NCBI RefSeq assembly: GCF_900101995.1 | Contig: NZ_FNAS01000010.1 | Location: 1 to 64,000, forward strand | Source of the DNA: Riemerella columbipharyngis | GTDB lineage: Bacteria > Bacteroidota > Bacteroidia > Flavobacteriales > Weeksellaceae | Length of the DNA: 64,000 nucleotides | Direction of reading: 5' to 3' | Translations under genes and position numbers: made by a program | The notes under the pieces: generated by a model | Told to the model about the DNA's origin: nothing | The model's input: only the letters and a program-made list of their open reading frames with translations | Database searches by the model: none | Shown here: one piece after another, positions 1-64,000 of the stretch | Numbering within the stretch: position 1 is the stretch's first letter | Layout of the letters: each line of letters begins with the position of its first letter

Positions 1-129
1 GGGGGCTTTAACCTCAACGGACAAGGAGTGAATAACGTGAATGATTTGCAAATAGTAAATGAGGCATTTGCGACGATATTAGAAATCATTAATCCGAAAC
101 AAGAGGAAAGTCGCGAAGAGAGCGAATAG
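1..129 (+). CDS. Phage protein of unknown function, C-terminal fragment
   Basis: The frame is open from the first base and ends in TAG after 42 codons. The visible tail ends in a charged, glutamate-rich stretch (NPKQEESREESE). I do not recognise the family. Its place just before a terminator at the right end of a Mu-like prophage suggests a late structural or tail gene, but this is inference. Confidence 0.5.
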   Translation, partial: GGFNLNGQGVNNVNDLQIVNEAFATILEIINPKQEESREESE

Positions 130-167
130 CTTTTAAAAGAGATTAAAAAGCCCTTTAAAGCCAAAAA

Positions 168-202
168 GGAGGATAGGCTTAAAAAAAGTCCTCCGCTTTT
201 TT
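168..202 (+). terminator. Rho-independent terminator after the partial phage gene
   Basis: GGAGGA (168-173) pairs with TCCTCC (189-194) and is followed by GCTTTTTT. It lies about 40 nt after the stop codon of the partial phage gene. Confidence 0.65.
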
Positions 203-207
203 AAAAA

Positions 208-295
208 CTCTCACATCTTTAAAAAATACAAGCACAAGGCTACGGAGGACAAAGGTCTTCTGTTACCTTGTGCTTTTTGTATTTAGATGTGAGAG
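208..295 (-). ncRNA. Long near-perfect hairpin, possible small RNA
   Basis: An 88-nt inverted repeat has three stacked stems: 208-218 with 285-295 (11 bp), 224-239 with 266-284 (with a TTT bulge) and 245-250 with 255-260. On the minus strand the hairpin is preceded by TATCTTTG (complement of 299-306), a good Bacteroidota -7 box, and is followed by a run of five T, so it could be a self-contained RNA of about 95 nt. On the plus strand no T run follows it, so it is not a terminator in that direction. No matching -33 box was seen, and the strand is inferred. Confidence 0.4.
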
Positions 296-329
296 CGACA
301 AAGATAATTAATTAAAATTAAATATAGAA

Positions 330-458
330 ATGACAAAATTCAACTACAAAGAACAGCATGCTGTCATCGTGAAGTGTAGTAGCGAGGAGGAGCAAAAGAA
401 AGTTTTTGAACAACTTAAGAATTTAGGGTTTAACGATTTAAAGATAGTATCAGTATGA
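330..458 (+). CDS. Small phage protein (42 aa) coupled to the ABC-GNAT gene
   Basis: The frame encodes a small charged protein with one cysteine (IVKCSSEEEQKK) and a predicted beta-alpha pattern. Its TGA overlaps the ATG of the next gene in an ATGA, which implies translational coupling. In phage Mu the mom gene is likewise preceded by a small overlapping gene, com. The sequence has no Com-type zinc-finger cysteines, so the resemblance is only of position. I do not recognise the family. Confidence 0.6.
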   Translation: MTKFNYKEQHAVIVKCSSEEEQKKVFEQLKNLGFNDLKIVSV

Positions 459-1574
459 GAATTGAAGTAAAACACACTTGCGAAAATTTCAAAAGTTTTC
501 GAGCAGAGAAAGTAAAATCATTGTTCAATGCGGAAAGCGGGCACGAGTGGGAACACATTGCAGAACTACCAATAGAGGATAGCGATTGGCAAATAGGGCT
601 TATTGTCGGAGCTTCCGGAAGCGGTAAGACTTCTATCGGTTCAAAAATATGGGAAAACGGCATTATAAATCTCAGAGAGGGATGGAATGATGATTTGCCT
701 ATTATTGAAGATATAGCTCCCGATAAATCAATGGATGAAGTAACCTCTGCTCTTTCTGCAGTAGGACTTGGAGATGTACCCGCGTGGCTGCGTCCATTCA
801 AGGTATTAAGTAACGGAGAGCAATTTAGAGCAGGCTTAGCGCGACTTATTTGTGAAGATAAAGACAAAATAGTAGTAGATGAGTTCACATCTGTGGTGGA
901 TAGGCAAATAGCTAAGATAGGAGCCTCCGCGTTTGCTAAAGCGTGGAGAAGAAAAGAGAAAAGGCAAATAGTGCTTCTTTCTTGTCATTACGATATTATA
1001 GAGTGGTTGCAACCAGATTGGGTTTATGATACGAGATTGTCGGAAGTAAAAAAAAGTCCCAAAACGACCACCTATCAAGCTGGAAATTTGGAAAACAAAC
1101 GGAACTTGGTGGAAGCTGCTATTTGAAGAGCATCATTATCTGAAAAGCTCTCTATCTATTGCTGGGGAATATTATATAGGTATTATTGATGGAAAGCCCG
1201 TTTGTCACTTAGCATTCACACCCTTCTTTCAAGTAAAAGCATACAGAGCAGTCCGCTTGGTAGTATTACCAGAATGGCAGGGGGTAGGGATAGGTTTAAG
1301 ATTCTTAGAAGAATGTTGTCAGATGTATTTAGAGGGCAAAAATAGGGCGGAAAAATGTTATCCTACTTATTTCAAGACATCTCACCCCAGACTTATAAAA
1401 GCCTTGTCTAACAGCAAGAAATGGCGTTTTAGCAACCAATCTCTTTACGGAAGCAACAAGCTTAGAAATATGAATAGTATCCGTAAATCAAGCAAGAGTG
1501 ATATAGCGAGAAAAAATATCGGATACGGCGGTCATTTTAGAGCGACTTGCAGCTTTAAGTATCTTGGAGAATAA
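455..1574 (+). CDS. ABC ATPase fused to a GNAT acetyltransferase (COG2401 type), interrupted by a frameshift
   Basis: The first part (residues 1-200) is a complete ABC ATPase: Walker A GASGSGKTS, signature LSNGEQ, Walker B KIVVDEFTS and H-loop LSCHYD. No membrane domain is present, so it is not a transporter subunit. The second part, read from about 1050 one frame on, is a GNAT-like domain with WWKLLFEEHHYL, the acyl-CoA loop region VVLPEWQGVGIG and TSHPRLI. The family (ABC ATPase fused to a predicted acetyltransferase) is normally one polypeptide. Here an A8 run at 1048-1055 puts the halves in different frames, and seven A would join them. This may be a mutation, a sequencing error or slippage on the A run. 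Its place at the right end of a Mu-like phage matches the Mu DNA-modification gene mom, also of the acyltransferase superfamily, so a role in DNA modification is possible but unproven. Confidence 0.75.
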
Positions 1575-1579
1575 TAATG

Positions 1580-1610
1580 AAAGCCTCGTGTTTTTACGGG
1601 GCTTTTTTTT
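1580..1610 (+). terminator. Rho-independent terminator after the ABC-GNAT gene
   Basis: AAAGCC(T)CGT pairs with ACGGGGCTTT, followed by a run of T. It begins six bases after the stop codon and abuts the phage end repeats. Because an open frame runs through it from 1564, that upstream part of the methyltransferase frame is not genuine coding sequence. Confidence 0.75.
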
Positions 1611-1658
1611 TGGATATTTCGTTTTACAAAACTGGATATTTCGTTTTGCGGATTATAC
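1611..1658 (+). repeat. Tandem 22-bp Mu-like end repeats (right end)
   Basis: TGGATATTTCGTTTT starts at 1611 and again at 1633, a period of 22 bp. The second copy continues into GCGGATTATAC. The same core, A(C/T)ATTTCGTTTTGCGG(A/G)TTATA, recurs at 57207-57231 and inverted at 56654-56678. The spacing and terminal position fit transposase-binding sites of a Mu-like element. Confidence 0.6.
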
Positions 1659-2472
1659 TTATGATGATGTAGAAAGAATAAATAAATGGATTTTTAGTGA
1701 AATATTGGATGATGAAAATAGAATTGGACATCTCAGTAGTCGCGGATCTAATGATTTTCAAGGACAGAGTTCTGTCAATATAAATAGATATATTGTAAAA
1801 TTATCCGACAGAAGTAATAGGAGATATAGGTCAACATTAAATATTGATAAGCAAAATTTAATCAAAGTAATAATCTATTTTTCCGCTCGTCATTGCATTG
1901 CAGCCGATTGGCTCAACGATCGTGACCAATTCCTCTACCCTAATGACGGATGGAAAACGGATAAAGAATTTCAAAGTGATTGCTTGGCGTTTACGATTTT
2001 TCATTCTCAAAACAGAATTTCTTCCCAAGAAGGTATAAACCACTGGATACCCTTTACCGAACAAGAAGTAGATGCCAAAGAGCGTTTTGAAAGCCATTTT
2101 ATGACGGATTTCTTAAAAGGTAAATTAGGCAATAAAAAAGAAGAAAACCAACTGTTTACCTCATCATCAGACGAACAACCCACCTGCCTGATTCCCGAAG
2201 CTCCTATCTCCTTTTCGGCGGAAGCACAAGCTGTTTTTGATGCCGGAAAAGAACTTTGGAAATACTACCATACACAAACAGATGCCAATCCGAATGCAAG
2301 TCTATACGACATTAGGGCTCATTTCCAAGGGCGTAACGACAAAGGGAAAATGAATGCCAAAAGCGATGACGCTGCATATACCGGACTGATGAACAATCTA
2401 AAAGAAAACTTAAAAAATTTAGCTGAAAAAATCACACCAAAAGTATATGCGTATGGTTTTTTGAGAGAATAA
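1659..2472 (+). pseudogene. C-terminal fragment of a putative DNA methyltransferase / restriction-modification protein
   Basis: About 270 residues continue to a normal stop. Features include ADWLNDRDQFLYPNDGW, FTIFHSQNRISS, HWIPFTEQEV and a C-terminal block with ELWKYYHTQ, ASLYDIRAHFQGRN and MNAKSDDAAY. I associate these with the C-terminal part of large Bacteroidota restriction-modification methylases of the Eco57I type, from memory of the family and without a search. The catalytic N-terminal part (SAM-binding and NPPY motifs) is absent. The frame begins directly at the prophage end, so the gene was probably split by the insertion and its 5' part lies beyond the prophage, outside the window. 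The fragment is presumably not functional. Confidence 0.6.
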
Positions 2473-2489
2473 TAAGATAAGTATTTAGC

Positions 2490-2664
2490 TGAAAAACAGT
2501 CCTCTTAATAGAGACACCCACCGTAGTGGTAATTTTCACGAACTTAATTGGACTCGCCCGAGATTTTCAGGGCATTGCAGGCTTTATATCTATCTCCCCG
2601 TCATACGGATTCTTTCACAAGTCATCTGCACTATAAAATTATAAAAACTTTTTATAACTGTAAA
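2490..2664 (-). ncRNA. Conserved small-RNA-like element, copy A
   Basis: Read on the minus strand, this block matches 57240-57405 over its whole length, with blocks of identity such as GTATGACGGGGAG, AATGCCCTGAAAATC and GTTCGTGAAAATTACC. Neither copy has an open frame of note. The promoter region here is degenerate (TAATTTTA in place of TAACTTTG at the -7 position), and the clear terminator of copy B is only partly kept. The 3' end points at the 3' end of the methyltransferase fragment. The RNA would begin near 2630. It may be an older or inactive copy. Confidence 0.5.
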
Positions 2665-2760
2665 GTTTTCAAGAAATTAAAACAGTCTATTAAGCCAAGC
2701 CAGACTCTGCAAAATTTGAAATAAGAAATTTTTCTTAATTTCGTGGCTTATTTAATACTT

Positions 2761-3957
2761 ATGGGGTTAGACGGAAAAAAAATACTAATCGGAATAACGG
2801 GGGGAATTGCCGCCTACAAAATCAATTATCTGGTAAGAGCTTTGGTGAAAGCTAATGCAGAAGTAAAGGTAATTATGACACCTTATGCCGAAAAATTTAC
2901 CTCAAAATTGGTCCTTTCTACATTGTCTAAAAATCCTGTGTACTCGGATTTTTACAATTCTAATTCGGAATGGAACAGCCATGTAGAATTAGGGCTTTGG
3001 GCAGACGCCATGGTGGTTGCCCCTTGTACCGCTAATACATTGGCAAAAATGAGAACAGGATTATGCGACAATATTTTATTAGCTACCTACCTCTCTGCCA
3101 AGTGCCCCGTATTCATTGCTCCGGCTATGGATTTGGATATGTACAAACACCCTTCTACCCTGTCTAATATAGAGGCTCTCGAGAGCTTTGGAAACACCAT
3201 CATTCCCGTCGAAAACGGGGAATTAGCCAGCGGACTAAGCGGCGAAGGAAGACTCGCAGAACCGGAAACCATATTTCAGATACTGGATGCCCATTTCAAT
3301 CAACAAAAATCTTTAGACCAAAAAACGATACTCATTACCGCAGGTCCTACCTACGAAGCCATAGATCCTGTAAGGTTCATTGGCAATCATTCTTCGGGAA
3401 AAATGGGCTATTCCATAGCTAAAACCTGTGCTGAAAGAGGGGCAAAAGTCATCCTCGTTTCGGGGCCTACGAATGAAAAAGCATCTCATAAAAACATAGA
3501 AATCCATAAAGTAACTTCCGCAAAGGAAATGTACAAAGCGGTATTCAAGTTTTATGAGAATGTAGATATTGCCATCGCAAGTGCAGCCGTAGCGGACTAT
3601 GCACCTAAAATAACCTCCAAAGAAAAAATCAAAAAAAGCGATGACACGCTGTCCATAGAATTAGTAAAAAATCCGGATATCCTAAAAACGATGGGCGAAA
3701 AAAAAAACCATCAATATTTAGTAGGATTCGCTTTGGAAACGGAAAATGAGGAACTTAATGCCAAAACAAAATTAGACAAAAAAAACTTGGATATGATTGT
3801 ACTAAACTCCCTAAAAGACAAAGGTGCAGGCTTCCAAAGTGATACCAACAAAATAAAAATCATTACTAAAGGTGATATAATCGAATTTCCTGTAAAACCC
3901 AAAAACGAAGTGGCTGACGATATCCTAAACTTCATTGAAAAAAATATAAAACACTAA
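2761..3957 (+). CDS. coaBC: Bifunctional phosphopantothenoylcysteine decarboxylase / phosphopantothenate-cysteine ligase
   Basis: The enzyme carries out two steps of coenzyme A synthesis: ligation of cysteine to phosphopantothenate and decarboxylation to phosphopantetheine. The N-terminal flavoprotein half (about residues 5-180) shows GITGGIAAYK, the active-site histidine in WNSHVELG and PAMDLDM. The C-terminal ligase half shows ITAGPTYEAIDPVRFIGN, ASAAVADY and KNPDIL. The length of 398 residues is usual. An in-frame GTG at 2743 is less likely because TAATTTCG just before it resembles a -7 promoter box. The gene overlaps the next by one base, so the two are probably cotranscribed. Confidence 0.95.
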   Translation: MGLDGKKILIGITGGIAAYKINYLVRALVKANAEVKVIMTPYAEKFTSKLVLSTLSKNPVYSDFYNSNSEWNSHVELGLWADAMVVAPCTANTLAKMRTGLCDNILLATYLSAKCPVFIAPAMDLDMYKHPSTLSNIEALESFGNTIIPVENGELASGLSGEGRLAEPETIFQILDAHFNQQKSLDQKTILITAGPTYEAIDPVRFIGNHSSGKMGYSIAKTCAERGAKVILVSGPTNEKASHKNIEIHKVTSAKEMYKAVFKFYENVDIAIASAAVADYAPKITSKEKIKKSDDTLSIELVKNPDILKTMGEKKNHQYLVGFALETENEELNAKTKLDKKNLDMIVLNSLKDKGAGFQSDTNKIKIITKGDIIEFPVKPKNEVADDILNFIEKNIKH

Positions 3958-4676
3958 TGAAAGCTCTAATATTCGCTGCCGGAAAAGGCACACGCCTACG
4001 CCCTTTCACGGACCATCACCCAAAAGCATTGGCCCCGGTCAACGGCAAACCATTATTGGAACTAAATATCTTATTCTTGAAAAAGTTTGGTATCAAGAAT
4101 TTTGTCATTAATATACACCACTTTGGCGAACAGATAGAGAATTTCCTCAGGGCAAACAACAACTTTGGCGTCAATATTGAAATATCAGACGAGAGAAAAG
4201 AACTATTGGAAACAGGCGGCGGACTAATATTTGCAAAAAAATTCTTAGAGTCGGAACAAGATTTTTTGATAATGAATGCCGACATTCTCACAGACTTAAA
4301 TATTACAGAACTTATCTCTTACCACAAAAAAAATGATAAAGTAGCGACACTTGCCGTGTCCGATAGAGAAAGCTCCAGAAAACTATTATTTGATGACGGG
4401 CTAATACTGAGAGGCTGGAAAAACTTAAAAACAGGCGAAGAAAAACTCACAAAAAAAAATACTAACCTTAGAGAATTGGCGTTTAGCGGCATTCACTGTG
4501 TGTCCTCCAAAATCTTTGACCATATCAAAAGAAAAGGAAAATTTTCCATTATGGAAGAATACCTTGATATGATGGCAGGCAGATTGATTATAGGGTTTGA
4601 ACACCGTGCAAAGCTGATAGATGTGGGAAAACCCGAAGCCATTTCTTTAGCAGAAAAAATATTTAACCATTATTAA
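3957..4676 (+). CDS. Sugar-phosphate nucleotidyltransferase (MurU/GMP-type)
   Basis: This 239-residue protein has the nucleotidyltransferase signature AAGKGTRLRPFT at its N-terminus, a lysine in HPKALAPVNGKP and the metal-binding DI of MNADILTD. The family transfers a nucleotide to a sugar 1-phosphate. Candidates are MurNAc-1-phosphate uridylyltransferase (MurU) of peptidoglycan recycling and mannose-1-phosphate guanylyltransferase. The short length and lack of a C-terminal beta-helix favour the MurU-like group. Mpl, another recycling enzyme, lies at 14722-16059. The substrate cannot be fixed from sequence. It overlaps the coaBC stop codon by one base. Confidence 0.8.
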   Translation: MKALIFAAGKGTRLRPFTDHHPKALAPVNGKPLLELNILFLKKFGIKNFVINIHHFGEQIENFLRANNNFGVNIEISDERKELLETGGGLIFAKKFLESEQDFLIMNADILTDLNITELISYHKKNDKVATLAVSDRESSRKLLFDDGLILRGWKNLKTGEEKLTKKNTNLRELAFSGIHCVSSKIFDHIKRKGKFSIMEEYLDMMAGRLIIGFEHRAKLIDVGKPEAISLAEKIFNHY

Positions 4677-4681
4677 AAAAA

Positions 4682-5395
4682 ATGAACAACAACCGAATCG
4701 ACGAAAAAATAAACGATGTATTCCGCCCTAAAACTTGGGACGAGAGCATCACACGAGACAGCTGGATGGTATTCAAAGTAATGGCTGAGCTGGTAAACGG
4801 CTACGAAACAATGGTAAAAGTAGGACCTTGCGTGTCTATTTTTGGTTCTGCCAGACTAAAACCCGAAGACGAATATTACCAAATGGCAACAGATATTGCA
4901 AAAAGGATAACAGACTTAGGCTTCGGCATCATCACAGGTGGTGGACCGGGCATTATGGAAGCTGGAAACAAAGGAGCTTTTGAAAACAATGGAAAATCAA
5001 TTGGGCTGAATATAGAATTACCTTTTGAACAACATTTTAATCCCTTTATCACAAAAAATCTCGGGCTTAGTTTTGATTATTTCTTCGTAAGAAAAGTTAT
5101 GTTTGTAAAGTATTCCCAAGGTTTCATAGTAATGCCGGGAGGCTTCGGTACTTTAGACGAACTGATGGAAGCACTTACTCTTATCCAAACTAAAAAAATC
5201 GGCCACTTCCCTATCGTGCTGGTAGGTTCCGAATTCTGGAGCGGACTTTTGGATTGGTTCAAAAACACTCTGCTCAAAAAAGGACTTATCGCAGAAGAAA
5301 ATCTAAGCCTATTCCGTGTAGTAGATACCGCCGAAGATGCTGTAGCACACATTAAAGCCTTCTACGACAAGTACTCTATCAGTGTAAATTTTTAA
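4682..5395 (+). CDS. LOG family Rossmann-fold protein (TIGR00730)
   Basis: The LOG family cleaves nucleoside 5'-monophosphates such as cytokinin ribotides to the free base and ribose 5-phosphate. The two diagnostic motifs are present: GGGPGIMEAGNKGAF near residue 80 and PGGFGTLDE near residue 150. At 237 residues it has an extra N-terminal segment of about 50 residues compared with the shortest members, as in many Bacteroidota homologues. It lies five bases after the nucleotidyltransferase and probably closes the coaBC operon. The physiological substrate is unknown. Confidence 0.85.
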   Translation: MNNNRIDEKINDVFRPKTWDESITRDSWMVFKVMAELVNGYETMVKVGPCVSIFGSARLKPEDEYYQMATDIAKRITDLGFGIITGGGPGIMEAGNKGAFENNGKSIGLNIELPFEQHFNPFITKNLGLSFDYFFVRKVMFVKYSQGFIVMPGGFGTLDELMEALTLIQTKKIGHFPIVLVGSEFWSGLLDWFKNTLLKKGLIAEENLSLFRVVDTAEDAVAHIKAFYDKYSISVNF

Positions 5396-5440
5396 TTTTG
5401 GCATAATACTTGAGATATTGATTATAAAAAATAAACGAAA

Positions 5441-5911
5441 ATGAAAAAGTTTTTAAGCATTATAGGTATTTTAACTCTATTATTAACGATGAGTTTTACC
5501 GTGAAGGATTTCTTCTCTTCTATGACAAAGGTAGATTATGACGAAAGTGCCAATACCCTAAAATTCACAACAAAACTCAACACAGACCATGTTTCTAAAG
5601 CAATAAATATAGACCCTAAAACCGCTTCTTTCGAGGCAGAAGTAAAGAAATATGTGAACAGCAAAATGAGCGTGTCTATTAACGGAAATTCCCAAAACCT
5701 CGTTTTTACAGGAAGCCAGACTCAAGGCGGAAGCGTGTGGATAAACTATGAAGTAAGAAATGTAACTTCCATCAGTACGATTAAGATTAAAAACGCGTTG
5801 CTTTTGGACATATATCCTAAACAACTAAATGTAGTAAATATATCCTACAAAGGCAATCAAAAAAATATGACCTTTACCAAAGGAGACGAAGTAAGCGAAG
5901 TTTCTTTTTAA
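5441..5911 (+). CDS. Exported DUF6702-type protein
   Basis: The 156-residue protein begins with a signal-peptide-like stretch (KKFLSIIGILTLLLTMSFT) and is followed by a small beta-rich domain containing FFSSMTKVDYDESANTLKF and FTGSQTQGGSVWINYEV. Flavobacterial proteins with this pattern are grouped as DUF6702, with no known role. It is probably periplasmic. It follows the LOG gene by 45 bases and ends at a terminator. Confidence 0.7.
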   Translation: MKKFLSIIGILTLLLTMSFTVKDFFSSMTKVDYDESANTLKFTTKLNTDHVSKAINIDPKTASFEAEVKKYVNSKMSVSINGNSQNLVFTGSQTQGGSVWINYEVRNVTSISTIKIKNALLLDIYPKQLNVVNISYKGNQKNMTFTKGDEVSEVSF

Positions 5912-5933
5912 TTTCTCATAATTATTTAGTAAG

Positions 5934-5970
5934 AATAGGTTCCGAATTTTTTGGAGCCTATTTTTTTATT
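5934..5970 (+). terminator. Rho-independent terminator (convergent)
   Basis: AATAGGTTCC (5934-5943) pairs with GGAGCCTATT (5953-5962) with one mismatch, followed by TTTTTATTTTC. It lies between converging genes, and its 3' side overlaps the end of the minus-strand membrane protein gene. Confidence 0.75.
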
Positions 5971-6392
5971 TTCTTTTTTTCAAATATCACCTCCACGATT
6001 TTACCTCCCACCCACGAGAACGGAAAAAATACAAGGAAAATCGTAATCTTATAAAAAGTAGGATGATACGGAAAGACAACGACATCTATCATTGCTAAAA
6101 AAAGCAAAATAAAACCAATAAGTATTGCATAAGCTACTTTAGCACGAGGAACAATAACAGCTGTAACCACTCCGCCGATAGTAGCGGCGACACCGGAAGA
6201 AATAAGCAATGCCACGAAAAAATAATTTTCGTGGTGGTCTTTCGCTGCAAAAAGGACACTCCCCCAATGTTCAAAAGGCGAAAAAGAGTCGTAATTTACC
6301 CATGAAGGATTTAGCCTGACCCCCACGGTAATGATAACAAAAGACATTGCTAATCCTACTATTACTCCTAATGTATTCCTTATAAACTCCAT
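5958..6392 (-). CDS. Small integral membrane protein, unknown function
   Basis: The 144-residue product is almost entirely hydrophobic, with four probable membrane helices: near residues 8-25 (GVIVGLAMSFVIITVGV), 55-75, 80-100 and 110-130. It ends in a basic tail (FEKKKIKK). I see no catalytic motif. It starts directly after the stop codon of the RidA gene, with no gap, so the two are almost certainly cotranscribed and translationally coupled. No function can be assigned. Confidence 0.75.
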   Translation of the reverse strand: MEFIRNTLGVIVGLAMSFVIITVGVRLNPSWVNYDSFSPFEHWGSVLFAAKDHHENYFFVALLISSGVAATIGGVVTAVIVPRAKVAYAILIGFILLFLAMIDVVVFPYHPTFYKITIFLVFFPFSWVGGKIVEVIFEKKKIKK

Positions 6393-6773
6393 CTAAAACC
6401 TATGTGCTATCATTGATATTTCTACACTTACATTCTTTGGTAGACAGCTTACTTCTATCGTCTCCCGAGCCGGAAGATTCTCCATATCCATATAAGATGT
6501 ATAAATATCATTCATTACAGCAAAATCATCCATATTTTTAAGGAAAATTGTTGTTTTGACCACATTGGAAAAAGTGAGTCCCGCTTCTTCCAATATTACT
6601 TTCAGATTTTTCATTACCTGATGGGTTTCATCCTCTATCCCATCCTCTAACTGCCCCGTTTCCGGATTCAACGGTATCTGCCCCGATATGTACAAAATTC
6701 CATTGATATAATTTGCTTGGGCATAAGGCCCTATGGCAGCAGGAGCTTTTGGTGTTGAGATAATTTTTTTCAT
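6393..6773 (-). CDS. RidA family reactive-intermediate deaminase
   Basis: RidA hydrolyses enamine/imine intermediates released by pyridoxal-phosphate enzymes such as serine/threonine dehydratase. The 126-residue protein has the family's length and motifs: PYAQANYINGILYISGQIP, the substrate-binding Arg in NLPARETIEVSCLPK and the C-terminal VEISMIAH. The start MKKIIS is preferred to an upstream ATG (6797), which would add eight atypical residues. A serine dehydratase, the kind of enzyme whose by-products RidA removes, is at 12582-14000. Confidence 0.9.
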   Translation of the reverse strand: MKKIISTPKAPAAIGPYAQANYINGILYISGQIPLNPETGQLEDGIEDETHQVMKNLKVILEEAGLTFSNVVKTTIFLKNMDDFAVMNDIYTSYMDMENLPARETIEVSCLPKNVSVEISMIAHRF

Positions 6774-6823
6774 ATCCATCAAATTATAATAACACAAAGA
6801 TAATTTTTTTATTGGAATTTCAG

Positions 6824-9418
6824 CTAAAAATCATTACTCGTTTGTGGAAAACTTCTATCTTGGTACTTCACTGCATCTTTCAGTATATTTGCCTTAATAC
6901 CTATATAAAAGTCATAAACCTTGTATCGCCCAAAAGGAACCCAATTAAAATTAATCGTGAAACTTCTCTGGTTTCTTGAAAATCCCAATCGCGTATATGC
7001 CAATTCCTTATGTATAAAATCATAATTAGTGCTTCCTGTAATATTCCAATAAGGTGTAAGGGCTATACTGCCGTCTATGCCTACAGTAGCCACCTTAGAA
7101 CCAAATCGACTGAGAGAACGCGTATAGCTGTAGGTAGAATTGACATTGAGCGACCAAGGCTGGCTGAAGTGGGCGTAGCCGTCGTCATCAAAATAATAAG
7201 CCTCGCCCATTACCGCACCTTTCTTCTTGTAAAGCTTGGCATAGTCTTTTTTCTCGTCTCCTGTAAACAATTCATTATTAAGCGGAAAAGACATTTGCAC
7301 ATTAAAATTCTGAATGCTAAAATGGCCAAACTGCTCCAAACGCTCACCGACATCACTCCCCGGATGATAGACTATCTTATATGGGTCTAACGACAAGCTC
7401 GTATTGATATTAAGCTTGTTTTTGAAGAACGAAGACTGTGTACTGATACTGAATACAGACCACTTAAATTTGGGTGCGGCAAAGTTATAGCTCCCCGATA
7501 TGTTTAAGTTTTCAAATATTTTAATTTTTTTCACGCCTAAGGAATCCTTACGAGAGCGTACTTTCATTTCTAAGTTATTGTTAATATTAAAACTTATGGA
7601 TTCGGAAAGCCCTCTGGACGGACTGCCAAACACGGTTCCGTCAAATATGGAATACAGCGACTGTGCTCCCGAAGCATCATAGAAATTTTTGTAATACCCC
7701 CAGCCAGCATTCCCAAAATCAGGAGTATAAGAAAATCCGACACTCGGGGTAATCATATGCCTTACGGCTTGTATAGAAGCACCTTTTCTAAAATTCTTTT
7801 GCCCGTACAATACCGTTTGCAAACTTGCTGAAGTAGAGAATGTAGAATACCCCGCCAAGCCTTTATTATAAGTATTTTCCACTACATTAAGAATAGGATT
7901 ATAAGACTTCTGCAAAGTTTTCGTAGTAAGGACATTCTGCATATTGACCCCCAGGGAAAAAGTAAAATACTTGAATACGGTGGTATTTGTACTAATGGAT
8001 AATGGTATCTGGACTCCGGTCTGCATCTTGTCCCACATTCTCTTTGTAAATACTTCATTCTGGTTGGTATTCACATAGTTGTTAAAATTCAAACTTGTAT
8101 TGACATTAATATTTTGCAACAATCCTTCTCTTACTCCCGATTTGGGATTGAATAAATAAAACTGGTTAACCGCTACATTGAGCTGAGGTAGCCTGATATT
8201 AGTCTCCCCTGTTGCAAAATTTTGAGAATAAGAGGCACTTCCCGTAACTGTAATAGGCAGGTTCAGAAAACGCTTGGTTACACTTATGGAAGAGTTCTGC
8301 TGGGTATTGAGGACATTCTGATTAAATATATAATTATTATTGATGGTATTATTATAAAACTTACTGCTGACAATATCCACAGATGCCGAAAAATTAAAGA
8401 AAGGATTGGCTTTAGAGTCTTGCGTGTGCGTCCAGGCGATACGGTAGGTTCTCGATTTGGAGTAATCGCTAAGTCCTTTTATCCCCCTCACGGTATTCCC
8501 TATGTCTGCAGAAAAACTGCCAGAGTATTTATATCTATTTCTGTACGATAACTCCGGACGAATATTCCAGCTTCCCTTCGTATAAAAATCGGTATAAACC
8601 TTTAAATCAAAATGGTCACCTATAGGCTGATAGTATCCTAAATTATTCAAGAAAAAACCAACATCTATACGCTCTCCAAAGCTCGGTATCAAAAGCCCGG
8701 CAGATCTCTTGGACGAAAAAGGCAAAATAGCAAACGGCAAAACCAAAGGCGTAGGCACACGCTCTACATACATCTGAATGGGACCTGTGATGACTTTGGA
8801 ACTTTTTCTTCCTTTTACTAATTTAATATTCTGGGCTAATAGATAATAATCGGATACCGTATCTTTCTTTTTAATGAAATAATCATCCGTAGTATAGAGT
8901 CCATTTCTCATATAGAAGACAGAGTCATTTACTTTTTTTGTCTTTTGGGCAACTATCACTCCCTCCTGCTCTTCTGTTCTGGCATTATAGGCGATGGCTT
9001 TTCTGGTTTTGAAATTGAATTTCACCTCATTGTATTCGTATTTTTGTCCTGCCTGAACAGAGGCTGCCGGTTTTATGATTTTACCATTTTTGTCTATTTC
9101 TCCTCTCGCATAGATATCTCCTGTCTCCCAATTGATAGAAATATAATCTGCTTCTATCGTCATATCCATATACTGGATTTCTGCATTTTTTTGGAGGAAA
9201 GTCATTTTCTTTGGAATGTCATTACTCATATTTAGAGCCTTACATTTCACCGTACCCTCCAGCTCCTCTTTCTGGGATTTTAGAGAGTCTTTGGTGCTTA
9301 CCTCATCCGTTCCTACATTTGCAGTTTTCTTAGTTGCAAGTTTTTGCTGTGCAAAAAAACTGTTAAAAATTAGGATAATTAAAATTTGTAAAGTATTTTT
9401 GAAACCGTTTTTAGCCAA
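6824..9418 (-). CDS. lptD: LptD-type LPS assembly outer-membrane protein
   Basis: LptD forms the outer-membrane barrel that inserts lipopolysaccharide. The 864-residue protein starts with a signal peptide ending near FFAQQ. An OstA-type beta-jellyroll (about residues 50-200, YMDMTIEADYISINWETGD) follows, then a long barrel rich in alternating aromatic strands. The segment PLVLPFAILPFSSKRSAGLL is typical of the junction between the two domains in Bacteroidota members. Paired structural cysteines of the proteobacterial enzyme are not evident. TAATTTTG on the minus strand (complement of 9441-9448) is a likely -7 promoter box. The divergent neighbour is a peptidoglycan amidase. Confidence 0.85.
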   Translation of the reverse strand: MAKNGFKNTLQILIILIFNSFFAQQKLATKKTANVGTDEVSTKDSLKSQKEELEGTVKCKALNMSNDIPKKMTFLQKNAEIQYMDMTIEADYISINWETGDIYARGEIDKNGKIIKPAASVQAGQKYEYNEVKFNFKTRKAIAYNARTEEQEGVIVAQKTKKVNDSVFYMRNGLYTTDDYFIKKKDTVSDYYLLAQNIKLVKGRKSSKVITGPIQMYVERVPTPLVLPFAILPFSSKRSAGLLIPSFGERIDVGFFLNNLGYYQPIGDHFDLKVYTDFYTKGSWNIRPELSYRNRYKYSGSFSADIGNTVRGIKGLSDYSKSRTYRIAWTHTQDSKANPFFNFSASVDIVSSKFYNNTINNNYIFNQNVLNTQQNSSISVTKRFLNLPITVTGSASYSQNFATGETNIRLPQLNVAVNQFYLFNPKSGVREGLLQNINVNTSLNFNNYVNTNQNEVFTKRMWDKMQTGVQIPLSISTNTTVFKYFTFSLGVNMQNVLTTKTLQKSYNPILNVVENTYNKGLAGYSTFSTSASLQTVLYGQKNFRKGASIQAVRHMITPSVGFSYTPDFGNAGWGYYKNFYDASGAQSLYSIFDGTVFGSPSRGLSESISFNINNNLEMKVRSRKDSLGVKKIKIFENLNISGSYNFAAPKFKWSVFSISTQSSFFKNKLNINTSLSLDPYKIVYHPGSDVGERLEQFGHFSIQNFNVQMSFPLNNELFTGDEKKDYAKLYKKKGAVMGEAYYFDDDGYAHFSQPWSLNVNSTYSYTRSLSRFGSKVATVGIDGSIALTPYWNITGSTNYDFIHKELAYTRLGFSRNQRSFTINFNWVPFGRYKVYDFYIGIKANILKDAVKYQDRSFPQTSNDF

Positions 9419-9463
9419 TTTTTTTATGGATATTTGGTGTCAAAATTAAATAATTTTATAGAA

Positions 9464-10771
9464 ATGAACATACTTAAAGGTATATTTAACTTAAAAAAAA
9501 TTTTCACTTTAGTTCTATGTATAATATTTATAGGGCTTAATGCTCAAAAAAAATTCACCATCGTCCTTGATGCCGGACACGGTGGTAAAGATACCGGCAC
9601 AAAAACCTACTATTCGGATTTGGGAATGGTCAACGAAAAAGATGTTACGCTCGCAGTAACCCTGAAGCTGGGAAAACTATTAGAACAAAACAAAGATATA
9701 AAAGTCATCTACACCAGAACAGCCGATGTCTATCCTACCCTTGGTGATAGAACAGACCTCGCAAACCGCGTAAAAGCCAGCCTATTCATATCCCTACACT
9801 GCAATGGTGCAGGTGCAAGGAAAGCCCCTTATGGTACAGAAACCTTTGTGCAAGGTCCAGATCAAAACGACACAAACTTGGAGGTTGCTAAACGCGAAAA
9901 CGATGTAATCTATTTGGACTCCGAAGACCGAAAAAAATTCTCCAGCTACGATCCAAAATCGCCGGAATCTCTCATTGCACTGAAACTTCAGCAAAGTAAG
10001 TATTTAGAAGCGAGTTTACTATTCGGAAGCTATGTAGAAGACAATTTCGTAAATAACGACCACCGCCTCTCCAGAGGGGTGAAACAAAAAAACCTCCATG
10101 TACTAAGGCTCAATGCAATGCCTTCCGTACTTATAGAAATGGGATTCATCAGCAATCCTACGGAAGCCCATTATCTGGCGTCGGAAAACGGACAAAATGA
10201 AATCGCAAAAAGCATCTATGAAGCCATTATCAAATATAAAAATGTTGTCGAAAAAAAAGAGACAAGAAATAGTAGCTTTAACTCTGCAAACAACACTCCC
10301 ACAAAACCTAAGGAGCAACCTCTAAAGAATGACTATCGTGTGCTTTTGATGTCTACTCCCGAGAGGTTCAACACTAATGATGTGGCGCTCAAAGGGCTTA
10401 ACTATATTTTTGTAATGAAAGAAAACGACCTTTATAAGTATTACTACGGTACGACTAACCTTGCCTCTATAAGAGACAACAATGTAAAAACAGCTAAAGG
10501 AGCAGGATTCAGAAATGCCGTAGCAATAGGTTTTATGCCTAATCAATCTTTAGCAAACGGCTACTACACTCTCGAATTGATCGTAACAGAGAAAAAATTA
10601 GGTTCAGACTCGTTTATTCTAAACCTTTTAAATGGAGTAAAAAGAACAAAAAAACACGGAAAATTCTACTATACCTATGGTAATTTTAAAAAGATAGAGG
10701 ATGCCATAGATACGATGAAAACTCTTAGCAAAAAAGGAATCAACAATATTGTGATAGAAAAAGTTGAATAA
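9464..10771 (+). CDS. N-acetylmuramoyl-L-alanine amidase with SPOR-like tail
   Basis: This enzyme cuts the bond between N-acetylmuramic acid and L-alanine in peptidoglycan, typically during daughter-cell separation. After a signal peptide (LCIIFIGLNAQ) comes an Amidase_3 domain (about residues 30-250) with zinc ligands in VLDAGHGGKDTG and LFISLHCNG and the catalytic glutamate in VLIEMGFISNP. The C-terminal 150 residues have the repeated beta-alpha pattern of a SPOR-like peptidoglycan-binding domain (GLNYIFVMKE, GYYTLELIV). The ATG at 9464 is preferred to an in-frame GTG at 9434, because it places the signal peptide directly at the N-terminus. Confidence 0.88.
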   Translation: MNILKGIFNLKKIFTLVLCIIFIGLNAQKKFTIVLDAGHGGKDTGTKTYYSDLGMVNEKDVTLAVTLKLGKLLEQNKDIKVIYTRTADVYPTLGDRTDLANRVKASLFISLHCNGAGARKAPYGTETFVQGPDQNDTNLEVAKRENDVIYLDSEDRKKFSSYDPKSPESLIALKLQQSKYLEASLLFGSYVEDNFVNNDHRLSRGVKQKNLHVLRLNAMPSVLIEMGFISNPTEAHYLASENGQNEIAKSIYEAIIKYKNVVEKKETRNSSFNSANNTPTKPKEQPLKNDYRVLLMSTPERFNTNDVALKGLNYIFVMKENDLYKYYYGTTNLASIRDNNVKTAKGAGFRNAVAIGFMPNQSLANGYYTLELIVTEKKLGSDSFILNLLNGVKRTKKHGKFYYTYGNFKKIEDAIDTMKTLSKKGINNIVIEKVE

Positions 10772-10821
10772 AATTTGCTGATTCAAAAAATATTTTTATT
10801 TTTGCAGTCCCAAAAAACAAC

Positions 10822-10893
10822 GGCCTATTCGTCTAGTGGTTAGGACTCAAGATTTTCATTCTTGCAACAGGGGTTCGATTCCCCTATAGGCTA
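10822..10893 (+). tRNA. tRNA-Glu (TTC), copy 1
   Basis: Acceptor GGCCTAT pairs with ATAGGCT (one G-U), the anticodon loop is ATTTTCATT (anticodon TTC), and the T arm is GGGGTTCGATTCCCC. CCA is not encoded. A second nearly identical tRNA-Glu follows rpsT. Confidence 0.95.
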
Positions 10894-10925
10894 CAAATTA
10901 GCAAATAAAAAATTTTAGAAAAAAT

Positions 10926-10955
10926 TTTGTAGTTTAAAAAAAATGCATATCTTTG
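10926..10955 (+). promoter_or_regulatory. Bacteroidota promoter of rpsT
   Basis: TTTG (10926-10929), an 18-nt spacer and TATCTTTG (10948-10955) match the Bacteroidota sigma-ABfr consensus closely. Transcription should start near 10961, about 14 nt before the rpsT start codon. Confidence 0.8.
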
Positions 10956-10974
10956 CACCCAAGTTTTAAGAATT

Positions 10975-11232
10975 ATGGCAAATCATAAATCAGCACTCAA
11001 GAGAATCAGACAAAACGAAGCGAGAAGACTTCGTAACAGATACTATCACAAAACAGCAAGAACAGCCGTGAAAGTATTGAGAAATGAAGAAGATAAAAAA
11101 GTGGCTTCTGAGCAGTTACCAAAAGTAATTTCTCTTATCGATAAATTGGCTAAGAAAAATATCATTCATAAAAACAAGGCTTCAAACTTGAAAAGTAAGC
11201 TAACAAAACATGTAAATAGCTTAGGTTATTGA
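10975..11232 (+). CDS. rpsT: 30S ribosomal protein S20
   Basis: S20 binds 16S rRNA early in small-subunit assembly. The 85-residue, strongly basic, alpha-helical sequence shows the conserved start [20 protein letters not shown] and the central KTARTAVK. The length is typical. It has its own strong promoter and is enclosed by two tRNA-Glu genes, the second only 17 bases downstream, so rpsT and the second tRNA-Glu are probably one transcript. Confidence 0.98.
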
Positions 11233-11249
11233 TTATTAAAACTTATTAT

Positions 11250-11321
11250 GGCCCGTTCGTCTATCGGTTAGGACTCAAGATTTTCATTCTTGCAAGAGGG
11301 GTTCGATTCCCCTACGGGCTA
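11250..11321 (+). tRNA. tRNA-Glu (TTC), copy 2
   Basis: Acceptor GGCCCGT pairs with ACGGGCT, the anticodon is TTC in ATTTTCATT, and the T arm is GGGGTTCGATTCCCC. It differs from copy 1 mainly in the acceptor stem and D loop. Confidence 0.95.
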
Positions 11322-11323
11322 CA

Positions 11324-11352
11324 AAGTCATCCAATTTAGGATGACTTTTGTT
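11324..11352 (+). terminator. Terminator of the rpsT/tRNA-Glu transcript
   Basis: AAGTCATCC and GGATGACTT form a nine-pair stem with a short A/T loop, followed by TTGTTTTT. It starts three bases after the tRNA. Confidence 0.8.
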
Positions 11353-11378
11353 TTTATATTAAACCTAATTTCAACAAT

Positions 11379-11792
11379 ATGAAAATACTCATCATCAATG
11401 GTCCCAACCTCAACTTACTCGGAACACGAGAACCCGAAATATACGACTCCCGACCTATGAATAGTATTTTGGAAGAACTTAACCAAGAGTTCTCTTCCAC
11501 AGAAATCATTTACTTTCAATCCAATATAGAAGGGAAAATCATAGACTGCTTACAAAAAAACGATTACGATGCCGTTATCATAAACCCAGGGGCTTACACG
11601 CATTATTCTTATGCCATAGCAGACGCTCTAAAAAACATCTCAAAACCTAAAATAGAGGTTCATATCAGCAATATCTATCAGAGAGAGGAATTCCGCCAAA
11701 AGTCTGTCACGGCACCCTATACCAATGGTATTATTTCCGGATTCGGATTAGACAGTTACCGCTTGGCAATGTTATCTTTAATCCAAAAATAA
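11379..11792 (+). CDS. aroQ: Type II 3-dehydroquinate dehydratase
   Basis: The enzyme removes water from 3-dehydroquinate in the shikimate pathway to aromatic amino acids. All type II landmarks are present in 137 residues: INGPNLNLLGTREPEIY with the catalytic tyrosine, NPGAYTHYSYA, and the substrate loop EVHISNIYQREEFR with the catalytic histidine. The C-terminal GFGLDSYRLAM is also typical. An alpha/beta hydrolase gene follows after 16 bases and may share the transcript. Confidence 0.97.
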   Translation: MKILIINGPNLNLLGTREPEIYDSRPMNSILEELNQEFSSTEIIYFQSNIEGKIIDCLQKNDYDAVIINPGAYTHYSYAIADALKNISKPKIEVHISNIYQREEFRQKSVTAPYTNGIISGFGLDSYRLAMLSLIQK

Positions 11793-11808
11793 AATTAACT
11801 CAAAACAG

Positions 11809-12585
11809 ATGGACAAAAACAAACTCCATTACGAAATATCAGGGAACGGCACCGAAAACCTTGTTCTTCTGCATGGCTTTATGGAAAACCTAAGTATATG
11901 GGAAGATATGGAGCCTTTTCTATCGGATAAGTTCAGGCTCATAAAGGTAGATTTGTTGGGACACGGGAAATCGCCCATTATATCGGACACACACACTATG
12001 GGTATGATGGCAGCAGAAGTAAAGATACTTTTAGACTCACTGAAAATAGAAAAATGCCATATCTTGGGACACTCTATGGGCGGATATGTAGCCCTTGAAC
12101 TTGCCGAATTATTCCCCGATAGACTAAAAAGTATCACGCTGTTTTTCTCCACTTACTATCCCGATGATGATGCCAAAAAAGAGATGCGTAAAAAGAGTTT
12201 TAGGATTATCAAAGAAAACTTCAGAGCTTATGTCAATGCCGGCGTAGCCAATCTATTCAACCCTAACGAAAAATTATTACTAGCAGACAAAATAGAAAAA
12301 GCTAAAAATATAGCTCTTGCTACTACCCCCGAAGGTACCCTTGCCGCTACAAAAGGGATGATAGAGCGTACCAACAAAAGGAAAGTACTGAAACATTTAG
12401 ATGCCAAAGTTTTGGTTCTAGCAGGGAAACACGATACGACGGTAAAAGTTTATAGCACGATAGTCCACCTCCCCGATAAACCTTCTGTAAAATCTTATAT
12501 CTTAGACTGCGGACACAACGGACACTGGGAACGCCCGGAAATATGTGCCGCAATACTTAACAGAGAGTTGCTTTGGAATGTTTAG
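11809..12585 (+). CDS. Alpha/beta hydrolase
   Basis: The 258-residue protein has the alpha/beta hydrolase fold: oxyanion strand LVLLHGFMENLSIWEDM, nucleophile elbow GHSMGGYVALELAELFPDR (catalytic serine near residue 86), an aspartate in VLAGKHDTTVK and the catalytic histidine in CGHNGHWERPE. The family covers esterases, lactonases and C-C hydrolases, and the substrate cannot be read from sequence. Its last codons overlap the end of the converging serine dehydratase gene by four bases. Confidence 0.85.
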   Translation: MDKNKLHYEISGNGTENLVLLHGFMENLSIWEDMEPFLSDKFRLIKVDLLGHGKSPIISDTHTMGMMAAEVKILLDSLKIEKCHILGHSMGGYVALELAELFPDRLKSITLFFSTYYPDDDAKKEMRKKSFRIIKENFRAYVNAGVANLFNPNEKLLLADKIEKAKNIALATTPEGTLAATKGMIERTNKRKVLKHLDAKVLVLAGKHDTTVKVYSTIVHLPDKPSVKSYILDCGHNGHWERPEICAAILNRELLWNV

Positions 12586-14000
12586 CACTCCGCTATATTT
12601 ACAGAAATAGCTAAACCGCCCTCTGAGGTTTCTTTGTATTTGGAATTCATATTTTGAGCAGTATCCCACATAGATTTTATGACATCGTCCAAGCTCACCC
12701 TTGCGTGTTTAGGATCGCTTTCCAAAGCGAGGTTTGCGGCTGTAATAGCCTTTATCGCCCCCATAGAATTCCGCTCTATACACGGTATCTGAACCAATCC
12801 CTTGATAGGGTCGCAAGTGAGCCCCAAATGATGCTCCATTGCAATTTCTGCAGCCATCAATACTTGCTCCGGATTTCCTCCCAATATCTCAGTAAGCCCT
12901 GCCGCAGCCATAGCCGAAGATACGCCTATTTCTGCCTGACAACCGCCCGCCGCTGCAGATATCGTTGCATTTTTTTTGAACAATGTACCTATCTCCCCCG
13001 CCACTAACAAGAAACGAATAATATCATCACTCGTATTAAATTGCGTAAAAGACTGTGCATACATGAGTACAGCAGGGATTACGCCACTCGCTCCATTAGT
13101 GGGTGCCGTAATAATCCGCCCAAAACTGGCATTTTCTTCATTTACAGCAAGTGCAAAGCAAGATACCCACTTTGTAGTAGAAACAAAATCCGTTTCGGAG
13201 CCTGCTATCATCTCAAACCATTGGTCTATATTTTGATAGGTTCTGCCGCCTAAAAGTTTTTGATTAAGCCCTGCCGCACGGCGTTTTACATTAAGCCCTC
13301 CGGGCAATACCCCTTCTTTATTAACCCCTTTATAAATACATTCTTTTATCTGTTTCCAGATGTAAAGAGCTTCGGCTTCCGTCTCTGCTCTGTCTCTCCA
13401 AGATTCCTCATTGATATAAACCAAATCAGACATTCTATCCAAGCCTAATTTATCACAATAATAAAGGATATCTTTTGCCTTATGGCAAGGGTAAAGCGTA
13501 CGAATGCACGACTGCTCAAGGGTATTATCTTCCTTTGTTGCTACGAAACCTCCTCCTACGGAATAATAATCTTGGGCAACTTCAGTTCCATCTTCAAATA
13601 TCACTTTGAAAATCATTCCATTAGGATGGAAATCAAGATTTTTTTCCATATTAAGGACAAGATGCTTACCATACACGAAAGGGATTTCCTTTTCTCCGCC
13701 CAATAACAGCCTTTTCGATAATTTTATTTTCTCTATTTTTTCATCAATCTTAGTCGTGTCTATCGTTTTGAAATCTTCACCGCTAAGTCCTAAAATTCCG
13801 GCTATATCCGTACCATGCCCCACGCCTGTCTTTGCTAAAGAGCCAAAAAACTCTACGAAAATCTCCTTCACATTTTCCAACGGCTGAGTTCTGCGGATAA
13901 GTGCAAGAAACAATTCTGCTGCATTCCACGGCCCCATAGTGTGAGAACTGGATGGCCCTATCCCAATTTTTATAATTTCAAAAACACTTATAGACTGCAT
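12582..14000 (-). CDS. sdaA: L-serine ammonia-lyase (single-chain, iron-sulfur)
   Basis: This enzyme deaminates L-serine to pyruvate with a 4Fe-4S cluster. The beta domain opens with FEIIKIGIGPSSSHTMGPW. The alpha domain holds candidate cluster cysteines in WVSCFALAV, GGCQAEIG, LTCDPIKG and PCIERN, and the conserved ITAPTNGASGVIPAVL. The 472-residue length is that of the single-chain form. No pyridoxal-phosphate site is present. The 2-aminoacrylate released is a substrate of RidA, encoded at 6393-6773. Confidence 0.95.
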   Translation of the reverse strand: MQSISVFEIIKIGIGPSSSHTMGPWNAAELFLALIRRTQPLENVKEIFVEFFGSLAKTGVGHGTDIAGILGLSGEDFKTIDTTKIDEKIEKIKLSKRLLLGGEKEIPFVYGKHLVLNMEKNLDFHPNGMIFKVIFEDGTEVAQDYYSVGGGFVATKEDNTLEQSCIRTLYPCHKAKDILYYCDKLGLDRMSDLVYINEESWRDRAETEAEALYIWKQIKECIYKGVNKEGVLPGGLNVKRRAAGLNQKLLGGRTYQNIDQWFEMIAGSETDFVSTTKWVSCFALAVNEENASFGRIITAPTNGASGVIPAVLMYAQSFTQFNTSDDIIRFLLVAGEIGTLFKKNATISAAAGGCQAEIGVSSAMAAAGLTEILGGNPEQVLMAAEIAMEHHLGLTCDPIKGLVQIPCIERNSMGAIKAITAANLALESDPKHARVSLDDVIKSMWDTAQNMNSKYKETSEGGLAISVNIAEC

Positions 14001-14039
14001 ACTCTGTCAAATTTAGGGTGGCAAAGATAATTTTATTAT

Positions 14040-14690
14040 CTAACATCTGAAAATTTCACTTAAAATTCGGGATACCTCATTTGCCTTTATCGCCGGAAAA
14101 AGGTGGGTTCCTCCTTTGATGATATAATCCGGGTTAGAGTTTTTTATAGGAAAAACGATATCCTTATCGCCTGATATTTGTATTGTTTTATGATTAGCAC
14201 TAAACTGCCAATGCACTATTTTAGCAATAGACCACTTCAGATAATAAGCATCTTTTACCTTAAAAAATCGCATAACTTTAATCCCCTTAGACGTAATTAA
14301 ATTCCTAAACCAAATATAAGACCGATAAGACTTCTCATTGAATATCCAAATAGGAATGAACGGTGCTAATCTTGTTCTTTGGAACATTTTCAATAAAAAA
14401 GGTTTCTCACTATCCGATTTTATAGAAGCCAAAATAACCACTTTTTCGGCGGGTATTATCTTGTCTATTTCTTGAACAATAAATCCCCCGAAAGAATATC
14501 CCATTAAAAAAAATCCTTCTTCGCCATTAATCCCCGAAGCCATTCTTTCTACATAATGAGGGAAACTCTCGTTTTTTTCGGGAACCAGCCAAGGTATAAA
14601 TATCGGTTCTACCGTTTCGGGAAATTTTATTTTTTCTAAAACATCATAACCCGCACCGAGACCACTAATGATATACAATTTTTTAGGCAT
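14040..14690 (-). CDS. Alpha/beta hydrolase-like protein
   Basis: The protein (216 residues from MPKKLYIISG) starts with a glycine-rich turn (ISGLGAGYD), has the nucleophile elbow MGYSFGGFIVQEI, an aspartate in ISGDKDIVFP and a histidine in GGTHLFPAIKANEV, so the triad is complete. It lacks a large lid domain. The start at 14690 is preferred because an upstream ATG (14717) would add the improbable HCFCIGSI. It lies 32 bases after mpl on the same strand and is probably cotranscribed. The substrate is unknown. Confidence 0.75.
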   Translation of the reverse strand: MPKKLYIISGLGAGYDVLEKIKFPETVEPIFIPWLVPEKNESFPHYVERMASGINGEEGFFLMGYSFGGFIVQEIDKIIPAEKVVILASIKSDSEKPFLLKMFQRTRLAPFIPIWIFNEKSYRSYIWFRNLITSKGIKVMRFFKVKDAYYLKWSIAKIVHWQFSANHKTIQISGDKDIVFPIKNSNPDYIIKGGTHLFPAIKANEVSRILSEIFRC

Positions 14691-14721
14691 AATACTCCCT
14701 ATGCAAAAACAATGCAAAAGA

Positions 14722-16059
14722 TTAATGCACCAAATCCAATCCTCCGAAGTTGCCGCTACTCATCATTAGAAACACACCGTTTGTTTTGTCCAAAGATTGC
14801 CAATAGCAGTGCAAATCCTCAGCATTCGTAAAAACTTTTAAGTTAGAATTCTTAAATTTATCCTTAATCAAATCCGGTGAGATAGGCTCCATTCTCTTTA
14901 TTCTAAGTGCTTCTTCCGAATAAAAGACCACTGCTTCATCTGCCAGATCCAGACTGTGTGCATACTGCTCCAAAAAAACAGGATTAAGAGAAGAATAAGT
15001 ATGAAGCTCCAAAAATGCGTAAGTTTTCTCTTTCTTAAAACGCTCTGCAAATGCTTTTACCGTAGCACTTACCTTACTGGGTGCGTGGGCAAAATCTTTA
15101 TATAAAATGCCGCCATCCAGCCTTTCTACTTTTTCCAGTCTTTTGGAAGCCCCTTTGAAACTCATTATCGCTTCATAAAATTCTTCCTCCATAATACCCA
15201 TCTGCTGGCATATGAGCCTTGCACCTTCCATATTAAGAAGATTATGACGCCCAAATATAGAAAGAGGGATATCGCCCATTTCCGTCTGAAGAAAAACCGT
15301 TTCATTTTCTATTTTATATTTAGGGGTACAATAAGGGATTTTTCTGAAATAATTCTCTGCATTTTCCACCACCTTAACTACCTCTTTATCTTCTTCATTA
15401 TAAACCAAAATACCACCGGGCGTAATGGTCTCTACAAATTTTTTGAACTGAACGGTATAATCCTCAAATGTCTTAAATACATTGATATGATCCCACGCAA
15501 TTCCGGAAATCAACGCTATATTGGGGTGGTACAATAGAAATTTCGAACGGCTGTCAATAGGTGACGACAAATATTCATCGCCCTCCAAAACCATAAAATC
15601 ATTATCATCCGTAATTTTCACCATACAATCAAACCCTTCCAGCTGGGCACCCACCATATAATCTACCTCTCTACGATGGAATTGCAGCGTGTGAAGTATC
15701 ATAGAGGTAATCGTTGTCTTACCATGGGAACCGCCTATCACTACTCTTGTTTTATTTTTGCTTTGTTCGTACAGAAACTCGGGATAAGAATAAATTTTTA
15801 ATCCCAGTTCCTTAGCTTTGGCTAATTCAGGATTGTCCTGATGGGCGTGCATCCCAAGAATTGCCGCATCTATATCTTGAGTAATCTTCTCTGGAAACCA
15901 TCCCAATTCTGACGGTAAAATACCTTTTTTTTCCAACCTCGACTTAGAAGGCTCAAATATAGCATCGTCTGATCCCGATACTTCGTACCCTTTGTCTTTT
16001 AGTGCTATTGCCAAATTATGCATAGCACTCCCCCCTATTGCAATGAAGTGTGTTTTCAA
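14722..16059 (-). CDS. mpl: UDP-N-acetylmuramate:L-Ala-gamma-D-Glu-meso-DAP ligase
   Basis: Mpl reattaches the recovered tripeptide to UDP-MurNAc in peptidoglycan recycling. The 445-residue Mur-ligase fold shows the Rossmann start MKTHFIAIGGSAMHNLA, the ATP loop VVIGGSHGKTTITSM, the central LEGDEYLSSPIDSRSKF and HNLLNMEGA, and the C-terminal DFAHAPSKVSATVKA. The pattern and length fit Mpl rather than MurC. Together with the MurU-like nucleotidyltransferase and the amidase it suggests active cell-wall recycling. Confidence 0.92.
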   Translation of the reverse strand: MKTHFIAIGGSAMHNLAIALKDKGYEVSGSDDAIFEPSKSRLEKKGILPSELGWFPEKITQDIDAAILGMHAHQDNPELAKAKELGLKIYSYPEFLYEQSKNKTRVVIGGSHGKTTITSMILHTLQFHRREVDYMVGAQLEGFDCMVKITDDNDFMVLEGDEYLSSPIDSRSKFLLYHPNIALISGIAWDHINVFKTFEDYTVQFKKFVETITPGGILVYNEEDKEVVKVVENAENYFRKIPYCTPKYKIENETVFLQTEMGDIPLSIFGRHNLLNMEGARLICQQMGIMEEEFYEAIMSFKGASKRLEKVERLDGGILYKDFAHAPSKVSATVKAFAERFKKEKTYAFLELHTYSSLNPVFLEQYAHSLDLADEAVVFYSEEALRIKRMEPISPDLIKDKFKNSNLKVFTNAEDLHCYWQSLDKTNGVFLMMSSGNFGGLDLVH

Positions 16060-16206
16060 AATTCAAATCGTTTTAGCAAAGGTAATATTTTTTCCTTATA
16101 TTGAACATCGAATGATTTGACAAATTAGCCCACTAAGAAATACTATTTTATATGAAAATCCTTTGAAAAGTATTATATTTGTACTCTATAACTGATATAA
16201 AAAGAT

Positions 16207-16644
16207 ATGAAGACACAAAAGATAGGCATTACTTTTTCTGCATTTGATCTGTTACACGCAGGACATATAAAAATGCTTGAAGAAGCCAAGGCGGTATGCG
16301 ATTACCTTATCGTAGGGCTACAAATGGATCCTACTCTTGACAGACCGGAAAAAAACAAACCGGCCCAGTCTGTAGTTGAGCGGTATATTCAGCTGAAAGC
16401 TTGTAAATCAGTAGATGAAATTGTCCCTTATAATACAGAACAAGATTTATTGGACATCTTAAAATCTTTTGTTATTGACATTCGGATTATCGGTGATGAC
16501 TATCGCGATAAGAATTTTACAGGTAAAGACTACTGCGAACAAAAAGGAATTGAAATCTATTACAATAAGAGAGACCATAGATTTTCCAGCTCGGCACTGA
16601 AAAAAGCAATCTACGAGCAAGAGTCTCAAAAGTACAACAAATAA
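16207..16644 (+). CDS. Cytidylyltransferase-like nucleotidyltransferase
   Basis: The 145-residue protein carries the HIGH-type motif FDLLHAGHIKMLEEAK and a C-terminal RDHRFSSSALKK in the place of the RTEGISTT motif, so it belongs to the glycerol-3-phosphate cytidylyltransferase-like family. Members make CDP-activated alcohols or sugars for surface polymers. The substrate is unknown. A -7 box TATATTTG lies at 16174-16181. Its stop overlaps the rfbC start, so it heads an operon with rfbC, rfbB and rfbA and probably serves the same polysaccharide pathway. Confidence 0.82.
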   Translation: MKTQKIGITFSAFDLLHAGHIKMLEEAKAVCDYLIVGLQMDPTLDRPEKNKPAQSVVERYIQLKACKSVDEIVPYNTEQDLLDILKSFVIDIRIIGDDYRDKNFTGKDYCEQKGIEIYYNKRDHRFSSSALKKAIYEQESQKYNK

Positions 16645-17189
16645 TGAAACTAAAGGAAACTATTCTTAAAGATTGTTTTATCGTAGAACCTACAATATTT
16701 AATGATGAGAGAGGTTATTTCTACGAAAAATATAACCAGAGAAAATTTGAAGAACTATCAGGGCTATCCGGAGATTTTGTTCAAGATAATATTTCTAAAT
16801 CTTCGTACGGGGTACTAAGAGGTCTTCATCTGCAAAAAGGGGAACACGCTCAAGCTAAGTTAGTATCTTGTCTCGAGGGAAAAGTATGGGATATAGCCGT
16901 AGATCTTAGAGAAGACTCGCCAAGTTTTGGCAAATGGATTGGAGTAGAACTAACTGAAGAAAATAAATACCAACTCTACATTCCTCGTGGTTTTGCTCAC
17001 GGTTTTGCCGTACTTAGTGAAACCGCAATATTTTCATATAAGTGTGATAACTATTACAACAAAGAATCCGAAGGAGGTATTATTTGGAACGACCCTGATT
17101 TGGCAATAGACTGGAAACTACCTCCTAATGATATCATCCTATCTGAAAAAGATAAAGCAATGCCAAAATTTAAAGCTAAAAATTTTTAA
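16644..17189 (+). CDS. rfbC: dTDP-4-dehydrorhamnose 3,5-epimerase
   Basis: RfbC epimerises dTDP-4-keto-6-deoxyglucose at C3 and C5 on the way to dTDP-L-rhamnose. The 181-residue cupin shows FVQDNISKSSYGVLRGLHLQ with the catalytic histidine, KLVSCLEGKVWDIAVDLR, and YIPRGFAHGFAVLSE. The length is standard. It overlaps the cytidylyltransferase by one base and precedes rfbB by nine bases. Confidence 0.95.
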   Translation: MKLKETILKDCFIVEPTIFNDERGYFYEKYNQRKFEELSGLSGDFVQDNISKSSYGVLRGLHLQKGEHAQAKLVSCLEGKVWDIAVDLREDSPSFGKWIGVELTEENKYQLYIPRGFAHGFAVLSETAIFSYKCDNYYNKESEGGIIWNDPDLAIDWKLPPNDIILSEKDKAMPKFKAKNF

Positions 17190-17198
17190 TTAAAAACT

Positions 17199-18278
17199 AT
17201 GAAATCTATTATAATCACTGGAGGGGCTGGATTTATAGGATCCCATGTCGTTCGAGAGTTTGTAAAATACTTACCAAAAACAAAAATCATCAATTTAGAT
17301 GCTCTCACTTATGCCGGAAATTTAGAGAACCTCAAAGATATTGAAAACGAGCCTAATTACATTTTTGAAAAAGCCGATATTACAAATACCGAAGAACTTA
17401 GAGCCATTTTTGAAAAGTACTGCCCTGATGCTGTGGTACATTTAGCCGCAGAAAGCCATGTGGATAGAAGCATCACAGATCCGAATGCCTTCATTAACAC
17501 CAATGTAATAGGAACGGCTAACCTTCTCAATCTTTGCAAAGAATTTTGGACGCTGAATCCCGAACATACGCACGGGAACTTTCCCGATGAGGAGAGGCAA
17601 AACCTATTTTACCATGTATCTACAGATGAGGTATATGGAGCATTGGGCGAAACCGGTTTTTTTACAGAAGAAACACCTTACGATCCAAAATCACCTTACT
17701 CCGCCAGTAAGGCTGCCAGTGATCATTTGGTAAGAGCTTATGGAAACACCTATGGACTTCCTTATATTATTTCCAATTGTTCTAATAACTATGGACCAAA
17801 TCATTTCCCTGAAAAGCTAATCCCACTATGTATTTTTAATATCATCAATGAAAAACCTCTTCCTATTTATGGAGATGGGAAATATACGAGGGACTGGCTT
17901 TTTGTCGTAGATCACGCTAAGGCTATTTTTAAAATTTTCCACGAAGCCAAAACCGGAGAAACCTACAATATCGGAGGATGGAATGAATGGCAAAACATAG
18001 ACCTCATCAAGGAATTGATTAAACAAATGGACGCTCGATTAGGTCGTCCTGAAGGTTATTCAGAGCGATTGATTACTTTTGTAAAAGACCGCCCGGGACA
18101 CGACAAACGCTATGCCATAGATGCCACAAAACTCAACAAAGATTTAGGCTGGAAACCAAGTGTAACATTCGAACAAGGCTTAGCCAAAACGATTGATTGG
18201 TTTTTGGAGAACAAAGCATGGTTAGAGCATGTTACTAGTGGAGCTTATCAAGAATATTATAGTAAACAGTATAAATAA
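17199..18278 (+). CDS. rfbB: dTDP-glucose 4,6-dehydratase
   Basis: RfbB converts dTDP-glucose to dTDP-4-keto-6-deoxyglucose, the shared precursor of rhamnose and other deoxysugars. The extended SDR fold is clear: NAD loop [21 protein letters not shown] and the catalytic [10 protein letters not shown] (YxxxK). The Asp-Glu pair of STDEVYG is the dehydratase mark. It has 359 residues and overlaps rfbA by one base. Confidence 0.96.
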
Positions 18279-19135
18279 TGAAAGGCATTATATTAGCCGG
18301 AGGTTCCGGTACGCGTCTGTATCCTCTTACCATTGCTGTGAGTAAGCAACTTATGCCTGTTTACGATAAACCAATGATCTATTATCCACTATCCACCTTG
18401 CTATTAGCAGGGATTAAAGAAATACTCATAATCACCACGCCGCACGATCAAGAAAATTTCAAGAAGCTCCTCGGAGACGGCTCTCAGATTGGCTGCCATA
18501 TAGAGTATAAAATACAGCCAAGTCCTGATGGATTAGCCCAAGCTTTTATACTTGGAGAAGAGTTTATCGGCAATGATTCCGTAGCCTTGGTATTAGGGGA
18601 TAATATTTTTTATGGAGCAGGGCTGTCCCAGCTTTTAGAGAGTAAAACCAATATAAAAGGAGGCTGTGTATTCGCCTACAAAGTTACGGATCCAGAGCGG
18701 TACGGTGTTGTAGAATTTGATAAAGACCAAAAAGCAATTTCCATTGAAGAAAAACCTACTCATCCAAAATCCAGCTATGCGGTTCCGGGGCTTTATTTCT
18801 ACGACAACCAAGTGGTGGAGTTTGCAAAAAACTTAAAACCTTCTGCACGCGGTGAGTTGGAAATCACAGATATCAACAGAATTTACTTAGAAAAAGGTGA
18901 ATTAGAAGTAGGCGTAATGTCTCGCGGAACGGCGTGGCTGGATACAGGAACCTTTGACTCCTTGCACGAGGCTTCAGAGTTTGTAAAAGTCTTAGAAAAA
19001 CGCCAAGGATTCAAAATCTCTTGTATCGAGGAAATCGCTTACAAAAAAGGATTCATCAACAAAGAACAAGTACTAAAAGCAGCCGAAAAATACGGTAAAA
19101 GTGGTTACGGAGATTATCTAAAAAATATTTTCTAA
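18278..19135 (+). CDS. rfbA: Glucose-1-phosphate thymidylyltransferase
   Basis: RfbA makes dTDP-glucose from glucose 1-phosphate and dTTP. The 285-residue protein has the signature [13 protein letters not shown], the lysine in [18 protein letters not shown], the metal site LGDNIFYG and [20 protein letters not shown]. It closes the rfbCBA group. The reductase gene rfbD, needed to complete dTDP-L-rhamnose, is not in this window, so it must lie elsewhere or the pathway branches to another deoxysugar. Confidence 0.96.
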
Positions 19136-19151
19136 CAACAAGAAATCATAT

Positions 19152-19952
19152 ATGTACACACAGATAGAAATAGATTCTCACTTTGAGGGACAGCTACAAA
19201 TTGCCTATCTCAACCAGCCTGAGACTTACAACAGTCTTACCAAGACAATGCTCAGAGAATTAAAAAAATTTGTACAAGATTGTAATGCAGATTTCAATGT
19301 CCGCTGCGTTGCTATTTCCGGAAAAGGAAAGGCTTTTTGTTCCGGACAAAACCTTAAAGAGGCATTGTCTTATAAAGACGAAAAGCACGAAGAGCGTTTT
19401 ATACAAAGGATAGTCGTTGATTATTACAATCCTTTAGTCCAAGTTATCATCAATGCCCAAAAACCAGTAATCTCTTTAGTCAATGGTCCTGCAGTGGGTG
19501 CAGGAGCAATGTTAGCTTTAATTTGTGATTTTGCATTAGCCTCAGAAAACGCCTATTTTTCTCAAGCATTTTCTAATTTAGGCTTAATTCCGGATACTGC
19601 AGGAACCTATTTCTTACCCAAACTAATGAGCCGAGCACAAGCATTTTACTTGGCTTTCACAGGGAAAAAGCTATCCGCAAACGAAGCCAAGCAAATGGGA
19701 ATTGTAGCAGATACTTTCTCGGCAGATGAATTTCAAGTAAAAGCAATGAGTGTTTTGGAACAAATCACAATGAAGCCAACCGTGGCATTAGCTCTCACTA
19801 AAAAAGCATTTAATAAATCTTATGATAATTCTCTGAACGAGCAGTTGGATCTGGAAGGAATACTTCAACAAGAAGCAGCAGAATCAGAAGATTTTCAAGA
19901 AGGTATCGCTGCTTTTATAGATAAAAGAACGCCTACTTTTAAAGGTAAATAA
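19152..19952 (+). CDS. Enoyl-CoA hydratase/isomerase family protein (PaaG-like)
   Basis: The 266-residue crotonase-fold protein has the oxyanion-hole segments GKAFCSGQNLKEA and VNGPAVGAGAMLALICDFA and the downstream FSNLGLIPDTAGTYFLPKL. The aspartate in PDTAGTY and the pattern around it resemble PaaG, the ring-opening isomerase of phenylacetate breakdown. No other paa gene is nearby, so a role in fatty-acid or branched-chain oxidation is equally possible. It follows rfbA by 16 bases but is unrelated in function. Confidence 0.8.
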   Translation: MYTQIEIDSHFEGQLQIAYLNQPETYNSLTKTMLRELKKFVQDCNADFNVRCVAISGKGKAFCSGQNLKEALSYKDEKHEERFIQRIVVDYYNPLVQVIINAQKPVISLVNGPAVGAGAMLALICDFALASENAYFSQAFSNLGLIPDTAGTYFLPKLMSRAQAFYLAFTGKKLSANEAKQMGIVADTFSADEFQVKAMSVLEQITMKPTVALALTKKAFNKSYDNSLNEQLDLEGILQQEAAESEDFQEGIAAFIDKRTPTFKGK

Positions 19953-20049
19953 TCTCAGTACATTTCTAAATTTTACTACCACCAGACAACAAAGCTGTAA
20001 AATACATAATATAAAAAATTACCTTACCTTTGTTAAATATTTTTTAATT

Positions 20050-20907
20050 ATGATAATATCAATGACGGGATTCGGCAGAGCCGAAGGAAACTTTGAAGGA
20101 AAAAAAATAAGTGTCGATATTCGCTCGCTTAATGGTAAAAATATAGATCTAAATATTCGTATTCCACTATTTTACAAAGAAAAAGAATTTGAAATAAGAA
20201 AAATACTTAGCGAGACTATTGTAAGAGGAAAAGCAGACTGCTACATCTCTATAGAGCATATGGAGGAAAATCCTTCTGTAATCATTAACCACAACATGGT
20301 AAAAAGCTATGTTTCTGAACTAAAGTCCATATCAAAAGACGGTAGAGATATCGAATATCTAAAAATAGCTATGAGACTTCCGGAAGCTGTTTCCACAAAA
20401 AGCGAAGAACTCTCCAGCGAGGAATGGAATGTATTAAAAAAGCTCATCGAGGAGGCTCTTTCACAGTTTAATAACTTCAGAAAAACCGAAGGCGACTGCT
20501 TAAGAAGAGATTTAGATAGTAATATTGAGAATATCGGTAAATTTTTAAAAAAAGTAGAACCTTACGAATCCGAACGAATCCGTATCATTAAAGAAAAATA
20601 CGAAAAGGCATTAAAAGACTTTGAATCAATAGATGAAACACGCTACTACCAAGAAGTAGTTTATTATATAGAAAAATTAGATATATCAGAAGAAAAGACA
20701 CGCCTTGCCCAACATCTGAAATACTATAAAGAAGTTATGGAAAATGAGCAGTGCAATGGTAAAAAATTGGGATTTATAGCTCAAGAAATTGGGAGGGAAA
20801 TCAATACTCTCGGTTCAAAATCAAATCACAGTGAAATCCAAAAATTAGTTGTGATGATGAAAGACGATTTAGAAAAAATCAAAGAACAAACTCTCAATAT
20901 TTTATAA
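20050..20907 (+). CDS. yicC: YicC family protein
   Basis: YicC proteins are implicated in RNA turnover, and E. coli YicC is reported to be an endoribonuclease. The 285-residue protein begins with the conserved MTGFGRAEG and RSLNGKNIDLNIRIP and ends with DUF1732, including KKLGFIAQEIGREINTLGSKSN and the final MKDDLEKIKEQTLNI. The TACCTTTG at 20025-20032 is a plausible -7 box. It converges with the rpsB operon at a shared terminator. Confidence 0.92.
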   Translation: MIISMTGFGRAEGNFEGKKISVDIRSLNGKNIDLNIRIPLFYKEKEFEIRKILSETIVRGKADCYISIEHMEENPSVIINHNMVKSYVSELKSISKDGRDIEYLKIAMRLPEAVSTKSEELSSEEWNVLKKLIEEALSQFNNFRKTEGDCLRRDLDSNIENIGKFLKKVEPYESERIRIIKEKYEKALKDFESIDETRYYQEVVYYIEKLDISEEKTRLAQHLKYYKEVMENEQCNGKKLGFIAQEIGREINTLGSKSNHSEIQKLVVMMKDDLEKIKEQTLNIL

Positions 20908-20930
20908 ATAGCAATAAAGATTATCATAAT

Positions 20931-20962
20931 AAAAAATCCACCTCATCTTTGAAGTGGATTTT
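20931..20962. terminator. Bidirectional terminator between yicC and rpsB
   Basis: AAAATCCAC and GTGGATTTT form a strong stem around CTCATCTTTGAA, with an A run on the left and T run on the right, so it can end transcription from either side. Confidence 0.8.
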
Positions 20963-20983
20963 AATATATAAACATTCTATTTA

Positions 20984-21742
20984 TTACTCTGCATCAAAGT
21001 CATCATCTTTATCAGCAGTCGCTTTCGCTTCTTCTTTAGATTTTTCTTTCTCAGCTTTTCTTTGAGATTGTCCTTCTTTGATAGCATCTGTAACAGCAGA
21101 AAGAATCATATCAATAGACTTAGAAGCATCATCGTTACCAGGGATTACATAATCCACTTTTCTTGGATCAGAATTGGTATCTACGATTGCAAAAACAGGA
21201 ATACCCAATTTTTTAGCTTCAGTTACAGCAATATGTTCTCTCATAATATCCACTACAAATACTGCAGAAGGAAGACGCACCATATCTGCTATAGAACCTA
21301 AGTTTTTTTCAAGATTAGCTCTTTGTCTATCTACTTGTAATCTTTCTTTTTTAGATAAAGTTTCGAAAGTACCATCTTTCTTCATTTTATCAATAGCGTT
21401 CATTTTCTTCACGGCTTTTCTGATAGTAACGAAGTTGGTAAGCATACCTCCCGGCCATCTTTCTGTAATATAAGGCATATTGACATCAGATGCGTGTTTT
21501 GCTACTATTTCTTTAGCTTGTTTTTTAGTTGCTACGAAAAGAACTTTTTTACCAGCCGAAGTTATTTTTTCAAGAGCTGTACAAGCTTCTTCTAATTTAA
21601 CAGCTGTTTTGTGTAAATCGATAATGTGAATACCATTTTTCTCCATAAAGATATACGGAGCCATATTCGGATTCCACTTTCTTGTCATATGACCGAAGTG
21701 TACTCCTGCCTCTAAAAGGTCTTTTACATTTGCTTTTGCCAT
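20984..21742 (-). CDS. rpsB: 30S ribosomal protein S2
   Basis: S2 completes the small subunit near the Shine-Dalgarno cleft. Conserved segments include LLEAGVHFGHMTRKWNPNM, LFVATKKQAKEIV, ITERWPGGMLTNF and GIPVFAIVDTNSDPRKVDY. The acidic-basic C-terminal tail is typical of Bacteroidota. The start MAKANVKDLL is preferred to an in-frame ATG 42 bases upstream. It follows rpsI by 167 bases on the same strand. The usual partner tsf is not adjacent: the next gene downstream converges. Confidence 0.97.
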   Translation of the reverse strand: MAKANVKDLLEAGVHFGHMTRKWNPNMAPYIFMEKNGIHIIDLHKTAVKLEEACTALEKITSAGKKVLFVATKKQAKEIVAKHASDVNMPYITERWPGGMLTNFVTIRKAVKKMNAIDKMKKDGTFETLSKKERLQVDRQRANLEKNLGSIADMVRLPSAVFVVDIMREHIAVTEAKKLGIPVFAIVDTNSDPRKVDYVIPGNDDASKSIDMILSAVTDAIKEGQSQRKAEKEKSKEEAKATADKDDDFDAE

Positions 21743-21909
21743 TATTTTCTTTTTTGTTAGTTTACTTTCCGCTTTCTTGAGCAATCAACAAATTCTATAG
21801 ATGGGAGAATTGTTTGGATGCTAAACATAACGGGCAATTTTTAGTTTTAAAATTCAGAATAATGAATAAAAATAATTTGATAAAAATATTTTCTTCACTT
21901 CTAAAAATA

Positions 21910-22296
21910 TTAACGTTTTGAGAATTGGAATTTCTTTCTCGCTTTTTTCTGTCCTGGTTTTTTTCTTTCCACCATTCTTGCGTCTCTTGTAAGAAGCCCG
22001 TGGGGTTTTAAGATTGCACGGTTTTCTTCATTTATTTCGCATAATGCTCTGGAAAGCCCTAATCTGATAGCTTCTGCTTGACCAGTAATACCACCACCGA
22101 ACACATTGATTTTAACATCATATTGTCCTGTAGTCTCAGTAAGCAAGAAAGGCTGATTCACTTTATATACCAAAACATCTGTGCAAAAATATTCTTTGGC
22201 ATCTTTCCCATTCACAGAAATATTTCCTGTACCTGGTTTCACATAGACTCTTGCCACAGAAGTTTTTCTTCTTCCTATTTTGTGTACTATTGACAT
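21910..22296 (-). CDS. rpsI: 30S ribosomal protein S9
   Basis: S9 lies at the decoding site, with its C-terminal tail reaching the P-site tRNA. The 128-residue protein has the conserved [38 protein letters not shown] and the basic tail [14 protein letters not shown]. It starts five bases after rplM, the usual partner in bacterial operons. Confidence 0.98.
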
Positions 22297-22301
22297 ATAT
22301 C

Positions 22302-22757
22302 TTATTTGATTTCGTTAATGTTAATTACTTTTGGCTGCTGAGCTTCGTGCTTATGCTCTGTACCTTCGTATAGATAAAGGTTTTTCAAAATTTTAGCACC
22401 TAATCTGTTTTTAGGAAGCATTCCTTTTACAGATTTTTCTAAAATCCTCAAGCTGTTCTTTTTTCTAAGCTCTTCAGCTGTCATAGACTTTTGACCTCCA
22501 GGATAACCTGTATGCCAGATATATGTTTTGTCAGACCACTTGTTCCCGGAAAGCTCTACTTTCCCTGCATTCAAAACAATTACATTATCACCACAATCTA
22601 CATGAGGTGTAAAGTTTGTTTTGTGCTTACCTCTCAAAATCTTCGCAACCTTAGACGCTAATCGTCCTAATGGCTGCCCGGCAGCGTCCACCACAACCCA
22701 TTCTTTATTAGCGGTAGCTTGGTTTGCCGATACTGTTTTGTAACTTAATGTATTCAC
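22302..22757 (-). CDS. rplM: 50S ribosomal protein L13
   Basis: L13 is an early assembly protein of the large subunit. The GTG start at 22757 gives [20 protein letters not shown] and 151 residues, the usual length. Further upstream in the frame is non-coding sequence that includes the promoter. Conserved blocks include [26 protein letters not shown] and [18 protein letters not shown] on the minus strand (complement of 22804-22811) is the -7 box, about 47 nt before the start. Confidence 0.96.
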
Positions 22758-22871
22758 AAATTTATCGTTTACGATTAAACATAATTTTCCCCATACGGGA
22801 GTGCAAAAGTACAAATATTTTTTTAATTGAAAAATTTTCTGCGGATTAAATCTTCTCGGTACATTCAACCA

Positions 22872-23207
22872 TCAAATACGACACATTGATAAAAGAGGTC
22901 TTTCGGAGTTATAAAATTTAAGTTTTTCCCTTGGTCTTCAGTTAATTTTACATTGAATTTCTTTGATATATTCATCATCAATGGTGCTAAATTCTGATGA
23001 TTTCGAAATATATTACCTGACTCATTTATTGCTGTATTCATTCAATTCCCTTTACCATAAATTATACGGATGTACAAAATAAAATTCAAACTACATTTTT
23101 TTTGCAACCTTTTGATGATGGGCAAACTCAACACCATTATCACTGATAATGGACTTTACCGAGTCTTTGTGAGGCAACAGTATTTCTATCACGCTTTGTG
23201 CCAATGT
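22872..23207 (-). pseudogene. Decayed IS30-family transposase, C-terminal part
   Basis: On the minus strand one frame reads LPHKDSVKSIISDNGVEFAH, then HPYNLW, RELNEYSNK, YISKSSEFSTIDDEYIKEI and RPREKLKFYNSERPLL. These follow the catalytic core and C-terminus of IS30 transposases (TxxFDNGxEF, PYxSWERGTNENxNGLIRQYFP, RPRKxLxFxTP) step by step. At least five in-frame stops (after AKKM, NLW, YSNK, VR and KIN) show that it is dead. The N-terminal helix-turn-helix part and terminal repeats are not recognisable. Confidence 0.8.
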
Positions 23208-23638
23208 TTACGCATTTTTACCTTAAAAAAATCCTTTTAATAGAAATAAATCTTTTATCTCATATATCGCTTTTATATTTGAACTTAGAGATTAGATTTA
23301 TATTATTCCAAAAAAATCGTACCACAAATTAAGTTGGAAAAAGCTTAATTTTGATTCATAAAAAATAAAATTTCATTGAGAAATACCATCATAGAAAACA
23401 CTAAGGCATCAATAGTAAAAATCAATAGAATTATTTAATTTTGAATATCCTAATCAACTTAAATCTGATTAATTCCGGTCTAACATTTGGGGAGTAGTAT
23501 ACATTAACTGCAACTATCAGGTGAGAAGAGAAAGTAAAATCAGTTTATTTTGTGTAAGCTTTTTCATCCCATGACATCTTTAAATTCAGTATAATAAATA
23601 AATTAATTACTAAAGTGCACAACAAAAATAATGGTCTA
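23208..23638. other. Gene-free AT-rich stretch
   Basis: About 430 bases between the IS30 remnant and rsmG hold no convincing reading frame, RNA gene or strong hairpin. It is probably further decayed insertion-sequence material, but I could align none of it. Confidence 0.5.
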
Positions 23639-24274
23639 TCAATTTTTAAAATTACCTTTGGAAATATACACCACCTTTTTAGTGTCAAAAAAAGACTCCT
23701 CAAAATAATGATTGAGACTGAAAACCTCGCACTTTAGCCCGGCTAATTCTTCGGCTAAATCACCACCTTTCAGATACAATACGCCATTGTGTTTAGAGTT
23801 GATTTGCTCTTTCTCAAACTTCCCTTTGAGCCACCTGAGAAATACGGGCATCTGCGTAACGGCACGGCTTACCACAAAATGGAATTTCCCCTCTACGCCC
23901 TCTGCCCTACCATGTACAGCAGTTACATTTTCCAGTCCTACGCCATTAGCAACCGCTTCTACTACTTTGATTTTTTTACCAATAGAATCCACCAGCGTAA
24001 AATGGACATTCGGAAATAGAATCGCCAGCGGAATACCGGGAAAACCGCCACCTGTACCTACATCTAAAACCTTAGTCCCAGCTGAAAAAGACATTACTTT
24101 GACTATTCCCAAAGAATGCAGTATATGCTTTTCGTACAAACTCGCCATATCTTTGCGAGAGATGACATTTATTTTCTCGTTCCACTCGTTGTAGAGTGTC
24201 TCTAATTGAACAAACTGTCCTTTTTGTCTTTCTGTAAGGTTTGGAAAATACTTAGTAATAAGGTCTATCCCCAT
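23639..24274 (-). CDS. rsmG: 16S rRNA (guanine-527-N7)-methyltransferase
   Basis: RsmG (GidB) methylates G527 of 16S rRNA. The 211-residue protein shows YNEWNEKINVISRKD, EKHILHSLGI, the SAM-binding loop VLDVGTGGGFPGIPLAILFP and VSRAVTQMPVFLRW. The length and motifs fit the family. The gene begins at the base after the galE stop, so it is cotranscribed with galE and the aminotransferase gene, an unusual partnership. Confidence 0.96.
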   Translation of the reverse strand: MGIDLITKYFPNLTERQKGQFVQLETLYNEWNEKINVISRKDMASLYEKHILHSLGIVKVMSFSAGTKVLDVGTGGGFPGIPLAILFPNVHFTLVDSIGKKIKVVEAVANGVGLENVTAVHGRAEGVEGKFHFVVSRAVTQMPVFLRWLKGKFEKEQINSKHNGVLYLKGGDLAEELAGLKCEVFSLNHYFEESFFDTKKVVYISKGNFKN

Positions 24275-25303
24275 TTAACAGTCTTTTTCGTTGCGTGTTT
24301 CTAAGTATTTCTGCCACTCCCATGTCGTCCTAAGTGCCTCTTCCAGCGTTGTTTTCGATTTCCAGCCCAACTCCCGCTCTACTTTGCTCACATCAGCATA
24401 AGCAATGGTAATATCTCCCTCTCTACGACCGCAAATTTTATACGGCACTTTCACATTATTAGCTTTCTCAAAAGCATGAACAACTTCTAATACAGACGAA
24501 CCCTTTCCTGTTCCTAAGTTATAGACATCTACGAGCGTTTCCTCCTTGCTGTTAAGTATTTTTTTTAAGGCTAAGACATGAGCTTTTGCCAAATCCACAA
24601 CATAGATATAATCTCTTATGGCCGTCCCGTCCGGTGTAGGATAGTCCGCACCCCAAACATGAAGTTCCTCCCTAATTCCTGCCGCCGTTTGCATTACATA
24701 AGGCACAAGATTATTAGGAATTCCTATCGGCAGCTCTCCTATTTTTGCAGAAGGGTGGGCACCTATTGGGTTAAAGTACCTCAGCAGTGTTACCTTTTTT
24801 TTATGAGCATTAGCGAAATCCCGTAGAATCTCCTCTCCCATTTGTTTGGTTTTTCCGTAGGAAGACTCCGGGGTTTTAAGCAGGGTATCCTCATCAATAG
24901 GCATTTTGTCCGCCTGCCCATACACGGTACACGAAGACGAAAACACAAAATTGGAAATATTCCGTTCTTTGAACTCTTGCAAAATATTAATCAAAGAAAA
25001 CAGATTATTCTCATAGTAATCTACCGGTTTCACTTGGCTTTCCCCTACGGCTTTGAATGCTGCAAAATTGATACATCCCTCAATATAGTGGGCGTCTAAA
25101 ACCTGAGCCAATAAGTCTCTGCGTTTCAAATCAAATGGATAAAGAACAGGTGATTTCCCCGTTATTTCTTTAATATTTTCGAGAACAAATTTTTCGGAAT
25201 TGGACATATCATCCACAATAACCACCTCAAAACCATTATTCAAAAGCTCTACCACCGTATGAGAGCCAATGTATCCCAATCCTCCCGTAACTAAAATAGC
25301 CAT
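24275..25303 (-). CDS. galE: UDP-glucose 4-epimerase
   Basis: GalE interconverts UDP-glucose and UDP-galactose. The 342-residue SDR protein has the NAD loop VTGGLGYIGSHTVVELL, FSSSCTVYG with the catalytic serine, and YGKTKQMGEEIL (YxxxK). RYFNPIGAHPS and RDYIYVVDLAKAH are further family marks. It follows the aminotransferase by 12 bases and abuts rsmG. With the rfb cluster it suggests a galactose- or galactosamine-containing surface polymer. Confidence 0.94.
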   Translation of the reverse strand: MAILVTGGLGYIGSHTVVELLNNGFEVVIVDDMSNSEKFVLENIKEITGKSPVLYPFDLKRRDLLAQVLDAHYIEGCINFAAFKAVGESQVKPVDYYENNLFSLINILQEFKERNISNFVFSSSCTVYGQADKMPIDEDTLLKTPESSYGKTKQMGEEILRDFANAHKKKVTLLRYFNPIGAHPSAKIGELPIGIPNNLVPYVMQTAAGIREELHVWGADYPTPDGTAIRDYIYVVDLAKAHVLALKKILNSKEETLVDVYNLGTGKGSSVLEVVHAFEKANNVKVPYKICGRREGDITIAYADVSKVERELGWKSKTTLEEALRTTWEWQKYLETRNEKDC

Positions 25304-25315
25304 CTTATATTTTTC

Positions 25316-26443
25316 TTATTTATTCATAAATTCTAATACCGACTCTGTGATATATTTGAGTTGTTCGGCATCTAACTCCGTGTGCATTGGCAGAGAGATA
25401 ACTTCGTCTAAAAGTTTATCTGTGTTAATGAAATCCGCGTCTTTGCTATCTTGGAAATAGGCTTTTTGTTTCCTCAAAGCCACAGGATAATAAATCATTG
25501 CAGGAATTTCCTTTGAAGTCAAAAACTCTTGCAGTTCATTTCTTTTCCCATTGAGAATACGCAATGTATATTGGTGGAACACATGGGTACTCTGCGCATA
25601 TCTTTTAGGTATCAACATATTTGGATGCCCTGAAAAAGCACTATCGTAATAATCTGCTGCTTTTCTTCTCGCATCATTGTATTGGTTAAGGAACGGCAAC
25701 TTTCTCCTCAGCACCGCTGCCTGAATGCTATCAAGACGGGAATTAACCCCCACTTCATCGTGGTAATAGCGTTTATACATTCCGTGATTTACAATTCCTC
25801 TAATCTTATAATCCAGCTCGTCATCATTGGTAAAAATAGCACCGCCATCTCCATAGCAGCCGAGATTTTTAGACGGGAAGAAAGATGTCGTCCCAATAGT
25901 TCCCATCGTTCCGGCCTTTTTCACTGTTCCATCCGAGAATGTAAATTCCGCTCCTATCGCTTGAGCATTATCTTCTACGACATAGAGATTGTGTTCTTTG
26001 GCAATTTTCAGAATCTCCTCCATATTGGTACATTGCCCAAAAAGATGAACAGGAATAATGGCTTTGGTTTTCGGCGTAATGGCTTGACGGATTTTTTCAG
26101 GATCAATGGTAAAGGTATCATAATCCACATCCACCAAAACAGCTTTCAGCTTGAGCAAATGGATAACTTCTACCGTAGCGGCAAAAGTAAAATCAGCAGT
26201 AATTACCTCATCGCCCTCTTGCAAACCAAGAGCCATAAGTGCAATTTGCAGAGCATCTGTCCCATTGGCACAAGGAATCATATGTTTAACATCCAAATAA
26301 TCCTCCAGCTCCTTTTGGAACAATTTTACCTCCGGACCATTCACAAATTGTGCAGATTCCATCACATTAAGAACTGCATTATCTACTTCATTTTTTATCT
26401 TAAAGTATTGACTCTGAAGGTCAACCATTTGTATTTTTTTCAT
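25316..26443 (-). CDS. DegT/DnrJ/EryC1/StrS family aminotransferase
   Basis: The family transaminates nucleotide-linked keto-sugars with pyridoxal phosphate. The 375-residue protein has PCANGTDALQIALMALGL, VVEDNAQAIGAEF with the cofactor aspartate, the Schiff-base lysine in FFPSKNLGCYGDGGA and the C-terminal YPVALRKQKAYF. Likely donors are dTDP- or UDP-linked 4-keto-6-deoxysugars, such as the product of RfbB encoded earlier in the window; the exact sugar is not determinable. It is the first gene of the operon with galE and rsmG. Confidence 0.88.
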   Translation of the reverse strand: MKKIQMVDLQSQYFKIKNEVDNAVLNVMESAQFVNGPEVKLFQKELEDYLDVKHMIPCANGTDALQIALMALGLQEGDEVITADFTFAATVEVIHLLKLKAVLVDVDYDTFTIDPEKIRQAITPKTKAIIPVHLFGQCTNMEEILKIAKEHNLYVVEDNAQAIGAEFTFSDGTVKKAGTMGTIGTTSFFPSKNLGCYGDGGAIFTNDDELDYKIRGIVNHGMYKRYYHDEVGVNSRLDSIQAAVLRRKLPFLNQYNDARRKAADYYDSAFSGHPNMLIPKRYAQSTHVFHQYTLRILNGKRNELQEFLTSKEIPAMIYYPVALRKQKAYFQDSKDADFINTDKLLDEVISLPMHTELDAEQLKYITESVLEFMNK

Positions 26444-26878
26444 AAAAAATTTTTCTGTAAAGGTAAGGATTAATCTCGATTAAAAAAAATGTTATCCGAA
26501 TGTTTAGCCTCTTGCCTCTTCAGAACAAAATAAGTATCTCTAATATTTCATTCTAAGCATCAACGACTTCCTTTTATCTGCAATCCATTATTTTTTTTAA
26601 CAACAAAACAATATTCATCGCAAGTTTCTTTACCACCCTATCTTATACGATTTCCGTATTTTACCGTAAGAATTAATTTGTCATAAAAAATCTTTTCTTA
26701 TTTTTGTGCGGCAAAGCAGAGACTTTTTTATATTTCTTTTGCTTTTTACGGCTTGTTTTCAGTTTTAAAAGATTTATCCGCACGCAGAGCAAAGACAGAG
26801 CAGCGGTTATTGCTTTTGGAAAGCACAACAAACTCATAATAATTATAAAATAATTAAAGAAAGACAACTAAAATAAAA
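26444..26878. other. Long intergenic region with promoter of the PPIase gene
   Basis: No credible gene is present between the divergent aminotransferase and peptidyl-prolyl isomerase genes. A promoter at 26677-26706 implies a 5' leader of about 165 nt for the isomerase gene. No riboswitch-like fold was recognised in it. Confidence 0.5.
26677..26706 (+). promoter_or_regulatory. Bacteroidota promoter upstream of the cyclophilin-FKBP gene
   Basis: TTTG (26677-26680), an 18-nt spacer and TATTTTTG (26699-26706) match the consensus. Confidence 0.65.
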
Positions 26879-27961
26879 ATGAAAAAAATCGTATCTTTAT
26901 GTTTTGCTACAATAGCAATACTTACTTTAACTAATTGTAACCCAATATACAAGAAAATGAATATAGACAAATCTTTTTATGAAGCTCTGCCCGATGGCGT
27001 GTATGCTAAAATGGAAACCTCTAAGGGGGATATGATTATCAAGTTTTTTGATAAAGAATCACCGGTAACGGTAGCCAATTTTGTGGGACTTGCCCAAGGT
27101 AAAATAGAAAACAAAGCTAAGACTAAAGGCGTTCCATTTTATGACGGGCTTATTTTCCACCGAGTTATCAAGAATTTTATGATACAAGGCGGAGACCCGC
27201 AAGGTACCGGAATGGGAAGCCCCGGATACAAATTTGACGATGAGAAAAACGACCTGAAACATGATGCCGAAGGCTATCTGTCTATGGCAAATTCCGGACC
27301 TAATACCAATGGCTCTCAGTTTTTCATTACACATGTACCTACGCCTTGGCTTGATGGGAAACACACTATTTTCGGAAAAGTGGTAAAAGGAATAGAGGTA
27401 ATAGATGCTATTGCTAATGTAAAAACAGCGGCTCAAGATCGCCCGGAACAAGATGTGAAAATCGAAAAAGTAGAAATTTTCACAAAAGGAGAGGCCTACA
27501 AACATTATGACGCAGCGAAAACTTTCAATGAAGGCAAGGCTAAAATCCAAGAAAACAACCAAGCATATTTTGAAAAAAAAGCAGCAGAAGAAGCTAAGAA
27601 ATTAGAAAGAATGAAGAGCGAAATGACTCAAACCCCAAGCGGACTGTTCTACAAAATTACACAGACGACAGAAGGAAAAGCTCCAAAAGCAGGAGATGTC
27701 GTTGCAGTTCATTATTCCGGAAAACTACTTAACGGAATGGAGTTTGACAATTCTTACAAAAGACACGAACCGATAGATTTTCCTGTGGGAACAGGGCGTG
27801 TTATCAAAGGTTGGGATGAAGGTATAATGCTATTAAAAGAAGGTGAAAAAGCCACCCTGCTTATCCCGCCGGCATTAGGCTACGGAGCAAGAGGTGCGGG
27901 AGGCGTTATTCCACCAAATGCTTGGCTTCTCTTTGATGTGGAATTGGTGAAAGTAAAATAA
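26879..27961 (+). CDS. Cyclophilin-FKBP fusion peptidyl-prolyl isomerase, lipoprotein
   Basis: Both halves catalyse cis-trans isomerisation of proline peptide bonds. A lipoprotein signal (IAILTLTNC) anchors the product, presumably facing the periplasm. Residues ~40-200 are a cyclophilin (FHRVIKNFMIQGGDPQGTG, NGSQFFITHVPTPWLDGKH). A charged, partly coiled linker (~200-255, KKAAEEAKKLERMKSE) follows. Residues ~256-360 are an FKBP domain (VAVHYSGKLLNGMEFDNS, PALGYGARGAGGVIPPNAWL). Active-site residues of both families are kept, so both are probably active. The fusion is known from some Bacteroidota and a few protists. It is probably a folding factor for exported proteins. Confidence 0.92.
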   Translation: MKKIVSLCFATIAILTLTNCNPIYKKMNIDKSFYEALPDGVYAKMETSKGDMIIKFFDKESPVTVANFVGLAQGKIENKAKTKGVPFYDGLIFHRVIKNFMIQGGDPQGTGMGSPGYKFDDEKNDLKHDAEGYLSMANSGPNTNGSQFFITHVPTPWLDGKHTIFGKVVKGIEVIDAIANVKTAAQDRPEQDVKIEKVEIFTKGEAYKHYDAAKTFNEGKAKIQENNQAYFEKKAAEEAKKLERMKSEMTQTPSGLFYKITQTTEGKAPKAGDVVAVHYSGKLLNGMEFDNSYKRHEPIDFPVGTGRVIKGWDEGIMLLKEGEKATLLIPPALGYGARGAGGVIPPNAWLLFDVELVKVK

Positions 27962-27974
27962 AAAAAACAATATC

Positions 27975-28008
27975 AAAACGGTGGGACCACAAAAAGTTTC
28001 ACCGTTTT
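27975..28008 (+). terminator. Terminator after the cyclophilin-FKBP gene
   Basis: AAAACGGTG pairs with CACCGTTTT around a loop of about 16 nt; AGTTTTC follows, a weak T tail. Confidence 0.65.
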
Positions 28009-28056
28009 AGTTTTCTAAATTTCAAATCATTAAAAAGATTACCATACAATCATATT

Positions 28057-29154
28057 ATGACAATACATGATTTTATTTCCAAACTCAATTCTTTGATCCC
28101 CTTCCGGCAGGCTGAAGATTTTGATAATGTAGGCTTGCTCTGCGGCGTTCCGGAGAGAGAGATTACCAGAGTTCTCATAGCCCATGATGCTTTGGAGGAG
28201 GTTATAGACGAAGCAGAAGCACGAGGCGCCAATGTCGTTTTGGCTTTCCATCCCATTATCTTTTCGGGGCTAAAATCAATTACAGGAAAAAACTATGTGG
28301 AGCGGGCAGTCTTGAAAGCCATTGAAAAGAAAATAGCCATTATAGCTATTCATACAGCTTTGGATAATGATTTTCTTGGTGTTAATCATCAAATCGGCAA
28401 AGAGCTTGGACTTGAAAATCTACGCACGCTGATGCCTAAAAACAAATCATTAAAACAGCTGGTAGTCTATGTACCCAATGATCATTTAGAAGTCCTAAAA
28501 GAAGCCCTATTTCAAGCAGGTGCCGGGAATATAGGTTTCTATGATGAGTGCAGCTACGCTCTCGGAGGCAATGGAACATTCCGCCCTAAAAAAGGAGCAA
28601 ATCCGTACTGCGGAACTATCGGAGAAAGAGAAACCACGGAAGAGTCTGCATTATCCGTTATTTTTGAAGATTATAAGCTTCCCGCAGTTATTGAGGCTAT
28701 GAAATCTGCACATCCTTATGAAGAGGTAGCCTATCATATTTACACATTGGATAATGAAAATCAATATTTAGGTCTGGGGCAATATGGCGAGTTGCCGGAA
28801 GAAATGGACGAGTGGGATTTTTTGTCGTTGATCAAAAATAAATTTAATCTAAAAGTCGTTCGTTATAGTCCTTTGACTAATAAAAAAATAAAAAAAGTAG
28901 GAATGATAGGCGGAAGTGGAACCATCGGAATAAAGGCGGCTCTAGCAAAGGGCTGCGATGCTTACCTTACAGGAGATGTAAAATACCATGAGTTTTATCA
29001 AGGAGAGGATAAAATGTTGATTTGTGATATTGGGCATTTCGAATCAGAGCAATTTGTTATGACACAATTATTTGAAATTTTATCAGAAAATTTTACTACC
29101 TTTGCAGTCTTAAAAACGACTCAAAATACTAACCCCGTAAATTATTTTATATAA
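28057..29154 (+). CDS. Nif3-like dinuclear metal centre protein (YqfO type)
   Basis: Nif3/YqfO proteins form hexameric rings with a two-metal site; their reaction is still unsettled, though GTP cyclohydrolase-like activity has been proposed. The 365-residue protein has DFDNVGLLCG, the metal-binding VVLAFHPIIFSG and IHTALDN, and the C-terminal LTGDVKYHEF and CDIGHFESEQF. The central 110 residues (YVPNDHLEVLKEALFQAG) form the PII/CutA-like insert seen in longer members. It lies four bases before the coiled-coil gene, a pairing common in flavobacteria. Confidence 0.92.
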   Translation: MTIHDFISKLNSLIPFRQAEDFDNVGLLCGVPEREITRVLIAHDALEEVIDEAEARGANVVLAFHPIIFSGLKSITGKNYVERAVLKAIEKKIAIIAIHTALDNDFLGVNHQIGKELGLENLRTLMPKNKSLKQLVVYVPNDHLEVLKEALFQAGAGNIGFYDECSYALGGNGTFRPKKGANPYCGTIGERETTEESALSVIFEDYKLPAVIEAMKSAHPYEEVAYHIYTLDNENQYLGLGQYGELPEEMDEWDFLSLIKNKFNLKVVRYSPLTNKKIKKVGMIGGSGTIGIKAALAKGCDAYLTGDVKYHEFYQGEDKMLICDIGHFESEQFVMTQLFEILSENFTTFAVLKTTQNTNPVNYFI

Positions 29155-29158
29155 CGAT

Positions 29159-29938
29159 ATGGCAAAGAAAACCGATGACATCTCTGTAGAAGAAAAACTA
29201 AGAGCGTTATACGACTTGCAGTTTATAGACTCTCGTTTGGATGAAATCCGCAATACCAGAGGAGAACTACCCATAGAGGTAGAAGACTTGGAAACAGAAA
29301 TACAAGGCCTGAACAAAAGAGTGGAAAAATTTGAAAACGAAATCAAAGAACAGCAAGGCGAAGTTACTAGCAAAAAAGAGCTTATCAAGCAATCCAAAAC
29401 ATTGATAGAAAAGTATAAAAGCCAGCAGGACAATGTAAGAAATGATAAAGAATTCAGTGCATTGGAAAAAGAAATAGAGTACCAAGACCTTGAGATACAA
29501 TTAGCAGAAAAGAAAATCAAAGAATTCAAAGCAAGAATAGAGCACAAAAAAGAATCTCTAAATGCCCTTAAAGAAAAAATTTCGGAGCTCGACGGTCATT
29601 TGAATTATAAGAAAAACGAGCTGGATAATCTCATCAACGAGACTCAAAAAGAAGAAGAATTTTTGGTTAAAAAATCCGAAGAGTTTGCAAAGAAAATAGA
29701 CAAAAGACTTTTGGCTTCTTATCAAAGAATCCGAAACGGATCTTCTAACGGACTCGCTGTAGTAGGTATAGAACGAGGTGCTCCGAAAGGATCTTACTTT
29801 ACTATTCCGCCTCAGAAACAAGTAGAAATCGCTCAAAGGAAAAAGATCGTTATAGACGAACATTCCGGTAAAATCTTAGTAGATGATGATTTGGTAAGCG
29901 AAGAAAATGCTAAAATGCAAGAAATAATAAAGTTTTAA
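29159..29938 (+). CDS. Coiled-coil protein with a degenerate C4 zinc ribbon
   Basis: The 259-residue protein is a long antiparallel coiled coil (about residues 30-190, heptads such as EIQGLNKRVEKFENEIKEQQ) and then the C-terminal domain that in this family is a zinc ribbon. The landmark IPPQKQVEIAQRKKI and DEHSGKILVDD are present, but none of the four zinc cysteines is left (IERGAPKGSYF and DEHSGKIL replace the usual CxxC pairs). It therefore probably no longer binds zinc. It follows the Nif3-like gene by four bases. Homologues are sometimes called nucleic-acid-binding, without firm proof. Confidence 0.85.
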   Translation: MAKKTDDISVEEKLRALYDLQFIDSRLDEIRNTRGELPIEVEDLETEIQGLNKRVEKFENEIKEQQGEVTSKKELIKQSKTLIEKYKSQQDNVRNDKEFSALEKEIEYQDLEIQLAEKKIKEFKARIEHKKESLNALKEKISELDGHLNYKKNELDNLINETQKEEEFLVKKSEEFAKKIDKRLLASYQRIRNGSSNGLAVVGIERGAPKGSYFTIPPQKQVEIAQRKKIVIDEHSGKILVDDDLVSEENAKMQEIIKF

Positions 29939-29954
29939 GAATAAAAAACTTATA

Positions 29955-29992
29955 AAAAGTCCGCTTCATTTAAGCGGATTTTTTTATTTTTG
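29955..29992 (+). terminator. Terminator after the coiled-coil gene, joined to a -7 box
   Basis: TCCGCTT and AAGCGGA form the stem (29960-29978), followed by TTTTTTATTTTTG. The last part, TATTTTTG at 29985-29992, can serve as the -7 box for the next gene. Confidence 0.7.
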
Positions 29993-30011
29993 GAAGCATA
30001 AAATTACTCTT

Positions 30012-32012
30012 ATGAAATTAAAATACGCTCTACTCGGTTTAGCAGCACCAATGCTGATGAATGCCCAAAATGTAATGACTCCGGAAATACTCTGGACATT
30101 AAAGAAAATAAATGTACAAACGGTATCGCCGTCTCAAGATGCATTACTATACAGCGTGGGACAAGTGAATTTAGAGACAGAAAAAACAAATCATGAAAAC
30201 TTTTTGCTCAATCTTAAAAACAACCAAAGCATCAATCTGAATTTAAAGGGCAAAACTCCGTTCCAATGGGATAGCAACGGCATCTACGCCAGAAAAGAAA
30301 ATCAAATATACCTCTCCAAAGATATGGGCAAAACTTGGACGCTTTTCTATACTTTGGACAAAGATGCAGACCTCGCAATAGTATCTCCTGATGGCAAGAA
30401 GATAGCATTTAGTAAAGAGGTTTTGATAAACAAAATTATGGGTAAAGATATCTACAAGGATTTACCGAAGACTACCGGATATGTTTTTACAGACCTTAAT
30501 CACAGACATTGGGATCATTTTAACAAAGGTAAATACAATCATATTTTTGTAGTAAATGCAGATGAGAATACCGATGAGGCAAAAGATATTATTGGCTGCA
30601 ATCCTTGGGATTGCCCTCAACAGCCGGGTGGCGGACAAGAAGACTTTACTTTCAGCCCTGATTCTTCCGAGATATTATTCGTTCTAAAACCCTACGACGG
30701 GGTGAAGTATATGATTTCTACAAACACCGATATATTCTCGTATAACCTTAATTCCGGTACTGTAAAAAATCTGACTGAAAGTAATAAAGGATACGATATG
30801 AATCCAAAATTCAGTCCTGACGGAAAACATTTGGCTTGGCTAAGTATGGCAACCGACGGTTACGAAGCAGATAAAAATGAGCTTAAAATAATGGAGCTTA
30901 GCACCGGAAAAGTAACAAATATTACCAAAAACTGGGACGAAAGTATAGATGGTGATTTCTCTTGGGACAAAGGAGGGAAAACCATTTATTTTACCGCCGC
31001 CTATCGCGGAACGAAACACCTTTTTTCTGCAGATGCTAAAACGAAAGCCATTAAGCAAGTAACCGACGGGCAATTTGATGTAAATAACATCTATGCCCAG
31101 AATAAAAACGGATTAGTAGTAGGCAGAACGGATGTCAATCACAATACGGATTTGTATTCTGTAAATTTGAACAACGGAAAAATGGTTCAGCTTACGAATG
31201 TTAATAAGGAGATCTATGCTAAAATTACTCCTTCTAAATCTGAGCTTAAAATGGTAAAGACTACCGATGGCAAAGAAATGGGTGTTTGGTTTTTCTACCC
31301 ACCAAACTTTGACCCTCACAAAAAGTATCCTTCGCTGCTGTATTGCCAGGGAGGTCCGCAGTCGGCTCTTACACCGTTTTTCTCTGTTCGCTGGAACTTT
31401 GCCCTTATGGCAGCCCAAGGCTACATAGTGATAGCACCAAACCGCAGGGGAATGCCGGGCTGGGGAGTAAAATGGAATGCAGATATCTCCAAAGACTGGG
31501 GAGGACAGCCTATGAAAGACTATTTGTCAGCCGCAGATTACGCTAAAACATTACCTTATATAGACGGCAGCCGTATGGGGTGCGTAGGTGCAAGCTATGG
31601 AGGATACAGCGTATTCATGCTTGCGGGAATTCACAAAAATAGGTTCAAGACATTTATCGCCCACGACGGATTGTTTGATATGAAATCTTGGTATCTTACG
31701 ACAGACGAACTTTGGTTTGCCAATTGGGATTTAGGAGGCTCTCCTTATGATACGCCTGTGCCAAAATCTTACACAGATTTTAACCCGAGTAATTTTGTGA
31801 AAAATTGGAATCGCCCAATTATGATTATTCAAGGAGGAACAGACTACCGAGTACCTTATGAACAAGGGCAAGAAGCGTTTCAAGCAGCGAAACTTAAAGG
31901 ACTTAAAACACAGATGCTTTATTTCCCTAATGAAAATCACTGGGTACTGAATCCTCAGAATGGGTTGCTCTGGCAGCGAGAGTTTTTCAAATGGCTGAAA
32001 GAAACACTTTAA
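30012..32012 (+). CDS. S9 family prolyl oligopeptidase (DPP5-like)
   Basis: The family releases dipeptides or oligopeptides in the periplasm for peptide nutrition. The 666-residue precursor has a short signal peptide (LLGLAAPMLMNAQ), a beta-propeller with repeated FSPDG-type turns (VSPDGKKIAFSK, FSPDGKHLAWLS), and an alpha/beta hydrolase domain with CVGASYGGYSVFMLAG (nucleophile serine), GGTDYRVPYEQGQ (aspartate) and FPNENHWVLNPQN (histidine). GGSPYDTP and YIVIAPNRRGMPGWG resemble dipeptidyl-peptidase 5 of Porphyromonas. It appears to be a single-gene transcript between two terminators. Confidence 0.9.
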   Translation: MKLKYALLGLAAPMLMNAQNVMTPEILWTLKKINVQTVSPSQDALLYSVGQVNLETEKTNHENFLLNLKNNQSINLNLKGKTPFQWDSNGIYARKENQIYLSKDMGKTWTLFYTLDKDADLAIVSPDGKKIAFSKEVLINKIMGKDIYKDLPKTTGYVFTDLNHRHWDHFNKGKYNHIFVVNADENTDEAKDIIGCNPWDCPQQPGGGQEDFTFSPDSSEILFVLKPYDGVKYMISTNTDIFSYNLNSGTVKNLTESNKGYDMNPKFSPDGKHLAWLSMATDGYEADKNELKIMELSTGKVTNITKNWDESIDGDFSWDKGGKTIYFTAAYRGTKHLFSADAKTKAIKQVTDGQFDVNNIYAQNKNGLVVGRTDVNHNTDLYSVNLNNGKMVQLTNVNKEIYAKITPSKSELKMVKTTDGKEMGVWFFYPPNFDPHKKYPSLLYCQGGPQSALTPFFSVRWNFALMAAQGYIVIAPNRRGMPGWGVKWNADISKDWGGQPMKDYLSAADYAKTLPYIDGSRMGCVGASYGGYSVFMLAGIHKNRFKTFIAHDGLFDMKSWYLTTDELWFANWDLGGSPYDTPVPKSYTDFNPSNFVKNWNRPIMIIQGGTDYRVPYEQGQEAFQAAKLKGLKTQMLYFPNENHWVLNPQNGLLWQREFFKWLKETL

Positions 32013-32019
32013 TAAAAAA

Positions 32020-32055
32020 ATAAGCTGCCCCAAGATGAGGCAGCTTATTTTTATC
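32020..32055. terminator. Bidirectional terminator after the S9 peptidase
   Basis: ATAAGCTGCC pairs with GGCAGCTTAT, flanked by an A run and a T run; it separates the peptidase gene from the converging yceI-like gene. Confidence 0.85.
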
Positions 32056-32080
32056 CTTTTTTATCTTAAATAAAGATTTT

Positions 32081-32653
32081 TTATTTAGCAGAAAGCGTTA
32101 CCTGTAAGTCTATATCATCTTTTATCACAATATCTTTCATCGTAGATTTGTAGGAAACACCCCATTTTTGTCTGTCAATAGTGAATTTATCAGAAGTAAG
32201 AGTAAGAACCCCATTTTTTACCTCTATCTTTGCAGGAAAAGTTACGGCGTTTGTACTGCCTTTTAGTGTAAGATTACCCGTAATAATATAATTGAAGTCC
32301 GGTTTATTGTTTTTTCTTAAAAGCATCATTTTAAAAGTCCCCGTAGGGTATTTTTCTACCTCAAAGAAATCCCCATTTTTCAAGTGATTATTCAGTTTTG
32401 TTTGATATTCTCCGGACAGATCTGTCGCATTGATAGAGTTCATATCCAAAACAAAACTTCCTCCTGCTAATTGCCCGTTTTTCAAGATAACCGTTCCGCT
32501 ACTGAGGTCTATTGTCCCTTGATGAGAAGAAGCCTCTGTCTTGGCTACTTTGTAGCCCCACCAATTAATTTTAGAAGAAACCACCTTGAGGCTTTTAGTT
32601 TGAGAGAACACCAATCCACTCGCTAAAACGAATAATAACGCTAATTTTTTCAT
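32081..32653 (-). CDS. YceI family periplasmic lipid-binding-type protein
   Basis: YceI proteins are exported lipocalin-like barrels that bind isoprenoid or lipid chains. The 190-residue protein has a signal peptide (LLFVLASGLVFSQ), then SSKINWWGYKVAKTEASSHQ, LDMNSINATDLSG, FFEVEKYPTGTFKM and GNLTLKGSTNAVTFPAKI, all family landmarks. The ligand here is unknown. It lies between the tRNA cluster and a shared terminator. Confidence 0.9.
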   Translation of the reverse strand: MKKLALLFVLASGLVFSQTKSLKVVSSKINWWGYKVAKTEASSHQGTIDLSSGTVILKNGQLAGGSFVLDMNSINATDLSGEYQTKLNNHLKNGDFFEVEKYPTGTFKMMLLRKNNKPDFNYIITGNLTLKGSTNAVTFPAKIEVKNGVLTLTSDKFTIDRQKWGVSYKSTMKDIVIKDDIDLQVTLSAK

Positions 32654-32773
32654 TGTAGTTGTTTTTTATAATTCTATTCTGCAAAAGCAATGCAAATTTT
32701 AGACCAAGTAAAAAAGAAGTCAAAATGTTTATAAAACAAAAATCACCGCTAATTAAAATTAACAGTGATTTTG

Positions 32774-32857
32774 TACCCCAGACGGGACTTGAACCCGTAC
32801 GCCAAAAGAGGCACAGGATTTTAAGTCCTGCGTGTCTACCAATTCCACCACCAGGGC
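32774..32857 (-). tRNA. tRNA-Leu (TAA)
   Basis: The minus strand gives acceptor GCCCTGG, the long variable arm of a class II tRNA, and anticodon stem-loop CAGGACTTAAAATCCTG with anticodon TAA. The T arm is GGGTTCAAGTCCC. Length is 84 nt. Confidence 0.95.
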
Positions 32858-32896
32858 AGGAAAAAAAATAGAAGCCGGAGCTCCTATTTTTATTTG

Positions 32897-32969
32897 AGCG
32901 AAAAACGGGACTCGAACCCGCGACCCCAACCTTGGCAAGGTTGTGCTCTACCAGCTGAGCTATTTTCGC
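32897..32969 (-). tRNA. tRNA-Gly (GCC)
   Basis: The minus strand gives acceptor GCGAAAA with TTTTCGC, anticodon arm CAACCTTGCCAAGGTTG (GCC) and T arm GCGGGTTCGAGTCCCG. Length is 73 nt. Confidence 0.95.
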
Positions 32970-32974
32970 AATTG

Positions 32975-33056
32975 TGCGGATGAAGGGACTCGAACCCCCA
33001 CGCCTCTCGGCACCAGATCCTAAGTCTGGCGTGGCTACCAATTACACCACATCCGC
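32975..33056 (-). tRNA. tRNA-Leu (TAG)
   Basis: The minus strand gives acceptor GCGGATG with CATCCGC, anticodon arm CCAGACTTAGGATCTGG (TAG) and a long variable arm. The three tRNA genes lie 5 to 39 bases apart and are probably processed from one transcript. Confidence 0.95.
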
Positions 33057-33234
33057 AGTTGTATAAGTTCGCTTATCTTTTGTGAGTGCAAATGTAGAAC
33101 TTATTTTTTAAATGACAAAATTTTTTATCAAATATTTTACCCCTACCCTTTGCTATTAAAATAAAAGCTTGAATATGTATATAATGTGATTCTTGTCATA
33201 TTTTAGATTTTGCGTATATGCTTATATTTGTAGT

Positions 33235-33603
33235 GTGAAAAAGTGCTTTGGTATTTTAATGACTCTTCTTATGCTGATGATTACCTTTCAGCAGGTCGCT
33301 ATTATTGTCCACTTTAAGCTCAACCAAGATTATATAGAAAAGAAATATTGTGTCAATAAGAATACTCCGACAACTCATTGCCACGGTAAATGCCGCCTAA
33401 GAAAAGAATTAGAAAACACACAAAAAGAATCGCCTAAAGCCATAAGTATTTACAAAACATTCGATTTAGTACCTACGACCACCTATAATTATAACTTTGA
33501 AAACAAAGAACCTGTGGCAGAAAACACGGCTCATCATTTTTATAAAGAAAAACTAACTGCAGCCGATTATAACGGAAGACTATTCAAACCTCCTATTTTT
33601 TAA
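33235..33603 (+). CDS. Small exported cysteine-rich protein of the copper locus
   Basis: From the GTG start the protein has one membrane or signal segment (ILMTLLMLMITFQQVAIIV) and then a short exported part with KKYCVNKN and HCHGKCRLRKEL, a cysteine/histidine cluster suited to copper or heme handling. The rest is low-complexity. The TATATTTG at 33223-33230 is a -7 box so close to the GTG that an ATG at 33259 is also possible. It heads a row of four genes with MbnP- and MbnH-like proteins and an outer-membrane barrel. Family and exact role are unknown; metal binding is inferred. Confidence 0.65.
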   Translation: MKKCFGILMTLLMLMITFQQVAIIVHFKLNQDYIEKKYCVNKNTPTTHCHGKCRLRKELENTQKESPKAISIYKTFDLVPTTTYNYNFENKEPVAENTAHHFYKEKLTAADYNGRLFKPPIF

Positions 33604-33696
33604 ATTTAATTTTCAAAGGATTTTGCATCCAAACTTTTCGTATTCCATTGCGTTGTGGAATGCTCTAATCGTTATATTAAAATTAAATTTAAAAAA

Positions 33697-34518
33697 ATGA
33701 AAAACATAAAATTTCTTTTCGTAGCATTGGCTACTCTATTAGTTGTACAATCTTGCAACCGAGACAGCTCACCTAAAATTAAAACCAATGACAAGAACAA
33801 TGTAACATTACAGTTTGATGACACAAGGCTTGCAGGCGAGTCTTTGTTGTTTGGACACAACTACACCTCTTCTAGCGGACAGAATTATCAATTCTCTAAA
33901 ATCAATTATATCATTAGTAATGTAATTCTCACAAAAGCTGATGGCACAGAAGTGAAATACCACTGGAACGACCCTAATAATGGAGCTTTCATTGTGAGAA
34001 ACGGAGAGGGAATATCTACCGTTCACGATTTTGTGCTAAAAGACATTCCTGCTGGCGATTATGTAAAAGTACAGTTCGGTATAGGAGTATCCCCAGAAGC
34101 ATATTTATTGGGACAAGATCAACAAGGAGAGTTTTGGGACAAAGCTAAAGATATGAGATGGAACTGGAAATCCGGATATGTTTTCGTAAAAATAGAAGGA
34201 GAATATACTACAACAGAAAATACACAGAAACAATTTTTGACTCATATCGGAAATATGGGAAAACCTAATGATGAGTATCCTAATGTATACAAGACCGTAA
34301 CTCTTGACATAAAAGGAACTGCTAAAGTGCGTGGAAATATTTCTCCTATTGTCCATATTGTATCGGATTTTTCCAAATACTTAGATGGCAAAAACAAAAT
34401 CATTTTAAATACTGACAACGACAATAAAATGACACCAAAAGCTCCTATCGTTCAAAAGGCAATAGAGAATATTTCTGAAGTTTTTTTTGTACATCATACC
34501 CATAATAACCCCAATTAA
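33697..34518 (+). CDS. MbnP-like copper-binding lipoprotein
   Basis: The protein has a lipoprotein signal (LLVVQSC) and an MbnP-type beta-sandwich: VTLQFDDTRLAGESLLFG, FSKINYIISNVILTKADG, VQFGIGVSPEAYLLG and the tryptophan-rich MRWNWKSGYVFVKIEGE. In MbnP of methanotrophs a tryptophan is oxidised to kynurenine by the partner MbnH, which creates a Cu(I) site. The tryptophans here lie in the corresponding motif, and an MbnH-like gene follows 71 bases downstream. The C-terminal histidines (FFVHHTHNNPN) may add metal ligands. Start at 33697 is chosen because it places the signal peptide at the N-terminus. Substrate identity is inferred from the family. Confidence 0.85.
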   Translation: MKNIKFLFVALATLLVVQSCNRDSSPKIKTNDKNNVTLQFDDTRLAGESLLFGHNYTSSSGQNYQFSKINYIISNVILTKADGTEVKYHWNDPNNGAFIVRNGEGISTVHDFVLKDIPAGDYVKVQFGIGVSPEAYLLGQDQQGEFWDKAKDMRWNWKSGYVFVKIEGEYTTTENTQKQFLTHIGNMGKPNDEYPNVYKTVTLDIKGTAKVRGNISPIVHIVSDFSKYLDGKNKIILNTDNDNKMTPKAPIVQKAIENISEVFFVHHTHNNPN

Positions 34519-34589
34519 GCATCAGTAATAAAATCTTCTGCCTGATAAAAATAGGCAGAAGATTTTTACTCTTTGATAAAAATAAAAAA

Positions 34590-35642
34590 ATGAAAAAAAA
34601 TATTCTTGGAGTAGTTTTGCTCTTCTTCGTGCTTCTATCGTGCCGAAAAGAAGAAAAAGTGTACTATCCGGTAGATACAAAAATACAACTTGGCATCCCT
34701 GATTATTTTCCAAAAATACAGCACGACATAGAAAAAAATTATCCCACCAAATACGGCATAGAACTTGGGAAAAAACTTTTCCACGAAGGACGCTTGTCTG
34801 CAGACGGCATCGTATCGTGCGGGTTTTGTCATATTCAAGAAAATGCTTTCACTCATCATGGGCACCCGGTAAGTCATGGTGTCTACGATAGAATAGGAAT
34901 CAGAAATGCACCACCGGTACAAAATATGATATTCCTCAACAAATATATGTGGGACGGCTCGATTACTAATCTGGAAGAGCAGCCATTGGTACCTATCTCT
35001 ACTCACGAGGAAATGGACGGAGACATTGGTACAATTCTAAAAACATTAAATAACGATAAAGACTATAAAAGATTATTCAAAATCGTTTATGGCGATGAAA
35101 CCGCTACACCGGAGCGGATATTTAAAGCCTTGACTCAATTTATGGCAACACTCATATCGGCAGACAGTAAGTACGATAAAGTGATGAGACACGAAGCAGA
35201 ATTCTCGGCTCAAGAGCAAGAAGGCTACAAACTTTTTAATGAGAAATGTACCTCTTGCCATAGTACAGCACTATTTACAGACCAAAGTTTTCGCTATACA
35301 GGATTGCCTTATAATGCTTATTACAAAGACAACGGCAGAGAGAGGGTAACAGACAAAAAAGAAGATTATCTAAAATTCCGAGTACCGAGCTTGCGGAATT
35401 TAGGCTACACTGCACCATATATGCACGATGGTAGATTTTTTACCCTAAAAGCTGTTTTGGATTTTTATTCAAACGACAATGGGCACCAAATACAAGACGC
35501 ACCGAACCTCGATCCGTTACTAAAAAAAATTCCGGGACGAGTAGGCATACCGATGACAGAACAAGAGAAAAAAGACATTATTGCTTTTCTACTTACTTTA
35601 GATGACCCTCAGTTTATTTCCAACCCTGCATTTGCAGAATAA
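34590..35642 (+). CDS. MbnH-like di-heme cytochrome c peroxidase family enzyme
   Basis: The 350-residue lipoprotein (signal LLFFVLLSCRKEE) has two CxxCH heme sites, CGFCHIQENAF near residue 77 and CTSCHSTALF near residue 220, and the CCP/MauG fold motifs RNAPPVQNMIFLNKYMWDG and RVPSLRNLGYTAPYMHDGRF. In the methanobactin locus, MbnH of this family oxidises a tryptophan of MbnP. The adjacent MbnP-like gene makes that role more likely than peroxide defence. Electron donors and cofactor state are not visible in sequence. Confidence 0.88.
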   Translation: MKKNILGVVLLFFVLLSCRKEEKVYYPVDTKIQLGIPDYFPKIQHDIEKNYPTKYGIELGKKLFHEGRLSADGIVSCGFCHIQENAFTHHGHPVSHGVYDRIGIRNAPPVQNMIFLNKYMWDGSITNLEEQPLVPISTHEEMDGDIGTILKTLNNDKDYKRLFKIVYGDETATPERIFKALTQFMATLISADSKYDKVMRHEAEFSAQEQEGYKLFNEKCTSCHSTALFTDQSFRYTGLPYNAYYKDNGRERVTDKKEDYLKFRVPSLRNLGYTAPYMHDGRFFTLKAVLDFYSNDNGHQIQDAPNLDPLLKKIPGRVGIPMTEQEKKDIIAFLLTLDDPQFISNPAFAE

Positions 35643-35654
35643 ATTTATTTAATA

Positions 35655-36599
35655 ATGAAACCTATTTTAATCATCATCTTAACCTCCGTTTTACTTCCAT
35701 TGGCGAAAGCCGGAGATAGCTTATCTATATACCGCCCTTATATATTGGAACATTACAAAAAAGCAGAGCGTATCCAATGTGATGCCTGCGGATGCTCTAT
35801 CGGAGGAGCGTCTTCAGGGTTTGAAAGTATCCTGAATCCACAGTTTATAGGGGTAAAGTATTTGTTTCAAAAATATGAGTCCAAAGCCTATGAGTATGAC
35901 AAGCATTACTCTGTGCCGGAATATTACAATACCATTCAGATTTGGGGAAGATTTCCTGTTATCAAAAATTTGGATGCGTATGCCAGCCTGCCTTATCACG
36001 CCCACGAGCGTAAAACCAACCCTAAACAAAACATTTCCGGAATAGGAGATCTATCGGCTATGGCGATCTATAAGCTAAGGTTAGACAGTATGTCTCACCA
36101 TCGCCTGAATGTAGGGCTTGGTGTAAAAATCCCCATAGCTAAATTTGACCGAAAACTAACCGAGAGCTACAATCCGAGTTTCCAACTAGGAACCGGCAGC
36201 TGGGATTATGCAGCCATTATTAATTATACTTATGCAAAAAATAGTTGGGCAGTAGCACTATCCACAGATTATACTTTCAAAAATCAAAACAGCAAATACT
36301 ATCGGTTTGGAGACCAGTGGAATAGTTCTCTTACAGGGTATTACATCCATCATTTTAACAACTTCTCAATATCGCCCCGCTTAGGAATGGCTACGGAACG
36401 GTATTTTCCTAATGTAGAGGTAGGCGAAAGACTTTCTCACACAGGTGGCTATCTTGTTCTGTGGAAGATGGGGGCAGAAATGTCTATTGGCAAATTTAAT
36501 ATTGGCGTGGAGAACCAGATGCCTATCGTATCCAAACTCTCTGAAGATAGGGTGAGAATACGCGGCAGAAACTCGGTGTATATTAATTTCAATCTTTAA
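35655..36599 (+). CDS. Outer-membrane barrel-like protein with N-terminal CDACGCS motif
   Basis: After a signal peptide (LTSVLLPLAKAG) the mature N-terminus carries CDACGCSIGG, a compact three-cysteine motif. About 270 residues of alternating aromatic strands follow, ending in aromatic-rich NSVYINFNL, typical of an outer-membrane beta-barrel. Strands such as GVKIPIAKF and RFGDQWNSSLTGYY resemble the transporter/phenol-degradation MetA-like barrel families. It follows the MbnH-like gene by 12 bases, so it is probably the outer-membrane part of the same copper system. Confidence 0.7.
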   Translation: MKPILIIILTSVLLPLAKAGDSLSIYRPYILEHYKKAERIQCDACGCSIGGASSGFESILNPQFIGVKYLFQKYESKAYEYDKHYSVPEYYNTIQIWGRFPVIKNLDAYASLPYHAHERKTNPKQNISGIGDLSAMAIYKLRLDSMSHHRLNVGLGVKIPIAKFDRKLTESYNPSFQLGTGSWDYAAIINYTYAKNSWAVALSTDYTFKNQNSKYYRFGDQWNSSLTGYYIHHFNNFSISPRLGMATERYFPNVEVGERLSHTGGYLVLWKMGAEMSIGKFNIGVENQMPIVSKLSEDRVRIRGRNSVYINFNL

Positions 36600-36733
36600 T
36601 ATTTTGTGTAAAATTAAACTTCATTAAAAACCGTTAAATTTTATTAAACACAAACATTATATTATTTTTATATTTGTAAGGAATAAATCCATTAAAATTT
36701 ACAAATATAAAGAACAATTATTTTTCTAAAATT

Positions 36734-37254
36734 TTGAAATTGGCATTGGCTTCTTTCTCGTTACTTTCAACCATAAGTTGTACGATTTGCGGATTGAAGA
36801 ATGACTATGGTAAGCTAACCCAGAAAAAATTGGTTCACGATTTTAGTAGTACAGCGCATTTGGTTAATAATGAAGTTTACAAAATAAATGTGGTCCAGCT
36901 GAAAAGTAAGCTTAAGAAAAGCGACAGCTCTCTGGTGGTGACTTTTTACCAATGGGCTGTACCGCCCCCAGCTGTGTTCCTCTAAACAACTATGTAAACT
37001 ATGCGAATGAACACGATATGAAAGTCTACCTAATTATGGTGAGATATTGCGATTTGTATGCTACCACTTCTCAAAATGTAAATGCACCGCTCTTTGCTGT
37101 TGATAACAAGTATTACCACAGTATATTTAGAGATGCTTATATAGAAAAATTTCGTAAAGATTTAATGGGAGATAACAAATATCCTGGCAGCTGTTATATT
37201 TTCAAAAGAAACTCATTATCAGCTATTAAAGAGGACTTTTTTGCCCTTAAGTAA
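36734..37254 (+). pseudogene. Thioredoxin-like lipoprotein gene broken by a frameshift
   Basis: The first part reads KLALASFSLLSTISCTICGL, a lipoprotein-like signal, and runs to SSLVVTFYQW. The frame then breaks; the next frame gives GCTAPSCVPLNNYVNYANEH and continues to a stop at 37254. Adding one G in the GGG at 36951-36953 joins the two into FYQWGCTAPSC, which resembles the active-site region of thioredoxin-fold proteins (CxxxC here). No ATG begins the gene; only TTG at 36734 is available. Probably a recent pseudogene, possibly a sequencing error. Confidence 0.6.
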
Positions 37255-37355
37255 AATACTATTTTTATAAATTCATTTTTGCTCAAAATATTAGTTTTGG
37301 GCAAAAGTGTTTTGTAAATAGGGAACTTAAATTTTTATTTAGTGCTAAAAACAAT

Positions 37356-37363
37356 TACATTTG
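37356..37363 (+). promoter_or_regulatory. -7 box of porQ-cmk
   Basis: TACATTTG matches TAnnTTTG and lies 20 nt before the porQ start codon. No clear -33 box was seen. Confidence 0.5.
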
Positions 37364-37382
37364 TAGCCTCATTCATTTGAAA

Positions 37383-38381
37383 ATGAAAAAAAATATACCG
37401 CTTATCGTCTTGCTAATGTTGTCTTGTAGGCTTTTGGCACAAGATGGGACTACGGTGTACAATTTTCTGAACCTTCCTTTTTCACCGAGACAAGCCGCCT
37501 TAGGAGATGCCGTATCTGTGAGAGATTATGACCAAAATTTTGCGGCTACCAATCCTGCTCTACTAAATTTGGATATGGACAACAGGATATCCATAAACTA
37601 CACAAAATACCTCGCTGGAGTCTCTTACGGAACAATAGCTTACGCCAAAGACCTTCGAGAAGGACATTTGCTTTCCTTTAACGCTCGGTATTTAGACTAT
37701 GGAACAATACCAAGAACCGACGAGTTTGGTAATGTAAATGGTAATTTTTCTTCTATGGATACCACATTAGGGCTAGGCTATGCTTACCAATTTTCAGACG
37801 ACTGGACTATTGGAGCTAACATCAATATAATAACCTCTAAAATAGACACATACAACTCTATGGCACTCACTGGTAATCTGGGTGTGACCTACTACCGTAA
37901 AGACCGTAAGGAAAGTTTTAGTTTTGTTTTTAGAAACTTAGGCTATCAATTCCGTACCTACAATGGTACAAGAGAAAATATGCCTGTAAAAGTAGATGCT
38001 GGCTATACCAGAATTTTACCTGACTTTCCGGTAGCCCTTACCATTACCGCCCATGATTTGCAAAAGTGGAATATCTCTTCTAAATACAATGAAAACGGAC
38101 AAAAAAACCGATGGACAAAAACATTAGCAGATCATTTCTCCTTTGGGGCAGAACTGTTTCCAGAGAATACTTTCAATGTCCGATTGGGCTATAATATAAA
38201 ACGAGGAAGTGAACTGACAATAGAAGACCAAAGAAGTTTTACAGGGCTTTCGTTTGGCTTTGGGATTAGAATTTCTTATTTCAAATTTGATTATACACAC
38301 GCGAGATACCATAACTCTTCAAACCTAAACCAAATAGGACTTACTATGGATTTAATACAGCTTAGTGGAAATAGGAGATAA
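37383..38381 (+). CDS. porQ: Type IX secretion system protein PorQ
   Basis: PorQ belongs to the attachment complex of the type IX secretion system, which with PorU, PorV and PorZ anchors cargo on the cell surface. The 332-residue precursor has a signal peptide (LIVLLMLSCRLLAQ) and a FadL/PorV-like barrel: FLNLPFSPRQAALGDAVSVR, AATNPALLNLDMDNRISINY and GYTRILPDFPVALTITAHDL. ATG at 37383 is preferred to TTG six bases upstream. The cmk gene follows at once, a conserved pairing in the phylum. Confidence 0.92.
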   Translation: MKKNIPLIVLLMLSCRLLAQDGTTVYNFLNLPFSPRQAALGDAVSVRDYDQNFAATNPALLNLDMDNRISINYTKYLAGVSYGTIAYAKDLREGHLLSFNARYLDYGTIPRTDEFGNVNGNFSSMDTTLGLGYAYQFSDDWTIGANINIITSKIDTYNSMALTGNLGVTYYRKDRKESFSFVFRNLGYQFRTYNGTRENMPVKVDAGYTRILPDFPVALTITAHDLQKWNISSKYNENGQKNRWTKTLADHFSFGAELFPENTFNVRLGYNIKRGSELTIEDQRSFTGLSFGFGIRISYFKFDYTHARYHNSSNLNQIGLTMDLIQLSGNRR

Positions 38382-38390
38382 ATGTATATT

Positions 38391-39062
38391 ATGAAACAAA
38401 AACTCGTTATTGCCATTGATGGCTATTCCTCTACCGGAAAAAGTTCTATTTCTAAGGAAATAGCTAAAAGACTCGGACTTATCCACATCGATACAGGAGC
38501 ACTGTACAGAGCCATCACATGGTATACGCTTCAGAATTGTAAAACCCGAGACGGAAGTCTTAATTTGAATTTATTAACAATGCTTTTACCTAAAATCAAT
38601 ATAAATCTGAAACCCAGCAATGGTAAAGCCGAAGTCTTTCTCAATGGGAAAAATGTAGAATCTGAAATCCGGACAATACAAGTAAGCGAAAATGTGAGCG
38701 ACATAGCAAAAACACCGGAAGTAAGAGCATTCCTACTGGATACCCAAAGAAAAATCGCTGAAAACGGGGGAGTCATTATGGACGGTAGAGATATCGGAAG
38801 TGTGGTACTGCCGAATGCAGACTTCAAATTTTTTCTTACGGCAAGTGCAGATGAGCGTGCCAAAAGAAGATACTTAGAACTCAAAAATACAGGCGTAAAA
38901 GTTTCTGTGGAAGAAGTGAAACGCAATCTATTGGAGCGAGACAAAAAAGATTCTGAAAGGGCAATCGCACCATTGGTCTGCACCGAAGATGCCATACTTA
39001 TAGATAATACCCATTTGGATAAAGAGCAAAGTATAGCAGAGATCATCTCTCATATACAATAA
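38391..39062 (+). CDS. cmk: Cytidylate kinase
   Basis: Cmk phosphorylates CMP and dCMP to the diphosphates. The 223-residue protein has the P-loop IAIDGYSSTGKSSISKEIA, the substrate-binding IHIDTGALYRAITWY, MDGRDIGSVVLPNADFKFFL and the lid RRYLELK. ATG at 38391 is used because an ATG nine bases upstream, right after the porQ stop, adds only MYI. Translational coupling to porQ is likely. Confidence 0.96.
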   Translation: MKQKLVIAIDGYSSTGKSSISKEIAKRLGLIHIDTGALYRAITWYTLQNCKTRDGSLNLNLLTMLLPKININLKPSNGKAEVFLNGKNVESEIRTIQVSENVSDIAKTPEVRAFLLDTQRKIAENGGVIMDGRDIGSVVLPNADFKFFLTASADERAKRRYLELKNTGVKVSVEEVKRNLLERDKKDSERAIAPLVCTEDAILIDNTHLDKEQSIAEIISHIQ

Positions 39063-39066
39063 AAAA

Positions 39067-39097
39067 ACACATCGGTTTCACCGGTGTGCTTTCTTTG
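39067..39097 (+). terminator. Terminator-like hairpin after cmk
   Basis: CACATCGG and CCGGTGTG pair (one G-U) around TTTCA, followed by CTTTCTTTG. The T tail is weak. Confidence 0.55.
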
Positions 39098-39244
39098 AAA
39101 AAACTTGTTTTGATATGAATGTTGAATTTTACTATTCTCGGTTTGTATAAAAGTAAAAATCGTGCCGAAAAAAAAATTTTTAACAAAAATTAATATTCTT
39201 AGATTTAGAATTAGTATATATTTGTAGTAGACAATAACCTTGTT

Positions 39245-39895
39245 ATGAATTCTTTAACAGAAGAAAACTATCTAAAAGCATTATTCCATCTTAAAAAAGA
39301 GGATAATACCATCACCGTAAACGAACTTAGCAAATATCTGGATATCAAAATGCCCAGCGTGAATAGTATGATGAAAAAATTCGCACAGAAAGAATGGGTA
39401 GTTGTCCAAAATTATAAACCTATTGTTTTAACGAGACTCGGGCTGAAAGAAGCAGCCATTATTGTACGGAAACACAGACTTACCGAAATGTTTCTGGTAG
39501 AGAAAATGGGCTTTGGCTGGGAAAATGTTCATAAAATAGCAGAGCAACTGGAGCATATCCACTCCGAAGCTTTCTTTGATAAAATGGACGAACTTCTCAA
39601 CTACCCTAAAATAGACCCGCATGGCGAACCCATCCCCGATAAAGACGGAAATGTCATCCACCAGCATCTAAAAAAACTTAGCGAATGTAAAGAAGGCAAA
39701 ACCTACGAGCTGGTTTCCGTAACAGTAGATACAGAGGATTTTTTAAACTTCCTAAACAACAGAAAGATAAGCTTAGGTATTAGTATAAAAATCAATAAAA
39801 TAGAGAAATTTGACCAATCTATCACTGTAGATATTGCCGGTAAAGAAATCAATCTCAGTAAAATGGTTTGTGATAAACTATTGGTTAAGGTTTAA
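39245..39895 (+). CDS. DtxR/MntR family metal-dependent repressor
   Basis: The family represses metal uptake genes when iron or manganese is bound. The 216-residue protein has a winged helix at the N-terminus (LTEENYLKALFHL, NELSKYLDIKMPSVNSMMKK), then the dimerisation and metal-binding helices with RKHRLTEMFLVEKMGFGWE, EQLEHIHSEAFFDKMDELL and PKIDPHGEPIPD. Histidine and glutamate ligands are present. A C-terminal FeoA-like tail of about 70 residues completes it. TATATTTG at 39217-39224 is the -7 box. No uptake gene is adjacent. Confidence 0.9.
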   Translation: MNSLTEENYLKALFHLKKEDNTITVNELSKYLDIKMPSVNSMMKKFAQKEWVVVQNYKPIVLTRLGLKEAAIIVRKHRLTEMFLVEKMGFGWENVHKIAEQLEHIHSEAFFDKMDELLNYPKIDPHGEPIPDKDGNVIHQHLKKLSECKEGKTYELVSVTVDTEDFLNFLNNRKISLGISIKINKIEKFDQSITVDIAGKEINLSKMVCDKLLVKV

Positions 39896-39974
39896 ATTTT
39901 AAAATATTTTTTGGGGTTATATTCATTATAAAAAAACAAATACTATTTTAGTTCTTTGATAATCAATAAATATA

Positions 39975-40543
39975 GAAAGTGTATATACCACAGATAGTCT
40001 TGCTTTAGATAAATTAAAAGAAAATCAATTACAGCATTTCTATGAAATAAATTCTAAACCCCAAAATAATATTTTCAATCCTTTCGGAATAATAGATTCT
40101 GATACAGCATAAAAGATATTCCGTGAAATGATAAAGCATTGAAAAAAATATAGCTACGACACTTCAGCTATTACCGAAAAGAAAAAAAACTAAAATTATC
40201 ATTGGGGTTGATGATTTGTCTAATTACTTTTATATAAATAATATTAAACTCAATTTAGGATTTCGTTTTGATCAACCATTTTGGGATAAAGGCTACACTT
40301 GCTATTTATTAGAGATTTAAAGAACTATGTCAATCAGAAATTTATGGCTTGATGAGACCTAAAAATTTAACCTCAATAAAAGTTTTGGAAAAGTGTGGAA
40401 TCAATAGAATAGGAGCATTAGATGATGTTTCTAATAGAGAGAAAAATTTGATTTTTCAATTATTCAAACCTAAAACTAAGAAAAATTTTACATACGGAAA
40501 GACCTCTTTTACAAATATAGCTTATTGGTTAGTTGGAATTTAG
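39975..40543 (+). pseudogene. Decayed GNAT acetyltransferase (RimJ/RimL type)
   Basis: Fragments read through several stops and frame changes: TDSLALDKLKENQLQHFYEI, NNIFNPFGIIDSDTA, KLNLGFRFDQPFWDKGYT and MRPKNLTSIKVLEKCGINRI. Together they follow a GNAT N-acetyltransferase from its first strand to the conserved N-x-x-S-I-x-V-L-x-K-x-G-x end. At least three stops and a frameshift show that it is dead. Between 39896 and 39975 nothing else is visible. Confidence 0.65.
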
Positions 40544-40599
40544 TTGTATAAAATAATTTAAAATGATACCTTAGTGAGTGTATTTCAAATACTATAAAA

Positions 40600-41139
40600 A
40601 TGGAAAAGATATTTTATGTGTTATTTTTGTTGATATTCGAGTATATTTCAGCACAACAAAAAGAGAAAATTATACTAGCAGAATGCCCTGCCTCTATACG
40701 GAAGTGGGCTTTTTGGGGATATACAGGTATTGGAAGTAGATTTGGAAGCAGCAACTATTCCATTTACGCTTCTCCACGAGTAGGGTATAGATTTACCTAC
40801 TTGTTAGAAGCAGGGCTTGCGACTAATATTTTATGGGGGAAGAGTAATTCTTATTCTTTGATTTTAGGTGTGGGACCTTATGTAAATTATTATATTTCTC
40901 GACATTTTTATACACAGGCTTTATTTCAGGGAAATTTCATCAATATCAAACATAAAGGAACCGGCTTAAAATACAATAACGATAAAGCAGCCCTGTATCT
41001 TGGGGCTGGTTATATACAGCGAATAGACATTGCTGCTTACCTTCAAATCGGAGGAATGTATAATGTACTGTACAACAAAAATAAAAGTGTATCCAGCAAT
41101 GACTTTATTCCAAACATCGGAGTCGTTTTTCACTTGTAA
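40600..41139 (+). CDS. Exported beta-rich protein, probable small outer-membrane barrel
   Basis: The 179-residue protein has a signal peptide (LFLLIFEYISAQQ). About 150 residues follow with eight or so alternating strands (RFGSSNYSIYASPRVGYRF, VGPYVNYYISRHFYTQALF, AALYLGAGYIQRI), ending in GVVFHL, a C-terminal aromatic/leucine pattern of outer-membrane proteins. It resembles small OmpA-barrel or porin-family proteins by pattern only. No family assigned. It stands alone between a pseudogene and the converging rsgA gene. Confidence 0.65.
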   Translation: MEKIFYVLFLLIFEYISAQQKEKIILAECPASIRKWAFWGYTGIGSRFGSSNYSIYASPRVGYRFTYLLEAGLATNILWGKSNSYSLILGVGPYVNYYISRHFYTQALFQGNFINIKHKGTGLKYNNDKAALYLGAGYIQRIDIAAYLQIGGMYNVLYNKNKSVSSNDFIPNIGVVFHL

Positions 41140-41200
41140 GATTGATGTTGTAATGTTGGACAAAACTTGTTTTAGATACCATTTAAATTTTAAATAAAGT

Positions 41201-42142
41201 CTAAAAAAAGTTAGACTTTACTTCTTCGGCTTCTTCTAATAGTTTGAGGTAGGTTGCATAGCGGCTGGTGCATATGGTCCCGTTCTCTACTTTGGTTATC
41301 ACCTCGCATTTAGGTTCATTCAGGTGCATACAGTTATGGAATTTACAAGACTCTTTAGCCTCAAATATCTCCGGAAAGTAGTGCTGTATTTCCTCTTTTT
41401 GAACATCTATCATCGCAAATTCTCTCACGCCGGGTGTGTCTATGATACTCCCACCAAAATCCCAAAAATGCATTTGTGCAAAAGTGGTGGTATGCTTCCC
41501 TTTGAGGTGATAATCCGATATTTCAGAAGTTTTTAGATTAAGTGAGGGCTGCAATGTATTTGCCAACGTAGATTTCCCGCAACCGGAATGCCCGAAAAAA
41601 ACAGAGATTTTATCTTTCAGTATGGATTTTAATAGTTCTATATTTATTGCATTACGAGAGGATATATCGAGCGTTTGGTAGCCAATATTTTCGTAGTCTT
41701 TTCGTATATCGGCGATGAGGCTGAGCTCCTCCTCATCCAGAATATCTATTTTGTTAAATAAAATCAAAGGCTTGATATTATAAGCCTCGCAGCAGACTAA
41801 AAAACGATCTAAAAAACCGAGTGAAGTTTCAGGGCTTTTCAGGGTGTAAAGAAAACACGCAATATCAATATTAGATGCTATAATATGTGCCTCTTTGGAG
41901 AGGTTCACAGACTTACGGATAAGGTAGTTTTTTCTTGGTTCTATTTCGGTAATCCACGCTACTCCGTCCGGCTCAAGCTGAAAAGACACCCAGTCTCCCA
42001 CAGCTATGGGATTGGTGAGTCTTGTTTTCTTTAATTTGAATTTCCCCCTTATTCTTGCCTCATAGAAAGTGTGATGCTCTGTATCCAATACCTGATACCA
42101 ACTTCCCGTAGATTTTGTGATAAGCCCCCTTATGGTTTTCAA
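41201..42142 (-). CDS. rsgA: Ribosome small-subunit-dependent GTPase A
   Basis: RsgA checks and releases factors during 30S maturation. The 313-residue protein starts with an OB fold, then the circularly permuted GTPase with motif order G4 (LFNKIDIL), G1 (FFGHSGCGKSTLAN), G3 (DTPGVREFAM), and ends in a zinc finger with CKFHNCMHLNEPKCEV. The permuted order is diagnostic. It follows the FtsB-like gene by three bases and udk further upstream, so the three form an operon. Confidence 0.96.
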   Translation of the reverse strand: MKTIRGLITKSTGSWYQVLDTEHHTFYEARIRGKFKLKKTRLTNPIAVGDWVSFQLEPDGVAWITEIEPRKNYLIRKSVNLSKEAHIIASNIDIACFLYTLKSPETSLGFLDRFLVCCEAYNIKPLILFNKIDILDEEELSLIADIRKDYENIGYQTLDISSRNAINIELLKSILKDKISVFFGHSGCGKSTLANTLQPSLNLKTSEISDYHLKGKHTTTFAQMHFWDFGGSIIDTPGVREFAMIDVQKEEIQHYFPEIFEAKESCKFHNCMHLNEPKCEVITKVENGTICTSRYATYLKLLEEAEEVKSNFF

Positions 42143-42145
42143 TGA

Positions 42146-42520
42146 TTATTTGTTTTTACTGACATTGGTACTATCTGCCACCAAGATGAATATTTGTTCA
42201 TCAGGTTTTTTCATAAAGTAGTTCTCACGGGCAAAACGCTCTTTCTCACTTTTTATGAACATTAGTTTTCTGTAAAGAGAATCGTTTTTTTCGTATTCAG
42301 ATTTGTAATAGGCTCTTTCTTGCTCGTATTTATTGATAGCACCATTAAGCTCGTTAATCACAAGGTAAGAATTATTGTCATAGAAAATCATCCAGACAAT
42401 AAATCCCAAAATAGTCATCGTATATTTATTGACGATATACTTCATAAAAAAACGCATTGCCAGAGATTTTTTCTTTATAGGGATAATCTCTTTTTTAGGA
42501 GTTTTTAGAGGCTCTTCCAT
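42146..42520 (-). CDS. FtsB/DivIC-family septum protein
   Basis: The family takes part in the divisome with FtsL and FtsQ. The 124-residue protein has a cytoplasmic basic N-terminus (KEIIPIKKKSLAMRFFMK), one membrane helix (MTILGFIVWMIFY) and an extracytoplasmic coiled coil (INELNGAINKYEQERAYYKS) ending in REYF-like ARENYFMKKPDEQIFIL, the usual closing motif of the family. It overlaps the udk stop by one base. Confidence 0.85.
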   Translation of the reverse strand: MEEPLKTPKKEIIPIKKKSLAMRFFMKYIVNKYTMTILGFIVWMIFYDNNSYLVINELNGAINKYEQERAYYKSEYEKNDSLYRKLMFIKSEKERFARENYFMKKPDEQIFILVADSTNVSKNK

Positions 42521-43143
42521 TAGTGTGATTTTTTCAGAGAGTTATTGATAACGGTAGTTAAAAAGTCTATGGCTACAGGATTTTGTTTCATATTTGGGAT
42601 AATGATATCTGCCACATTCTTAGACGGCTCTATAAACTCTTGATGCATAGGCTTCAGCGTATTTTGATAGCGGTACAGCACCTCTTCCAAATCTCTACCT
42701 CGCTCTTGGGTATCTCTTTTTATACGGCGGATAAGGCGTTCGTCTGAATCTGCGTGAACATAGAGTTTTACATCAAATTCTTTCAATAATTCCTTATCCG
42801 TAAGAACTAAAATCCCCTCAACAATCAGTACATTTTTAGGCTCTACTTTTACAAAACCTCCTGTCCTCGAATGGGTTACAAAAGAATACACCGGCTGTTC
42901 TATGCTTTGCCCATCTTTGAGTGCCTTCACATGCTCTCTAAGCAGTTCAAAATCAATAGACTTAGGATGATCATAGTTGAGAGCTTCCCTTTCTGCCATA
43001 GATAGATTTTGATTGTCGTGATAATAGTTATCCTGCGAGAGTACATTTACCCCCTCTCCTTCTGCATTGAGGTTTTTCAAGATCTTATTAACTACAGTGG
43101 TTTTCCCGGATCCGGTCCCACCTGCGATACCGATAACGAGCAT
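42520..43143 (-). CDS. udk: Uridine kinase
   Basis: Udk phosphorylates uridine and cytidine with GTP or ATP in pyrimidine salvage. The 207-residue protein has the P-loop VIGIAGGTGSGKTTVVNKIL, SQDNYYHD, NYDHPKSIDFELL and RIKRDTQERGRDLEEVL. TATCTTTG on the minus strand (complement of 43158-43165) is a likely -7 box 15 nt before the start. First gene of the operon with the FtsB-like gene and rsgA. Confidence 0.96.
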   Translation of the reverse strand: MLVIGIAGGTGSGKTTVVNKILKNLNAEGEGVNVLSQDNYYHDNQNLSMAEREALNYDHPKSIDFELLREHVKALKDGQSIEQPVYSFVTHSRTGGFVKVEPKNVLIVEGILVLTDKELLKEFDVKLYVHADSDERLIRRIKRDTQERGRDLEEVLYRYQNTLKPMHQEFIEPSKNVADIIIPNMKQNPVAIDFLTTVINNSLKKSH

Positions 43144-43594
43144 ATTTTTAGTTTTGACAAAGATACATATTCTTATCCAAAAGAAAATATATTACGACTA
43201 AAAAAAATAGAATTCCCACATTATTTAGCCTCTGTACAAACAAACATTTCTTTTGAATGTATCTGTATCAATTTTATTTAATTTTATAATAAATTCAAAC
43301 GTTCCTATAAACCTAAATTTAGGTTTTGATTTTAGCTCTTTATGAAGGTTCTCCCTAAGAGCAAAATACGCCCTCTATCTAAGGCTCATAGAGTATTGTT
43401 GAAAAATGATATTGTGGGAATTATCTAGATTTCTGATACCGAACAGGCAATTCTATTATTTACCTCCACACTGCTTCCATTATTCTAACCCACCAATAGT
43501 GCACCACAATAATAAATTATTTGCTCAAACAATAAGTTTTCATTATTTTCGTTGATTATTTAACATCCTCCTTGAACGACTATTATTTTTAGGA
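43144..43594. other. Intergenic region with no gene recognised
   Basis: Apart from the udk promoter at its left end, the 450 bases show no convincing reading frame, RNA gene or hairpin. The stretch 43420-43500 has irregular composition and may be decayed coding sequence, but I cannot place it. Confidence 0.5.
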
Positions 43595-46561
43595 ATGAAC
43601 AGAAATAAACTTTTACTCACCACGATACTTTTCGGCTATAGCATTCAGGCACAGCAGTCTCTGTATTTCAACGATAAAGAAAACTTTCGGTATCATTTAG
43701 CCGAAAACCTTTACCAAACAAAGGTATATAATGCCTCTCAGTATGAGTATTCAAGACAATACTTCTATAATCAAAATCTCGGTGAAACCCGAAGAGAAGC
43801 AGCACTTTTCTTTGACAATGTCATTGGTGTTATTCTTGGACAACCTTATGCCGATAAGCAATTGGAGGCATATATGAAATCCCACCCCAACAGCGCCTTT
43901 ATGGAGCAAGCTAATGCTCCTCTGGCAGATTATTATCTTAGAAAAAAAGACTTTCAAAAAGCTATTGCTTCTCTGAAAAAAGTAAACCAAGCAGGGCTTT
44001 CTTCAAAAGAAAACACTAAGTATGTACTAAAATTAGGCTATGCTCAATTTATGCTCGGAGATTTACAAAATGCTACGCAAACACTCAACGAAGCGTATCG
44101 TTCTGCTGATTTGTCTGAAAAGAACGATATAGCCTATATGCTGGGGCATCTCTACTATCAGCAGCAGGATAATGCAAAAGCATTTGAATATTTTGATATG
44201 ATAAAGACTCGGCCAAAGTACAAGAACCTTGTAAAACCTTATTATGTACAGCTTTATTTCAGTCAAAAAGATTACGATAGAGCTATTTCGGAAGGGCAAG
44301 ATTTATTGGCAGATGACCAGCTTACCACGGAATACAGAGCAGAAGTCAATAAAATCGTAGGGGAATGCTATTTTATGAAAAAAGATTACGACTCTGCCTA
44401 TCCTTATCTCAAAAAATATTTGGACGCCAAGGAAAATCCTACGATGAATGATCTCTACGAAATGGGATTTGTAACGGCACAACTGCAACGCTATACAGAA
44501 GCGGTTTATTATTACAGCCAAATCCTGAACGAGAAATCAGCATTAGCCCAAAATGCTTATTATCAACTGGGGAATGCTTATTTAGAAAACCATCAGAAGC
44601 AAGAAGCATTATCGGCGTACCGTTCGGCTTATCAAATGAATTACGATGCTCAAATCAAAGAATTAGCCGGAGCTAAATATGCCAAACTAAGTTACGATAT
44701 TGGGAATCCTTACGAGGCGGCACCTAAGGTACTCCAAGGGTTTATAGACCGCTATCCTCGTAGTTCTTCTAATGCGGAAATGAAAAAATTACTCGCAAAG
44801 TCTTACCTCTATTCCGGAGATTATAAACAGACTTTAGAAGCCCTAAAAAAAATGGATAAACCGACGGAAGAAACCCAAAAAATAGAGCAAGAGGTTACCT
44901 ATATGCTGGGGGTAGAAGCCTACAACAAAGGGAACTATCAAGAGGCAGAAGCCTATTTCCAGAAAAGCCTTAAATATAATTTTAATAAAAAATTTGAGCT
45001 AAAAGCCAAGTATTGGCTGGGGCAATCTTATTATCAACAAGGGGACTACGACAAAGCCATCGCGACATTTGAAAGTCTTAAACTACAGAGCGGAGATTAT
45101 GAAGAAAAAGAACAGCTGGGATACGATTTGGGCTATGCTTATTTCAAAAACAAGGATTTCCAAAAAGCTCAAAACTATTTCAAAGATTATTTAACCCACC
45201 CAAAAGAAAAGTTTAAGAAAGATGCCGAGCTTAGATTGGCGGATACCCATTACGCCAACAATCAACTCAACGAAGCCATTTCTATCTACGACAAAGCAGA
45301 TACGGCAGATGACTATACTCTTTACCAAAAAGCTTTAGCCTTAGGTTTTAAAGGCGACACAGAGGCTAAAATAGCCACACTGAAGAAACTTTTAGCCCAA
45401 TATCCTAAATCCGAATACAAAGACGAAGCACTCTACGAAACAGCCTCTGCATACGCTGCAAACGGGCAATATAAAGAATCTAACGACTATCTGAGCAAAG
45501 TAATCAAAGAGGCTAAGGATAAAAATATCATTGCTAATGCCGAAATTTACAAAGCTCAAAATTTAGCAGATGAAAACCAAAATGACAAGGCACTTTCCGA
45601 ACTCAAAAAATTAGGATTAAAGTATAAGAATACGGCTTATGCCAGTAAGATTGTGCAAGTTGCCCGTTCCATATTTGCGAAAAATGGAGATACCGCAGGC
45701 TATCAATCATTTGCCCAAAACTTAGGTATAAATTTAGAACAATCGGATATTGATGAAATCAATCTTACTAATGCCCAACAACTCTATGCCCAAAAAGAAT
45801 ACGCAAAGGCGATACCTTATTACGAAAAATACCTTAGCGAAAACCCTAATGGCGAGAGGGGGTACCAAGCTCAATATGAGTTAGGCGAAAGCTGTTATCA
45901 AAATGATGATGACACAAAAGCACTTCTAGTGTTCCAATCGGTAGCAGCCGCACAAAACGATTATCAAGAAGATGCACAAGTAAGACTTGCCCAAATTTTA
46001 ATCAAGAAAAAAGAATCAGAGAAATCACTGCCATATCTTCTCGGCACAGCCAATTCTACCGATGCCAAAATAAGATCTTTCGCAAACCAAGAGCTAATGA
46101 AGTACTATGCGAAGAAAAAAGATTTGGACAAGGCAGAGGCATACGCGAATATCGTATTGTCTAACTCTAAAAATTCGGAGTCTGTACGGGAACAAGCAAA
46201 AATCATCAAAGCCCGCAACCTAATGAGAAAAGGACAAGACAAAGATGCCAAAACGGCTTATTCGGCATTAGAGAAATCGTCCAACCCAAGTGTAGCAGCA
46301 GAAGCTCTATACGCAAAAGCCTACTATCAAAACAAAGTCAAAGCATTTAAGAGCAGTAATGAGACTATTTTCCGCTTGGCAAACAATTACTCGTCTGAAC
46401 AATATTGGGGGGCTAAAGCTTTAGTGATAATGGCGAAAAACTATCTTGCCCTGAAAGACAAATACCAAGCGAGCTACACCTGCGACCAAATCATTGCGAA
46501 TTATAAAGATTTCCCTGATGTGGTGCAAGAAGCTCAATCCGTAAAAAAAGAAATTAAGTAA
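43595..46561 (+). CDS. Large tetratricopeptide-repeat protein
   Basis: The 988-residue exported protein (signal LLTTILFGYSIQAQ) consists mostly of TPR repeats, for instance AKYWLGQSYYQQGDYDKAIA, LGYDLGYAYFKNKDFQKAQ and AYYQLGNAYLENHQKQEALS, spread over the full length at about 34- to 36-residue steps. Such proteins are scaffolds. Related Bacteroidota proteins are annotated only as TPR-containing. The following gene, 19 bases on, is a receptor-like barrel, so the two may form a periplasmic/outer-membrane pair, as with other TPR-barrel pairs. No binding partner is known. Confidence 0.85.
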   Translation: MNRNKLLLTTILFGYSIQAQQSLYFNDKENFRYHLAENLYQTKVYNASQYEYSRQYFYNQNLGETRREAALFFDNVIGVILGQPYADKQLEAYMKSHPNSAFMEQANAPLADYYLRKKDFQKAIASLKKVNQAGLSSKENTKYVLKLGYAQFMLGDLQNATQTLNEAYRSADLSEKNDIAYMLGHLYYQQQDNAKAFEYFDMIKTRPKYKNLVKPYYVQLYFSQKDYDRAISEGQDLLADDQLTTEYRAEVNKIVGECYFMKKDYDSAYPYLKKYLDAKENPTMNDLYEMGFVTAQLQRYTEAVYYYSQILNEKSALAQNAYYQLGNAYLENHQKQEALSAYRSAYQMNYDAQIKELAGAKYAKLSYDIGNPYEAAPKVLQGFIDRYPRSSSNAEMKKLLAKSYLYSGDYKQTLEALKKMDKPTEETQKIEQEVTYMLGVEAYNKGNYQEAEAYFQKSLKYNFNKKFELKAKYWLGQSYYQQGDYDKAIATFESLKLQSGDYEEKEQLGYDLGYAYFKNKDFQKAQNYFKDYLTHPKEKFKKDAELRLADTHYANNQLNEAISIYDKADTADDYTLYQKALALGFKGDTEAKIATLKKLLAQYPKSEYKDEALYETASAYAANGQYKESNDYLSKVIKEAKDKNIIANAEIYKAQNLADENQNDKALSELKKLGLKYKNTAYASKIVQVARSIFAKNGDTAGYQSFAQNLGINLEQSDIDEINLTNAQQLYAQKEYAKAIPYYEKYLSENPNGERGYQAQYELGESCYQNDDDTKALLVFQSVAAAQNDYQEDAQVRLAQILIKKKESEKSLPYLLGTANSTDAKIRSFANQELMKYYAKKKDLDKAEAYANIVLSNSKNSESVREQAKIIKARNLMRKGQDKDAKTAYSALEKSSNPSVAAEALYAKAYYQNKVKAFKSSNETIFRLANNYSSEQYWGAKALVIMAKNYLALKDKYQASYTCDQIIANYKDFPDVVQEAQSVKKEIK

Positions 46562-46580
46562 CAGATATTATATTTCCAAT

Positions 46581-48341
46581 ATGAATCCTTTAAGAATAAT
46601 CATTATATTTTTGGCAGGTGGTACCTCGTTAGCATTCTCTCAGATAAAAGAAGAGAGGCTTATCCTCAATAAAAAAAGAGAACCGGAGGTAAAACGCATT
46701 GAAAAGAAAAAAACTTCCGTAGTCGTGGAGAAAAATTTTCCACCCGAAGAAAAATCCAACGAAACCCTCAAATATCAAATCGTCAATAGACCACCGGTAC
46801 CGGATTTCAAACCTTCGACAATACAAGGCACAGATGTTTCTCCGGACTTTTCCGAAAATTACCAAAAAAATTACTTCCGAATCGGCTATGGGAATTACAA
46901 CAAAATTTTAACAGATGGTGCGATCTCCGGAATACTCAATGACAAAGTAGAATTAGGTGCAGTGGTACATTATCTTTCTACCTCCGGACTGAAAAAGGAC
47001 TACGCTTGGGACTCTCATCAGAGGTATGGAAATGTATCTGCATTTCTCAATTATTTCGGAGATTTCGGAAAACTAAATGTAGATGCCGGAGCTACCCTGA
47101 ACAATTACAACTACTACGGTATCTCGGGATTTACCTCTGACTTGGTAAAGAATATAGAACAGAATTATTCTAAGTTCCATATCAATGGCTATTACGATTT
47201 TTATTCCGATAATTATTTGGATAATGTAAAGGTAAAATCTTCCGTATTGAAAGATAAACTCAACAGCTCCGAAAGCCAAGCCGATATAAAACTGAATTTG
47301 TCCAAACTTAATCTGTCATTAGGACAAAGCATCTCTATAAACGCCTACTTGGGGTTTGGTGCAAACACTATCGTTACGGAGTTTGATGCATTAGACCATC
47401 ACAAATACAACACTTTTAGCGGCTCATTAGAACCTAAGTTGCAGTTTTTTAGCGGCCGTTCTTACCTTAGCTTAGGCTCTGATGTTGTTTTTTACAATAA
47501 TAAGCGTTCTTCTCTTCTAATGTCTCAGACCAATCAACAAAAGGTTTATTGGTTCCCAAAAGCAGAAATTCTATTTTCTGCAAGCGACGAGCTGCAATTT
47601 TTCGGTGGTATAGACGGAGGATTGAAACTCAACACTTACACGGACTTGTTATCCGAAAACCCTTACTTGACACCGGATTTGGAGCTTAATCCTACCCGTA
47701 CAAAATACCATTTTTATTTTGGTATAAAAGGAGATTATGACCAATTTATCAAGTATAATGTTCGTGCCGGATTTGGAAAAATTAGCGATATGCTGTTCTT
47801 CCGTTCCATTGGTTTAATCAACAGAAATACTGACGAAAATAGGTTGGCGTATGACTACAACAATGCTTTCTCCACCTATTACAGAGATGCTTCTCTGAGC
47901 GAGATTGAGGGGCAAATATCTGTATTCCCTTTGGAAAATATGATATTAAACGGAGAACTGAAATTCCAACAATATTTGCTTAACGATAAGGAGAAACCTT
48001 ATTACAGACCTCTGATACAGGCCACGATAAATGCCCAATATACACTTCTGGACAAAAAGCTAAAACTTGGATTTACAGGCATTTTCGTGAGTGATAGAAC
48101 CACAAATGCATTTGAGGTTTCTCAAGAAAACTTCTACCCCAACGACTACATCTCCACAGAAAATACCAACAAAAAAATTGGAGGCTATGCAGATCTAAAT
48201 TTATCCGCATCTTATAGAATAACGAAAAATATTAGTATTTTTGCCATCGGAAACAATCTTCTCAACACCAAGTACCAAACATTCAATTGTTACAAGGTTT
48301 TGGGAGCACAAGTTTTGGGAGGGATAAAACTTACATTTTAA
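46581..48341 (+). CDS. TonB-dependent-receptor-like outer-membrane barrel without plug
   Basis: The 586-residue protein has a signal peptide (IIFLAGGTSLAFSQ), a basic, proline-containing N-terminal segment (PEVKRIEKKKTSVVVEK) and then a large barrel with the final strands of TonB-dependent receptors: NLSASYRITKNISIFAIGNN, LLNTKYQTF and the terminal LGGIKLTF. No plug domain precedes the barrel, so it is not a classic siderophore receptor. It may work with the preceding TPR protein in envelope assembly. Substrate unknown. Confidence 0.75.
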   Translation: MNPLRIIIIFLAGGTSLAFSQIKEERLILNKKREPEVKRIEKKKTSVVVEKNFPPEEKSNETLKYQIVNRPPVPDFKPSTIQGTDVSPDFSENYQKNYFRIGYGNYNKILTDGAISGILNDKVELGAVVHYLSTSGLKKDYAWDSHQRYGNVSAFLNYFGDFGKLNVDAGATLNNYNYYGISGFTSDLVKNIEQNYSKFHINGYYDFYSDNYLDNVKVKSSVLKDKLNSSESQADIKLNLSKLNLSLGQSISINAYLGFGANTIVTEFDALDHHKYNTFSGSLEPKLQFFSGRSYLSLGSDVVFYNNKRSSLLMSQTNQQKVYWFPKAEILFSASDELQFFGGIDGGLKLNTYTDLLSENPYLTPDLELNPTRTKYHFYFGIKGDYDQFIKYNVRAGFGKISDMLFFRSIGLINRNTDENRLAYDYNNAFSTYYRDASLSEIEGQISVFPLENMILNGELKFQQYLLNDKEKPYYRPLIQATINAQYTLLDKKLKLGFTGIFVSDRTTNAFEVSQENFYPNDYISTENTNKKIGGYADLNLSASYRITKNISIFAIGNNLLNTKYQTFNCYKVLGAQVLGGIKLTF

Positions 48342-48346
48342 TAAAC

Positions 48347-48418
48347 GGCCCTATAGTTTAATGGATAGAATTAAAGATTCCGGTTCTTTAGGTTGAGGTT
48401 CGATTCCTCATGGGGCTA
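48347..48418 (+). tRNA. tRNA-Arg (CCG), integration target
   Basis: Acceptor GGCCCTA pairs with TGGGGCT (two G-U pairs), anticodon arm AAAGATTCCGGTTCTTT gives anticodon CCG, and T arm TGAGGTTCGATTCCTCA is perfect. It starts five bases after the barrel gene. Its 3' end is part of the 19-bp att repeat, and the tRNA stays complete after integration. Confidence 0.93.
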
Positions 48419-48423
48419 CAAAC
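48405..48423 (+). repeat. attL, 19-bp repeat at the tRNA-Arg 3' end
   Basis: TCCTCATGGGGCTACAAAC spans the T-stem 3' strand, acceptor and five bases beyond. Identical to 56546-56564. Confidence 0.85.
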
Positions 48424-48458
48424 AACACTTAGCAATCAGATAGTTAAGTGTTGTTTTA
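48421..48458 (+). terminator. Element-borne terminator for tRNA-Arg
   Basis: AACAACACTTA pairs with TAAGTGTTGTT around 14 nt, followed by TTATTTATTTTG. The element brings this terminator, while the original one remains at the right junction (56561-56588). Confidence 0.7.
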
Positions 48459-48464
48459 TTTATT

Positions 48465-48489
48465 TTGTAACCACCGTTGTAACCACCGA
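48465..48489 (+). repeat. Tandem TTGTAACCACCG repeat, left copy
   Basis: The 25-bp sequence consists of two copies of TTGTAACCACCG, ending in A, and is identical to 56384-56408 near the other end of the element. An inverted half copy is at 56364-56374. Fits arm-type sites for the recombinase or a control protein. Confidence 0.6.
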
Positions 48490-48923
48490 GACCCGTTTTA
48501 CTTATTTTTATATCATTTTATCAAACAAAAAATGGGGTGTAAAAAATACACCCCGAAGTAGCGTAATAGAAATATAGCGTTTTATTTACCCCATTTCACC
48601 CCATATTTACCCTCTTTTTTTTAGAGTGTCATAAAGTATTATTATTTTATCGCTATATATTTCCTCTATCGCTTTGCAATGATTGAGATAAAAAACTATA
48701 ACTCAGGATTAATGTATTTGCGTTATCGTTTGCGTACCTTTGGCGTTACCATTTGCGTCCGTATTATGGACACAACTATTAACATTACACTTTATTACAC
48801 TTTACCCTCGCTATTACTTTAAATTAATATTGAAAATATGGATTAAATTTTACTTACAACTGTATCAAATATTAACACGGTTTTTGATGCAGTTTCTGAT
48901 ACAGTTTAACGCCAAATAAAAAA

Positions 48924-48949
48924 AACTGCCAAAGGTAGCCTTAGCAGTT
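48924..48949. terminator. Hairpin beyond the initiator gene
   Basis: AACTGC pairs with GCAGTT, with inner AAAGG/CCTTA partly paired and an A run on the left, giving a T run on the minus strand. It lies 140 bases downstream of the minus-strand initiator gene and may end its transcript. Confidence 0.5.
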
Positions 48950-49088
48950 GATTTATTAAAAACGATTTTAAACCCTCTAAATTTCATTAATTTCTTTCCA
49001 CACAACAAAACCTATTATAGACAATTTTAAATCAATTTTTGATAGGTTTATGAGTTAAATATGGCATATATCGTCTTGGTACTGCACC

Positions 49089-50429
49089 CTAAAAATCAAA
49101 AAACATCTGATGAGGTGGGTAATTTCTATTCTCAAACCTCAGCCTGTTATGTTTCGCATTAAAACGACTATTCCGAATATTGTGGGCTATGTAGTACATC
49201 TTGTCCTCCAAATTTACTCCTCGCTTCTTAACCGGCAAATATTTACGCTCCAATTCCTCGAAAACTGAACGCTCGTTTTTCCAATAATATTTCAGCCCCG
49301 TGAAACATAAAAATTTACTCCCTTTCTTCTGCATAGAAATATCCAATTTCGTCACCTCACAAAGCCTCGTTTTTTCCGTCGCCGTCGCCGACGATTTTAC
49401 CCCCTCTTTTTTACCCTGCTCCTGAGGTGAGGAATAAGGTGACTTATTTCGCCTATATACTAGTTGTAATTTGGTCACCTTTTTGGGGTTTCCAATTTGT
49501 GTAATTTGGTCACCCTTTTTGGTGGAAAGTTCGTCCCATTTTTTAGTGATTAAATCCGATATTTTTGCCTTGATATTTTGGCTATGTTTCACGACGATTT
49601 TATCATAATCTTTTCTCTTCTTATGCCTTTTCTGTTTGTGTTCAATATTGCTCCAAAAATTAGGATTGCAATAATCTTTTATAACCGCCTTTTCTCTTTC
49701 GGTCATTTTCTTTGTATCTATAGTAAAATCATAAAAGTACAACCCGTTAAAACATTCTAATAACTTTCTTTTTAGTATTTCGGTGGTGTTGTCTTTGATG
49801 AGGTCGGACAAGTAAACCACGCCCATATCATTAAGCCTCTGCATACGCTTATATTTAACCTCAAACCTCAGCGTGTTAGGTTTAATAGTGTTACTTATGA
49901 TTACCTCTATATCATTGTTATTTTGCCCCTTTTTAGCGTTTATAAGTGGTGATTCATTATATTGTAGCCATTTGTCGTAAACCTTGATAAAATACTGCGT
50001 TTGCTCTACTTCTCTAAAGTTACCTGCCGTTATGCTCTTGGTAAATTCTTTGTCCCTGTAGAACAAAAGATTATTCAGTACCTTTTGAGGGTTAAACGGA
50101 AGTACAATATTAACCCCAAATTCCAAATTGGTTAATTTCAGGCGTTGAGGTATCAGTCCCAATACTCGCTCTATCTCATAAAGTGATACGGCTAAGTCAT
50201 CACGATTAAAATCGTTGCCGTTAAAATCCGCATTGTTAAAAAACTTATGCAGACTGCCCTCTATATAAACCTGTTTAGACGGGTACTGTATTATCTTCAT
50301 ATTCCTGTACCTGCCTATCATTTTACCGTCTGTTTCGCCTGTTGCGACATTTACCTGAGTGCTAAAATCTATTATCTCGGTAGGTAGATTATAAGGGGGT
50401 TCATATCTTGCTCTAATGTAGTCTATCAT
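49089..50429 (-). CDS. Putative replication initiator of filamentous-phage gpII/X type
   Basis: The 446-residue protein begins MIDYIRARYEPP and has an N-terminal beta-rich half (MKIIQYPSKQVYIEGSLHKF, LKLTNLEFGVNIVLPF) and a later segment NTLRFEVKYKRMQRLNDMGV that resembles the LVRFEARIKTRYLKSFGL region of the filamentous-phage replication protein gpII. The C-terminal third is basic and low in conservation. The family nicks double-stranded replicative DNA and starts rolling-circle replication. The catalytic tyrosines cannot be assigned with certainty. The adjacent repeat-rich non-coding region supports a replication role. Assignment is from memory of the family pattern, so moderate. Confidence 0.55.
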   Translation of the reverse strand: MIDYIRARYEPPYNLPTEIIDFSTQVNVATGETDGKMIGRYRNMKIIQYPSKQVYIEGSLHKFFNNADFNGNDFNRDDLAVSLYEIERVLGLIPQRLKLTNLEFGVNIVLPFNPQKVLNNLLFYRDKEFTKSITAGNFREVEQTQYFIKVYDKWLQYNESPLINAKKGQNNNDIEVIISNTIKPNTLRFEVKYKRMQRLNDMGVVYLSDLIKDNTTEILKRKLLECFNGLYFYDFTIDTKKMTEREKAVIKDYCNPNFWSNIEHKQKRHKKRKDYDKIVVKHSQNIKAKISDLITKKWDELSTKKGDQITQIGNPKKVTKLQLVYRRNKSPYSSPQEQGKKEGVKSSATATEKTRLCEVTKLDISMQKKGSKFLCFTGLKYYWKNERSVFEELERKYLPVKKRGVNLEDKMYYIAHNIRNSRFNAKHNRLRFENRNYPPHQMFFDF

Positions 50430-50461
50430 ATTTCGGTGTTATTAGGTGTTTGTGTTAAGAT

Positions 50462-50500
50462 GATGAGGTTAAAAACCATATATAAGCCCTTAACCTCATC
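50462..50500. promoter_or_regulatory. 11-bp inverted repeat upstream of the initiator gene
   Basis: GATGAGGTTAA (50462-50472) and TTAACCTCATC (50490-50500) are perfect inverted copies 17 bp apart, lying 33-71 bases before the initiator start codon. The spacing suits a dimeric repressor operator or an attenuator hairpin. Confidence 0.5.
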
Positions 50501-50505
50501 TATGA

Positions 50506-51018
50506 TTAAACCACAAACCTCATCAGCAAATCTATTTTTGTTTTATAGTAATTTATCCGTGATTTGATTAAATCCTTGGTGGTTTCCGATTTATCCGCAA
50601 GGGTTAAAAAATCCCTCTCCAATTCTTCTCTTTTAGTCCTGTACTCTATGTACAAGTCCTGTTGTATCTTTCGAGCCTCATCTGCAGTACATACTTTGAA
50701 AATAGTTTGCATTCGTCCGTTATATTCTTTAGTTCCTATCTTCTTTATCAGCCCCACCTTTTGCAAGTCGCTCACTCGGTTGGTGACCAAATTGGCACTT
50801 ATGCCGTAAACTCTTGCAAGTTCGGAATAAGTACACCCGTTTAACTTTTCGATAAGTTTTAATACTGACAACATCCTCTCAGGAAGTTCATTTACGATTG
50901 CTTTATAAGCTTCTTTTTGTGCGTTCACAGTTGTAATGGTTTTGGTTATGTTTTTTTGTTTGGGTTTCGGTGGGTTTTTCAAAAAAGGCTTGGGTTTTTT
51001 GGGTTTAAGTGTATTCAT
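50506..51018 (-). CDS. Winged-helix DNA-binding protein
   Basis: The 170-residue protein has a basic, proline/lysine-rich start (LKPKKPKPFLKNPPKPKQK). The central winged helix is MLSVLKLIEKLNGCTYSELARVYG in two steps, with recognition helix SANLVTNRVSDLQKVGLIKK. The end is a coiled coil (LYIEYRTKREELERDF). It is like MarR/ArsR-type element regulators in outline. It precedes the initiator gene by 76 bases on the same strand and may control its copy number. Confidence 0.65.
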   Translation of the reverse strand: MNTLKPKKPKPFLKNPPKPKQKNITKTITTVNAQKEAYKAIVNELPERMLSVLKLIEKLNGCTYSELARVYGISANLVTNRVSDLQKVGLIKKIGTKEYNGRMQTIFKVCTADEARKIQQDLYIEYRTKREELERDFLTLADKSETTKDLIKSRINYYKTKIDLLMRFVV

Positions 51019-51051
51019 TTAATTCACTTTTCATATATCTACCTCAGCCGT

Positions 51052-51074
51052 AAGCCCTTGTTTTATTCGGGCTT
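51052..51074. terminator. Hairpin AAGCCC/GGGCTT
   Basis: AAGCCC and GGGCTT pair around TTGTTTTATTC; it lies between two minus-strand element genes. On the minus strand there is no strong T run, so its effect is uncertain. Confidence 0.4.
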
Positions 51075-51108
51075 TATCTTAATTCCTTTTACTCTTTCTC
51101 TAAACTCG

Positions 51109-51483
51109 TTATAGCTTATCTCTTTTTCCATAAGGCTGAATATACATCTGATTGAGTTTTACACGCTCTACCACCATATAAGGTTTACCCTCTATCATTA
51201 TCATATCTGTACCGTCTTGTATATGGATAGCAGGCTTTAGTTTTACTCTATATTTATCGCCATTAGTGTATAGTATAGTTTCTATAAGTGGGTAATATAT
51301 CTCTGATATTAAACTGGTAATTTGAATTGGGAATATCTTATGTAACTTTTCTCTAAAGTCCAATGGTGGTAATTGCTCTGTTAGCGTCCACCTTTGTAGT
51401 GCCTTTCTGTACTTGGCTATTTTTTCATTTGTGTATGGGCTTAGTAACTCTATAAGCCTATTTACTGCGTTGGTTGTGTTCAT
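51109..51483 (-). CDS. Element-borne hypothetical protein
   Basis: The 124-residue protein begins MNTTNAVNRLIELLSPYTNE and has a helical first half with KYRKALQRWTLTEQLPPLDF and a beta-rich second half (DKYRVKLKPAIHIQDGTDM, MIEGKPYMVVERVKL). No family is recognised. The good frame, start spacing of eight bases after the DUF2693-type gene and codon use like its neighbours support a real gene. Confidence 0.6.
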   Translation of the reverse strand: MNTTNAVNRLIELLSPYTNEKIAKYRKALQRWTLTEQLPPLDFREKLHKIFPIQITSLISEIYYPLIETILYTNGDKYRVKLKPAIHIQDGTDMIMIEGKPYMVVERVKLNQMYIQPYGKRDKL

Positions 51484-51490
51484 AATGGTA

Positions 51491-51799
51491 TTATTTGATA
51501 AAATTCGCTACTTTAAAGGCTCTAAAATCGCCCACTTCTATATCATAATAAGTGAATACTTTTGGGCTACTTACCCCACCCTTTGAGGTGTAGGTTATTA
51601 CCTCATCTTTTAGTGTCCCTTTTGCCTTTCTTAGTGTGCCGTCTTTCTTTTCGTAGTAGAAAGTAATGATGTTATTCTTCATCTTTTTAGCAAGGCTATA
51701 CAATTGCCACGCTTTGGATAAACATACCGCCCACACTTTGCCTGTTTCTCTTTTTATTTCGTAGGCTCTTTTAAATACTTGGGTTCTGAAATTTTCCAT
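51491..51799 (-). CDS. SH3-barrel (DUF2693-type) element protein
   Basis: The 102-residue protein has an N-terminal helix (AYEIKRETGKVWAVCLSKAW) and a small beta domain with ITFYYEKKDGTLRKAKGTL and YYDIEVGDFRAFKVANFIK. This pattern (a K-K-D-G-T-x-R-x-A-x-G-T-L strand and a final YYD..GxFRxFK) recurs in small proteins of Bacteroidota mobile elements, listed as DUF2693 or SH3 beta-barrel proteins. Function unknown. Confidence 0.7.
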   Translation of the reverse strand: MENFRTQVFKRAYEIKRETGKVWAVCLSKAWQLYSLAKKMKNNIITFYYEKKDGTLRKAKGTLKDEVITYTSKGGVSSPKVFTYYDIEVGDFRAFKVANFIK

Positions 51800-51811
51800 T
51801 TTTCTTTTGTT

Positions 51812-52084
51812 TTATATTTCTACCTCTATTTTTGTGATTAACTCATCTATTAGTGCCTTTTGTGGCTCTATCTCTTCGCCTGCTTCGTTAAACAAACTGG
51901 CTCCTGTAATCTTCCAACCCCATAGCGTGGTTTCTTTGCCCCATTCTTCGCTACTGGTGTATAGTACCGCCTCTAATTCTACATCTGCAGTGTAACCATT
52001 GGGTAGGTATACGCATTCAAAGGTTTGCGTTATCGTTTCTTTGCCGTAGTTTATAAAGCTGGGGATGTCTATGTACAGCTTCAT
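51812..52084 (-). CDS. Element-borne hypothetical protein with its own promoter
   Basis: From ATG at 52084 the protein has 90 residues (MKLYIDIPSF to ITKIEVEI), beta-rich with CVYLPNGYTADVELEAVLYT and TLWGWKITGASLFNEAG. An upstream ATG at 52120 in frame is unlikely, because TAAATTTG (complement of 52122-52129) is a -7 promoter box between them. No family recognised. It is the first gene of the leftward operon toward the initiator and diverges from the XRE regulator. Confidence 0.6.
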   Translation of the reverse strand: MKLYIDIPSFINYGKETITQTFECVYLPNGYTADVELEAVLYTSSEEWGKETTLWGWKITGASLFNEAGEEIEPQKALIDELITKIEVEI

Positions 52085-52121
52085 ATTTTTTATATGTATA
52101 TGTTTAATTTTATTGTGCAAA

Positions 52122-52205
52122 TTTATAGATATATTTTTAATTAAGCAAATATTTTTATATTCTTATTTATAATTTATCTTATATTTTTATAGCTATATGT
52201 ATATT
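52122..52205. promoter_or_regulatory. Divergent promoters of the element control region
   Basis: TAAATTTG on the minus strand (52122-52129) and TATATTTG on the plus strand (52198-52205) are -7 boxes facing away from each other, separated by very AT-rich DNA. The XRE protein encoded on the right is the obvious candidate to control both. Confidence 0.55.
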
Positions 52206-52232
52206 TGCACCTGATTATAAATACATATAACT

Positions 52233-52487
52233 ATGTTAAGGATTAAAGAAATTGCTAAAGAAAAAGGCATATCAATGGGTGAAATAGCCCAAAAGTTAGG
52301 GATTAGTCCAGTAGGATTTAGTAAAACTATAAATGGTAATCCTACCCTTGAAACACTTTTAAAAATAGCTTCAGTTTTAGATGTTGATGTATTGGAACTT
52401 ATAGAATCATCTAAACCAAACCAATACAGGGAACTATTTGAAAAAGTAGGTGATACATATCGCTCTATCGGATATATCAAAAAATAA
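52233..52487 (+). CDS. XRE-family (Cro/CI-type) regulator
   Basis: The 84-residue protein is one HTH_3 domain: KEIAKEKGISMGEIAQKLG, recognition helix SPVGFSKTINGNPTLETL and ASVLDVDVLELIES. It is the only plus-strand gene of the element and faces away from the leftward operon, the classic position of a phage-type switch repressor. A short tail of about 25 residues follows. Confidence 0.85.
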   Translation: MLRIKEIAKEKGISMGEIAQKLGISPVGFSKTINGNPTLETLLKIASVLDVDVLELIESSKPNQYRELFEKVGDTYRSIGYIKK

Positions 52488-52517
52488 TCCCTATATTTGC
52501 CGTAAGAAAATGCCTAT

Positions 52518-52539
52518 CGGTATTTTTACGATTTGACAA
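52518..52539. repeat. TACGATTTGACAA repeat, copy 1
   Basis: CGGTATTTTTACGATTTGACAA matches 53799-53820 with two differences, and its last 14 bases match 56334-56347. Confidence 0.6.
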
Positions 52540-52540
52540 T

Positions 52541-52568
52541 AAAAGGGAAGTTTTTAGGCTTCTCTTTT
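52541..52568. terminator. Bidirectional terminator
   Basis: AAAAGGGAAG and CTTCTCTTTT pair around TTTTTAGG, with T-rich ends on both strands. It separates the XRE gene from the converging excisionase-like gene. Confidence 0.6.
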
Positions 52569-52850
52569 TTATATCCTGTTTGCGTTTATTGTATCCTCTA
52601 TTTCTTTGCGTTTGAAATACACCCTGTTTCCTAAACCGTAAGCCGTTATTTTGCCCTTTTTCATCCACCTGTGCAGTGTTGATAGGTTTATATCCAATAG
52701 TTCGCATACCTCTTTGCGTGTGAGGTATTGGGTGGGTTCTTTAGGTTGAAATTGTTTTGATAGTCTTTGTTCCAGTTCAGGGATAATAGCCTCTTTGATT
52801 TCCTGCACCAATGCATCGGGGTGCGTTCCTATGAATTGTATTGCTTCCAT
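52569..52850 (-). CDS. Excisionase-like helix-turn-helix protein
   Basis: The 93-residue protein has a helical N-terminus and an HTH_17/MerR-type domain: YLTRKEVCELLDINLSTLHR, WMKKGKITAYGLGNRVYFKR, KEIEDTI. Such proteins in Bacteroidota elements act as excisionases or directionality factors for the tyrosine recombinase, or as transcription regulators. Its place in an element with an integrase supports the first, but it lies three genes from the integrase. Confidence 0.85.
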   Translation of the reverse strand: MEAIQFIGTHPDALVQEIKEAIIPELEQRLSKQFQPKEPTQYLTRKEVCELLDINLSTLHRWMKKGKITAYGLGNRVYFKRKEIEDTINANRI

Positions 52851-52956
52851 AATAATTTTGTTTAATGATTACGGGGCAAAGGTATAGCGTTGCACAAGGC
52901 GGTGGTTATCCTGAATAGTATCCAGTTTGTCCGTTGCAGTATCCTAAAAATAAAAT

Positions 52957-52979
52957 AACCGCCCTATTTAAAGACGGTT
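52957..52979 (-). terminator. Terminator after the RteC-like hypothetical gene
   Basis: AACCG(C/T)C and matching strand form a stem whose minus-strand end is followed by ATTTTATTTTT. Its sequence is the reverse complement of the hairpin at 56562-56584 apart from one base. Confidence 0.65.
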
Positions 52980-52999
52980 AAACATTGGGTAGAACCTCA

Positions 53000-53794
53000 T
53001 CAGTCTATTAGTTTTTTAAGATGAGGTATTTTGATGAGGTCTGTTTTATCTGCACTTAATTTATTTTGCTCAAATAGGGTCTTTTTTAGATATTCCTTTG
53101 TTGGTTGTGTACCGTTGGTGTTATAGGTAAAATTAAAGTGGTTGAGTAGCATTTCTGCCGTTGCACTTGCATTGGCTTTACCGTTCTTTCTTTTAGGCTC
53201 TATATAGCCCTTTTCTATCAATTCTGTAAATATATGCCCTATGAGTTGCAAACTACCGTTTATGGTTATTTTTTCGGGTTGCCTGTTGTTTATTGTCGGC
53301 TCGGGTGTTATTGGATTACTTTCTTTTGAAGCTTGCTGAACTTGGGGCGGGCATGTATATGGAGGGTCGCCCTCTACTGGTATTACCTCACCTGTTTCAG
53401 GGTCTACATATCCAACAAAATGAACATTTCGGGATTTTCTAAGATTGATAATGTTATTTACATACTCTACTATTTTGGGTAAGCTGTATTTTAGCCTCTT
53501 GAACGCATCCACCTCTAGTAGATAAAGCGGCTCTTCCTCTTCATAGATTTTATAATTTTCTATATATGGGTTTTTAGTTCTCTTTACACTTAATCCAACC
53601 TCTTTGCCTATTGATTGGACTTCTCTTAAAACATATCTATCCCCCCTTCTGTATAAAAATGACAAATATAAATCCCTTACTTCTCGTAAAAAATCGTCTT
53701 TGTCGCCGTCAGGATATTTTTGTAGCCATTCCTCTAAATCTTTATCGTAATTATCCTTAAATCCTTTGAAAGTAGTATAAAAAGGTAAATCCAT
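53000..53794 (-). CDS. Element-borne hypothetical protein, RteC-like C-terminus
   Basis: The 264-residue protein has a helical N-terminal domain (LPFYTTFKGFKDNYDKDLEE), a proline-rich linker near residue 145 (DPPYTCPPQVQQASKES) and a C-terminal domain with LIGHIFTELIEKGYIEPKR, MLLNHFNFTYNTNGTQPTKE and LFEQNKLSADKTDLIKIPHL. The last block is like the C-terminal part of RteC-type proteins of Bacteroidota conjugative elements by general pattern. Function not known. Its 5' region carries one copy of the TACGATTTGACAA repeat. Confidence 0.6.
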   Translation of the reverse strand: MDLPFYTTFKGFKDNYDKDLEEWLQKYPDGDKDDFLREVRDLYLSFLYRRGDRYVLREVQSIGKEVGLSVKRTKNPYIENYKIYEEEEPLYLLEVDAFKRLKYSLPKIVEYVNNIINLRKSRNVHFVGYVDPETGEVIPVEGDPPYTCPPQVQQASKESNPITPEPTINNRQPEKITINGSLQLIGHIFTELIEKGYIEPKRKNGKANASATAEMLLNHFNFTYNTNGTQPTKEYLKKTLFEQNKLSADKTDLIKIPHLKKLID

Positions 53795-53798
53795 AGTT

Positions 53799-53820
53799 CC
53801 GTATTTTTATGATTTGACAA
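53799..53820. repeat. TACGATTTGACAA repeat, copy 2
   Basis: CCGTATTTTTATGATTTGACAA lies four bases before the start codon of the hypothetical gene, so it is in the untranslated leader. Confidence 0.6.
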
Positions 53821-53832
53821 GTTTATTTTCAT

Positions 53833-53900
53833 ATGGCAAAAAAAGATAATTATTTGCCGTGTAATTTCACTTATGGCAAAAAACCACAATTATTTGCCGT
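53833..53900. repeat. Two tandem 40-bp-spaced hairpin units at the fic 3' end
   Basis: ATGGCAAAAAA, five to six bases and AATTATTTGCCGT occur at 53833-53860 and 53873-53900. Each unit is itself a hairpin (GGCAAA with TTTGCC). The second contains the last codons and stop of the fic gene. On the minus strand each can act as a weak terminator or as a protein-binding site. Confidence 0.55.
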
Positions 53901-54966
53901 TAGTTGTTCCCGCTAAAACATCTATAAGGTTATTGTTTATGTAATAATTAGACTTTCCTATTTTTACCTTTTCTAATATTCCTATATCTGAAATAACATC
54001 TAAATAATTTTGTGCAGTTCTTCTACTTACGCCTAAATCCTTTTCTAAAAACTCTATTTTAGTATATGGATTTTTAAAGAGATTGTTCAGCAAATCTTGG
54101 CTGTATATTTTAGGCAAATCCTCACGAAGTCTATGTTTAGTATCCTGCATTAAGGTTTTTATATTTTGGACTAAATCAATGGTCTGTTTTGCCGTAACCT
54201 CTACGCCTTTGATGAGGTACAAGATAAGACTTTCCCAGTCGTTATTACTTCTTACCCCTTGCAAGACTTGGTAGTACTGCTGTTTGTTTCTGATGATATA
54301 ACGGCTTAAATACAATACGGGCAAATCCAAAAGCCCCTGCAATACCAAGTATAGTATATTAACAATTCTACCCGTCCTGCCGTTTCCATCGTAAAAAGGG
54401 TGTATGCTCTCAAACTGATAGTGTATAACCGCCATCTTAGTCAATGGGTCTAATCCTGAAAAGTCATTATCATTAATAAACTTCTCAAGGTTTGCCATAA
54501 GGCTTAAAATCTCGTCTTTATCTTGCGGAGGTATATAAACCACCTCACCAAACGAATTAACCAATTTTGTCCCTGCCTGCGTTCTAAATCCTGCCTTATT
54601 TTGCTCTAATTTCTGCTGTATAGCTATGATATGTTTATTTAGTAATAATTGCTCTTTACGGACGATTTCAAAGCCTAATTTCAAACTTTGGGCGTAATTA
54701 TATACTTCCTTTGTAGCAGGGTTTTTGGTTTCTATTAAAATATTTTCCTTATAAAGGTCGTCGTGCGTAGTTACAATATTCTCTATTTCGCTACTATCTT
54801 TTGCCTCTTGCAGTGCAAGGGTATTGATGAGGATATGCTCGTTTGGAATGGTCTTTACCGTCCCTTTGAGTTCCGCTAAATATCGGTGTGACTTCGTAAG
54901 CTGTTTTAGTACCACTAAGGTCTCTATTTCTTCCTGAGGCGGTAAATGGGGTAATTTCGTATTCAT
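53890..54966 (-). CDS. Fic family protein (class II, self-inhibited)
   Basis: Fic enzymes transfer AMP or related groups to target proteins. The 358-residue protein has a Fic_N part with the inhibitory motif SSEIEN (pattern S-x-x-x-E-N) near residue 58, the Fic core HPFYDGNGRTGRIVNILYLV with catalytic histidine near residue 196, and a C-terminal winged helix (TKIEFLEKDLGVSRRTAQNY). The full catalytic motif and inhibitor glutamate are kept, so it is probably active but regulated. The target is unknown. Gene next to the integrase, four bases downstream of it. A role in element stability or phage defence is a guess. Confidence 0.9.
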   Translation of the reverse strand: MNTKLPHLPPQEEIETLVVLKQLTKSHRYLAELKGTVKTIPNEHILINTLALQEAKDSSEIENIVTTHDDLYKENILIETKNPATKEVYNYAQSLKLGFEIVRKEQLLLNKHIIAIQQKLEQNKAGFRTQAGTKLVNSFGEVVYIPPQDKDEILSLMANLEKFINDNDFSGLDPLTKMAVIHYQFESIHPFYDGNGRTGRIVNILYLVLQGLLDLPVLYLSRYIIRNKQQYYQVLQGVRSNNDWESLILYLIKGVEVTAKQTIDLVQNIKTLMQDTKHRLREDLPKIYSQDLLNNLFKNPYTKIEFLEKDLGVSRRTAQNYLDVISDIGILEKVKIGKSNYYINNNLIDVLAGTTNGK

Positions 54967-54970
54967 AGTA

Positions 54971-56323
54971 TTAATTTAATTGATTTGGGTTAAACTCTAT
55001 GTCTTCTAGTGCCTGATATAGTTTTATCGCTTTTTGCTGTTGTCGTGTGTCTATATCCGTTTTGTTGTAATGGTTCAGCATTTCCATACTTTGGTGGTTG
55101 GTCATCAGTTGTAAGGTTTCAGGGGCTATATATTGGCTAAATAGCGTTACTGCAGTTTGCCTGCCTATATGAGAAGTTACCAAATCATAAAACGGATATT
55201 TGCCCTCTATTCTTCTATTTCCGTTACCTGTGTTTTTGGTTTTTGCACTTTCTACCATTTTATCAAACCCCGCAATCTTACAAACCTTTTTTATTTGTCG
55301 GTTATAGTATTGTTCACTTACTGCCTCAGGGAATTTACCGCCTCTTTTGTCCATTATTTTGAGTATTTTAGGAATTAAAGGTGTGTATTTTACCCCGCCT
55401 GTTGCGGTATTTATATTTTTGCGTTCTATTACTTTGATATACTTTCTTTTATCTACCTCAATAATATTATTAACATCAAGGCTCAGCAGTTCCGATACCC
55501 TCAGGGCTGTATAACACGAAATTATTAGCCAATCTCTGGCGTTGTCCAAACTGCCTGTAAGGGGTAAATTTTCCAATATAGATAACTGTATAAAGCTAAA
55601 ATACAAGCCTTTGGTTATGTTGTCAGGGTTGCGGTTTATTTTCCAATTAAGTACCTCTTTGCTGATATTATGCTCTGTTTCCGAAAACCTGCACAACATT
55701 TTTATATCTTTCAAATACTTAGTTTGCGTTTGTACAGAGTAACTCTGTTTATTGAGCCATTCCACAAACTTATTACGAAAGGCGTTGTTTATATCCGTTA
55801 CTTTCAGTTGCCTATCAAATTTGTGTAAAGTATTTTTAAGCCCTTTGTATTTCTTGATTGTATTTTCAGAAATAGGTTTTTTATTTTGTGTTTTATCCTC
55901 AATACTTCTGTATTGAATATAGTAATCAATAAGACTATCAAACTTTATAGGGATAGTATATTTTTTGTCCGCATCTATTTTATGCCCGAAGTAATTTATC
56001 AGGATATATTTTTTCAAAAAATCTTTTAGTTCCAAAGATGACAAATTCAAATTATCATCTATCAGATTGGATATTTCCAGCTTAAAGGCATTAAGGCGTT
56101 TGTTGAAATTAGCAATTTCTGCATTATGTTTTTTTGTTTCGGTAGTCTTAGCCCCTTTTATGATTTTTGAGGTATCCCATTCTTTTGATTTGTCATTCCA
56201 ATTATCAGAAAGAATAGAGAAAGGCGTAGATATAGATAAATTAAAATCCCTATTGGGTCTATACCTCAAATATATTTTTTTAGGCTCTTTATTACCCCTT
56301 AAATAGAAAATGATATTTGCCAT
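54971..56323 (-). CDS. Tyrosine recombinase (integrase) of the tRNA-Arg element
   Basis: The enzyme inserts and excises the element at the 19-bp att sites. The 450-residue protein has the Bacteroidota-type arm-binding domain (KIYLRYRPNRDFNLSISTPF), a SAM-like core-binding domain (LKVTDINNAFRNKFVEWLN) and the catalytic domain with the first arginine in SCYTALRVSELLSLD, HxxR in TSHIGRQTAVTLF, the second histidine in LMTNHQSMEMLNHYNKTD and the tyrosine in the same segment. All catalytic positions are present. The promoter is overlapped by integrase-type repeats. Confidence 0.93.
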   Translation of the reverse strand: MANIIFYLRGNKEPKKIYLRYRPNRDFNLSISTPFSILSDNWNDKSKEWDTSKIIKGAKTTETKKHNAEIANFNKRLNAFKLEISNLIDDNLNLSSLELKDFLKKYILINYFGHKIDADKKYTIPIKFDSLIDYYIQYRSIEDKTQNKKPISENTIKKYKGLKNTLHKFDRQLKVTDINNAFRNKFVEWLNKQSYSVQTQTKYLKDIKMLCRFSETEHNISKEVLNWKINRNPDNITKGLYFSFIQLSILENLPLTGSLDNARDWLIISCYTALRVSELLSLDVNNIIEVDKRKYIKVIERKNINTATGGVKYTPLIPKILKIMDKRGGKFPEAVSEQYYNRQIKKVCKIAGFDKMVESAKTKNTGNGNRRIEGKYPFYDLVTSHIGRQTAVTLFSQYIAPETLQLMTNHQSMEMLNHYNKTDIDTRQQQKAIKLYQALEDIEFNPNQLN

Positions 56324-56333
56324 TATTCAGCAG

Positions 56334-56347
56334 TTACGATTTGACAA
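56334..56347. repeat. TTACGATTTGACAA repeat, copy 3
   Basis: Lies 11-24 bases before the integrase start codon, in its leader. Third copy of the motif at 52518 and 53799. Confidence 0.6.
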
Positions 56348-56349
56348 AG

Positions 56350-56408
56350 CAAAGATATACTTTGGTGGTTACAAATCCAAAACTTGTAACCACCGTTGTA
56401 ACCACCGA
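56350..56408 (-). promoter_or_regulatory. Integrase promoter overlapped by TTGTAACCACCG repeats
   Basis: On the minus strand, TTTG near 56378-56381, a spacer of about 20 nt and TATCTTTG (complement of 56350-56357) form a Bacteroidota promoter. GGTGGTTACAA (56364-56374) lies in the spacer, and two direct copies in the opposite orientation (56384-56408) lie just upstream. The integrase or an accessory protein binding these repeats would block the promoter. Confidence 0.6.
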
Positions 56409-56545
56409 ACTGCAATATACTGAAATCTTATACAATTTAATAAGATGAGGTAAAAACACCCAAAACCCTTTATAGAAAGGCACTCAAAGATAAAAACCCC
56501 ATAAAATGGAATTTTGCTAAAAGTACCAAATTGCACTATTTACAG

Positions 56546-56564
56546 TCCTCATGGGGCTACAAAC
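56546..56564 (+). repeat. attR, 19-bp repeat
   Basis: Identical to 48405-48423. It is not part of a tRNA here, because the sequence upstream does not fold as one. Confidence 0.85.
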
Positions 56565-56590
56565 CGCCTTTAAATAGGGCGGTTTTTTAC
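56561..56590 (+). terminator. Original tRNA-Arg terminator
   Basis: AAACCGCC pairs with GGGCGGTTT (loop TTTAAAT) and a T run follows. On excision of the element this hairpin would lie directly behind tRNA-Arg. Confidence 0.75.
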
Positions 56591-56653
56591 TTTCACCTCC
56601 ATTTTCACCCCCATTTTGTATAAATTCATTTAATCTAAAAAATTAAATTATGT

Positions 56654-56678
56654 TATAACCCGCAAAACGAAATGTACA
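56654..56678 (-). repeat. Mu-like end repeat, left inverted copy
   Basis: The reverse complement contains ACATTTCGTTTTGCGGGTTA, the same core as at 1636-1657 and 57210-57230. Only one unit occurs here, as at the single L1 site of Mu. Confidence 0.55.
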
Positions 56679-56908
56679 TAGACGAATATGAGATTATTCT
56701 GCTGTATATAGAGAAAGGGGAGAGTACCGAGCTGGTACGGGGCTATTTGGAAAACAGGCGAAAAGAAAAGCTCAATAAGATACTAAGTGCCAATATTCTA
56801 AGCGTGTCTGCAAATCCTTTCTGCACGATAAAACGCCATACCGAGATAGAAACAGACAGACAGATCGCTTTGGATTTGTTTAATTTTTTGAAACTTTTGC
56901 AGGGGTGA
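56672..56908 (+). CDS. Small phage-remnant protein of unknown function
   Basis: The 78-residue frame (MYIDEYEIILLYIEKGESTE to LFNFLKLLQG) has ELVRGYLENRRKEKLNKIL and CTIKRHTEIETDRQIALDLF, mostly helical and charged. The start codon lies inside the end repeat, which suggests that the true N-terminus was lost or that the frame was created by a deletion. Family unknown. Confidence 0.45.
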   Translation: MYIDEYEIILLYIEKGESTELVRGYLENRRKEKLNKILSANILSVSANPFCTIKRHTEIETDRQIALDLFNFLKLLQG

Positions 56909-57129
56909 GACAAAGGCAGAAAAAGGCTTAAGCTCAAATAAACGCCTTAAAAACGCAGGTAGAAAGTCAGCAAGGGCAAATCAAAGCCACCGAAAAGGAG
57001 ATTGTTAAAACGAAAACAAGCCTGCGGTATTTGCTTTTGGTATGGCTGGGAATTCTGTTCGGAATTGCTTTTATCGGCTATTCAAGCGGCGTTTTTGGAG
57101 CTTTTAAACGGCTTTTAAATAGAGATTAA
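56905..57129 (+). pseudogene. Small coiled-coil membrane protein gene with an internal stop
   Basis: GTG at 56905 reads VRQRQKKA, a TAA at 56929, then AQINALKTQVESQQGQIKAT, a coiled coil, and RYLLLVWLGILFGIAFIGY, a membrane helix, ending in GAFKRLLNRD. Restoring the TAA to CAA would give one continuous protein of 74 residues, of the kind of phage spanin or lysis accessory protein. Inactive as it stands. Confidence 0.5.
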
Positions 57130-57184
57130 ATACAAGTGAGGGCTTTTGTCTATCTTTGCTGTGTCTACATAGGCTAAAAAAAAA

Positions 57185-57233
57185 TGTACATTTCATTTTG
57201 AAAAAGTGTACATTTCGTTTTGCGGATTATACA
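57185..57233 (+). repeat. Tandem 22-bp Mu-like end repeats, second site
   Basis: TGTACATTTC(A/G)TTTTG starts at 57185 and 57207, 22 bp apart, and the second continues into CGGATTATACA. Same layout as 1611-1658. It ends six bases before the -33 box of the small RNA copy B. Confidence 0.6.
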
Positions 57234-57239
57234 TAGACT

Positions 57240-57270
57240 TTTGCAGATATAAAAAGTTTTTGTAACTTTG
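57240..57270 (+). promoter_or_regulatory. Promoter of small RNA copy B
   Basis: TTTG (57240-57243), a 19-nt spacer and TAACTTTG (57263-57270) match the Bacteroidota consensus. Confidence 0.7.
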
Positions 57271-57273
57271 TGG

Positions 57274-57430
57274 TGCAGATGGCTTGCAAAAGAATCTGTA
57301 TGACGGGGAGGTGGACATAAAGGCATTAATGCCCTGAAAATCCCGGTCGCAACCGATTAAGTTCGTGAAAATTACCACTACGGTGAGTGTATTTATTAAG
57401 AGGGGCTATTTTAGAACCTCTTATTTTTTT
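57274..57430 (+). ncRNA. Conserved small-RNA-like element, copy B, with promoter and terminator
   Basis: The RNA would start near 57274 and end in the T run at 57424-57430, about 150 nt. It has no coding frame with a reasonable start. Blocks shared with copy A include GTATGACGGGGAGGT (one difference), AATGCCCTGAAAATC and AAGTTCGTGAAAATTACCAC. Local pairings such as GCATTAATGC and CCACTACGG(TG) with neighbours suggest structure. The terminator is AAGAGG (57398-57403) with CCTCTT (57417-57422). The 3' end overlaps the last codons of the toxin gene on the other strand. It does not end like tmRNA and lacks the SRP RNA tetraloop core. Rfam families such as Flavo-1 should be compared. Confidence 0.6.
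57398..57430 (+). terminator. Terminator of small RNA copy B
   Basis: AAGAGG pairs with CCTCTT around GGCTATTTTAGAA and is followed by ATTTTTTTT. It includes the stop codon of the converging toxin gene. Confidence 0.75.
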
Positions 57431-59021
57431 TACTCTTACCCACCCAAATATCTCTAAAATTTTCTTTGAATTTCTTTGATAAAACATCTTGTCTAATCAC
57501 AGGTATAGGACGACTCCCTTTAAACAACATTACCTCATTCACACTATTATTGTTTTCAAAAAACCACCTAATACTTTCTGCCATAACACTTACATCATCT
57601 GTCCCTACTATATCTAAGATAATTCTATCAGATTGTGTACTTGCTTCTATCAGTCGTTGTTTTATGGTTGATTTTCCATTAATCGTCTTACCCTCGTAAT
57701 AAAAATATTTGTTGCTTTTCACAATAATGAAGTCTGCACTTTTAGCACCAGAAACATTCGGCAGTAAATAAACATCATACCCGTTTTGAATAAGTTTCTT
57801 TGCTATCGTAATGTTTTTAGGCATTTCGGTAGCTTTTAGAGCTTCATCGTATTGTTCAATATTAAAACCATAAATCTTATTTTTAACATTGGATAAACGC
57901 CTGATTTCTCTAAACTCTTTCATTTGAGTAATAGACTTAATCAGAGAAACTTTCTCAGCGTTAGTTTCAAGTTTGTTATAATAATTAATTGCTTGTGAGA
58001 TACCCTTTATCCCTGTAGAAACTACTCCGCCAGTAATATCCGAAAATAGAATATTAGTGTTTATTCGCTTTGGCTTTAAACTTTTATAGAGGTCTATTTT
58101 TTGTTTAATGACATCCTGCTTACCCCAAATATATCCTCTATTATTCTGCACCCAGAAAGGCTTTACCTTAGCCCTTTTTATCTTGTCTTGGTTCTTCTCT
58201 ACCCATTCCCTTAACGGCTTATGTACTTCCTTAACCTCGTTTTTGCTCGGCAACGGCTCTAAGCCTTGGGCTATCCTTTCGTTGTCTTTATCCATTTCAG
58301 CCCAAGTTTTCAAGATAGGCACGGTGGTACATCGACATTGGGGGTGCCAGCCCGTGAACTTAAAATCTTTGGGGTACTTACCCGCCATTTCCGCACAAAA
58401 AGGACAATGGTGGGGATTGTTGGAAAGCCTTACCTCTATGCCAATCACAAAATCAAACTCTTGGTATTTTAGATAGTTGGCTTCGTGGTAGGCAATGTTA
58501 TTCTCGGAGCGGGTAAGCCTCATTGCATTTTTGTAAGACGAGCGGTACACACCCTGCCCCGGGTGGTAATCCTTTGCGTTTTTGCTCAATGTCAAATTTC
58601 CGTGCTTGTCTCTTACTCTTCGGAACAATTTATCGGGATCGTTCAGGTAGCTTCGCAAGTCTCTTGAAAGTTGGGCGGCAGATTTTCCCTCACCCAAACC
58701 TAAATCCAATCCAAGCTCTATTTCCTTTTTGAATTGCTCGGAATACTTCCATACCCTGTCGGATAATGAAAGCCCGTCGGCTTTTCTGTTTTGGAACGCC
58801 AGTAACGCCTCTGCATTATGTCTTTGGTACCTGCGGACAACTGCCTCGCTAATGTTCGTCCTTTTCGCTATTTCCTGCACCAGCCGGCTTTGCTTATCTT
58901 CCGCCAGACGCCATTCTTTTTCGGAGTGGCTTTGTATGGTAAAGGTCAAAGATTGTGCAAAGGCTTCAAAAAGACGGTTTTTAATTATCTCCCCTGTAAA
59001 AAAAACTCTCTGAAATAGCAA
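57411..59021 (-). CDS. MuF-type phage minor head protein with nuclease-toxin tail
   Basis: The first 260 residues are a Mu F-like head morphogenesis protein: QLSRDLRSYLNDPDKLFRR, YRSSYKNAMRLTRSENNIAY and the cysteine motif HHCPFCAEMAG with WHPQCRCTTVP. After a linker (about 290-400), the C-terminal 130 residues contain NGYDVYLLPNVSGAKSADFI, YFYYEGKTINGKST and IEASTQSDRIILDI, the D...ExK pattern of PD-(D/E)XK-like nuclease toxins of the CdiA C-terminal type. Such MuF-toxin fusions are known in Firmicutes prophages. The only start is TTG, preceded at once by TAA, so the 5' end may be truncated. No immunity gene follows; small RNA copy B converges on its 3' end. Confidence 0.75.
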   Translation of the reverse strand: MLFQRVFFTGEIIKNRLFEAFAQSLTFTIQSHSEKEWRLAEDKQSRLVQEIAKRTNISEAVVRRYQRHNAEALLAFQNRKADGLSLSDRVWKYSEQFKKEIELGLDLGLGEGKSAAQLSRDLRSYLNDPDKLFRRVRDKHGNLTLSKNAKDYHPGQGVYRSSYKNAMRLTRSENNIAYHEANYLKYQEFDFVIGIEVRLSNNPHHCPFCAEMAGKYPKDFKFTGWHPQCRCTTVPILKTWAEMDKDNERIAQGLEPLPSKNEVKEVHKPLREWVEKNQDKIKRAKVKPFWVQNNRGYIWGKQDVIKQKIDLYKSLKPKRINTNILFSDITGGVVSTGIKGISQAINYYNKLETNAEKVSLIKSITQMKEFREIRRLSNVKNKIYGFNIEQYDEALKATEMPKNITIAKKLIQNGYDVYLLPNVSGAKSADFIIVKSNKYFYYEGKTINGKSTIKQRLIEASTQSDRIILDIVGTDDVSVMAESIRWFFENNNSVNEVMLFKGSRPIPVIRQDVLSKKFKENFRDIWVGKSKKNKRF

Positions 59022-59173
59022 TTACAAGAAAATATTTTTACAGCATAAATAAAATTACTTTATTTATAAAAAAGACTATTCGAAATTCTAAGATATAAAT
59101 ATTTCAGATTTTTATTAACCTCTATAAAAATCCAATCTCCCAATAAACTAAAATCCATTACCAAAGAATCATC

Positions 59174-60262
59174 TTATTTCTGATGCCGGATATAGTCTTC
59201 CACAGATGCTTTATCTACTATTTTCCCTTTATTTAGGACTAATATAAACATATTATTCCTTGCAATAGTCTTGAGTGTAGTGCCGTCCATATAGAGATTT
59301 TCAAATCCTTTTACCGGTGCTGTAGATACCACTTCAAACTCTATATTCGGATTTTTCTTTAATTCTTTCGTTTTAACTTGATGGATCAAACTCACATCAA
59401 CATTATCTTCCGGATTACTAACAAATAAAAGAACCACATTTTTTTTATCAAGAATACCATCCGTAAAATCATTACCGCCAGCATCTTCTATTTTGAATTT
59501 AGAAACCTCTGAATGGTAGCCGTCCTTTATAAGCTCGGAAGTCGTTTTATCCTCCTCTATCATCCAAGTACTGTCTTGCCAATAGTTTTTGTTGATATAA
59601 TCATCTTGGCTCACTTTCTTCTCCTCCTTTGTTTTTGTATTTTTGAGAACATAGAATGTTTTGTATTCCGATGGATTTTTCGCTATTTTTTGTTTTTCTG
59701 CTTTTAAATCTGTTCCTACCTTGAAATCTCTAAAATCAATGATAGGCTGATGCCTAATTCCTTGTGCTATTACCCAGCCGGACATTACGACAGAAACCAC
59801 CAATACTGAAATTCTGAGCGAACTTCTATTTTCATTTTTTCTAAAATCCTTTCTGTACAACACCCAAAGAATGAGGATAAAAACGAGCAATACGATATCC
59901 TTGGCAAAACTTTCCCAAGGGGTAAATTTAATGGCATCTCCGAAACAGCCACAGTCTGTCACCTTGTTGTAATACGCCGAATAAAAGGTAAGGAACGCAA
60001 AATACACGCATAGAGCAATCATCATAGACAGTACTTTTTTGATATGCAACCCGAGGAATAACATTATCCCCAAAACCAACTCCAAACCTACCACAAAAAT
60101 AGATATAGGAAGTGCTAAACGCTCCAGCATAGGAAGATCAAAAACTTGTGCCGAAAAATACTCTTCCAGCTTAAATGAAAATCCCTTAGCATCTACGGCT
60201 TTTACAAACCCCGAAACGATGAATACCGCTCCTACCAATAGCCTTAATATCTTTTTGAACAT
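59174..60262 (-). CDS. DoxX/MauE-like membrane protein with C-terminal extracytoplasmic domain
   Basis: The first 150 residues hold four membrane helices of the DoxX/MauE kind (LLVGAVFIVSGFVKAVDAKG, LVLGIMLFLGLHIKKVLSMM) and the MauE-like VTDCGCFGDAIKFTPWESF. A further 210 residues form a soluble domain with LLFVSNPEDNVDV and MFILVLNKGKIVD, suggestive of a thioredoxin-like fold without CxxC. Flavobacterial homologues are annotated as BT_3928 family. A redox or maturation role in the envelope is likely but unproven. It starts two bases after the DUF1599 gene. Confidence 0.75.
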   Translation of the reverse strand: MFKKILRLLVGAVFIVSGFVKAVDAKGFSFKLEEYFSAQVFDLPMLERLALPISIFVVGLELVLGIMLFLGLHIKKVLSMMIALCVYFAFLTFYSAYYNKVTDCGCFGDAIKFTPWESFAKDIVLLVFILILWVLYRKDFRKNENRSSLRISVLVVSVVMSGWVIAQGIRHQPIIDFRDFKVGTDLKAEKQKIAKNPSEYKTFYVLKNTKTKEEKKVSQDDYINKNYWQDSTWMIEEDKTTSELIKDGYHSEVSKFKIEDAGGNDFTDGILDKKNVVLLFVSNPEDNVDVSLIHQVKTKELKKNPNIEFEVVSTAPVKGFENLYMDGTTLKTIARNNMFILVLNKGKIVDKASVEDYIRHQK

Positions 60263-60264
60263 AT

Positions 60265-60801
60265 CTAATTTTTTAACTTTATGAGGCAAAAAACTGCATA
60301 ATTCAGTATGTCATAATAATTGGCATCAAGACCTTCGGATACCAATGTTTGCCCCTCATTATTTTCTATTTGCTTGGTTCTTAAAACCTTTTGATAAATC
60401 ATATCGGTAATGGAAGAAACCCTCATACTACGCCACGCTTCTCCATAATCGTGGTTTTTTTTCTCCATAAGCATTTTGGCTTTCCCGGCATAGTCGTCGT
60501 ACCAATTCATCACCTCGTCATAATCACAGTCTAAGACATCTGAAAACCCCTCGTACAACTGGATAAGAGCAATGATAGAATAATTGACCAATGCCACGAA
60601 CTCTGTTTCTTCGTCTTCGTCCACCATTTTATTTTCAGACATTTGCAGTGTTCTTATTCTATTGATTTTAATGTATATTTGGTCTGTTACAGAGCTTGTT
60701 CTCATCACACGCCACGCCGCACCATAGTCTTTCATTTTATTAGAAAATAAGTTACGGCACTCGGTAATTACACTATCGAACTGTTGAGAAGTATTTTCCA
60801 T
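60265..60801 (-). CDS. DUF1599 protein with two domain copies
   Basis: The 178-residue protein consists of two copies of the same motif: NKMKDYGAAWRVMRTSSVTD near residue 20 and KKNHDYGEAWRSMRVSSITD near residue 115. Each is followed by QIYIKINRIRTLQ or MIYQKVLRTKQIE. DUF1599 has been proposed to be a nucleotide-modification-associated or MazG-like domain. Function is unknown. It is the first gene of a pair with the DoxX-like gene. Confidence 0.85.
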   Translation of the reverse strand: MENTSQQFDSVITECRNLFSNKMKDYGAAWRVMRTSSVTDQIYIKINRIRTLQMSENKMVDEDEETEFVALVNYSIIALIQLYEGFSDVLDCDYDEVMNWYDDYAGKAKMLMEKKNHDYGEAWRSMRVSSITDMIYQKVLRTKQIENNEGQTLVSEGLDANYYDILNYAVFCLIKLKN

Positions 60802-60973
60802 ATCTTCATTTTAGATTTCAAAGATAATAAATTTGAATTCAATTTATAGAATTAGAGGCAACAGAAATCGTGAAAAATCAATTAAAAACAACTATACAAC
60901 TTAGTGGAATATTTACCCCTCTACGAAAGGAATTAAAAATAGGGCAAGCCAAATCTACCCTATTTTATTTGTT

Positions 60974-61660
60974 TTAATTCTTCACCCACAACCTGAACCC
61001 TTCGCCGTGAACATTGATGATTTCTAAACCACTGTCTGGCTTAAGAAGTTTTCTAAGTTTGGCAATATAGACATCCATACTCCTTGCCGTGAAGTAATTT
61101 TCTTTTTTCCATATTTTCCTTAGTGCAAGCTCTCTTGGCATAAAGTCATGGCGGTGAAGGCAGAGCAATTTTAGAAGGTCGTTTTCTTTAGGAGACAGTT
61201 TGTGCTCTACGCCGTTCACTTCCAGTGTCCTCATCAGTGAATTGAAACGGATATTGCTCAGCTCAAATTCCTCTTGTTCTTCTTGTTCCAGATTAGAGCT
61301 TCTCGATAAAATCGCTTTTATTTTATACAAAAGCAGCTCTGTGTCAAATGGCTTTGTGATATAGTCATCAGCACCTAATTGGTAGCCTTTCAGTATATCT
61401 TCTCGAAGATTTTTAGCTGTAAGGAAAATAATAGGTACATTTTTATCAAGTTTTTTAGCATCTTCGGCTAATGAAAATCCGTCTTTTTTAGGCATCATCA
61501 CATCAAAAATACAGATATCAAACTGATGTTCTGTAAATTGTTTCAATCCCTCTTCCCCGTCTCGTGCGAGGGTTACTTCAAAGTTATTGATAGTCAGGTA
61601 ATCTTTTAATACCGCTCCAAAACTTTGGTCATCTTCTACTAATAATATTCTATTGTTCAT
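60974..61660 (-). CDS. OmpR/PhoB-type response regulator
   Basis: The 228-residue protein has a receiver domain (ILLVEDDQSFGAVLKDYL, phosphorylation aspartate in ICIFDVMMPKKDG, lysine in ADDYITKPFD) and a winged-helix output domain (LSPKENDLLKLLCLHRHDF, MDVYIAKLRKLLKPDSGLEI). MNNRILL is taken as start; an ATG at 61687 overlaps the kinase stop in an ATGA and adds KTNIIPSI, so it cannot be excluded. It pairs with the kinase upstream. Confidence 0.93.
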   Translation of the reverse strand: MNNRILLVEDDQSFGAVLKDYLTINNFEVTLARDGEEGLKQFTEHQFDICIFDVMMPKKDGFSLAEDAKKLDKNVPIIFLTAKNLREDILKGYQLGADDYITKPFDTELLLYKIKAILSRSSNLEQEEQEEFELSNIRFNSLMRTLEVNGVEHKLSPKENDLLKLLCLHRHDFMPRELALRKIWKKENYFTARSMDVYIAKLRKLLKPDSGLEIINVHGEGFRLWVKN

Positions 61661-61683
61661 AATACTTGGTATTATATTGGTTT

Positions 61684-63222
61684 TCATTTCATTGGGAGCT
61701 TTATGGTAAAGGTGCTTCCTTTTCCTTTCTGGGACTCCACGCTTATCTGCCCATGGTGCATCTCTATAATTTTTTTCACATACGACAAGCCTAGCCCTTG
61801 TCCTTTCACATTGTGGATATTTCCCGTTTCTTCTCGGAAAAATTTCTCAAATATTTTATGCTTGTTCTGAGGTTCCATACCTATTCCCTTATCGGAAATC
61901 GCAATGACATAGCAATTTCCCTCATTCCGTGTAGCAATCTTTATTTCCGGAGCTTCCGGTGAATACTTGTTGGCATTATCCAGCAGATTGATAAGGGTAT
62001 TGGACAAATGAAACTCATCTACTTTCAACATATACTTTTCAGCTTGAAAGTCCTCAATAAGTATTCCATTTCTGTCATTGATGATAAGTCTTACCGAATT
62101 AGCAATATTTTTTATCAATTCTCTTACATTGGTTTCTCTTAGGAAAAGGTTCATTTCATTCCGTTCCAGCTTGGTCATATTCAGAACATTTTCCACTTGT
62201 TTTTTCATTCTAATGTTCTCTTGCTTTATCAGTCCGGAGTAATATTTCACTTTCACAGGGTCTGTAGCTATTTTGTCATTTGCCAAAGAATCGGTTGCCA
62301 CGGATATGGTAGCCAGCGGTGTTTTGAACTCGTGGGACATATTATTGAGGAAATCCGTTTTTATATCCGCTATTTTTTTCTGTTTCATCATATAGTTTAT
62401 AGATACAATGTATATGATGAGAATGGTAAGCAGAGAGAGGAATGTCCCCAGCAGCATCGGAAGATTATTTCGTATTAAAGAATAATTCTTGTTTGGAAAT
62501 ACCAAAGACAGCGAATATAGGGTTTCATTCTTTTTATCCTTAAATAGCGGATAGGTATAATGCTTGCCGCCACCGTTATCCAAAAAAATTTTATTTCTAA
62601 TGTCCGTTATCCTATTATCTTTATCATAGACCCCGTACCCAAAGGCTGTTTCTATACCGCTTAGCCTAAGCTGTTTCTTTACCACAGAGTCTATAATTTT
62701 ATCGTTTACCCGTTTTTCTAAAGGCAGATTTTTCACATTGAGTTTAGCAAAATCTCGGAAGGTAAAGGTATTATTGTTTATTTCTTGGCTAATCTGCGTG
62801 GTAAGAGGCTCTACATTATTTTTTTTAATACGAAAAATTCCTTCGTCATTATATACCCTCACACGTTCCAAAGAATCGCCCATTGGTGACACAGGTATCT
62901 TCTGCGGCTGAATGATACTTCTACTGAAACTAATGAGTCTTCTATCTGCAGAATCACCTACTTCTTTGATGATATTGAGGGTCGGTTTATCTTTATTTTC
63001 AATAATAGAAGACTGTAAATCTTTATATTCATCGAGGTATTTATTGATTTCTATTTCGGAAATATCCTGTGTAGTTCCGGCAAGCACTTTCTGAACTTTC
63101 CCCGAAAATTCTTGTTCCAGAGAAGTATAGTATTCTTTAAGCCAATAAAATTGAAAAATAACAAAGACCACAAGGGAAATCGTCATTAGAACAGAAATTA
63201 TTGGAATGAATTTATTATTCAT
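61684..63222 (-). CDS. Membrane sensor histidine kinase
   Basis: The 512-residue protein has two membrane helices (ISVLMTISLVVFVIFQFYWL near residue 10; LLGTFLSLLTILIIYIVSI near 255) enclosing a periplasmic sensor of about 220 residues. HisKA follows with the H-box NNMSHEFKTPLATISVATDS, then HATPase_c with LLDNANKYSPEAPEI, ISDKGIGMEPQ and GQGLGLSYVKKI. The signal is unknown. It is followed immediately by its response regulator gene. The pair is single-copy, with no linked target gene. Confidence 0.93.
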   Translation of the reverse strand: MNNKFIPIISVLMTISLVVFVIFQFYWLKEYYTSLEQEFSGKVQKVLAGTTQDISEIEINKYLDEYKDLQSSIIENKDKPTLNIIKEVGDSADRRLISFSRSIIQPQKIPVSPMGDSLERVRVYNDEGIFRIKKNNVEPLTTQISQEINNNTFTFRDFAKLNVKNLPLEKRVNDKIIDSVVKKQLRLSGIETAFGYGVYDKDNRITDIRNKIFLDNGGGKHYTYPLFKDKKNETLYSLSLVFPNKNYSLIRNNLPMLLGTFLSLLTILIIYIVSINYMMKQKKIADIKTDFLNNMSHEFKTPLATISVATDSLANDKIATDPVKVKYYSGLIKQENIRMKKQVENVLNMTKLERNEMNLFLRETNVRELIKNIANSVRLIINDRNGILIEDFQAEKYMLKVDEFHLSNTLINLLDNANKYSPEAPEIKIATRNEGNCYVIAISDKGIGMEPQNKHKIFEKFFREETGNIHNVKGQGLGLSYVKKIIEMHHGQISVESQKGKGSTFTIKLPMK

Positions 63223-63365
63223 AAAGTACGGTTTAGTTTCAGAAGTTAAAATTAAAAATAATTTTATAATAAACGCAGAATTCGAAAATTTATTTTAATT
63301 AAAATTTGTTAAAAAACAGACTTTTAACAAAATTTTAAGACTACAAAGTCAAACTCAGTAGAGTT

Positions 63366-63725
63366 TTACATTAGCTCTTCGTCTAAAAAGTACTGAATAA
63401 TAGCCTTTTTCATCAGTAAACTCTGCTCATTGGGTTTTAGTTCCGGTAGAGCTTGCAGCTCTTTGTACTGTGGCCACCCATCATTATCGTATCCCGAAAA
63501 CTTATAAAACCCATAAGGCTCTAAAAGTCTGCAAACCGCTATATGAAGGAGATTTAGCTTATCATCTTTAGAGTAGTTTTGCTTACCACTACCCAATTCC
63601 TGAACCCCTATAAGAAACAGCATCACCTCCAGACTTGGGTGTTTCTCTGTATCAAAATGCGTTTGGAAAAACAATTCTACTTTTTCCCAAAGCTCTTTTT
63701 CATTAAGGTAATACTCTAAATCCAT
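63366..63725 (-). CDS. Conserved flavobacterial hypothetical protein
   Basis: The 119-residue protein (MDLEYYLNEKELWEKVELFF to YFLDEELM) has LEVMLFLIGVQELGSGKQNY, LLHIAVCRLLEPYGFYKFSG and YDNDGWPQYKELQALPELKP. It looks like a small helical cytoplasmic protein. I recall similar uncharacterised proteins in the group, with no function. ATG at 63725 is chosen over one six bases upstream. It stands alone with AT-rich DNA on both sides. Confidence 0.65.
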   Translation of the reverse strand: MDLEYYLNEKELWEKVELFFQTHFDTEKHPSLEVMLFLIGVQELGSGKQNYSKDDKLNLLHIAVCRLLEPYGFYKFSGYDNDGWPQYKELQALPELKPNEQSLLMKKAIIQYFLDEELM

Positions 63726-63901
63726 AATCAAAGAGCAAAAATATAAAAAAGTATTTCAGTATCAAAACAAATAAAATTTTGCCCAGCATTCCACTAAAAG
63801 CCTTCGCAAATGATCGCTTGATTTTCTTGTCAATTTTGAACAACAAGAATTAAACATCCCCCTAACCCCTGACATATTACACAAGAAAAAATATTTACTC
63901 G

Positions 63902-63942
63902 TGTCATTTTGTCATACATTAAATCGTGGCATATTCTTGGTG
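63902..63942 (+). promoter_or_regulatory. TGTCAT direct repeat and possible special promoter
   Basis: TGTCATTTTGTCATA (63902-63916) holds two TGTCAT units 8 bp apart, and TGGCATATTCTTGG (63927-63940) resembles a -24/-12 type promoter with an imperfect -12 half. Both lie 50-90 bases before the start codon at 63992. Confidence 0.35.
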
Positions 63943-63991
63943 ATAATGCGAAATGTGAAATTAAAACAGTAATTAAAAAAATATCATAAAA

Positions 63992-64000
63992 ATGAGTAAA
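63992..64000 (+). CDS. Start of a gene cut by the window end (MSK..., possibly dnaK)
   Basis: ATGAGTAAA follows an A-rich leader typical of flavobacterial translation starts. DnaK often begins MSKIIGIDLG, and the unusual repeat and promoter upstream would suit a heat-shock gene, but three codons cannot prove it. Confidence 0.3.

Follow-up and report, generated by a model that had tools for sequence, protein, structure and literature searches.

Phage proteins that join an ABC ATPase to a GNAT domain have been predicted to function in DNA acylation, and the protein of Tenacibaculum phage pT24 was named among them (PMC7824862). Acetylation of RNA polymerase by phage GNATs is also on record (PMC7824862). 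The pT24 protein is homologous to the family considered here, with 38% identity over 252 residues. In the pT24 sequence (L268, near position 3150), the ABC ATPase-GNAT gene has a single in-frame stop within its GNAT part and is annotated as two genes.

The window, meaning the whole stretch of DNA that was analysed, comprises 64,000 nucleotides at the start of contig NZ_FNAS01000010.1 of Riemerella columbipharyngis. A preliminary description proposed that an ABC ATPase-GNAT fusion lies here in the position that mom holds in phage Mu and might modify phage DNA. With a probability of roughly 0.7, we favour the reading that a phage DNA-modification cassette, worn in this copy, lies in the window; in full, such a cassette consists of a small ORF, an ABC ATPase-GNAT gene and a formyltransferase-like gene.

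Organization of the Locus

The assembly contig ends where the window starts, and the remainder of the prophage lies outside the view. Its first 104 bases share 97% identity with a prophage fragment on contig C9 of the same genome. The features of the locus are as follows.

1..129, + strand: 3' end of an upstream phage gene, truncated by the contig end (open frame at the contig start)
164..299, + strand: conserved two-part hairpin element, a candidate structured leader RNA (MFE z-score, covariance model, covariation)
330..458, + strand: small ORF of 42 aa, with an ATGA overlap with the ABC start (homologues in relatives; phrog_28816, 6e-7)
455..1126, + strand: ABC ATPase part in its own frame, 223 aa, coordinates including the stop (phrog_11143, 9.5e-87; Pfam ABC_tran)
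1048..1055, + strand: A8 run at the ABC/GNAT junction, the slip site in relatives (A7, A9, A10, A11)
1053..1574, + strand: GNAT part, in a different frame from the ABC part (phrog_11143, 2e-48)
1612..1657, + strand: prophage right-end terminal repeats, two copies of GGATATTTCGTTTT (related copies in the same genome)

The preliminary description had treated 455-1574 as a single intact reading frame, which does not hold: ABC (455-1126) and GNAT (1053-1574) occupy different frames, and the switch falls near the A8 run. Its placement of the locus at a prophage right end stands, as the terminal repeats mark that end, but the Mu-like nature of this prophage is taken from relatives, which have the cassette at the right end and MuA/MuB-like genes at the opposite, left one. 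The PF09299 profile for MuA was silent in this genome and in control genomes alike and is therefore uninformative. The overlapping gene that had been noticed in front of the ABC start is indeed present, and an ORF at the equivalent place in Porphyromonas phage BK068089 is homologous to it. A com-like identity for this gene was not borne out, as neither the 42-aa ORF nor its homologues contain a CxxC pair. Among the related copies of the terminal repeat in this genome, one directly follows a mom gene on contig C16, and in genome G065 a prophage ends with the same repeat 3' of its formyltransferase-like gene. Elsewhere in the window (56654-57231), an inverted pair of phage end repeats 578 bp apart is accompanied by the tail of a spanin-like ORF, an arrangement that resembles what is left of a mini-Mu.

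The two parts of the window gene differ in how closely they resemble relatives. The ABC part shares 88% identity with its counterpart in L074, with a dN/dS of 0.035, and the GNAT part is at about 52% identity, whichever relative is compared. No formyltransferase gene lies between the GNAT part and the phage end. Because this gene is absent, the run is A8 and the GNAT part is divergent, the window copy is probably decayed, being either non-functional or poorly expressed, even though its frames contain no internal stops; A8 could also be a homopolymer error of the assembly. A chimeric origin, with the ABC part from the A9 class and the GNAT part from a different class, was considered and rejected, as the GNAT part is nearly equidistant from all classes and no donor was found.

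The ABC ATPase-GNAT Protein

The ABC part retains Walker A (GASGSGKT), signature (LSNGEQ), Walker B (VVDEF) and H-loop (CHYD) motifs, all invariant in family alignments, and matches Pfam ABC_tran at 2e-6; no membrane domain was seen in its translation. C-terminal to WWKLLFEEHH follows a GNAT-like domain, matched by phrog_11143 and by Acetyltransf_7 (2e-4, short of Pfam's cut-off), in which the acyl-CoA loop QGxGxG is intact in the window and invariant across the alignments. Both domain assignments of the preliminary description are thereby upheld. The phrog_11143 profile is collinear with both halves, residues 1-201 corresponding to profile positions 1-194 and the GNAT part to 199-351. Because single-frame homologues exist (P0002), the two halves are, judged from sequence, one gene of the phrog_11143 family. 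Porphyromonas phage BK068089 carries an intact homologue of 376 aa at its right end.

A full-length fold search was swamped by the ABC domain, and the GNAT domain was therefore modelled separately (pLDDT 82.7; 82.5 for the fusion). The GNAT model matches many N-acetyltransferases (Z 12-14, rmsd of about 3 over 130 residues), the top matches being common GNATs, RimI and SpeG among them. These matches speak to the fold alone, and with such generic matches a protein or small-molecule substrate is equally compatible with the structure. The supposed special kinship between the GNAT domain and Mom was rejected at the sequence level, with no Pfam match to Mom and an HHalign probability of 0.6%. The Mom structure 8bv8 was not among the structure matches listed, which says nothing against a distant relation.

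A Conserved Three-Gene Operon

Relatives of the window gene have nearly constant neighbours. A small ORF lies 5' of the ABC ATPase-GNAT gene at 73 of 74 loci in viral contigs and 78 of 80 in bacterial genomes (151/154 together), and a formyltransferase-like gene (PF00551, phrog_9240) lies 3' of it at 64 of 67 viral and 74 of 78 bacterial loci (138/145 together). The bacterial figures derive from the best 80 loci in a scan of a genome collection, all of them single-frame, and have no bearing on how frequent the slip described below is. As far as could be checked, these operon statistics are new, and the formyltransferase partner may have been noticed earlier. Of the two partners, the window has kept the small ORF and lacks the formyltransferase-like gene.

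Formyltransferases have a catalytic residue set that includes His, Asn and Asp; in the formyltransferase-like proteins of the cassette, the His and Asp are kept and the Asn is missing. The whole trio is retained in Pseudomonas phage Komp_PAO1_1, and Gordonia phages have the last two cassette genes, 3' of a ParB-like gene. The right-end location emphasized in the preliminary description recurs in the Mu-like relatives, but in other phages the cassette adjoins terminase genes, and a right-end position is thus no family-wide rule.

A Covarying Hairpin Element Marks a Probable Modification Slot

The region upstream of the small ORF (165-330) is predicted to be strongly structured, with an MFE z-score of -9.3, and a similar hairpin element recurs 5' of the cassette in many relatives. 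A covariance model (R1) built from 17 sequences scores the window element at 117.8 bits, the window and C16 sequences being part of its training set. Copies lie at 164-299 of the window, at C16:127-264 and at loci L138-L150 and L155-L183. Covariation is strong, with 193 double-change cells against 42 in shuffles, in an alignment fitted to the model. Most of the variable pairs change between Watson-Crick forms and G-U is almost absent, so that the element may also act as a DNA palindrome. A pairing switch between an upstream GTCCTCC and the apical GGAGGAC is moderately supported. The element has no match in Rfam, and a literature search, beyond whose reach two key papers lay, gave no description of it.

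The element is present in 31 of 197 genomes of the family, and in a covariance model search it preceded all 13 viral mom genes. Of 29 genomic loci that were read, one ends too soon and the other 28 all hold genes of DNA-modification type, with families verified on examples: phrog_56 DNA methyltransferases, C5 methyltransferases, a ParB-N6/N4 methyltransferase fusion, thymidylate-synthase-like proteins, Mom and the ABC ATPase-GNAT protein. In the genome from which the window comes, the element occurs only twice, before the ABC ATPase-GNAT gene and, on C16, before a true mom gene (PF25680, 3.5e-63), and the two cassettes share the terminal repeat at their ends. The proposed equivalence with the mom position is thus supported within a single genome. 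The exchange of the ABC ATPase-GNAT cassette with Mom and DNA methyltransferases in the same slot supports, by context, a role of the cassette in DNA modification. On C16, a 69-aa ORF between the element and mom (C16:288-494, L003) matches the N-terminus of thymidylate-synthase-like proteins and is probably a scar of cassette replacement. A second isolate genome (IMG genome 2834949002; L074, L138) likewise contains one prophage with Mom and one with the ABC ATPase-GNAT gene.

The most probable of the alternatives is that the protein modifies another protein, perhaps one involved in defence or the RNA polymerase of the host, and that the slot is a general site for anti-host genes. Precedent exists in the phiKMV GNAT Rac, which acetylates RNA polymerase, and in the RNA polymerase-acetylating phage GNATs cited above, and the fold matches of the GNAT domain are themselves protein and polyamine acetyltransferases. 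Furthermore, the prophage end on contig C9 of the same genome (293-2600, L010) holds a SocA/Panacea-type gene (a weak match) and a large membrane protein of 596 aa instead, which are possibly defence cargo. This prophage end, however, is without the element, every readable locus behind the element holds genes of DNA-modification type, and a fixed formyltransferase-like partner would be unexpected for a protein acetyltransferase. A protein target is thus considered improbable.

A Conserved -1 Slip at the ABC/GNAT Junction

The frame break in the window has counterparts in relatives. A frame shift is required in 29 of 80 viral relatives, at the A run in 27 and elsewhere in two (L076, L085), and seven more genomes of the window's family are split likewise at A9, the length also found in the closest relatives of the window copy. 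At the A run, the change is always -1 in the split relatives (27 viral and seven family genomes). On a maximum-likelihood tree, the 35 genes with the run group in a single clade (support 97/93), in a sample that includes related contigs and is partly non-independent; within it, A7, A9 and A10 define subclades of constant run length. Exceptions to the -1 rule are an A11 member, L045, which is in frame again, and the window copy, whose A8 would require +1 or -2.

Past the slip, the GNAT frame has a median dN/dS of 0.077, with 62% of differences at third positions, and by this measure is under purifying selection. Junction lysine codons are AAA without exception in 32 of 32 genes, AAG making up 30% of lysine codons elsewhere. 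A downstream stem-loop is typical of ribosomal -1 frameshifting, and the A7 class has one 6 nt downstream of the run, in which L088 and L089 differ by a compensated pair. Such a stem-loop does not stimulate the slip generally: for A9-A11 it was rejected, with z near 0 in simple mononucleotide shuffles. The A9-A11 classes may use transcriptional slippage, as their long runs and lack of a stem-loop suggest. Two Firmicutes phages, Lactococcus P335 and Enterococcus 9184, also change frame at this domain junction, with the in-frame heptamers A_AAA_AAT and A_AAA_AAG, respectively. Relatives therefore combine a slippery heptamer in the right frame, a -1 frame downstream and selection on that frame, and we read their A-run split as programmed recoding. 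A literature search gave no description of frameshifting in the ABC ATPase-GNAT family, two key papers being outside its reach.

Three other accounts of the break were weighed against recoding. In the first, which we regard as quite improbable, the two frames encode two separate proteins linked by translational coupling, and no fusion is made. Annotation lends itself to this account in P335, where the start of orf25 overlaps the stop of orf24, and in Thomasclavelia phage TR-TP2, whose GNAT part is annotated with a GTG start and which lacks a clear slippery heptamer. The main class, however, keeps the slip site strictly with its lysines all AAA, its GNAT frame is open upstream to the linker, giving an overlap of about 112-118 nt, and single-frame relatives show that the fusion is a working form.

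According to the second account, the break is mere decay or sequencing error in a family that acts fused, and the shift of frame at the A run serves no purpose. This is likely in the case of the window copy, with its A8 run, divergent GNAT part and missing formyltransferase gene. The majority of relatives are single-frame, and L045 (A11) and L098 (A10) are close and yet differ in frame. For the clade as a whole, decay or error is very improbable: all shifts at this site are -1, in single-contig genomes and metagenomes alike, dN/dS stays low past the break, only L076 and L085 are shifted elsewhere, and the A7 class has its stem-loop. The least probable account is a phase variation switch, with DNA slippage between in-frame and out-of-frame run lengths, for while L045 and L098 are a single A apart, all but one of the 28 viral genes with the run are shifted out of frame, and always in one direction, run length is constant in each subclade and A7 is short for such switching.

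Proposed Function and Implications

Returning to the favoured reading, that of a DNA-modification cassette, the operon, the domain motifs, the conserved slip with purifying selection behind it and the exchange with Mom and methyltransferases behind the element are evident at the sequence level. From context alone we infer DNA as the substrate, and likewise the acyl or formyl chemistry, the ratio of the products and protection of the phage. In relatives with an intact cassette, late transcripts would run into it through the conserved hairpin leader, and the ATGA overlap would couple translation of the small ORF to the ABC start. In the run-bearing clade, a fraction of ribosomes, or of RNA polymerases, would slip -1 at the A run after the ABC part, giving two products, ABC alone and ABC-GNAT, comparable to the gamma and tau products of dnaX. 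ATP-driven ABC dimers could then take hold of phage DNA and bring it to the GNAT domain, and this domain would move an acyl group from acyl-CoA onto a base; the formyltransferase-like partner may supply or finish the added group. DNA marked in this way would withstand host nucleases, as with Mom.

A tentative extension, held at clearly less than even odds, is that a new class of DNA base, with acyl and/or one-carbon additions, is made by an ATP-driven assembly of ABC and ABC-GNAT, its subunit ratio fixed by recoding, together with the formyltransferase-like enzyme, and that the cassette is one of several interchangeable modification cartridges behind a new structured RNA, which would mark the modification slot at the right end of Mu-like phages.

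The earlier prediction of DNA acylation by ABC ATPase-GNAT proteins gains strong contextual support, since within one genome Mom and the ABC ATPase-GNAT protein take each other's place in the slot and since the gene partners are fixed. These partners offer a hint at the chemistry, and a conserved recoding event is added for a probable DNA-modification enzyme. Because the structured element marks modification cargo, it can be used to find more modification genes, and sequenced phages with an intact cassette (Komp_PAO1_1) or its last two genes (Gordonia) allow direct testing.

Comparison With Known Systems

The closest relatives, the pT24 protein and the Iyer/Aravind ABC-GNAT family (PHROG 11143), agree with the cassette in protein family, domain order and predicted role. 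The operon, -1 recoding, hairpin element and slot shared with Mom were not found in that account (PMC7824862). Within the literature that could be checked, novelty extends to the recoding, the slot equivalent to that of Mom, the element and the statistics on operon partners. The com-mom module of Mu (Mom PF25680, PDB 8bv8) resembles the cassette in its right-end site, its tiny leading gene and, presumably, its anti-restriction use, and may do so in its acyltransferase-superfamily fold. Unlike com-mom, the cassette has an ABC ATPase partner, a canonical acyl-CoA loop and a formyltransferase-like partner; it shows no similarity to the Mom profile, and its small ORF encodes no zinc finger. The junction resembles dnaX-type -1 frameshifting in its slippery A_AAA_AAR or A_AAA_AAT in frame, its downstream stem-loop (A7 class) and an ATPase made with and without a C-terminal domain, but differs in the long A9-A11 runs without a stem-loop, in the misfit A8 of the window and in being a slip recognized from sequence.

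What the first reader, a model, noticed from the sequence alone, without database searches (positions are those of the whole stretch)
2490..2664. Small RNA element copy A shares about 165 nt with copy B 55 kb away, in opposite orientation
The two blocks match from the -33 region to just before the terminator with many substitutions but preserved blocks. Substitutions in a non-coding element that keep the length suggest a functional structured RNA. Neither block is a known tRNA, tmRNA, SRP or RNase P RNA by its motifs. Copy A has a worn promoter.
Basis: partly seen in the sequence, partly recalled or inferred. Interest (0 to 1): 0.7.

Follow-up and report, generated by a model that had tools for sequence, protein, structure and literature searches.

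The report
Small RNA paired with phage toxin
The repeat is a decayed copy of a previously undescribed structured small RNA that phages of the Bacteroidota phylum carry, always on the opposite strand right behind one particular type of phage-borne nuclease toxin, which suggests that an RNA, not a protein, is the antidote to that toxin.

Summary
In detail: 2501-2664 and 57403-57240 match at 84% over 164 nt without a gap. The RNA runs on the strand opposite to the one listed: minus at copy A, plus at copy B. Copy B has a Bacteroidota promoter (TTG-N19-TAACTTTG), a structured ~130-nt body and a terminator overlapping the 3' end of a MuF head/toxin gene with a CdiA_C-like PD-(D/E)XK nuclease C-terminus. 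Copy A is a relic: promoter boxes mutated, helices broken (z +0.18), 27 changes at conserved sites against 5 in B, no toxin. Homologues occur in Riemerella and Bergeyella prophages, phage vB_RanS_PJN03 and four distant metagenomic phage types. Pairing with this toxin C-terminus is complete in every search, from RNA to toxin (10 of 10 hits) and from toxin to RNA, with strong covariation. Near-identical phages swap toxin C-terminus and RNA together as one cassette downstream of an unchanged promoter. Rfam and the papers searched hold nothing like it. Best explanation: an RNA immunity factor (antitoxin) for a polymorphic MuF toxin, acting on the toxin domain. Pairing, structure and cassette behaviour are shown; neutralisation is inferred.

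The parts
2470..2627 (-). Copy A: decayed orphan copy of the RNA (covariance-model match 2470-2605; 5' end about 2627 inferred from the -7 box)
   Evidence: CM R1 115.8 bits, R1 having been built with this copy in it; 84% identical to copy B; no fold signal, z +0.18; 27 of 114 conserved columns changed
2634..2663 (-). Worn promoter of copy A: -33 TTA (2661-2663) and -7 TAATTTTA (2634-2641), spacing 19; intact form in copy B is TTG-N19-TAACTTTG
   Evidence: Direct sequence
2470..2506 (-). Remains of the copy A terminator: the AAGAGG arm is kept, its CCTCTT partner is lost
   Evidence: Alignment A6
57241..57270 (+). Promoter of copy B: TTG (57241-57243), 19 nt, TAACTTTG (57263-57270)
   Evidence: Sequence, pattern match
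57278..57431 (+). Copy B: intact structured small RNA (5' end inferred; covariance-model match 57299-57431)
   Evidence: CM R1 153.8 bits, R1 having been built with this copy in it; conserved and covarying helices
57398..57431 (+). Intrinsic terminator of the copy B RNA (hairpin 57398-57422, T-run 57423-57431), overlapping the end of the toxin gene on the other strand
   Evidence: Sequence; hairpin covaries in relatives
57411..59021 (-). MuF-type head morphogenesis/toxin gene, 536 aa; C-terminal CdiA_C-like PD-(D/E)XK nuclease domain; lies next to a host DoxX-like gene in a prophage remnant
   Evidence: phrog_7625 head morphogenesis E 1e-101; PF18451 CdiA_C E 7e-4, below the curated cut-off; invariant D-x12-E-x-K
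56672..56908 (+). Small phage ORF on the RNA strand upstream of copy B; by eye resembles the 124-aa gene of the Riemerella prophages
   Evidence: no convincing family match
1564..2472 (+). Orphan gene convergent with copy A; no recognisable toxin domain
   Evidence: No Pfam, PHROG, NCBIfam or PADLOC match

Best explanation
The element is a phage-encoded small RNA of about 125-150 nt that forms a toxin-immunity cassette with the nuclease C-terminus of a MuF polymorphic toxin. The MuF protein is a minor head protein thought to be carried in the virion and delivered into the next cell. The RNA is made from its own Bacteroidota promoter on the opposite strand and ends at the toxin stop codon. It would be transcribed independently of the late operon, so the lysogen or phage-producing cell holds it before and during toxin production. 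The most likely action is that it binds the CdiA_C-like nuclease domain as an inhibitory pseudo-substrate, like the RNA antitoxin of type III systems but as a single, non-repetitive, convergently encoded RNA. Shown by computation: the pairing, the conserved structure, promoter and terminator sequences, and the cassette swap. Inferred: expression, binding and neutralisation. Copy A is an orphan of the cassette that has lost toxin, promoter and fold.
For: (1) Genomes: among 296 family genomes the same 4, and only those, hold the RNA and the toxin C-terminus. (2) RNA to toxin: a pure DNA pattern of the RNA core gave 10 stretches in 2.9 million viral contigs, and all lie directly behind a CdiA_C-like C-terminus. 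(3) Toxin to RNA: a toxin-profile search found L170 (54% identity), whose RNA is then found at E 1e-11. (4) MuF genes with other C-termini lack it: of 80 MuF phage loci only those with this C-terminus match; 3/3 against 0/41 distinct slots, Fisher p 8e-5. (5) Cassette swap: L103 and L101 are 96% identical upstream and 97% downstream, but one has this toxin plus this RNA and the other an unrelated C-terminus plus an unrelated hairpin RNA, behind the same promoter. In L024 the slot holds two protein genes instead. (6) The L103 cassette contains no shared ORF besides the toxin; the neighbouring gene phrog_10608 occurs with other toxins too, so it is not the cognate factor. (7) Covariation: 8 of 19 pairs with two-sided changes, 0/500 shuffles, every slid control lower. 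(8) Promoter of -33/-7 type on the RNA strand: 7 of 44 MuF slots against 0.6 expected. (9) Two other CdiA_C-type MuF C-termini, L067 and L041, have promoter-driven structured RNAs of unrelated sequence in the same slot. (10) The carrier can change (Riemerella MuF, Gln_amidase-containing protein in L096, unrelated N-terminus in L159) while C-terminus and RNA stay together.
Against: No expression, binding or rescue data. Tight linkage alone would also result if the RNA were a cis element that travels with the 3' end of the toxin gene. The known MuF immunity factors are proteins (PMC5576092, PMC11699363). The L101/L104 hairpin could be a simple bidirectional terminator. R. anatipestifer and R. 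columbina copies have a good -7 box but no clear -33 box.
Confidence: 0.56

Rival explanations
1. The RNA is a cis-acting antisense transcript or collision device that limits transcription or translation of the MuF toxin gene from its 3' end (type I-like), not a factor that binds the protein.
For: It is encoded antisense, converges on the toxin gene and its terminator overlaps the last codons.
Against: The overlap is only the terminator. Predicted pairing with the cognate toxin mRNA is no stronger than with non-cognate ones. Silencing by collision would not need a conserved 130-nt covarying body with an almost invariant GAUUAAGUUCG segment, nor specificity for one C-terminus.
Confidence: 0.17
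2. The RNA is a partner needed for toxin activity, or a substrate or guide delivered with it, rather than an antidote.
For: The same pairing evidence fits any obligate RNA partner.
Against: Independent promoter, opposite strand and the slot where related phages carry protein genes fit an immunity factor better. An orphan, decaying RNA copy without toxin (copy A) resembles the orphan immunity genes usual in polymorphic toxin systems (own knowledge).
Confidence: 0.1
3. A trans-acting regulatory sRNA of the prophage that acts on host or phage mRNAs and is only hitch-hiking beside the toxin.
For: Own promoter and terminator, moron-like position among late genes.
Against: Hitch-hiking does not explain complete pairing with one C-terminus in at least three carrier proteins and the joint swap in otherwise near-identical phages.
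Confidence: 0.1
4. Only a bidirectional terminator or a DNA recombination site at the cassette border, conserved as DNA.
For: It marks the border of cassette exchange, and every intact copy ends in a terminator hairpin.
Against: The exchange border is at the promoter, beyond the RNA, and the RNA itself is exchanged. Helices covary. Promoters are enriched on the RNA strand.
Confidence: 0.07

Closest known systems
MuF polymorphic toxins of temperate phages (Jamet 2017, PMC5576092; Bxa of Bacteroides stercoris, PMC11699363)
   Same: Same phage head (MuF/SPP1 gp7) carrier with exchangeable toxin C-termini; the window protein matches phrog_16625 'Bxa ADP-ribosyl transferase' in the carrier part; cassette slot behind the toxin gene.
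   Different: Immunity factors reported there are small proteins (89.4% of MuF toxin genes are followed by a small ORF; Bxa has Bsi and BAH). Here the cassette-specific slot holds only an RNA, on the opposite strand.
Type III toxin-antitoxin systems (ToxIN, CptIN, TenpIN; review PMC5086642)
   Same: Proposed principle: a structured non-coding RNA neutralises a nuclease.
   Different: Type III antitoxins are repeats upstream of the toxin in one operon, processed into pseudoknots. Here a single non-repetitive RNA lies on the opposite strand downstream with its own promoter, and the toxin is the C-terminus of a phage head protein with a CdiA_C-like domain.
CdiA_C nuclease domains of contact-dependent inhibition systems (Pfam PF18451)
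   Same: The toxin C-terminus matches the Pfam model weakly (E 5e-4 to 3e-3; L067 9e-6) and keeps D-x12-E-x-K.
   Different: Matches are below the curated cut-off, and in CDI systems the immunity factor is a protein (CdiI; own knowledge).
Type I toxin-antitoxin systems (antisense RNA antitoxins)
   Same: RNA on the opposite strand of the toxin gene.
   Different: Almost no overlap, no preferential complementarity to the cognate toxin mRNA, and a large toxin domain rather than a small hydrophobic peptide.
Anti-CRISPR RNAs (phage-borne mimics of CRISPR repeats)
   Same: Phage-encoded small RNA in hosts with Cas9.
   Different: No similarity to the host's II-C repeat or to the tracrRNA-like region.

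Membership tests
MuF polymorphic toxin (the protein part) | MuF/SPP1 gp7-type N-terminal domain encoded in a phage late operon | tested here: met
   phrog_7625 head morphogenesis E 1e-101; terminase, portal, MuF, capsid order in phage PJN03
MuF polymorphic toxin (the protein part) | Exchangeable C-terminal toxin domain | tested here: met
   Same N-terminus with different C-termini in L024, L101, L103, L067 and others
MuF polymorphic toxin (the protein part) | Cognate immunity protein encoded in the cassette | tested here: not met
   The cassette-specific stretch of L103/L096 holds only the RNA; no shared ORF in the RNA
Type III toxin-antitoxin | RNA antitoxin made of tandem repeats | tested here: not met
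   No repeat array within the RNA, 57200-57440
Type III toxin-antitoxin | Antitoxin upstream of the toxin in the same operon with a terminator between them | tested here: not met
   RNA is downstream and on the opposite strand; definition from PMC5086642
Type III toxin-antitoxin | RNA binds and inhibits the nuclease toxin | not testable with these tools
   Needs binding and rescue experiments
Type I toxin-antitoxin | RNA base-pairs with the toxin mRNA | tested here: inconclusive
   Cognate duplex energies not stronger than non-cognate; overlap limited to the terminator. A weak test without an accessibility model
CdiA_C (PF18451) nuclease | Match above the curated cut-off | tested here: not met
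   18.0-26.2 bits against 26.6
CdiA_C (PF18451) nuclease | PD-(D/E)XK catalytic motif | tested here: met
   D77, E90 and K92 invariant in alignment A5
Rfam families incl. 6S, tmRNA, SRP, RNase P | Match at the gathering score | tested here: not met
CRISPR-repeat or tracrRNA mimic | Similarity to host repeat or tracrRNA | tested here: not met

The most novel reading that the evidence does not exclude
Phage MuF toxins with PD-(D/E)XK nuclease C-termini are neutralised by cognate non-coding RNAs that are exchanged together with the toxin domain. This would be the first polymorphic, delivered toxin system with RNA immunity, with several unrelated RNA families (this one, the L067 RNA, the L041 RNA) occupying the same slot.
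Probability: 0.5. Interest if true: 0.9.

Novelty: new variant of a known kind. Interest (0 to 1): 0.78.

Why it matters
Immunity in polymorphic toxin systems is looked for as small proteins. If an RNA does the job for a whole class of phage-carried nucleases, present searches for immunity genes miss it, and orphan toxins without an immunity gene may simply have an RNA instead. It would join RNA antitoxins and virion-delivered toxins in one system and give a simple test: one toxin domain, one 130-nt RNA, one plasmid rescue assay.

Tried and rejected
Coding element: no open frame, substitutions even over codon positions. Known RNA family: none. Anti-CRISPR RNA or tracrRNA mimic of the host's II-C system: no similarity. 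The five weak covariance-model matches in other Flavobacteriaceae at 26-30 bits: by sequence and ORF context these are terminator-like or coding matches at unrelated genes, not homologues. Transposon arm: no transposase found among the ORFs beside either copy and the homologues lie among phage late genes. Antisense pairing with the cognate toxin mRNA: not stronger than with other MuF mRNAs. Plasmid carriage: none in PLSDB. Structure prediction of the toxin: switched off; no sequence relative in the PDB. T-loop or tRNA decoy idea from the invariant GUUCG: considered, but the flanks do not form a T-stem in most copies; left open.

Full report
OBSERVATION. Copy A (2501-2664) and copy B (57403-57240, opposite strand) share 138 of 164 positions without an indel (E 7e-44). 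They are the only two copies in the genome. Neither shows coding constraint, and Rfam 15 has no match at its thresholds. The host is a Riemerella: same-genus genomes in the search include R. columbina and R. anatipestifer.

STRAND AND ANATOMY. The transcribed strand is the reverse of the finding's plus strand. Copy B has a TTG-N19-TAACTTTG promoter (57241-57270; this -33/-7 form is the Bacteroidota consensus, own knowledge), a body, and a terminator hairpin plus T-run (57398-57431) that overlaps the end of the gene on the other strand. In copy A both promoter boxes are mutated with the spacing kept, and the terminator's second arm is gone.

WHAT STANDS BESIDE IT. Copy B lies directly behind a 536-aa MuF-type head morphogenesis protein (phrog_7625 E 1e-101) with a CdiA_C-like C-terminus. 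The same arrangement is found in R. columbina, R. anatipestifer, Bergeyella zoohelcum and phage vB_RanS_PJN03, where the stretch carries no annotation. In the phages the order is terminase, portal, MuF-toxin, [RNA on the other strand], then a convergent small gene of family phrog_10608, then the capsid genes.

PAIRING WITH THE TOXIN. A covariance model of the RNA (R1) finds real matches in only four of 296 family genomes; the five weak ones lie at unrelated genes and are not homologues. The toxin C-terminus occurs in exactly the same four. Among 80 phage loci with a related MuF N-terminus the RNA is found only where this C-terminus is present, including the distant L096, L103 and L105 (E 9e-14; C-terminus 46% identical). 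A DNA pattern of the RNA core, with no protein information, gave 10 stretches in 2.9 million viral contigs, all beside such a C-terminus; L159 and L161 were new. A toxin profile found L170, whose RNA was then detected. Order- and phylum-wide genome searches gave no close toxin without the RNA. The L096-type contigs (six) are near copies of one phage type, so the independent cases number about nine.

CASSETTE SWAP. Phages L103 and L101 are 96% identical in the MuF part upstream and 97% identical downstream, but differ in the C-terminus and in the RNA behind it; L104 resembles L101. The promoter is shared and the exchange border lies at the start of the RNA. L101 and L104 have a ~70-nt long-hairpin RNA instead, which could also be a plain bidirectional terminator. 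In L024 (and its relative L023) the same slot holds protein genes, next to a different C-terminus. The L103 cassette has no open frame besides the toxin that is shared with relatives. If this C-terminus needs a cognate immunity factor that is swapped with it, the RNA is the only candidate there.

STRUCTURE. On a sequence-only alignment of ten RNAs (A6), 92% of cells pair and 8 of 19 pairs have changes on both sides (none of 500 shuffles reaches this; slid controls give 0-5). The apical stem under a [U/C]ACG tetraloop is A-U, G-C, U-A or C-G in different copies (C-G in L161 needs a one-base shift of the alignment). The segment CCGAUUAAGUUCG is almost invariant. Phage copies fold better than shuffles (z -2.0 to -4.6; copy B -1.3), copy A does not (+0.18). 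Copy A differs at 27 of 114 columns conserved in the others, copy B at 5. The scores of copies A and B against R1 are not independent, since R1 was built with them.

A WIDER PATTERN. Promoters of the -33/-7 type on the RNA strand within 165 nt of the MuF stop occur in 7 of 44 distinct slots, against 0.6 expected; two of the seven (L086, L109) look coding or incidental. L067, with a CdiA_C C-terminus (E 9e-6), and L041, a distant MuF-like gene with a CdiA_C-like domain, each have a promoter and a structured RNA of unrelated sequence in the slot. This suggests that RNA partners go with the nuclease type, but it rests on two cases.

MECHANISM. Best-supported reading: RNA immunity. The toxin is a predicted PD-(D/E)XK nuclease (invariant D-x12-E-x-K). 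The RNA has its own promoter, so it can be present in the lysogen and producer. Direct inhibition of the nuclease domain is the simplest way to give specificity for one C-terminus across several carriers. Antisense action on the toxin mRNA is less likely. None of this has been tested by experiment.

KNOWN OR NEW. MuF toxins and their protein immunity are known (PMC5576092; PMC11699363). Type III systems use RNA antitoxins but differ in the defining features tested here: tandem repeats and gene order. Paper searches found no report of RNA immunity for MuF or other polymorphic toxins; the library lacks most subscription journals.

COPY A. It lies between an orphan gene (1564-2472) and coaBC. Upstream is a phage ABC-ATPase/acetyltransferase gene of phrog_11143 split over two ORFs (455-1126 and 1257-1574). 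No toxin C-terminus remains there. It is best read as a relic of a second prophage copy.

Noticed in passing
L067:7040-7170 (RNA strand -): A different ~95-nt structured RNA with a TTG-N19-TAACTTTG promoter and strong terminator behind a MuF C-terminus of CdiA_C type; probably a second RNA family of the same kind.
   Followed up: partly
L041:1923-2061 (RNA strand -): Another Bacteroidota MuF-like gene with a CdiA_C-like C-terminus has a promoter and a strongly folding ~75-nt RNA in the gap behind it.
   Followed up: partly
L101:2914-2995 and L104: A third toxin C-terminus, behind a Gln_amidase domain, is paired with a ~70-nt long-hairpin RNA from the same promoter as the L103 RNA.
   Followed up: partly
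window 455-1574: phrog_11143 (ABC-type ATPase plus acetyltransferase; the second half resembles Mom-like acetyltransferases by eye) is split into two ORFs, apparently frameshifted, beside copy A.
   Followed up: no
window 53890-56323: A Fic protein with SoFic-like C-terminus directly follows a tyrosine recombinase next to the copy B toxin; in Bergeyella a recombinase also follows the MuF-RNA remnant.
   Followed up: no
own genome G000:C32 and C8: Two Cas9-type genes; C32 has an array of more than 40 repeats in which several spacers occur two or three times, C8 (end of a 9.6-kb contig) shows no array.
   Followed up: no
own genome G000:C21:18012-18695: A second MuF gene (545 aa) with an unrelated C-terminus and no such RNA; one with the same C-terminal end lies in R. 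columbina (G002:C22).
   Followed up: no
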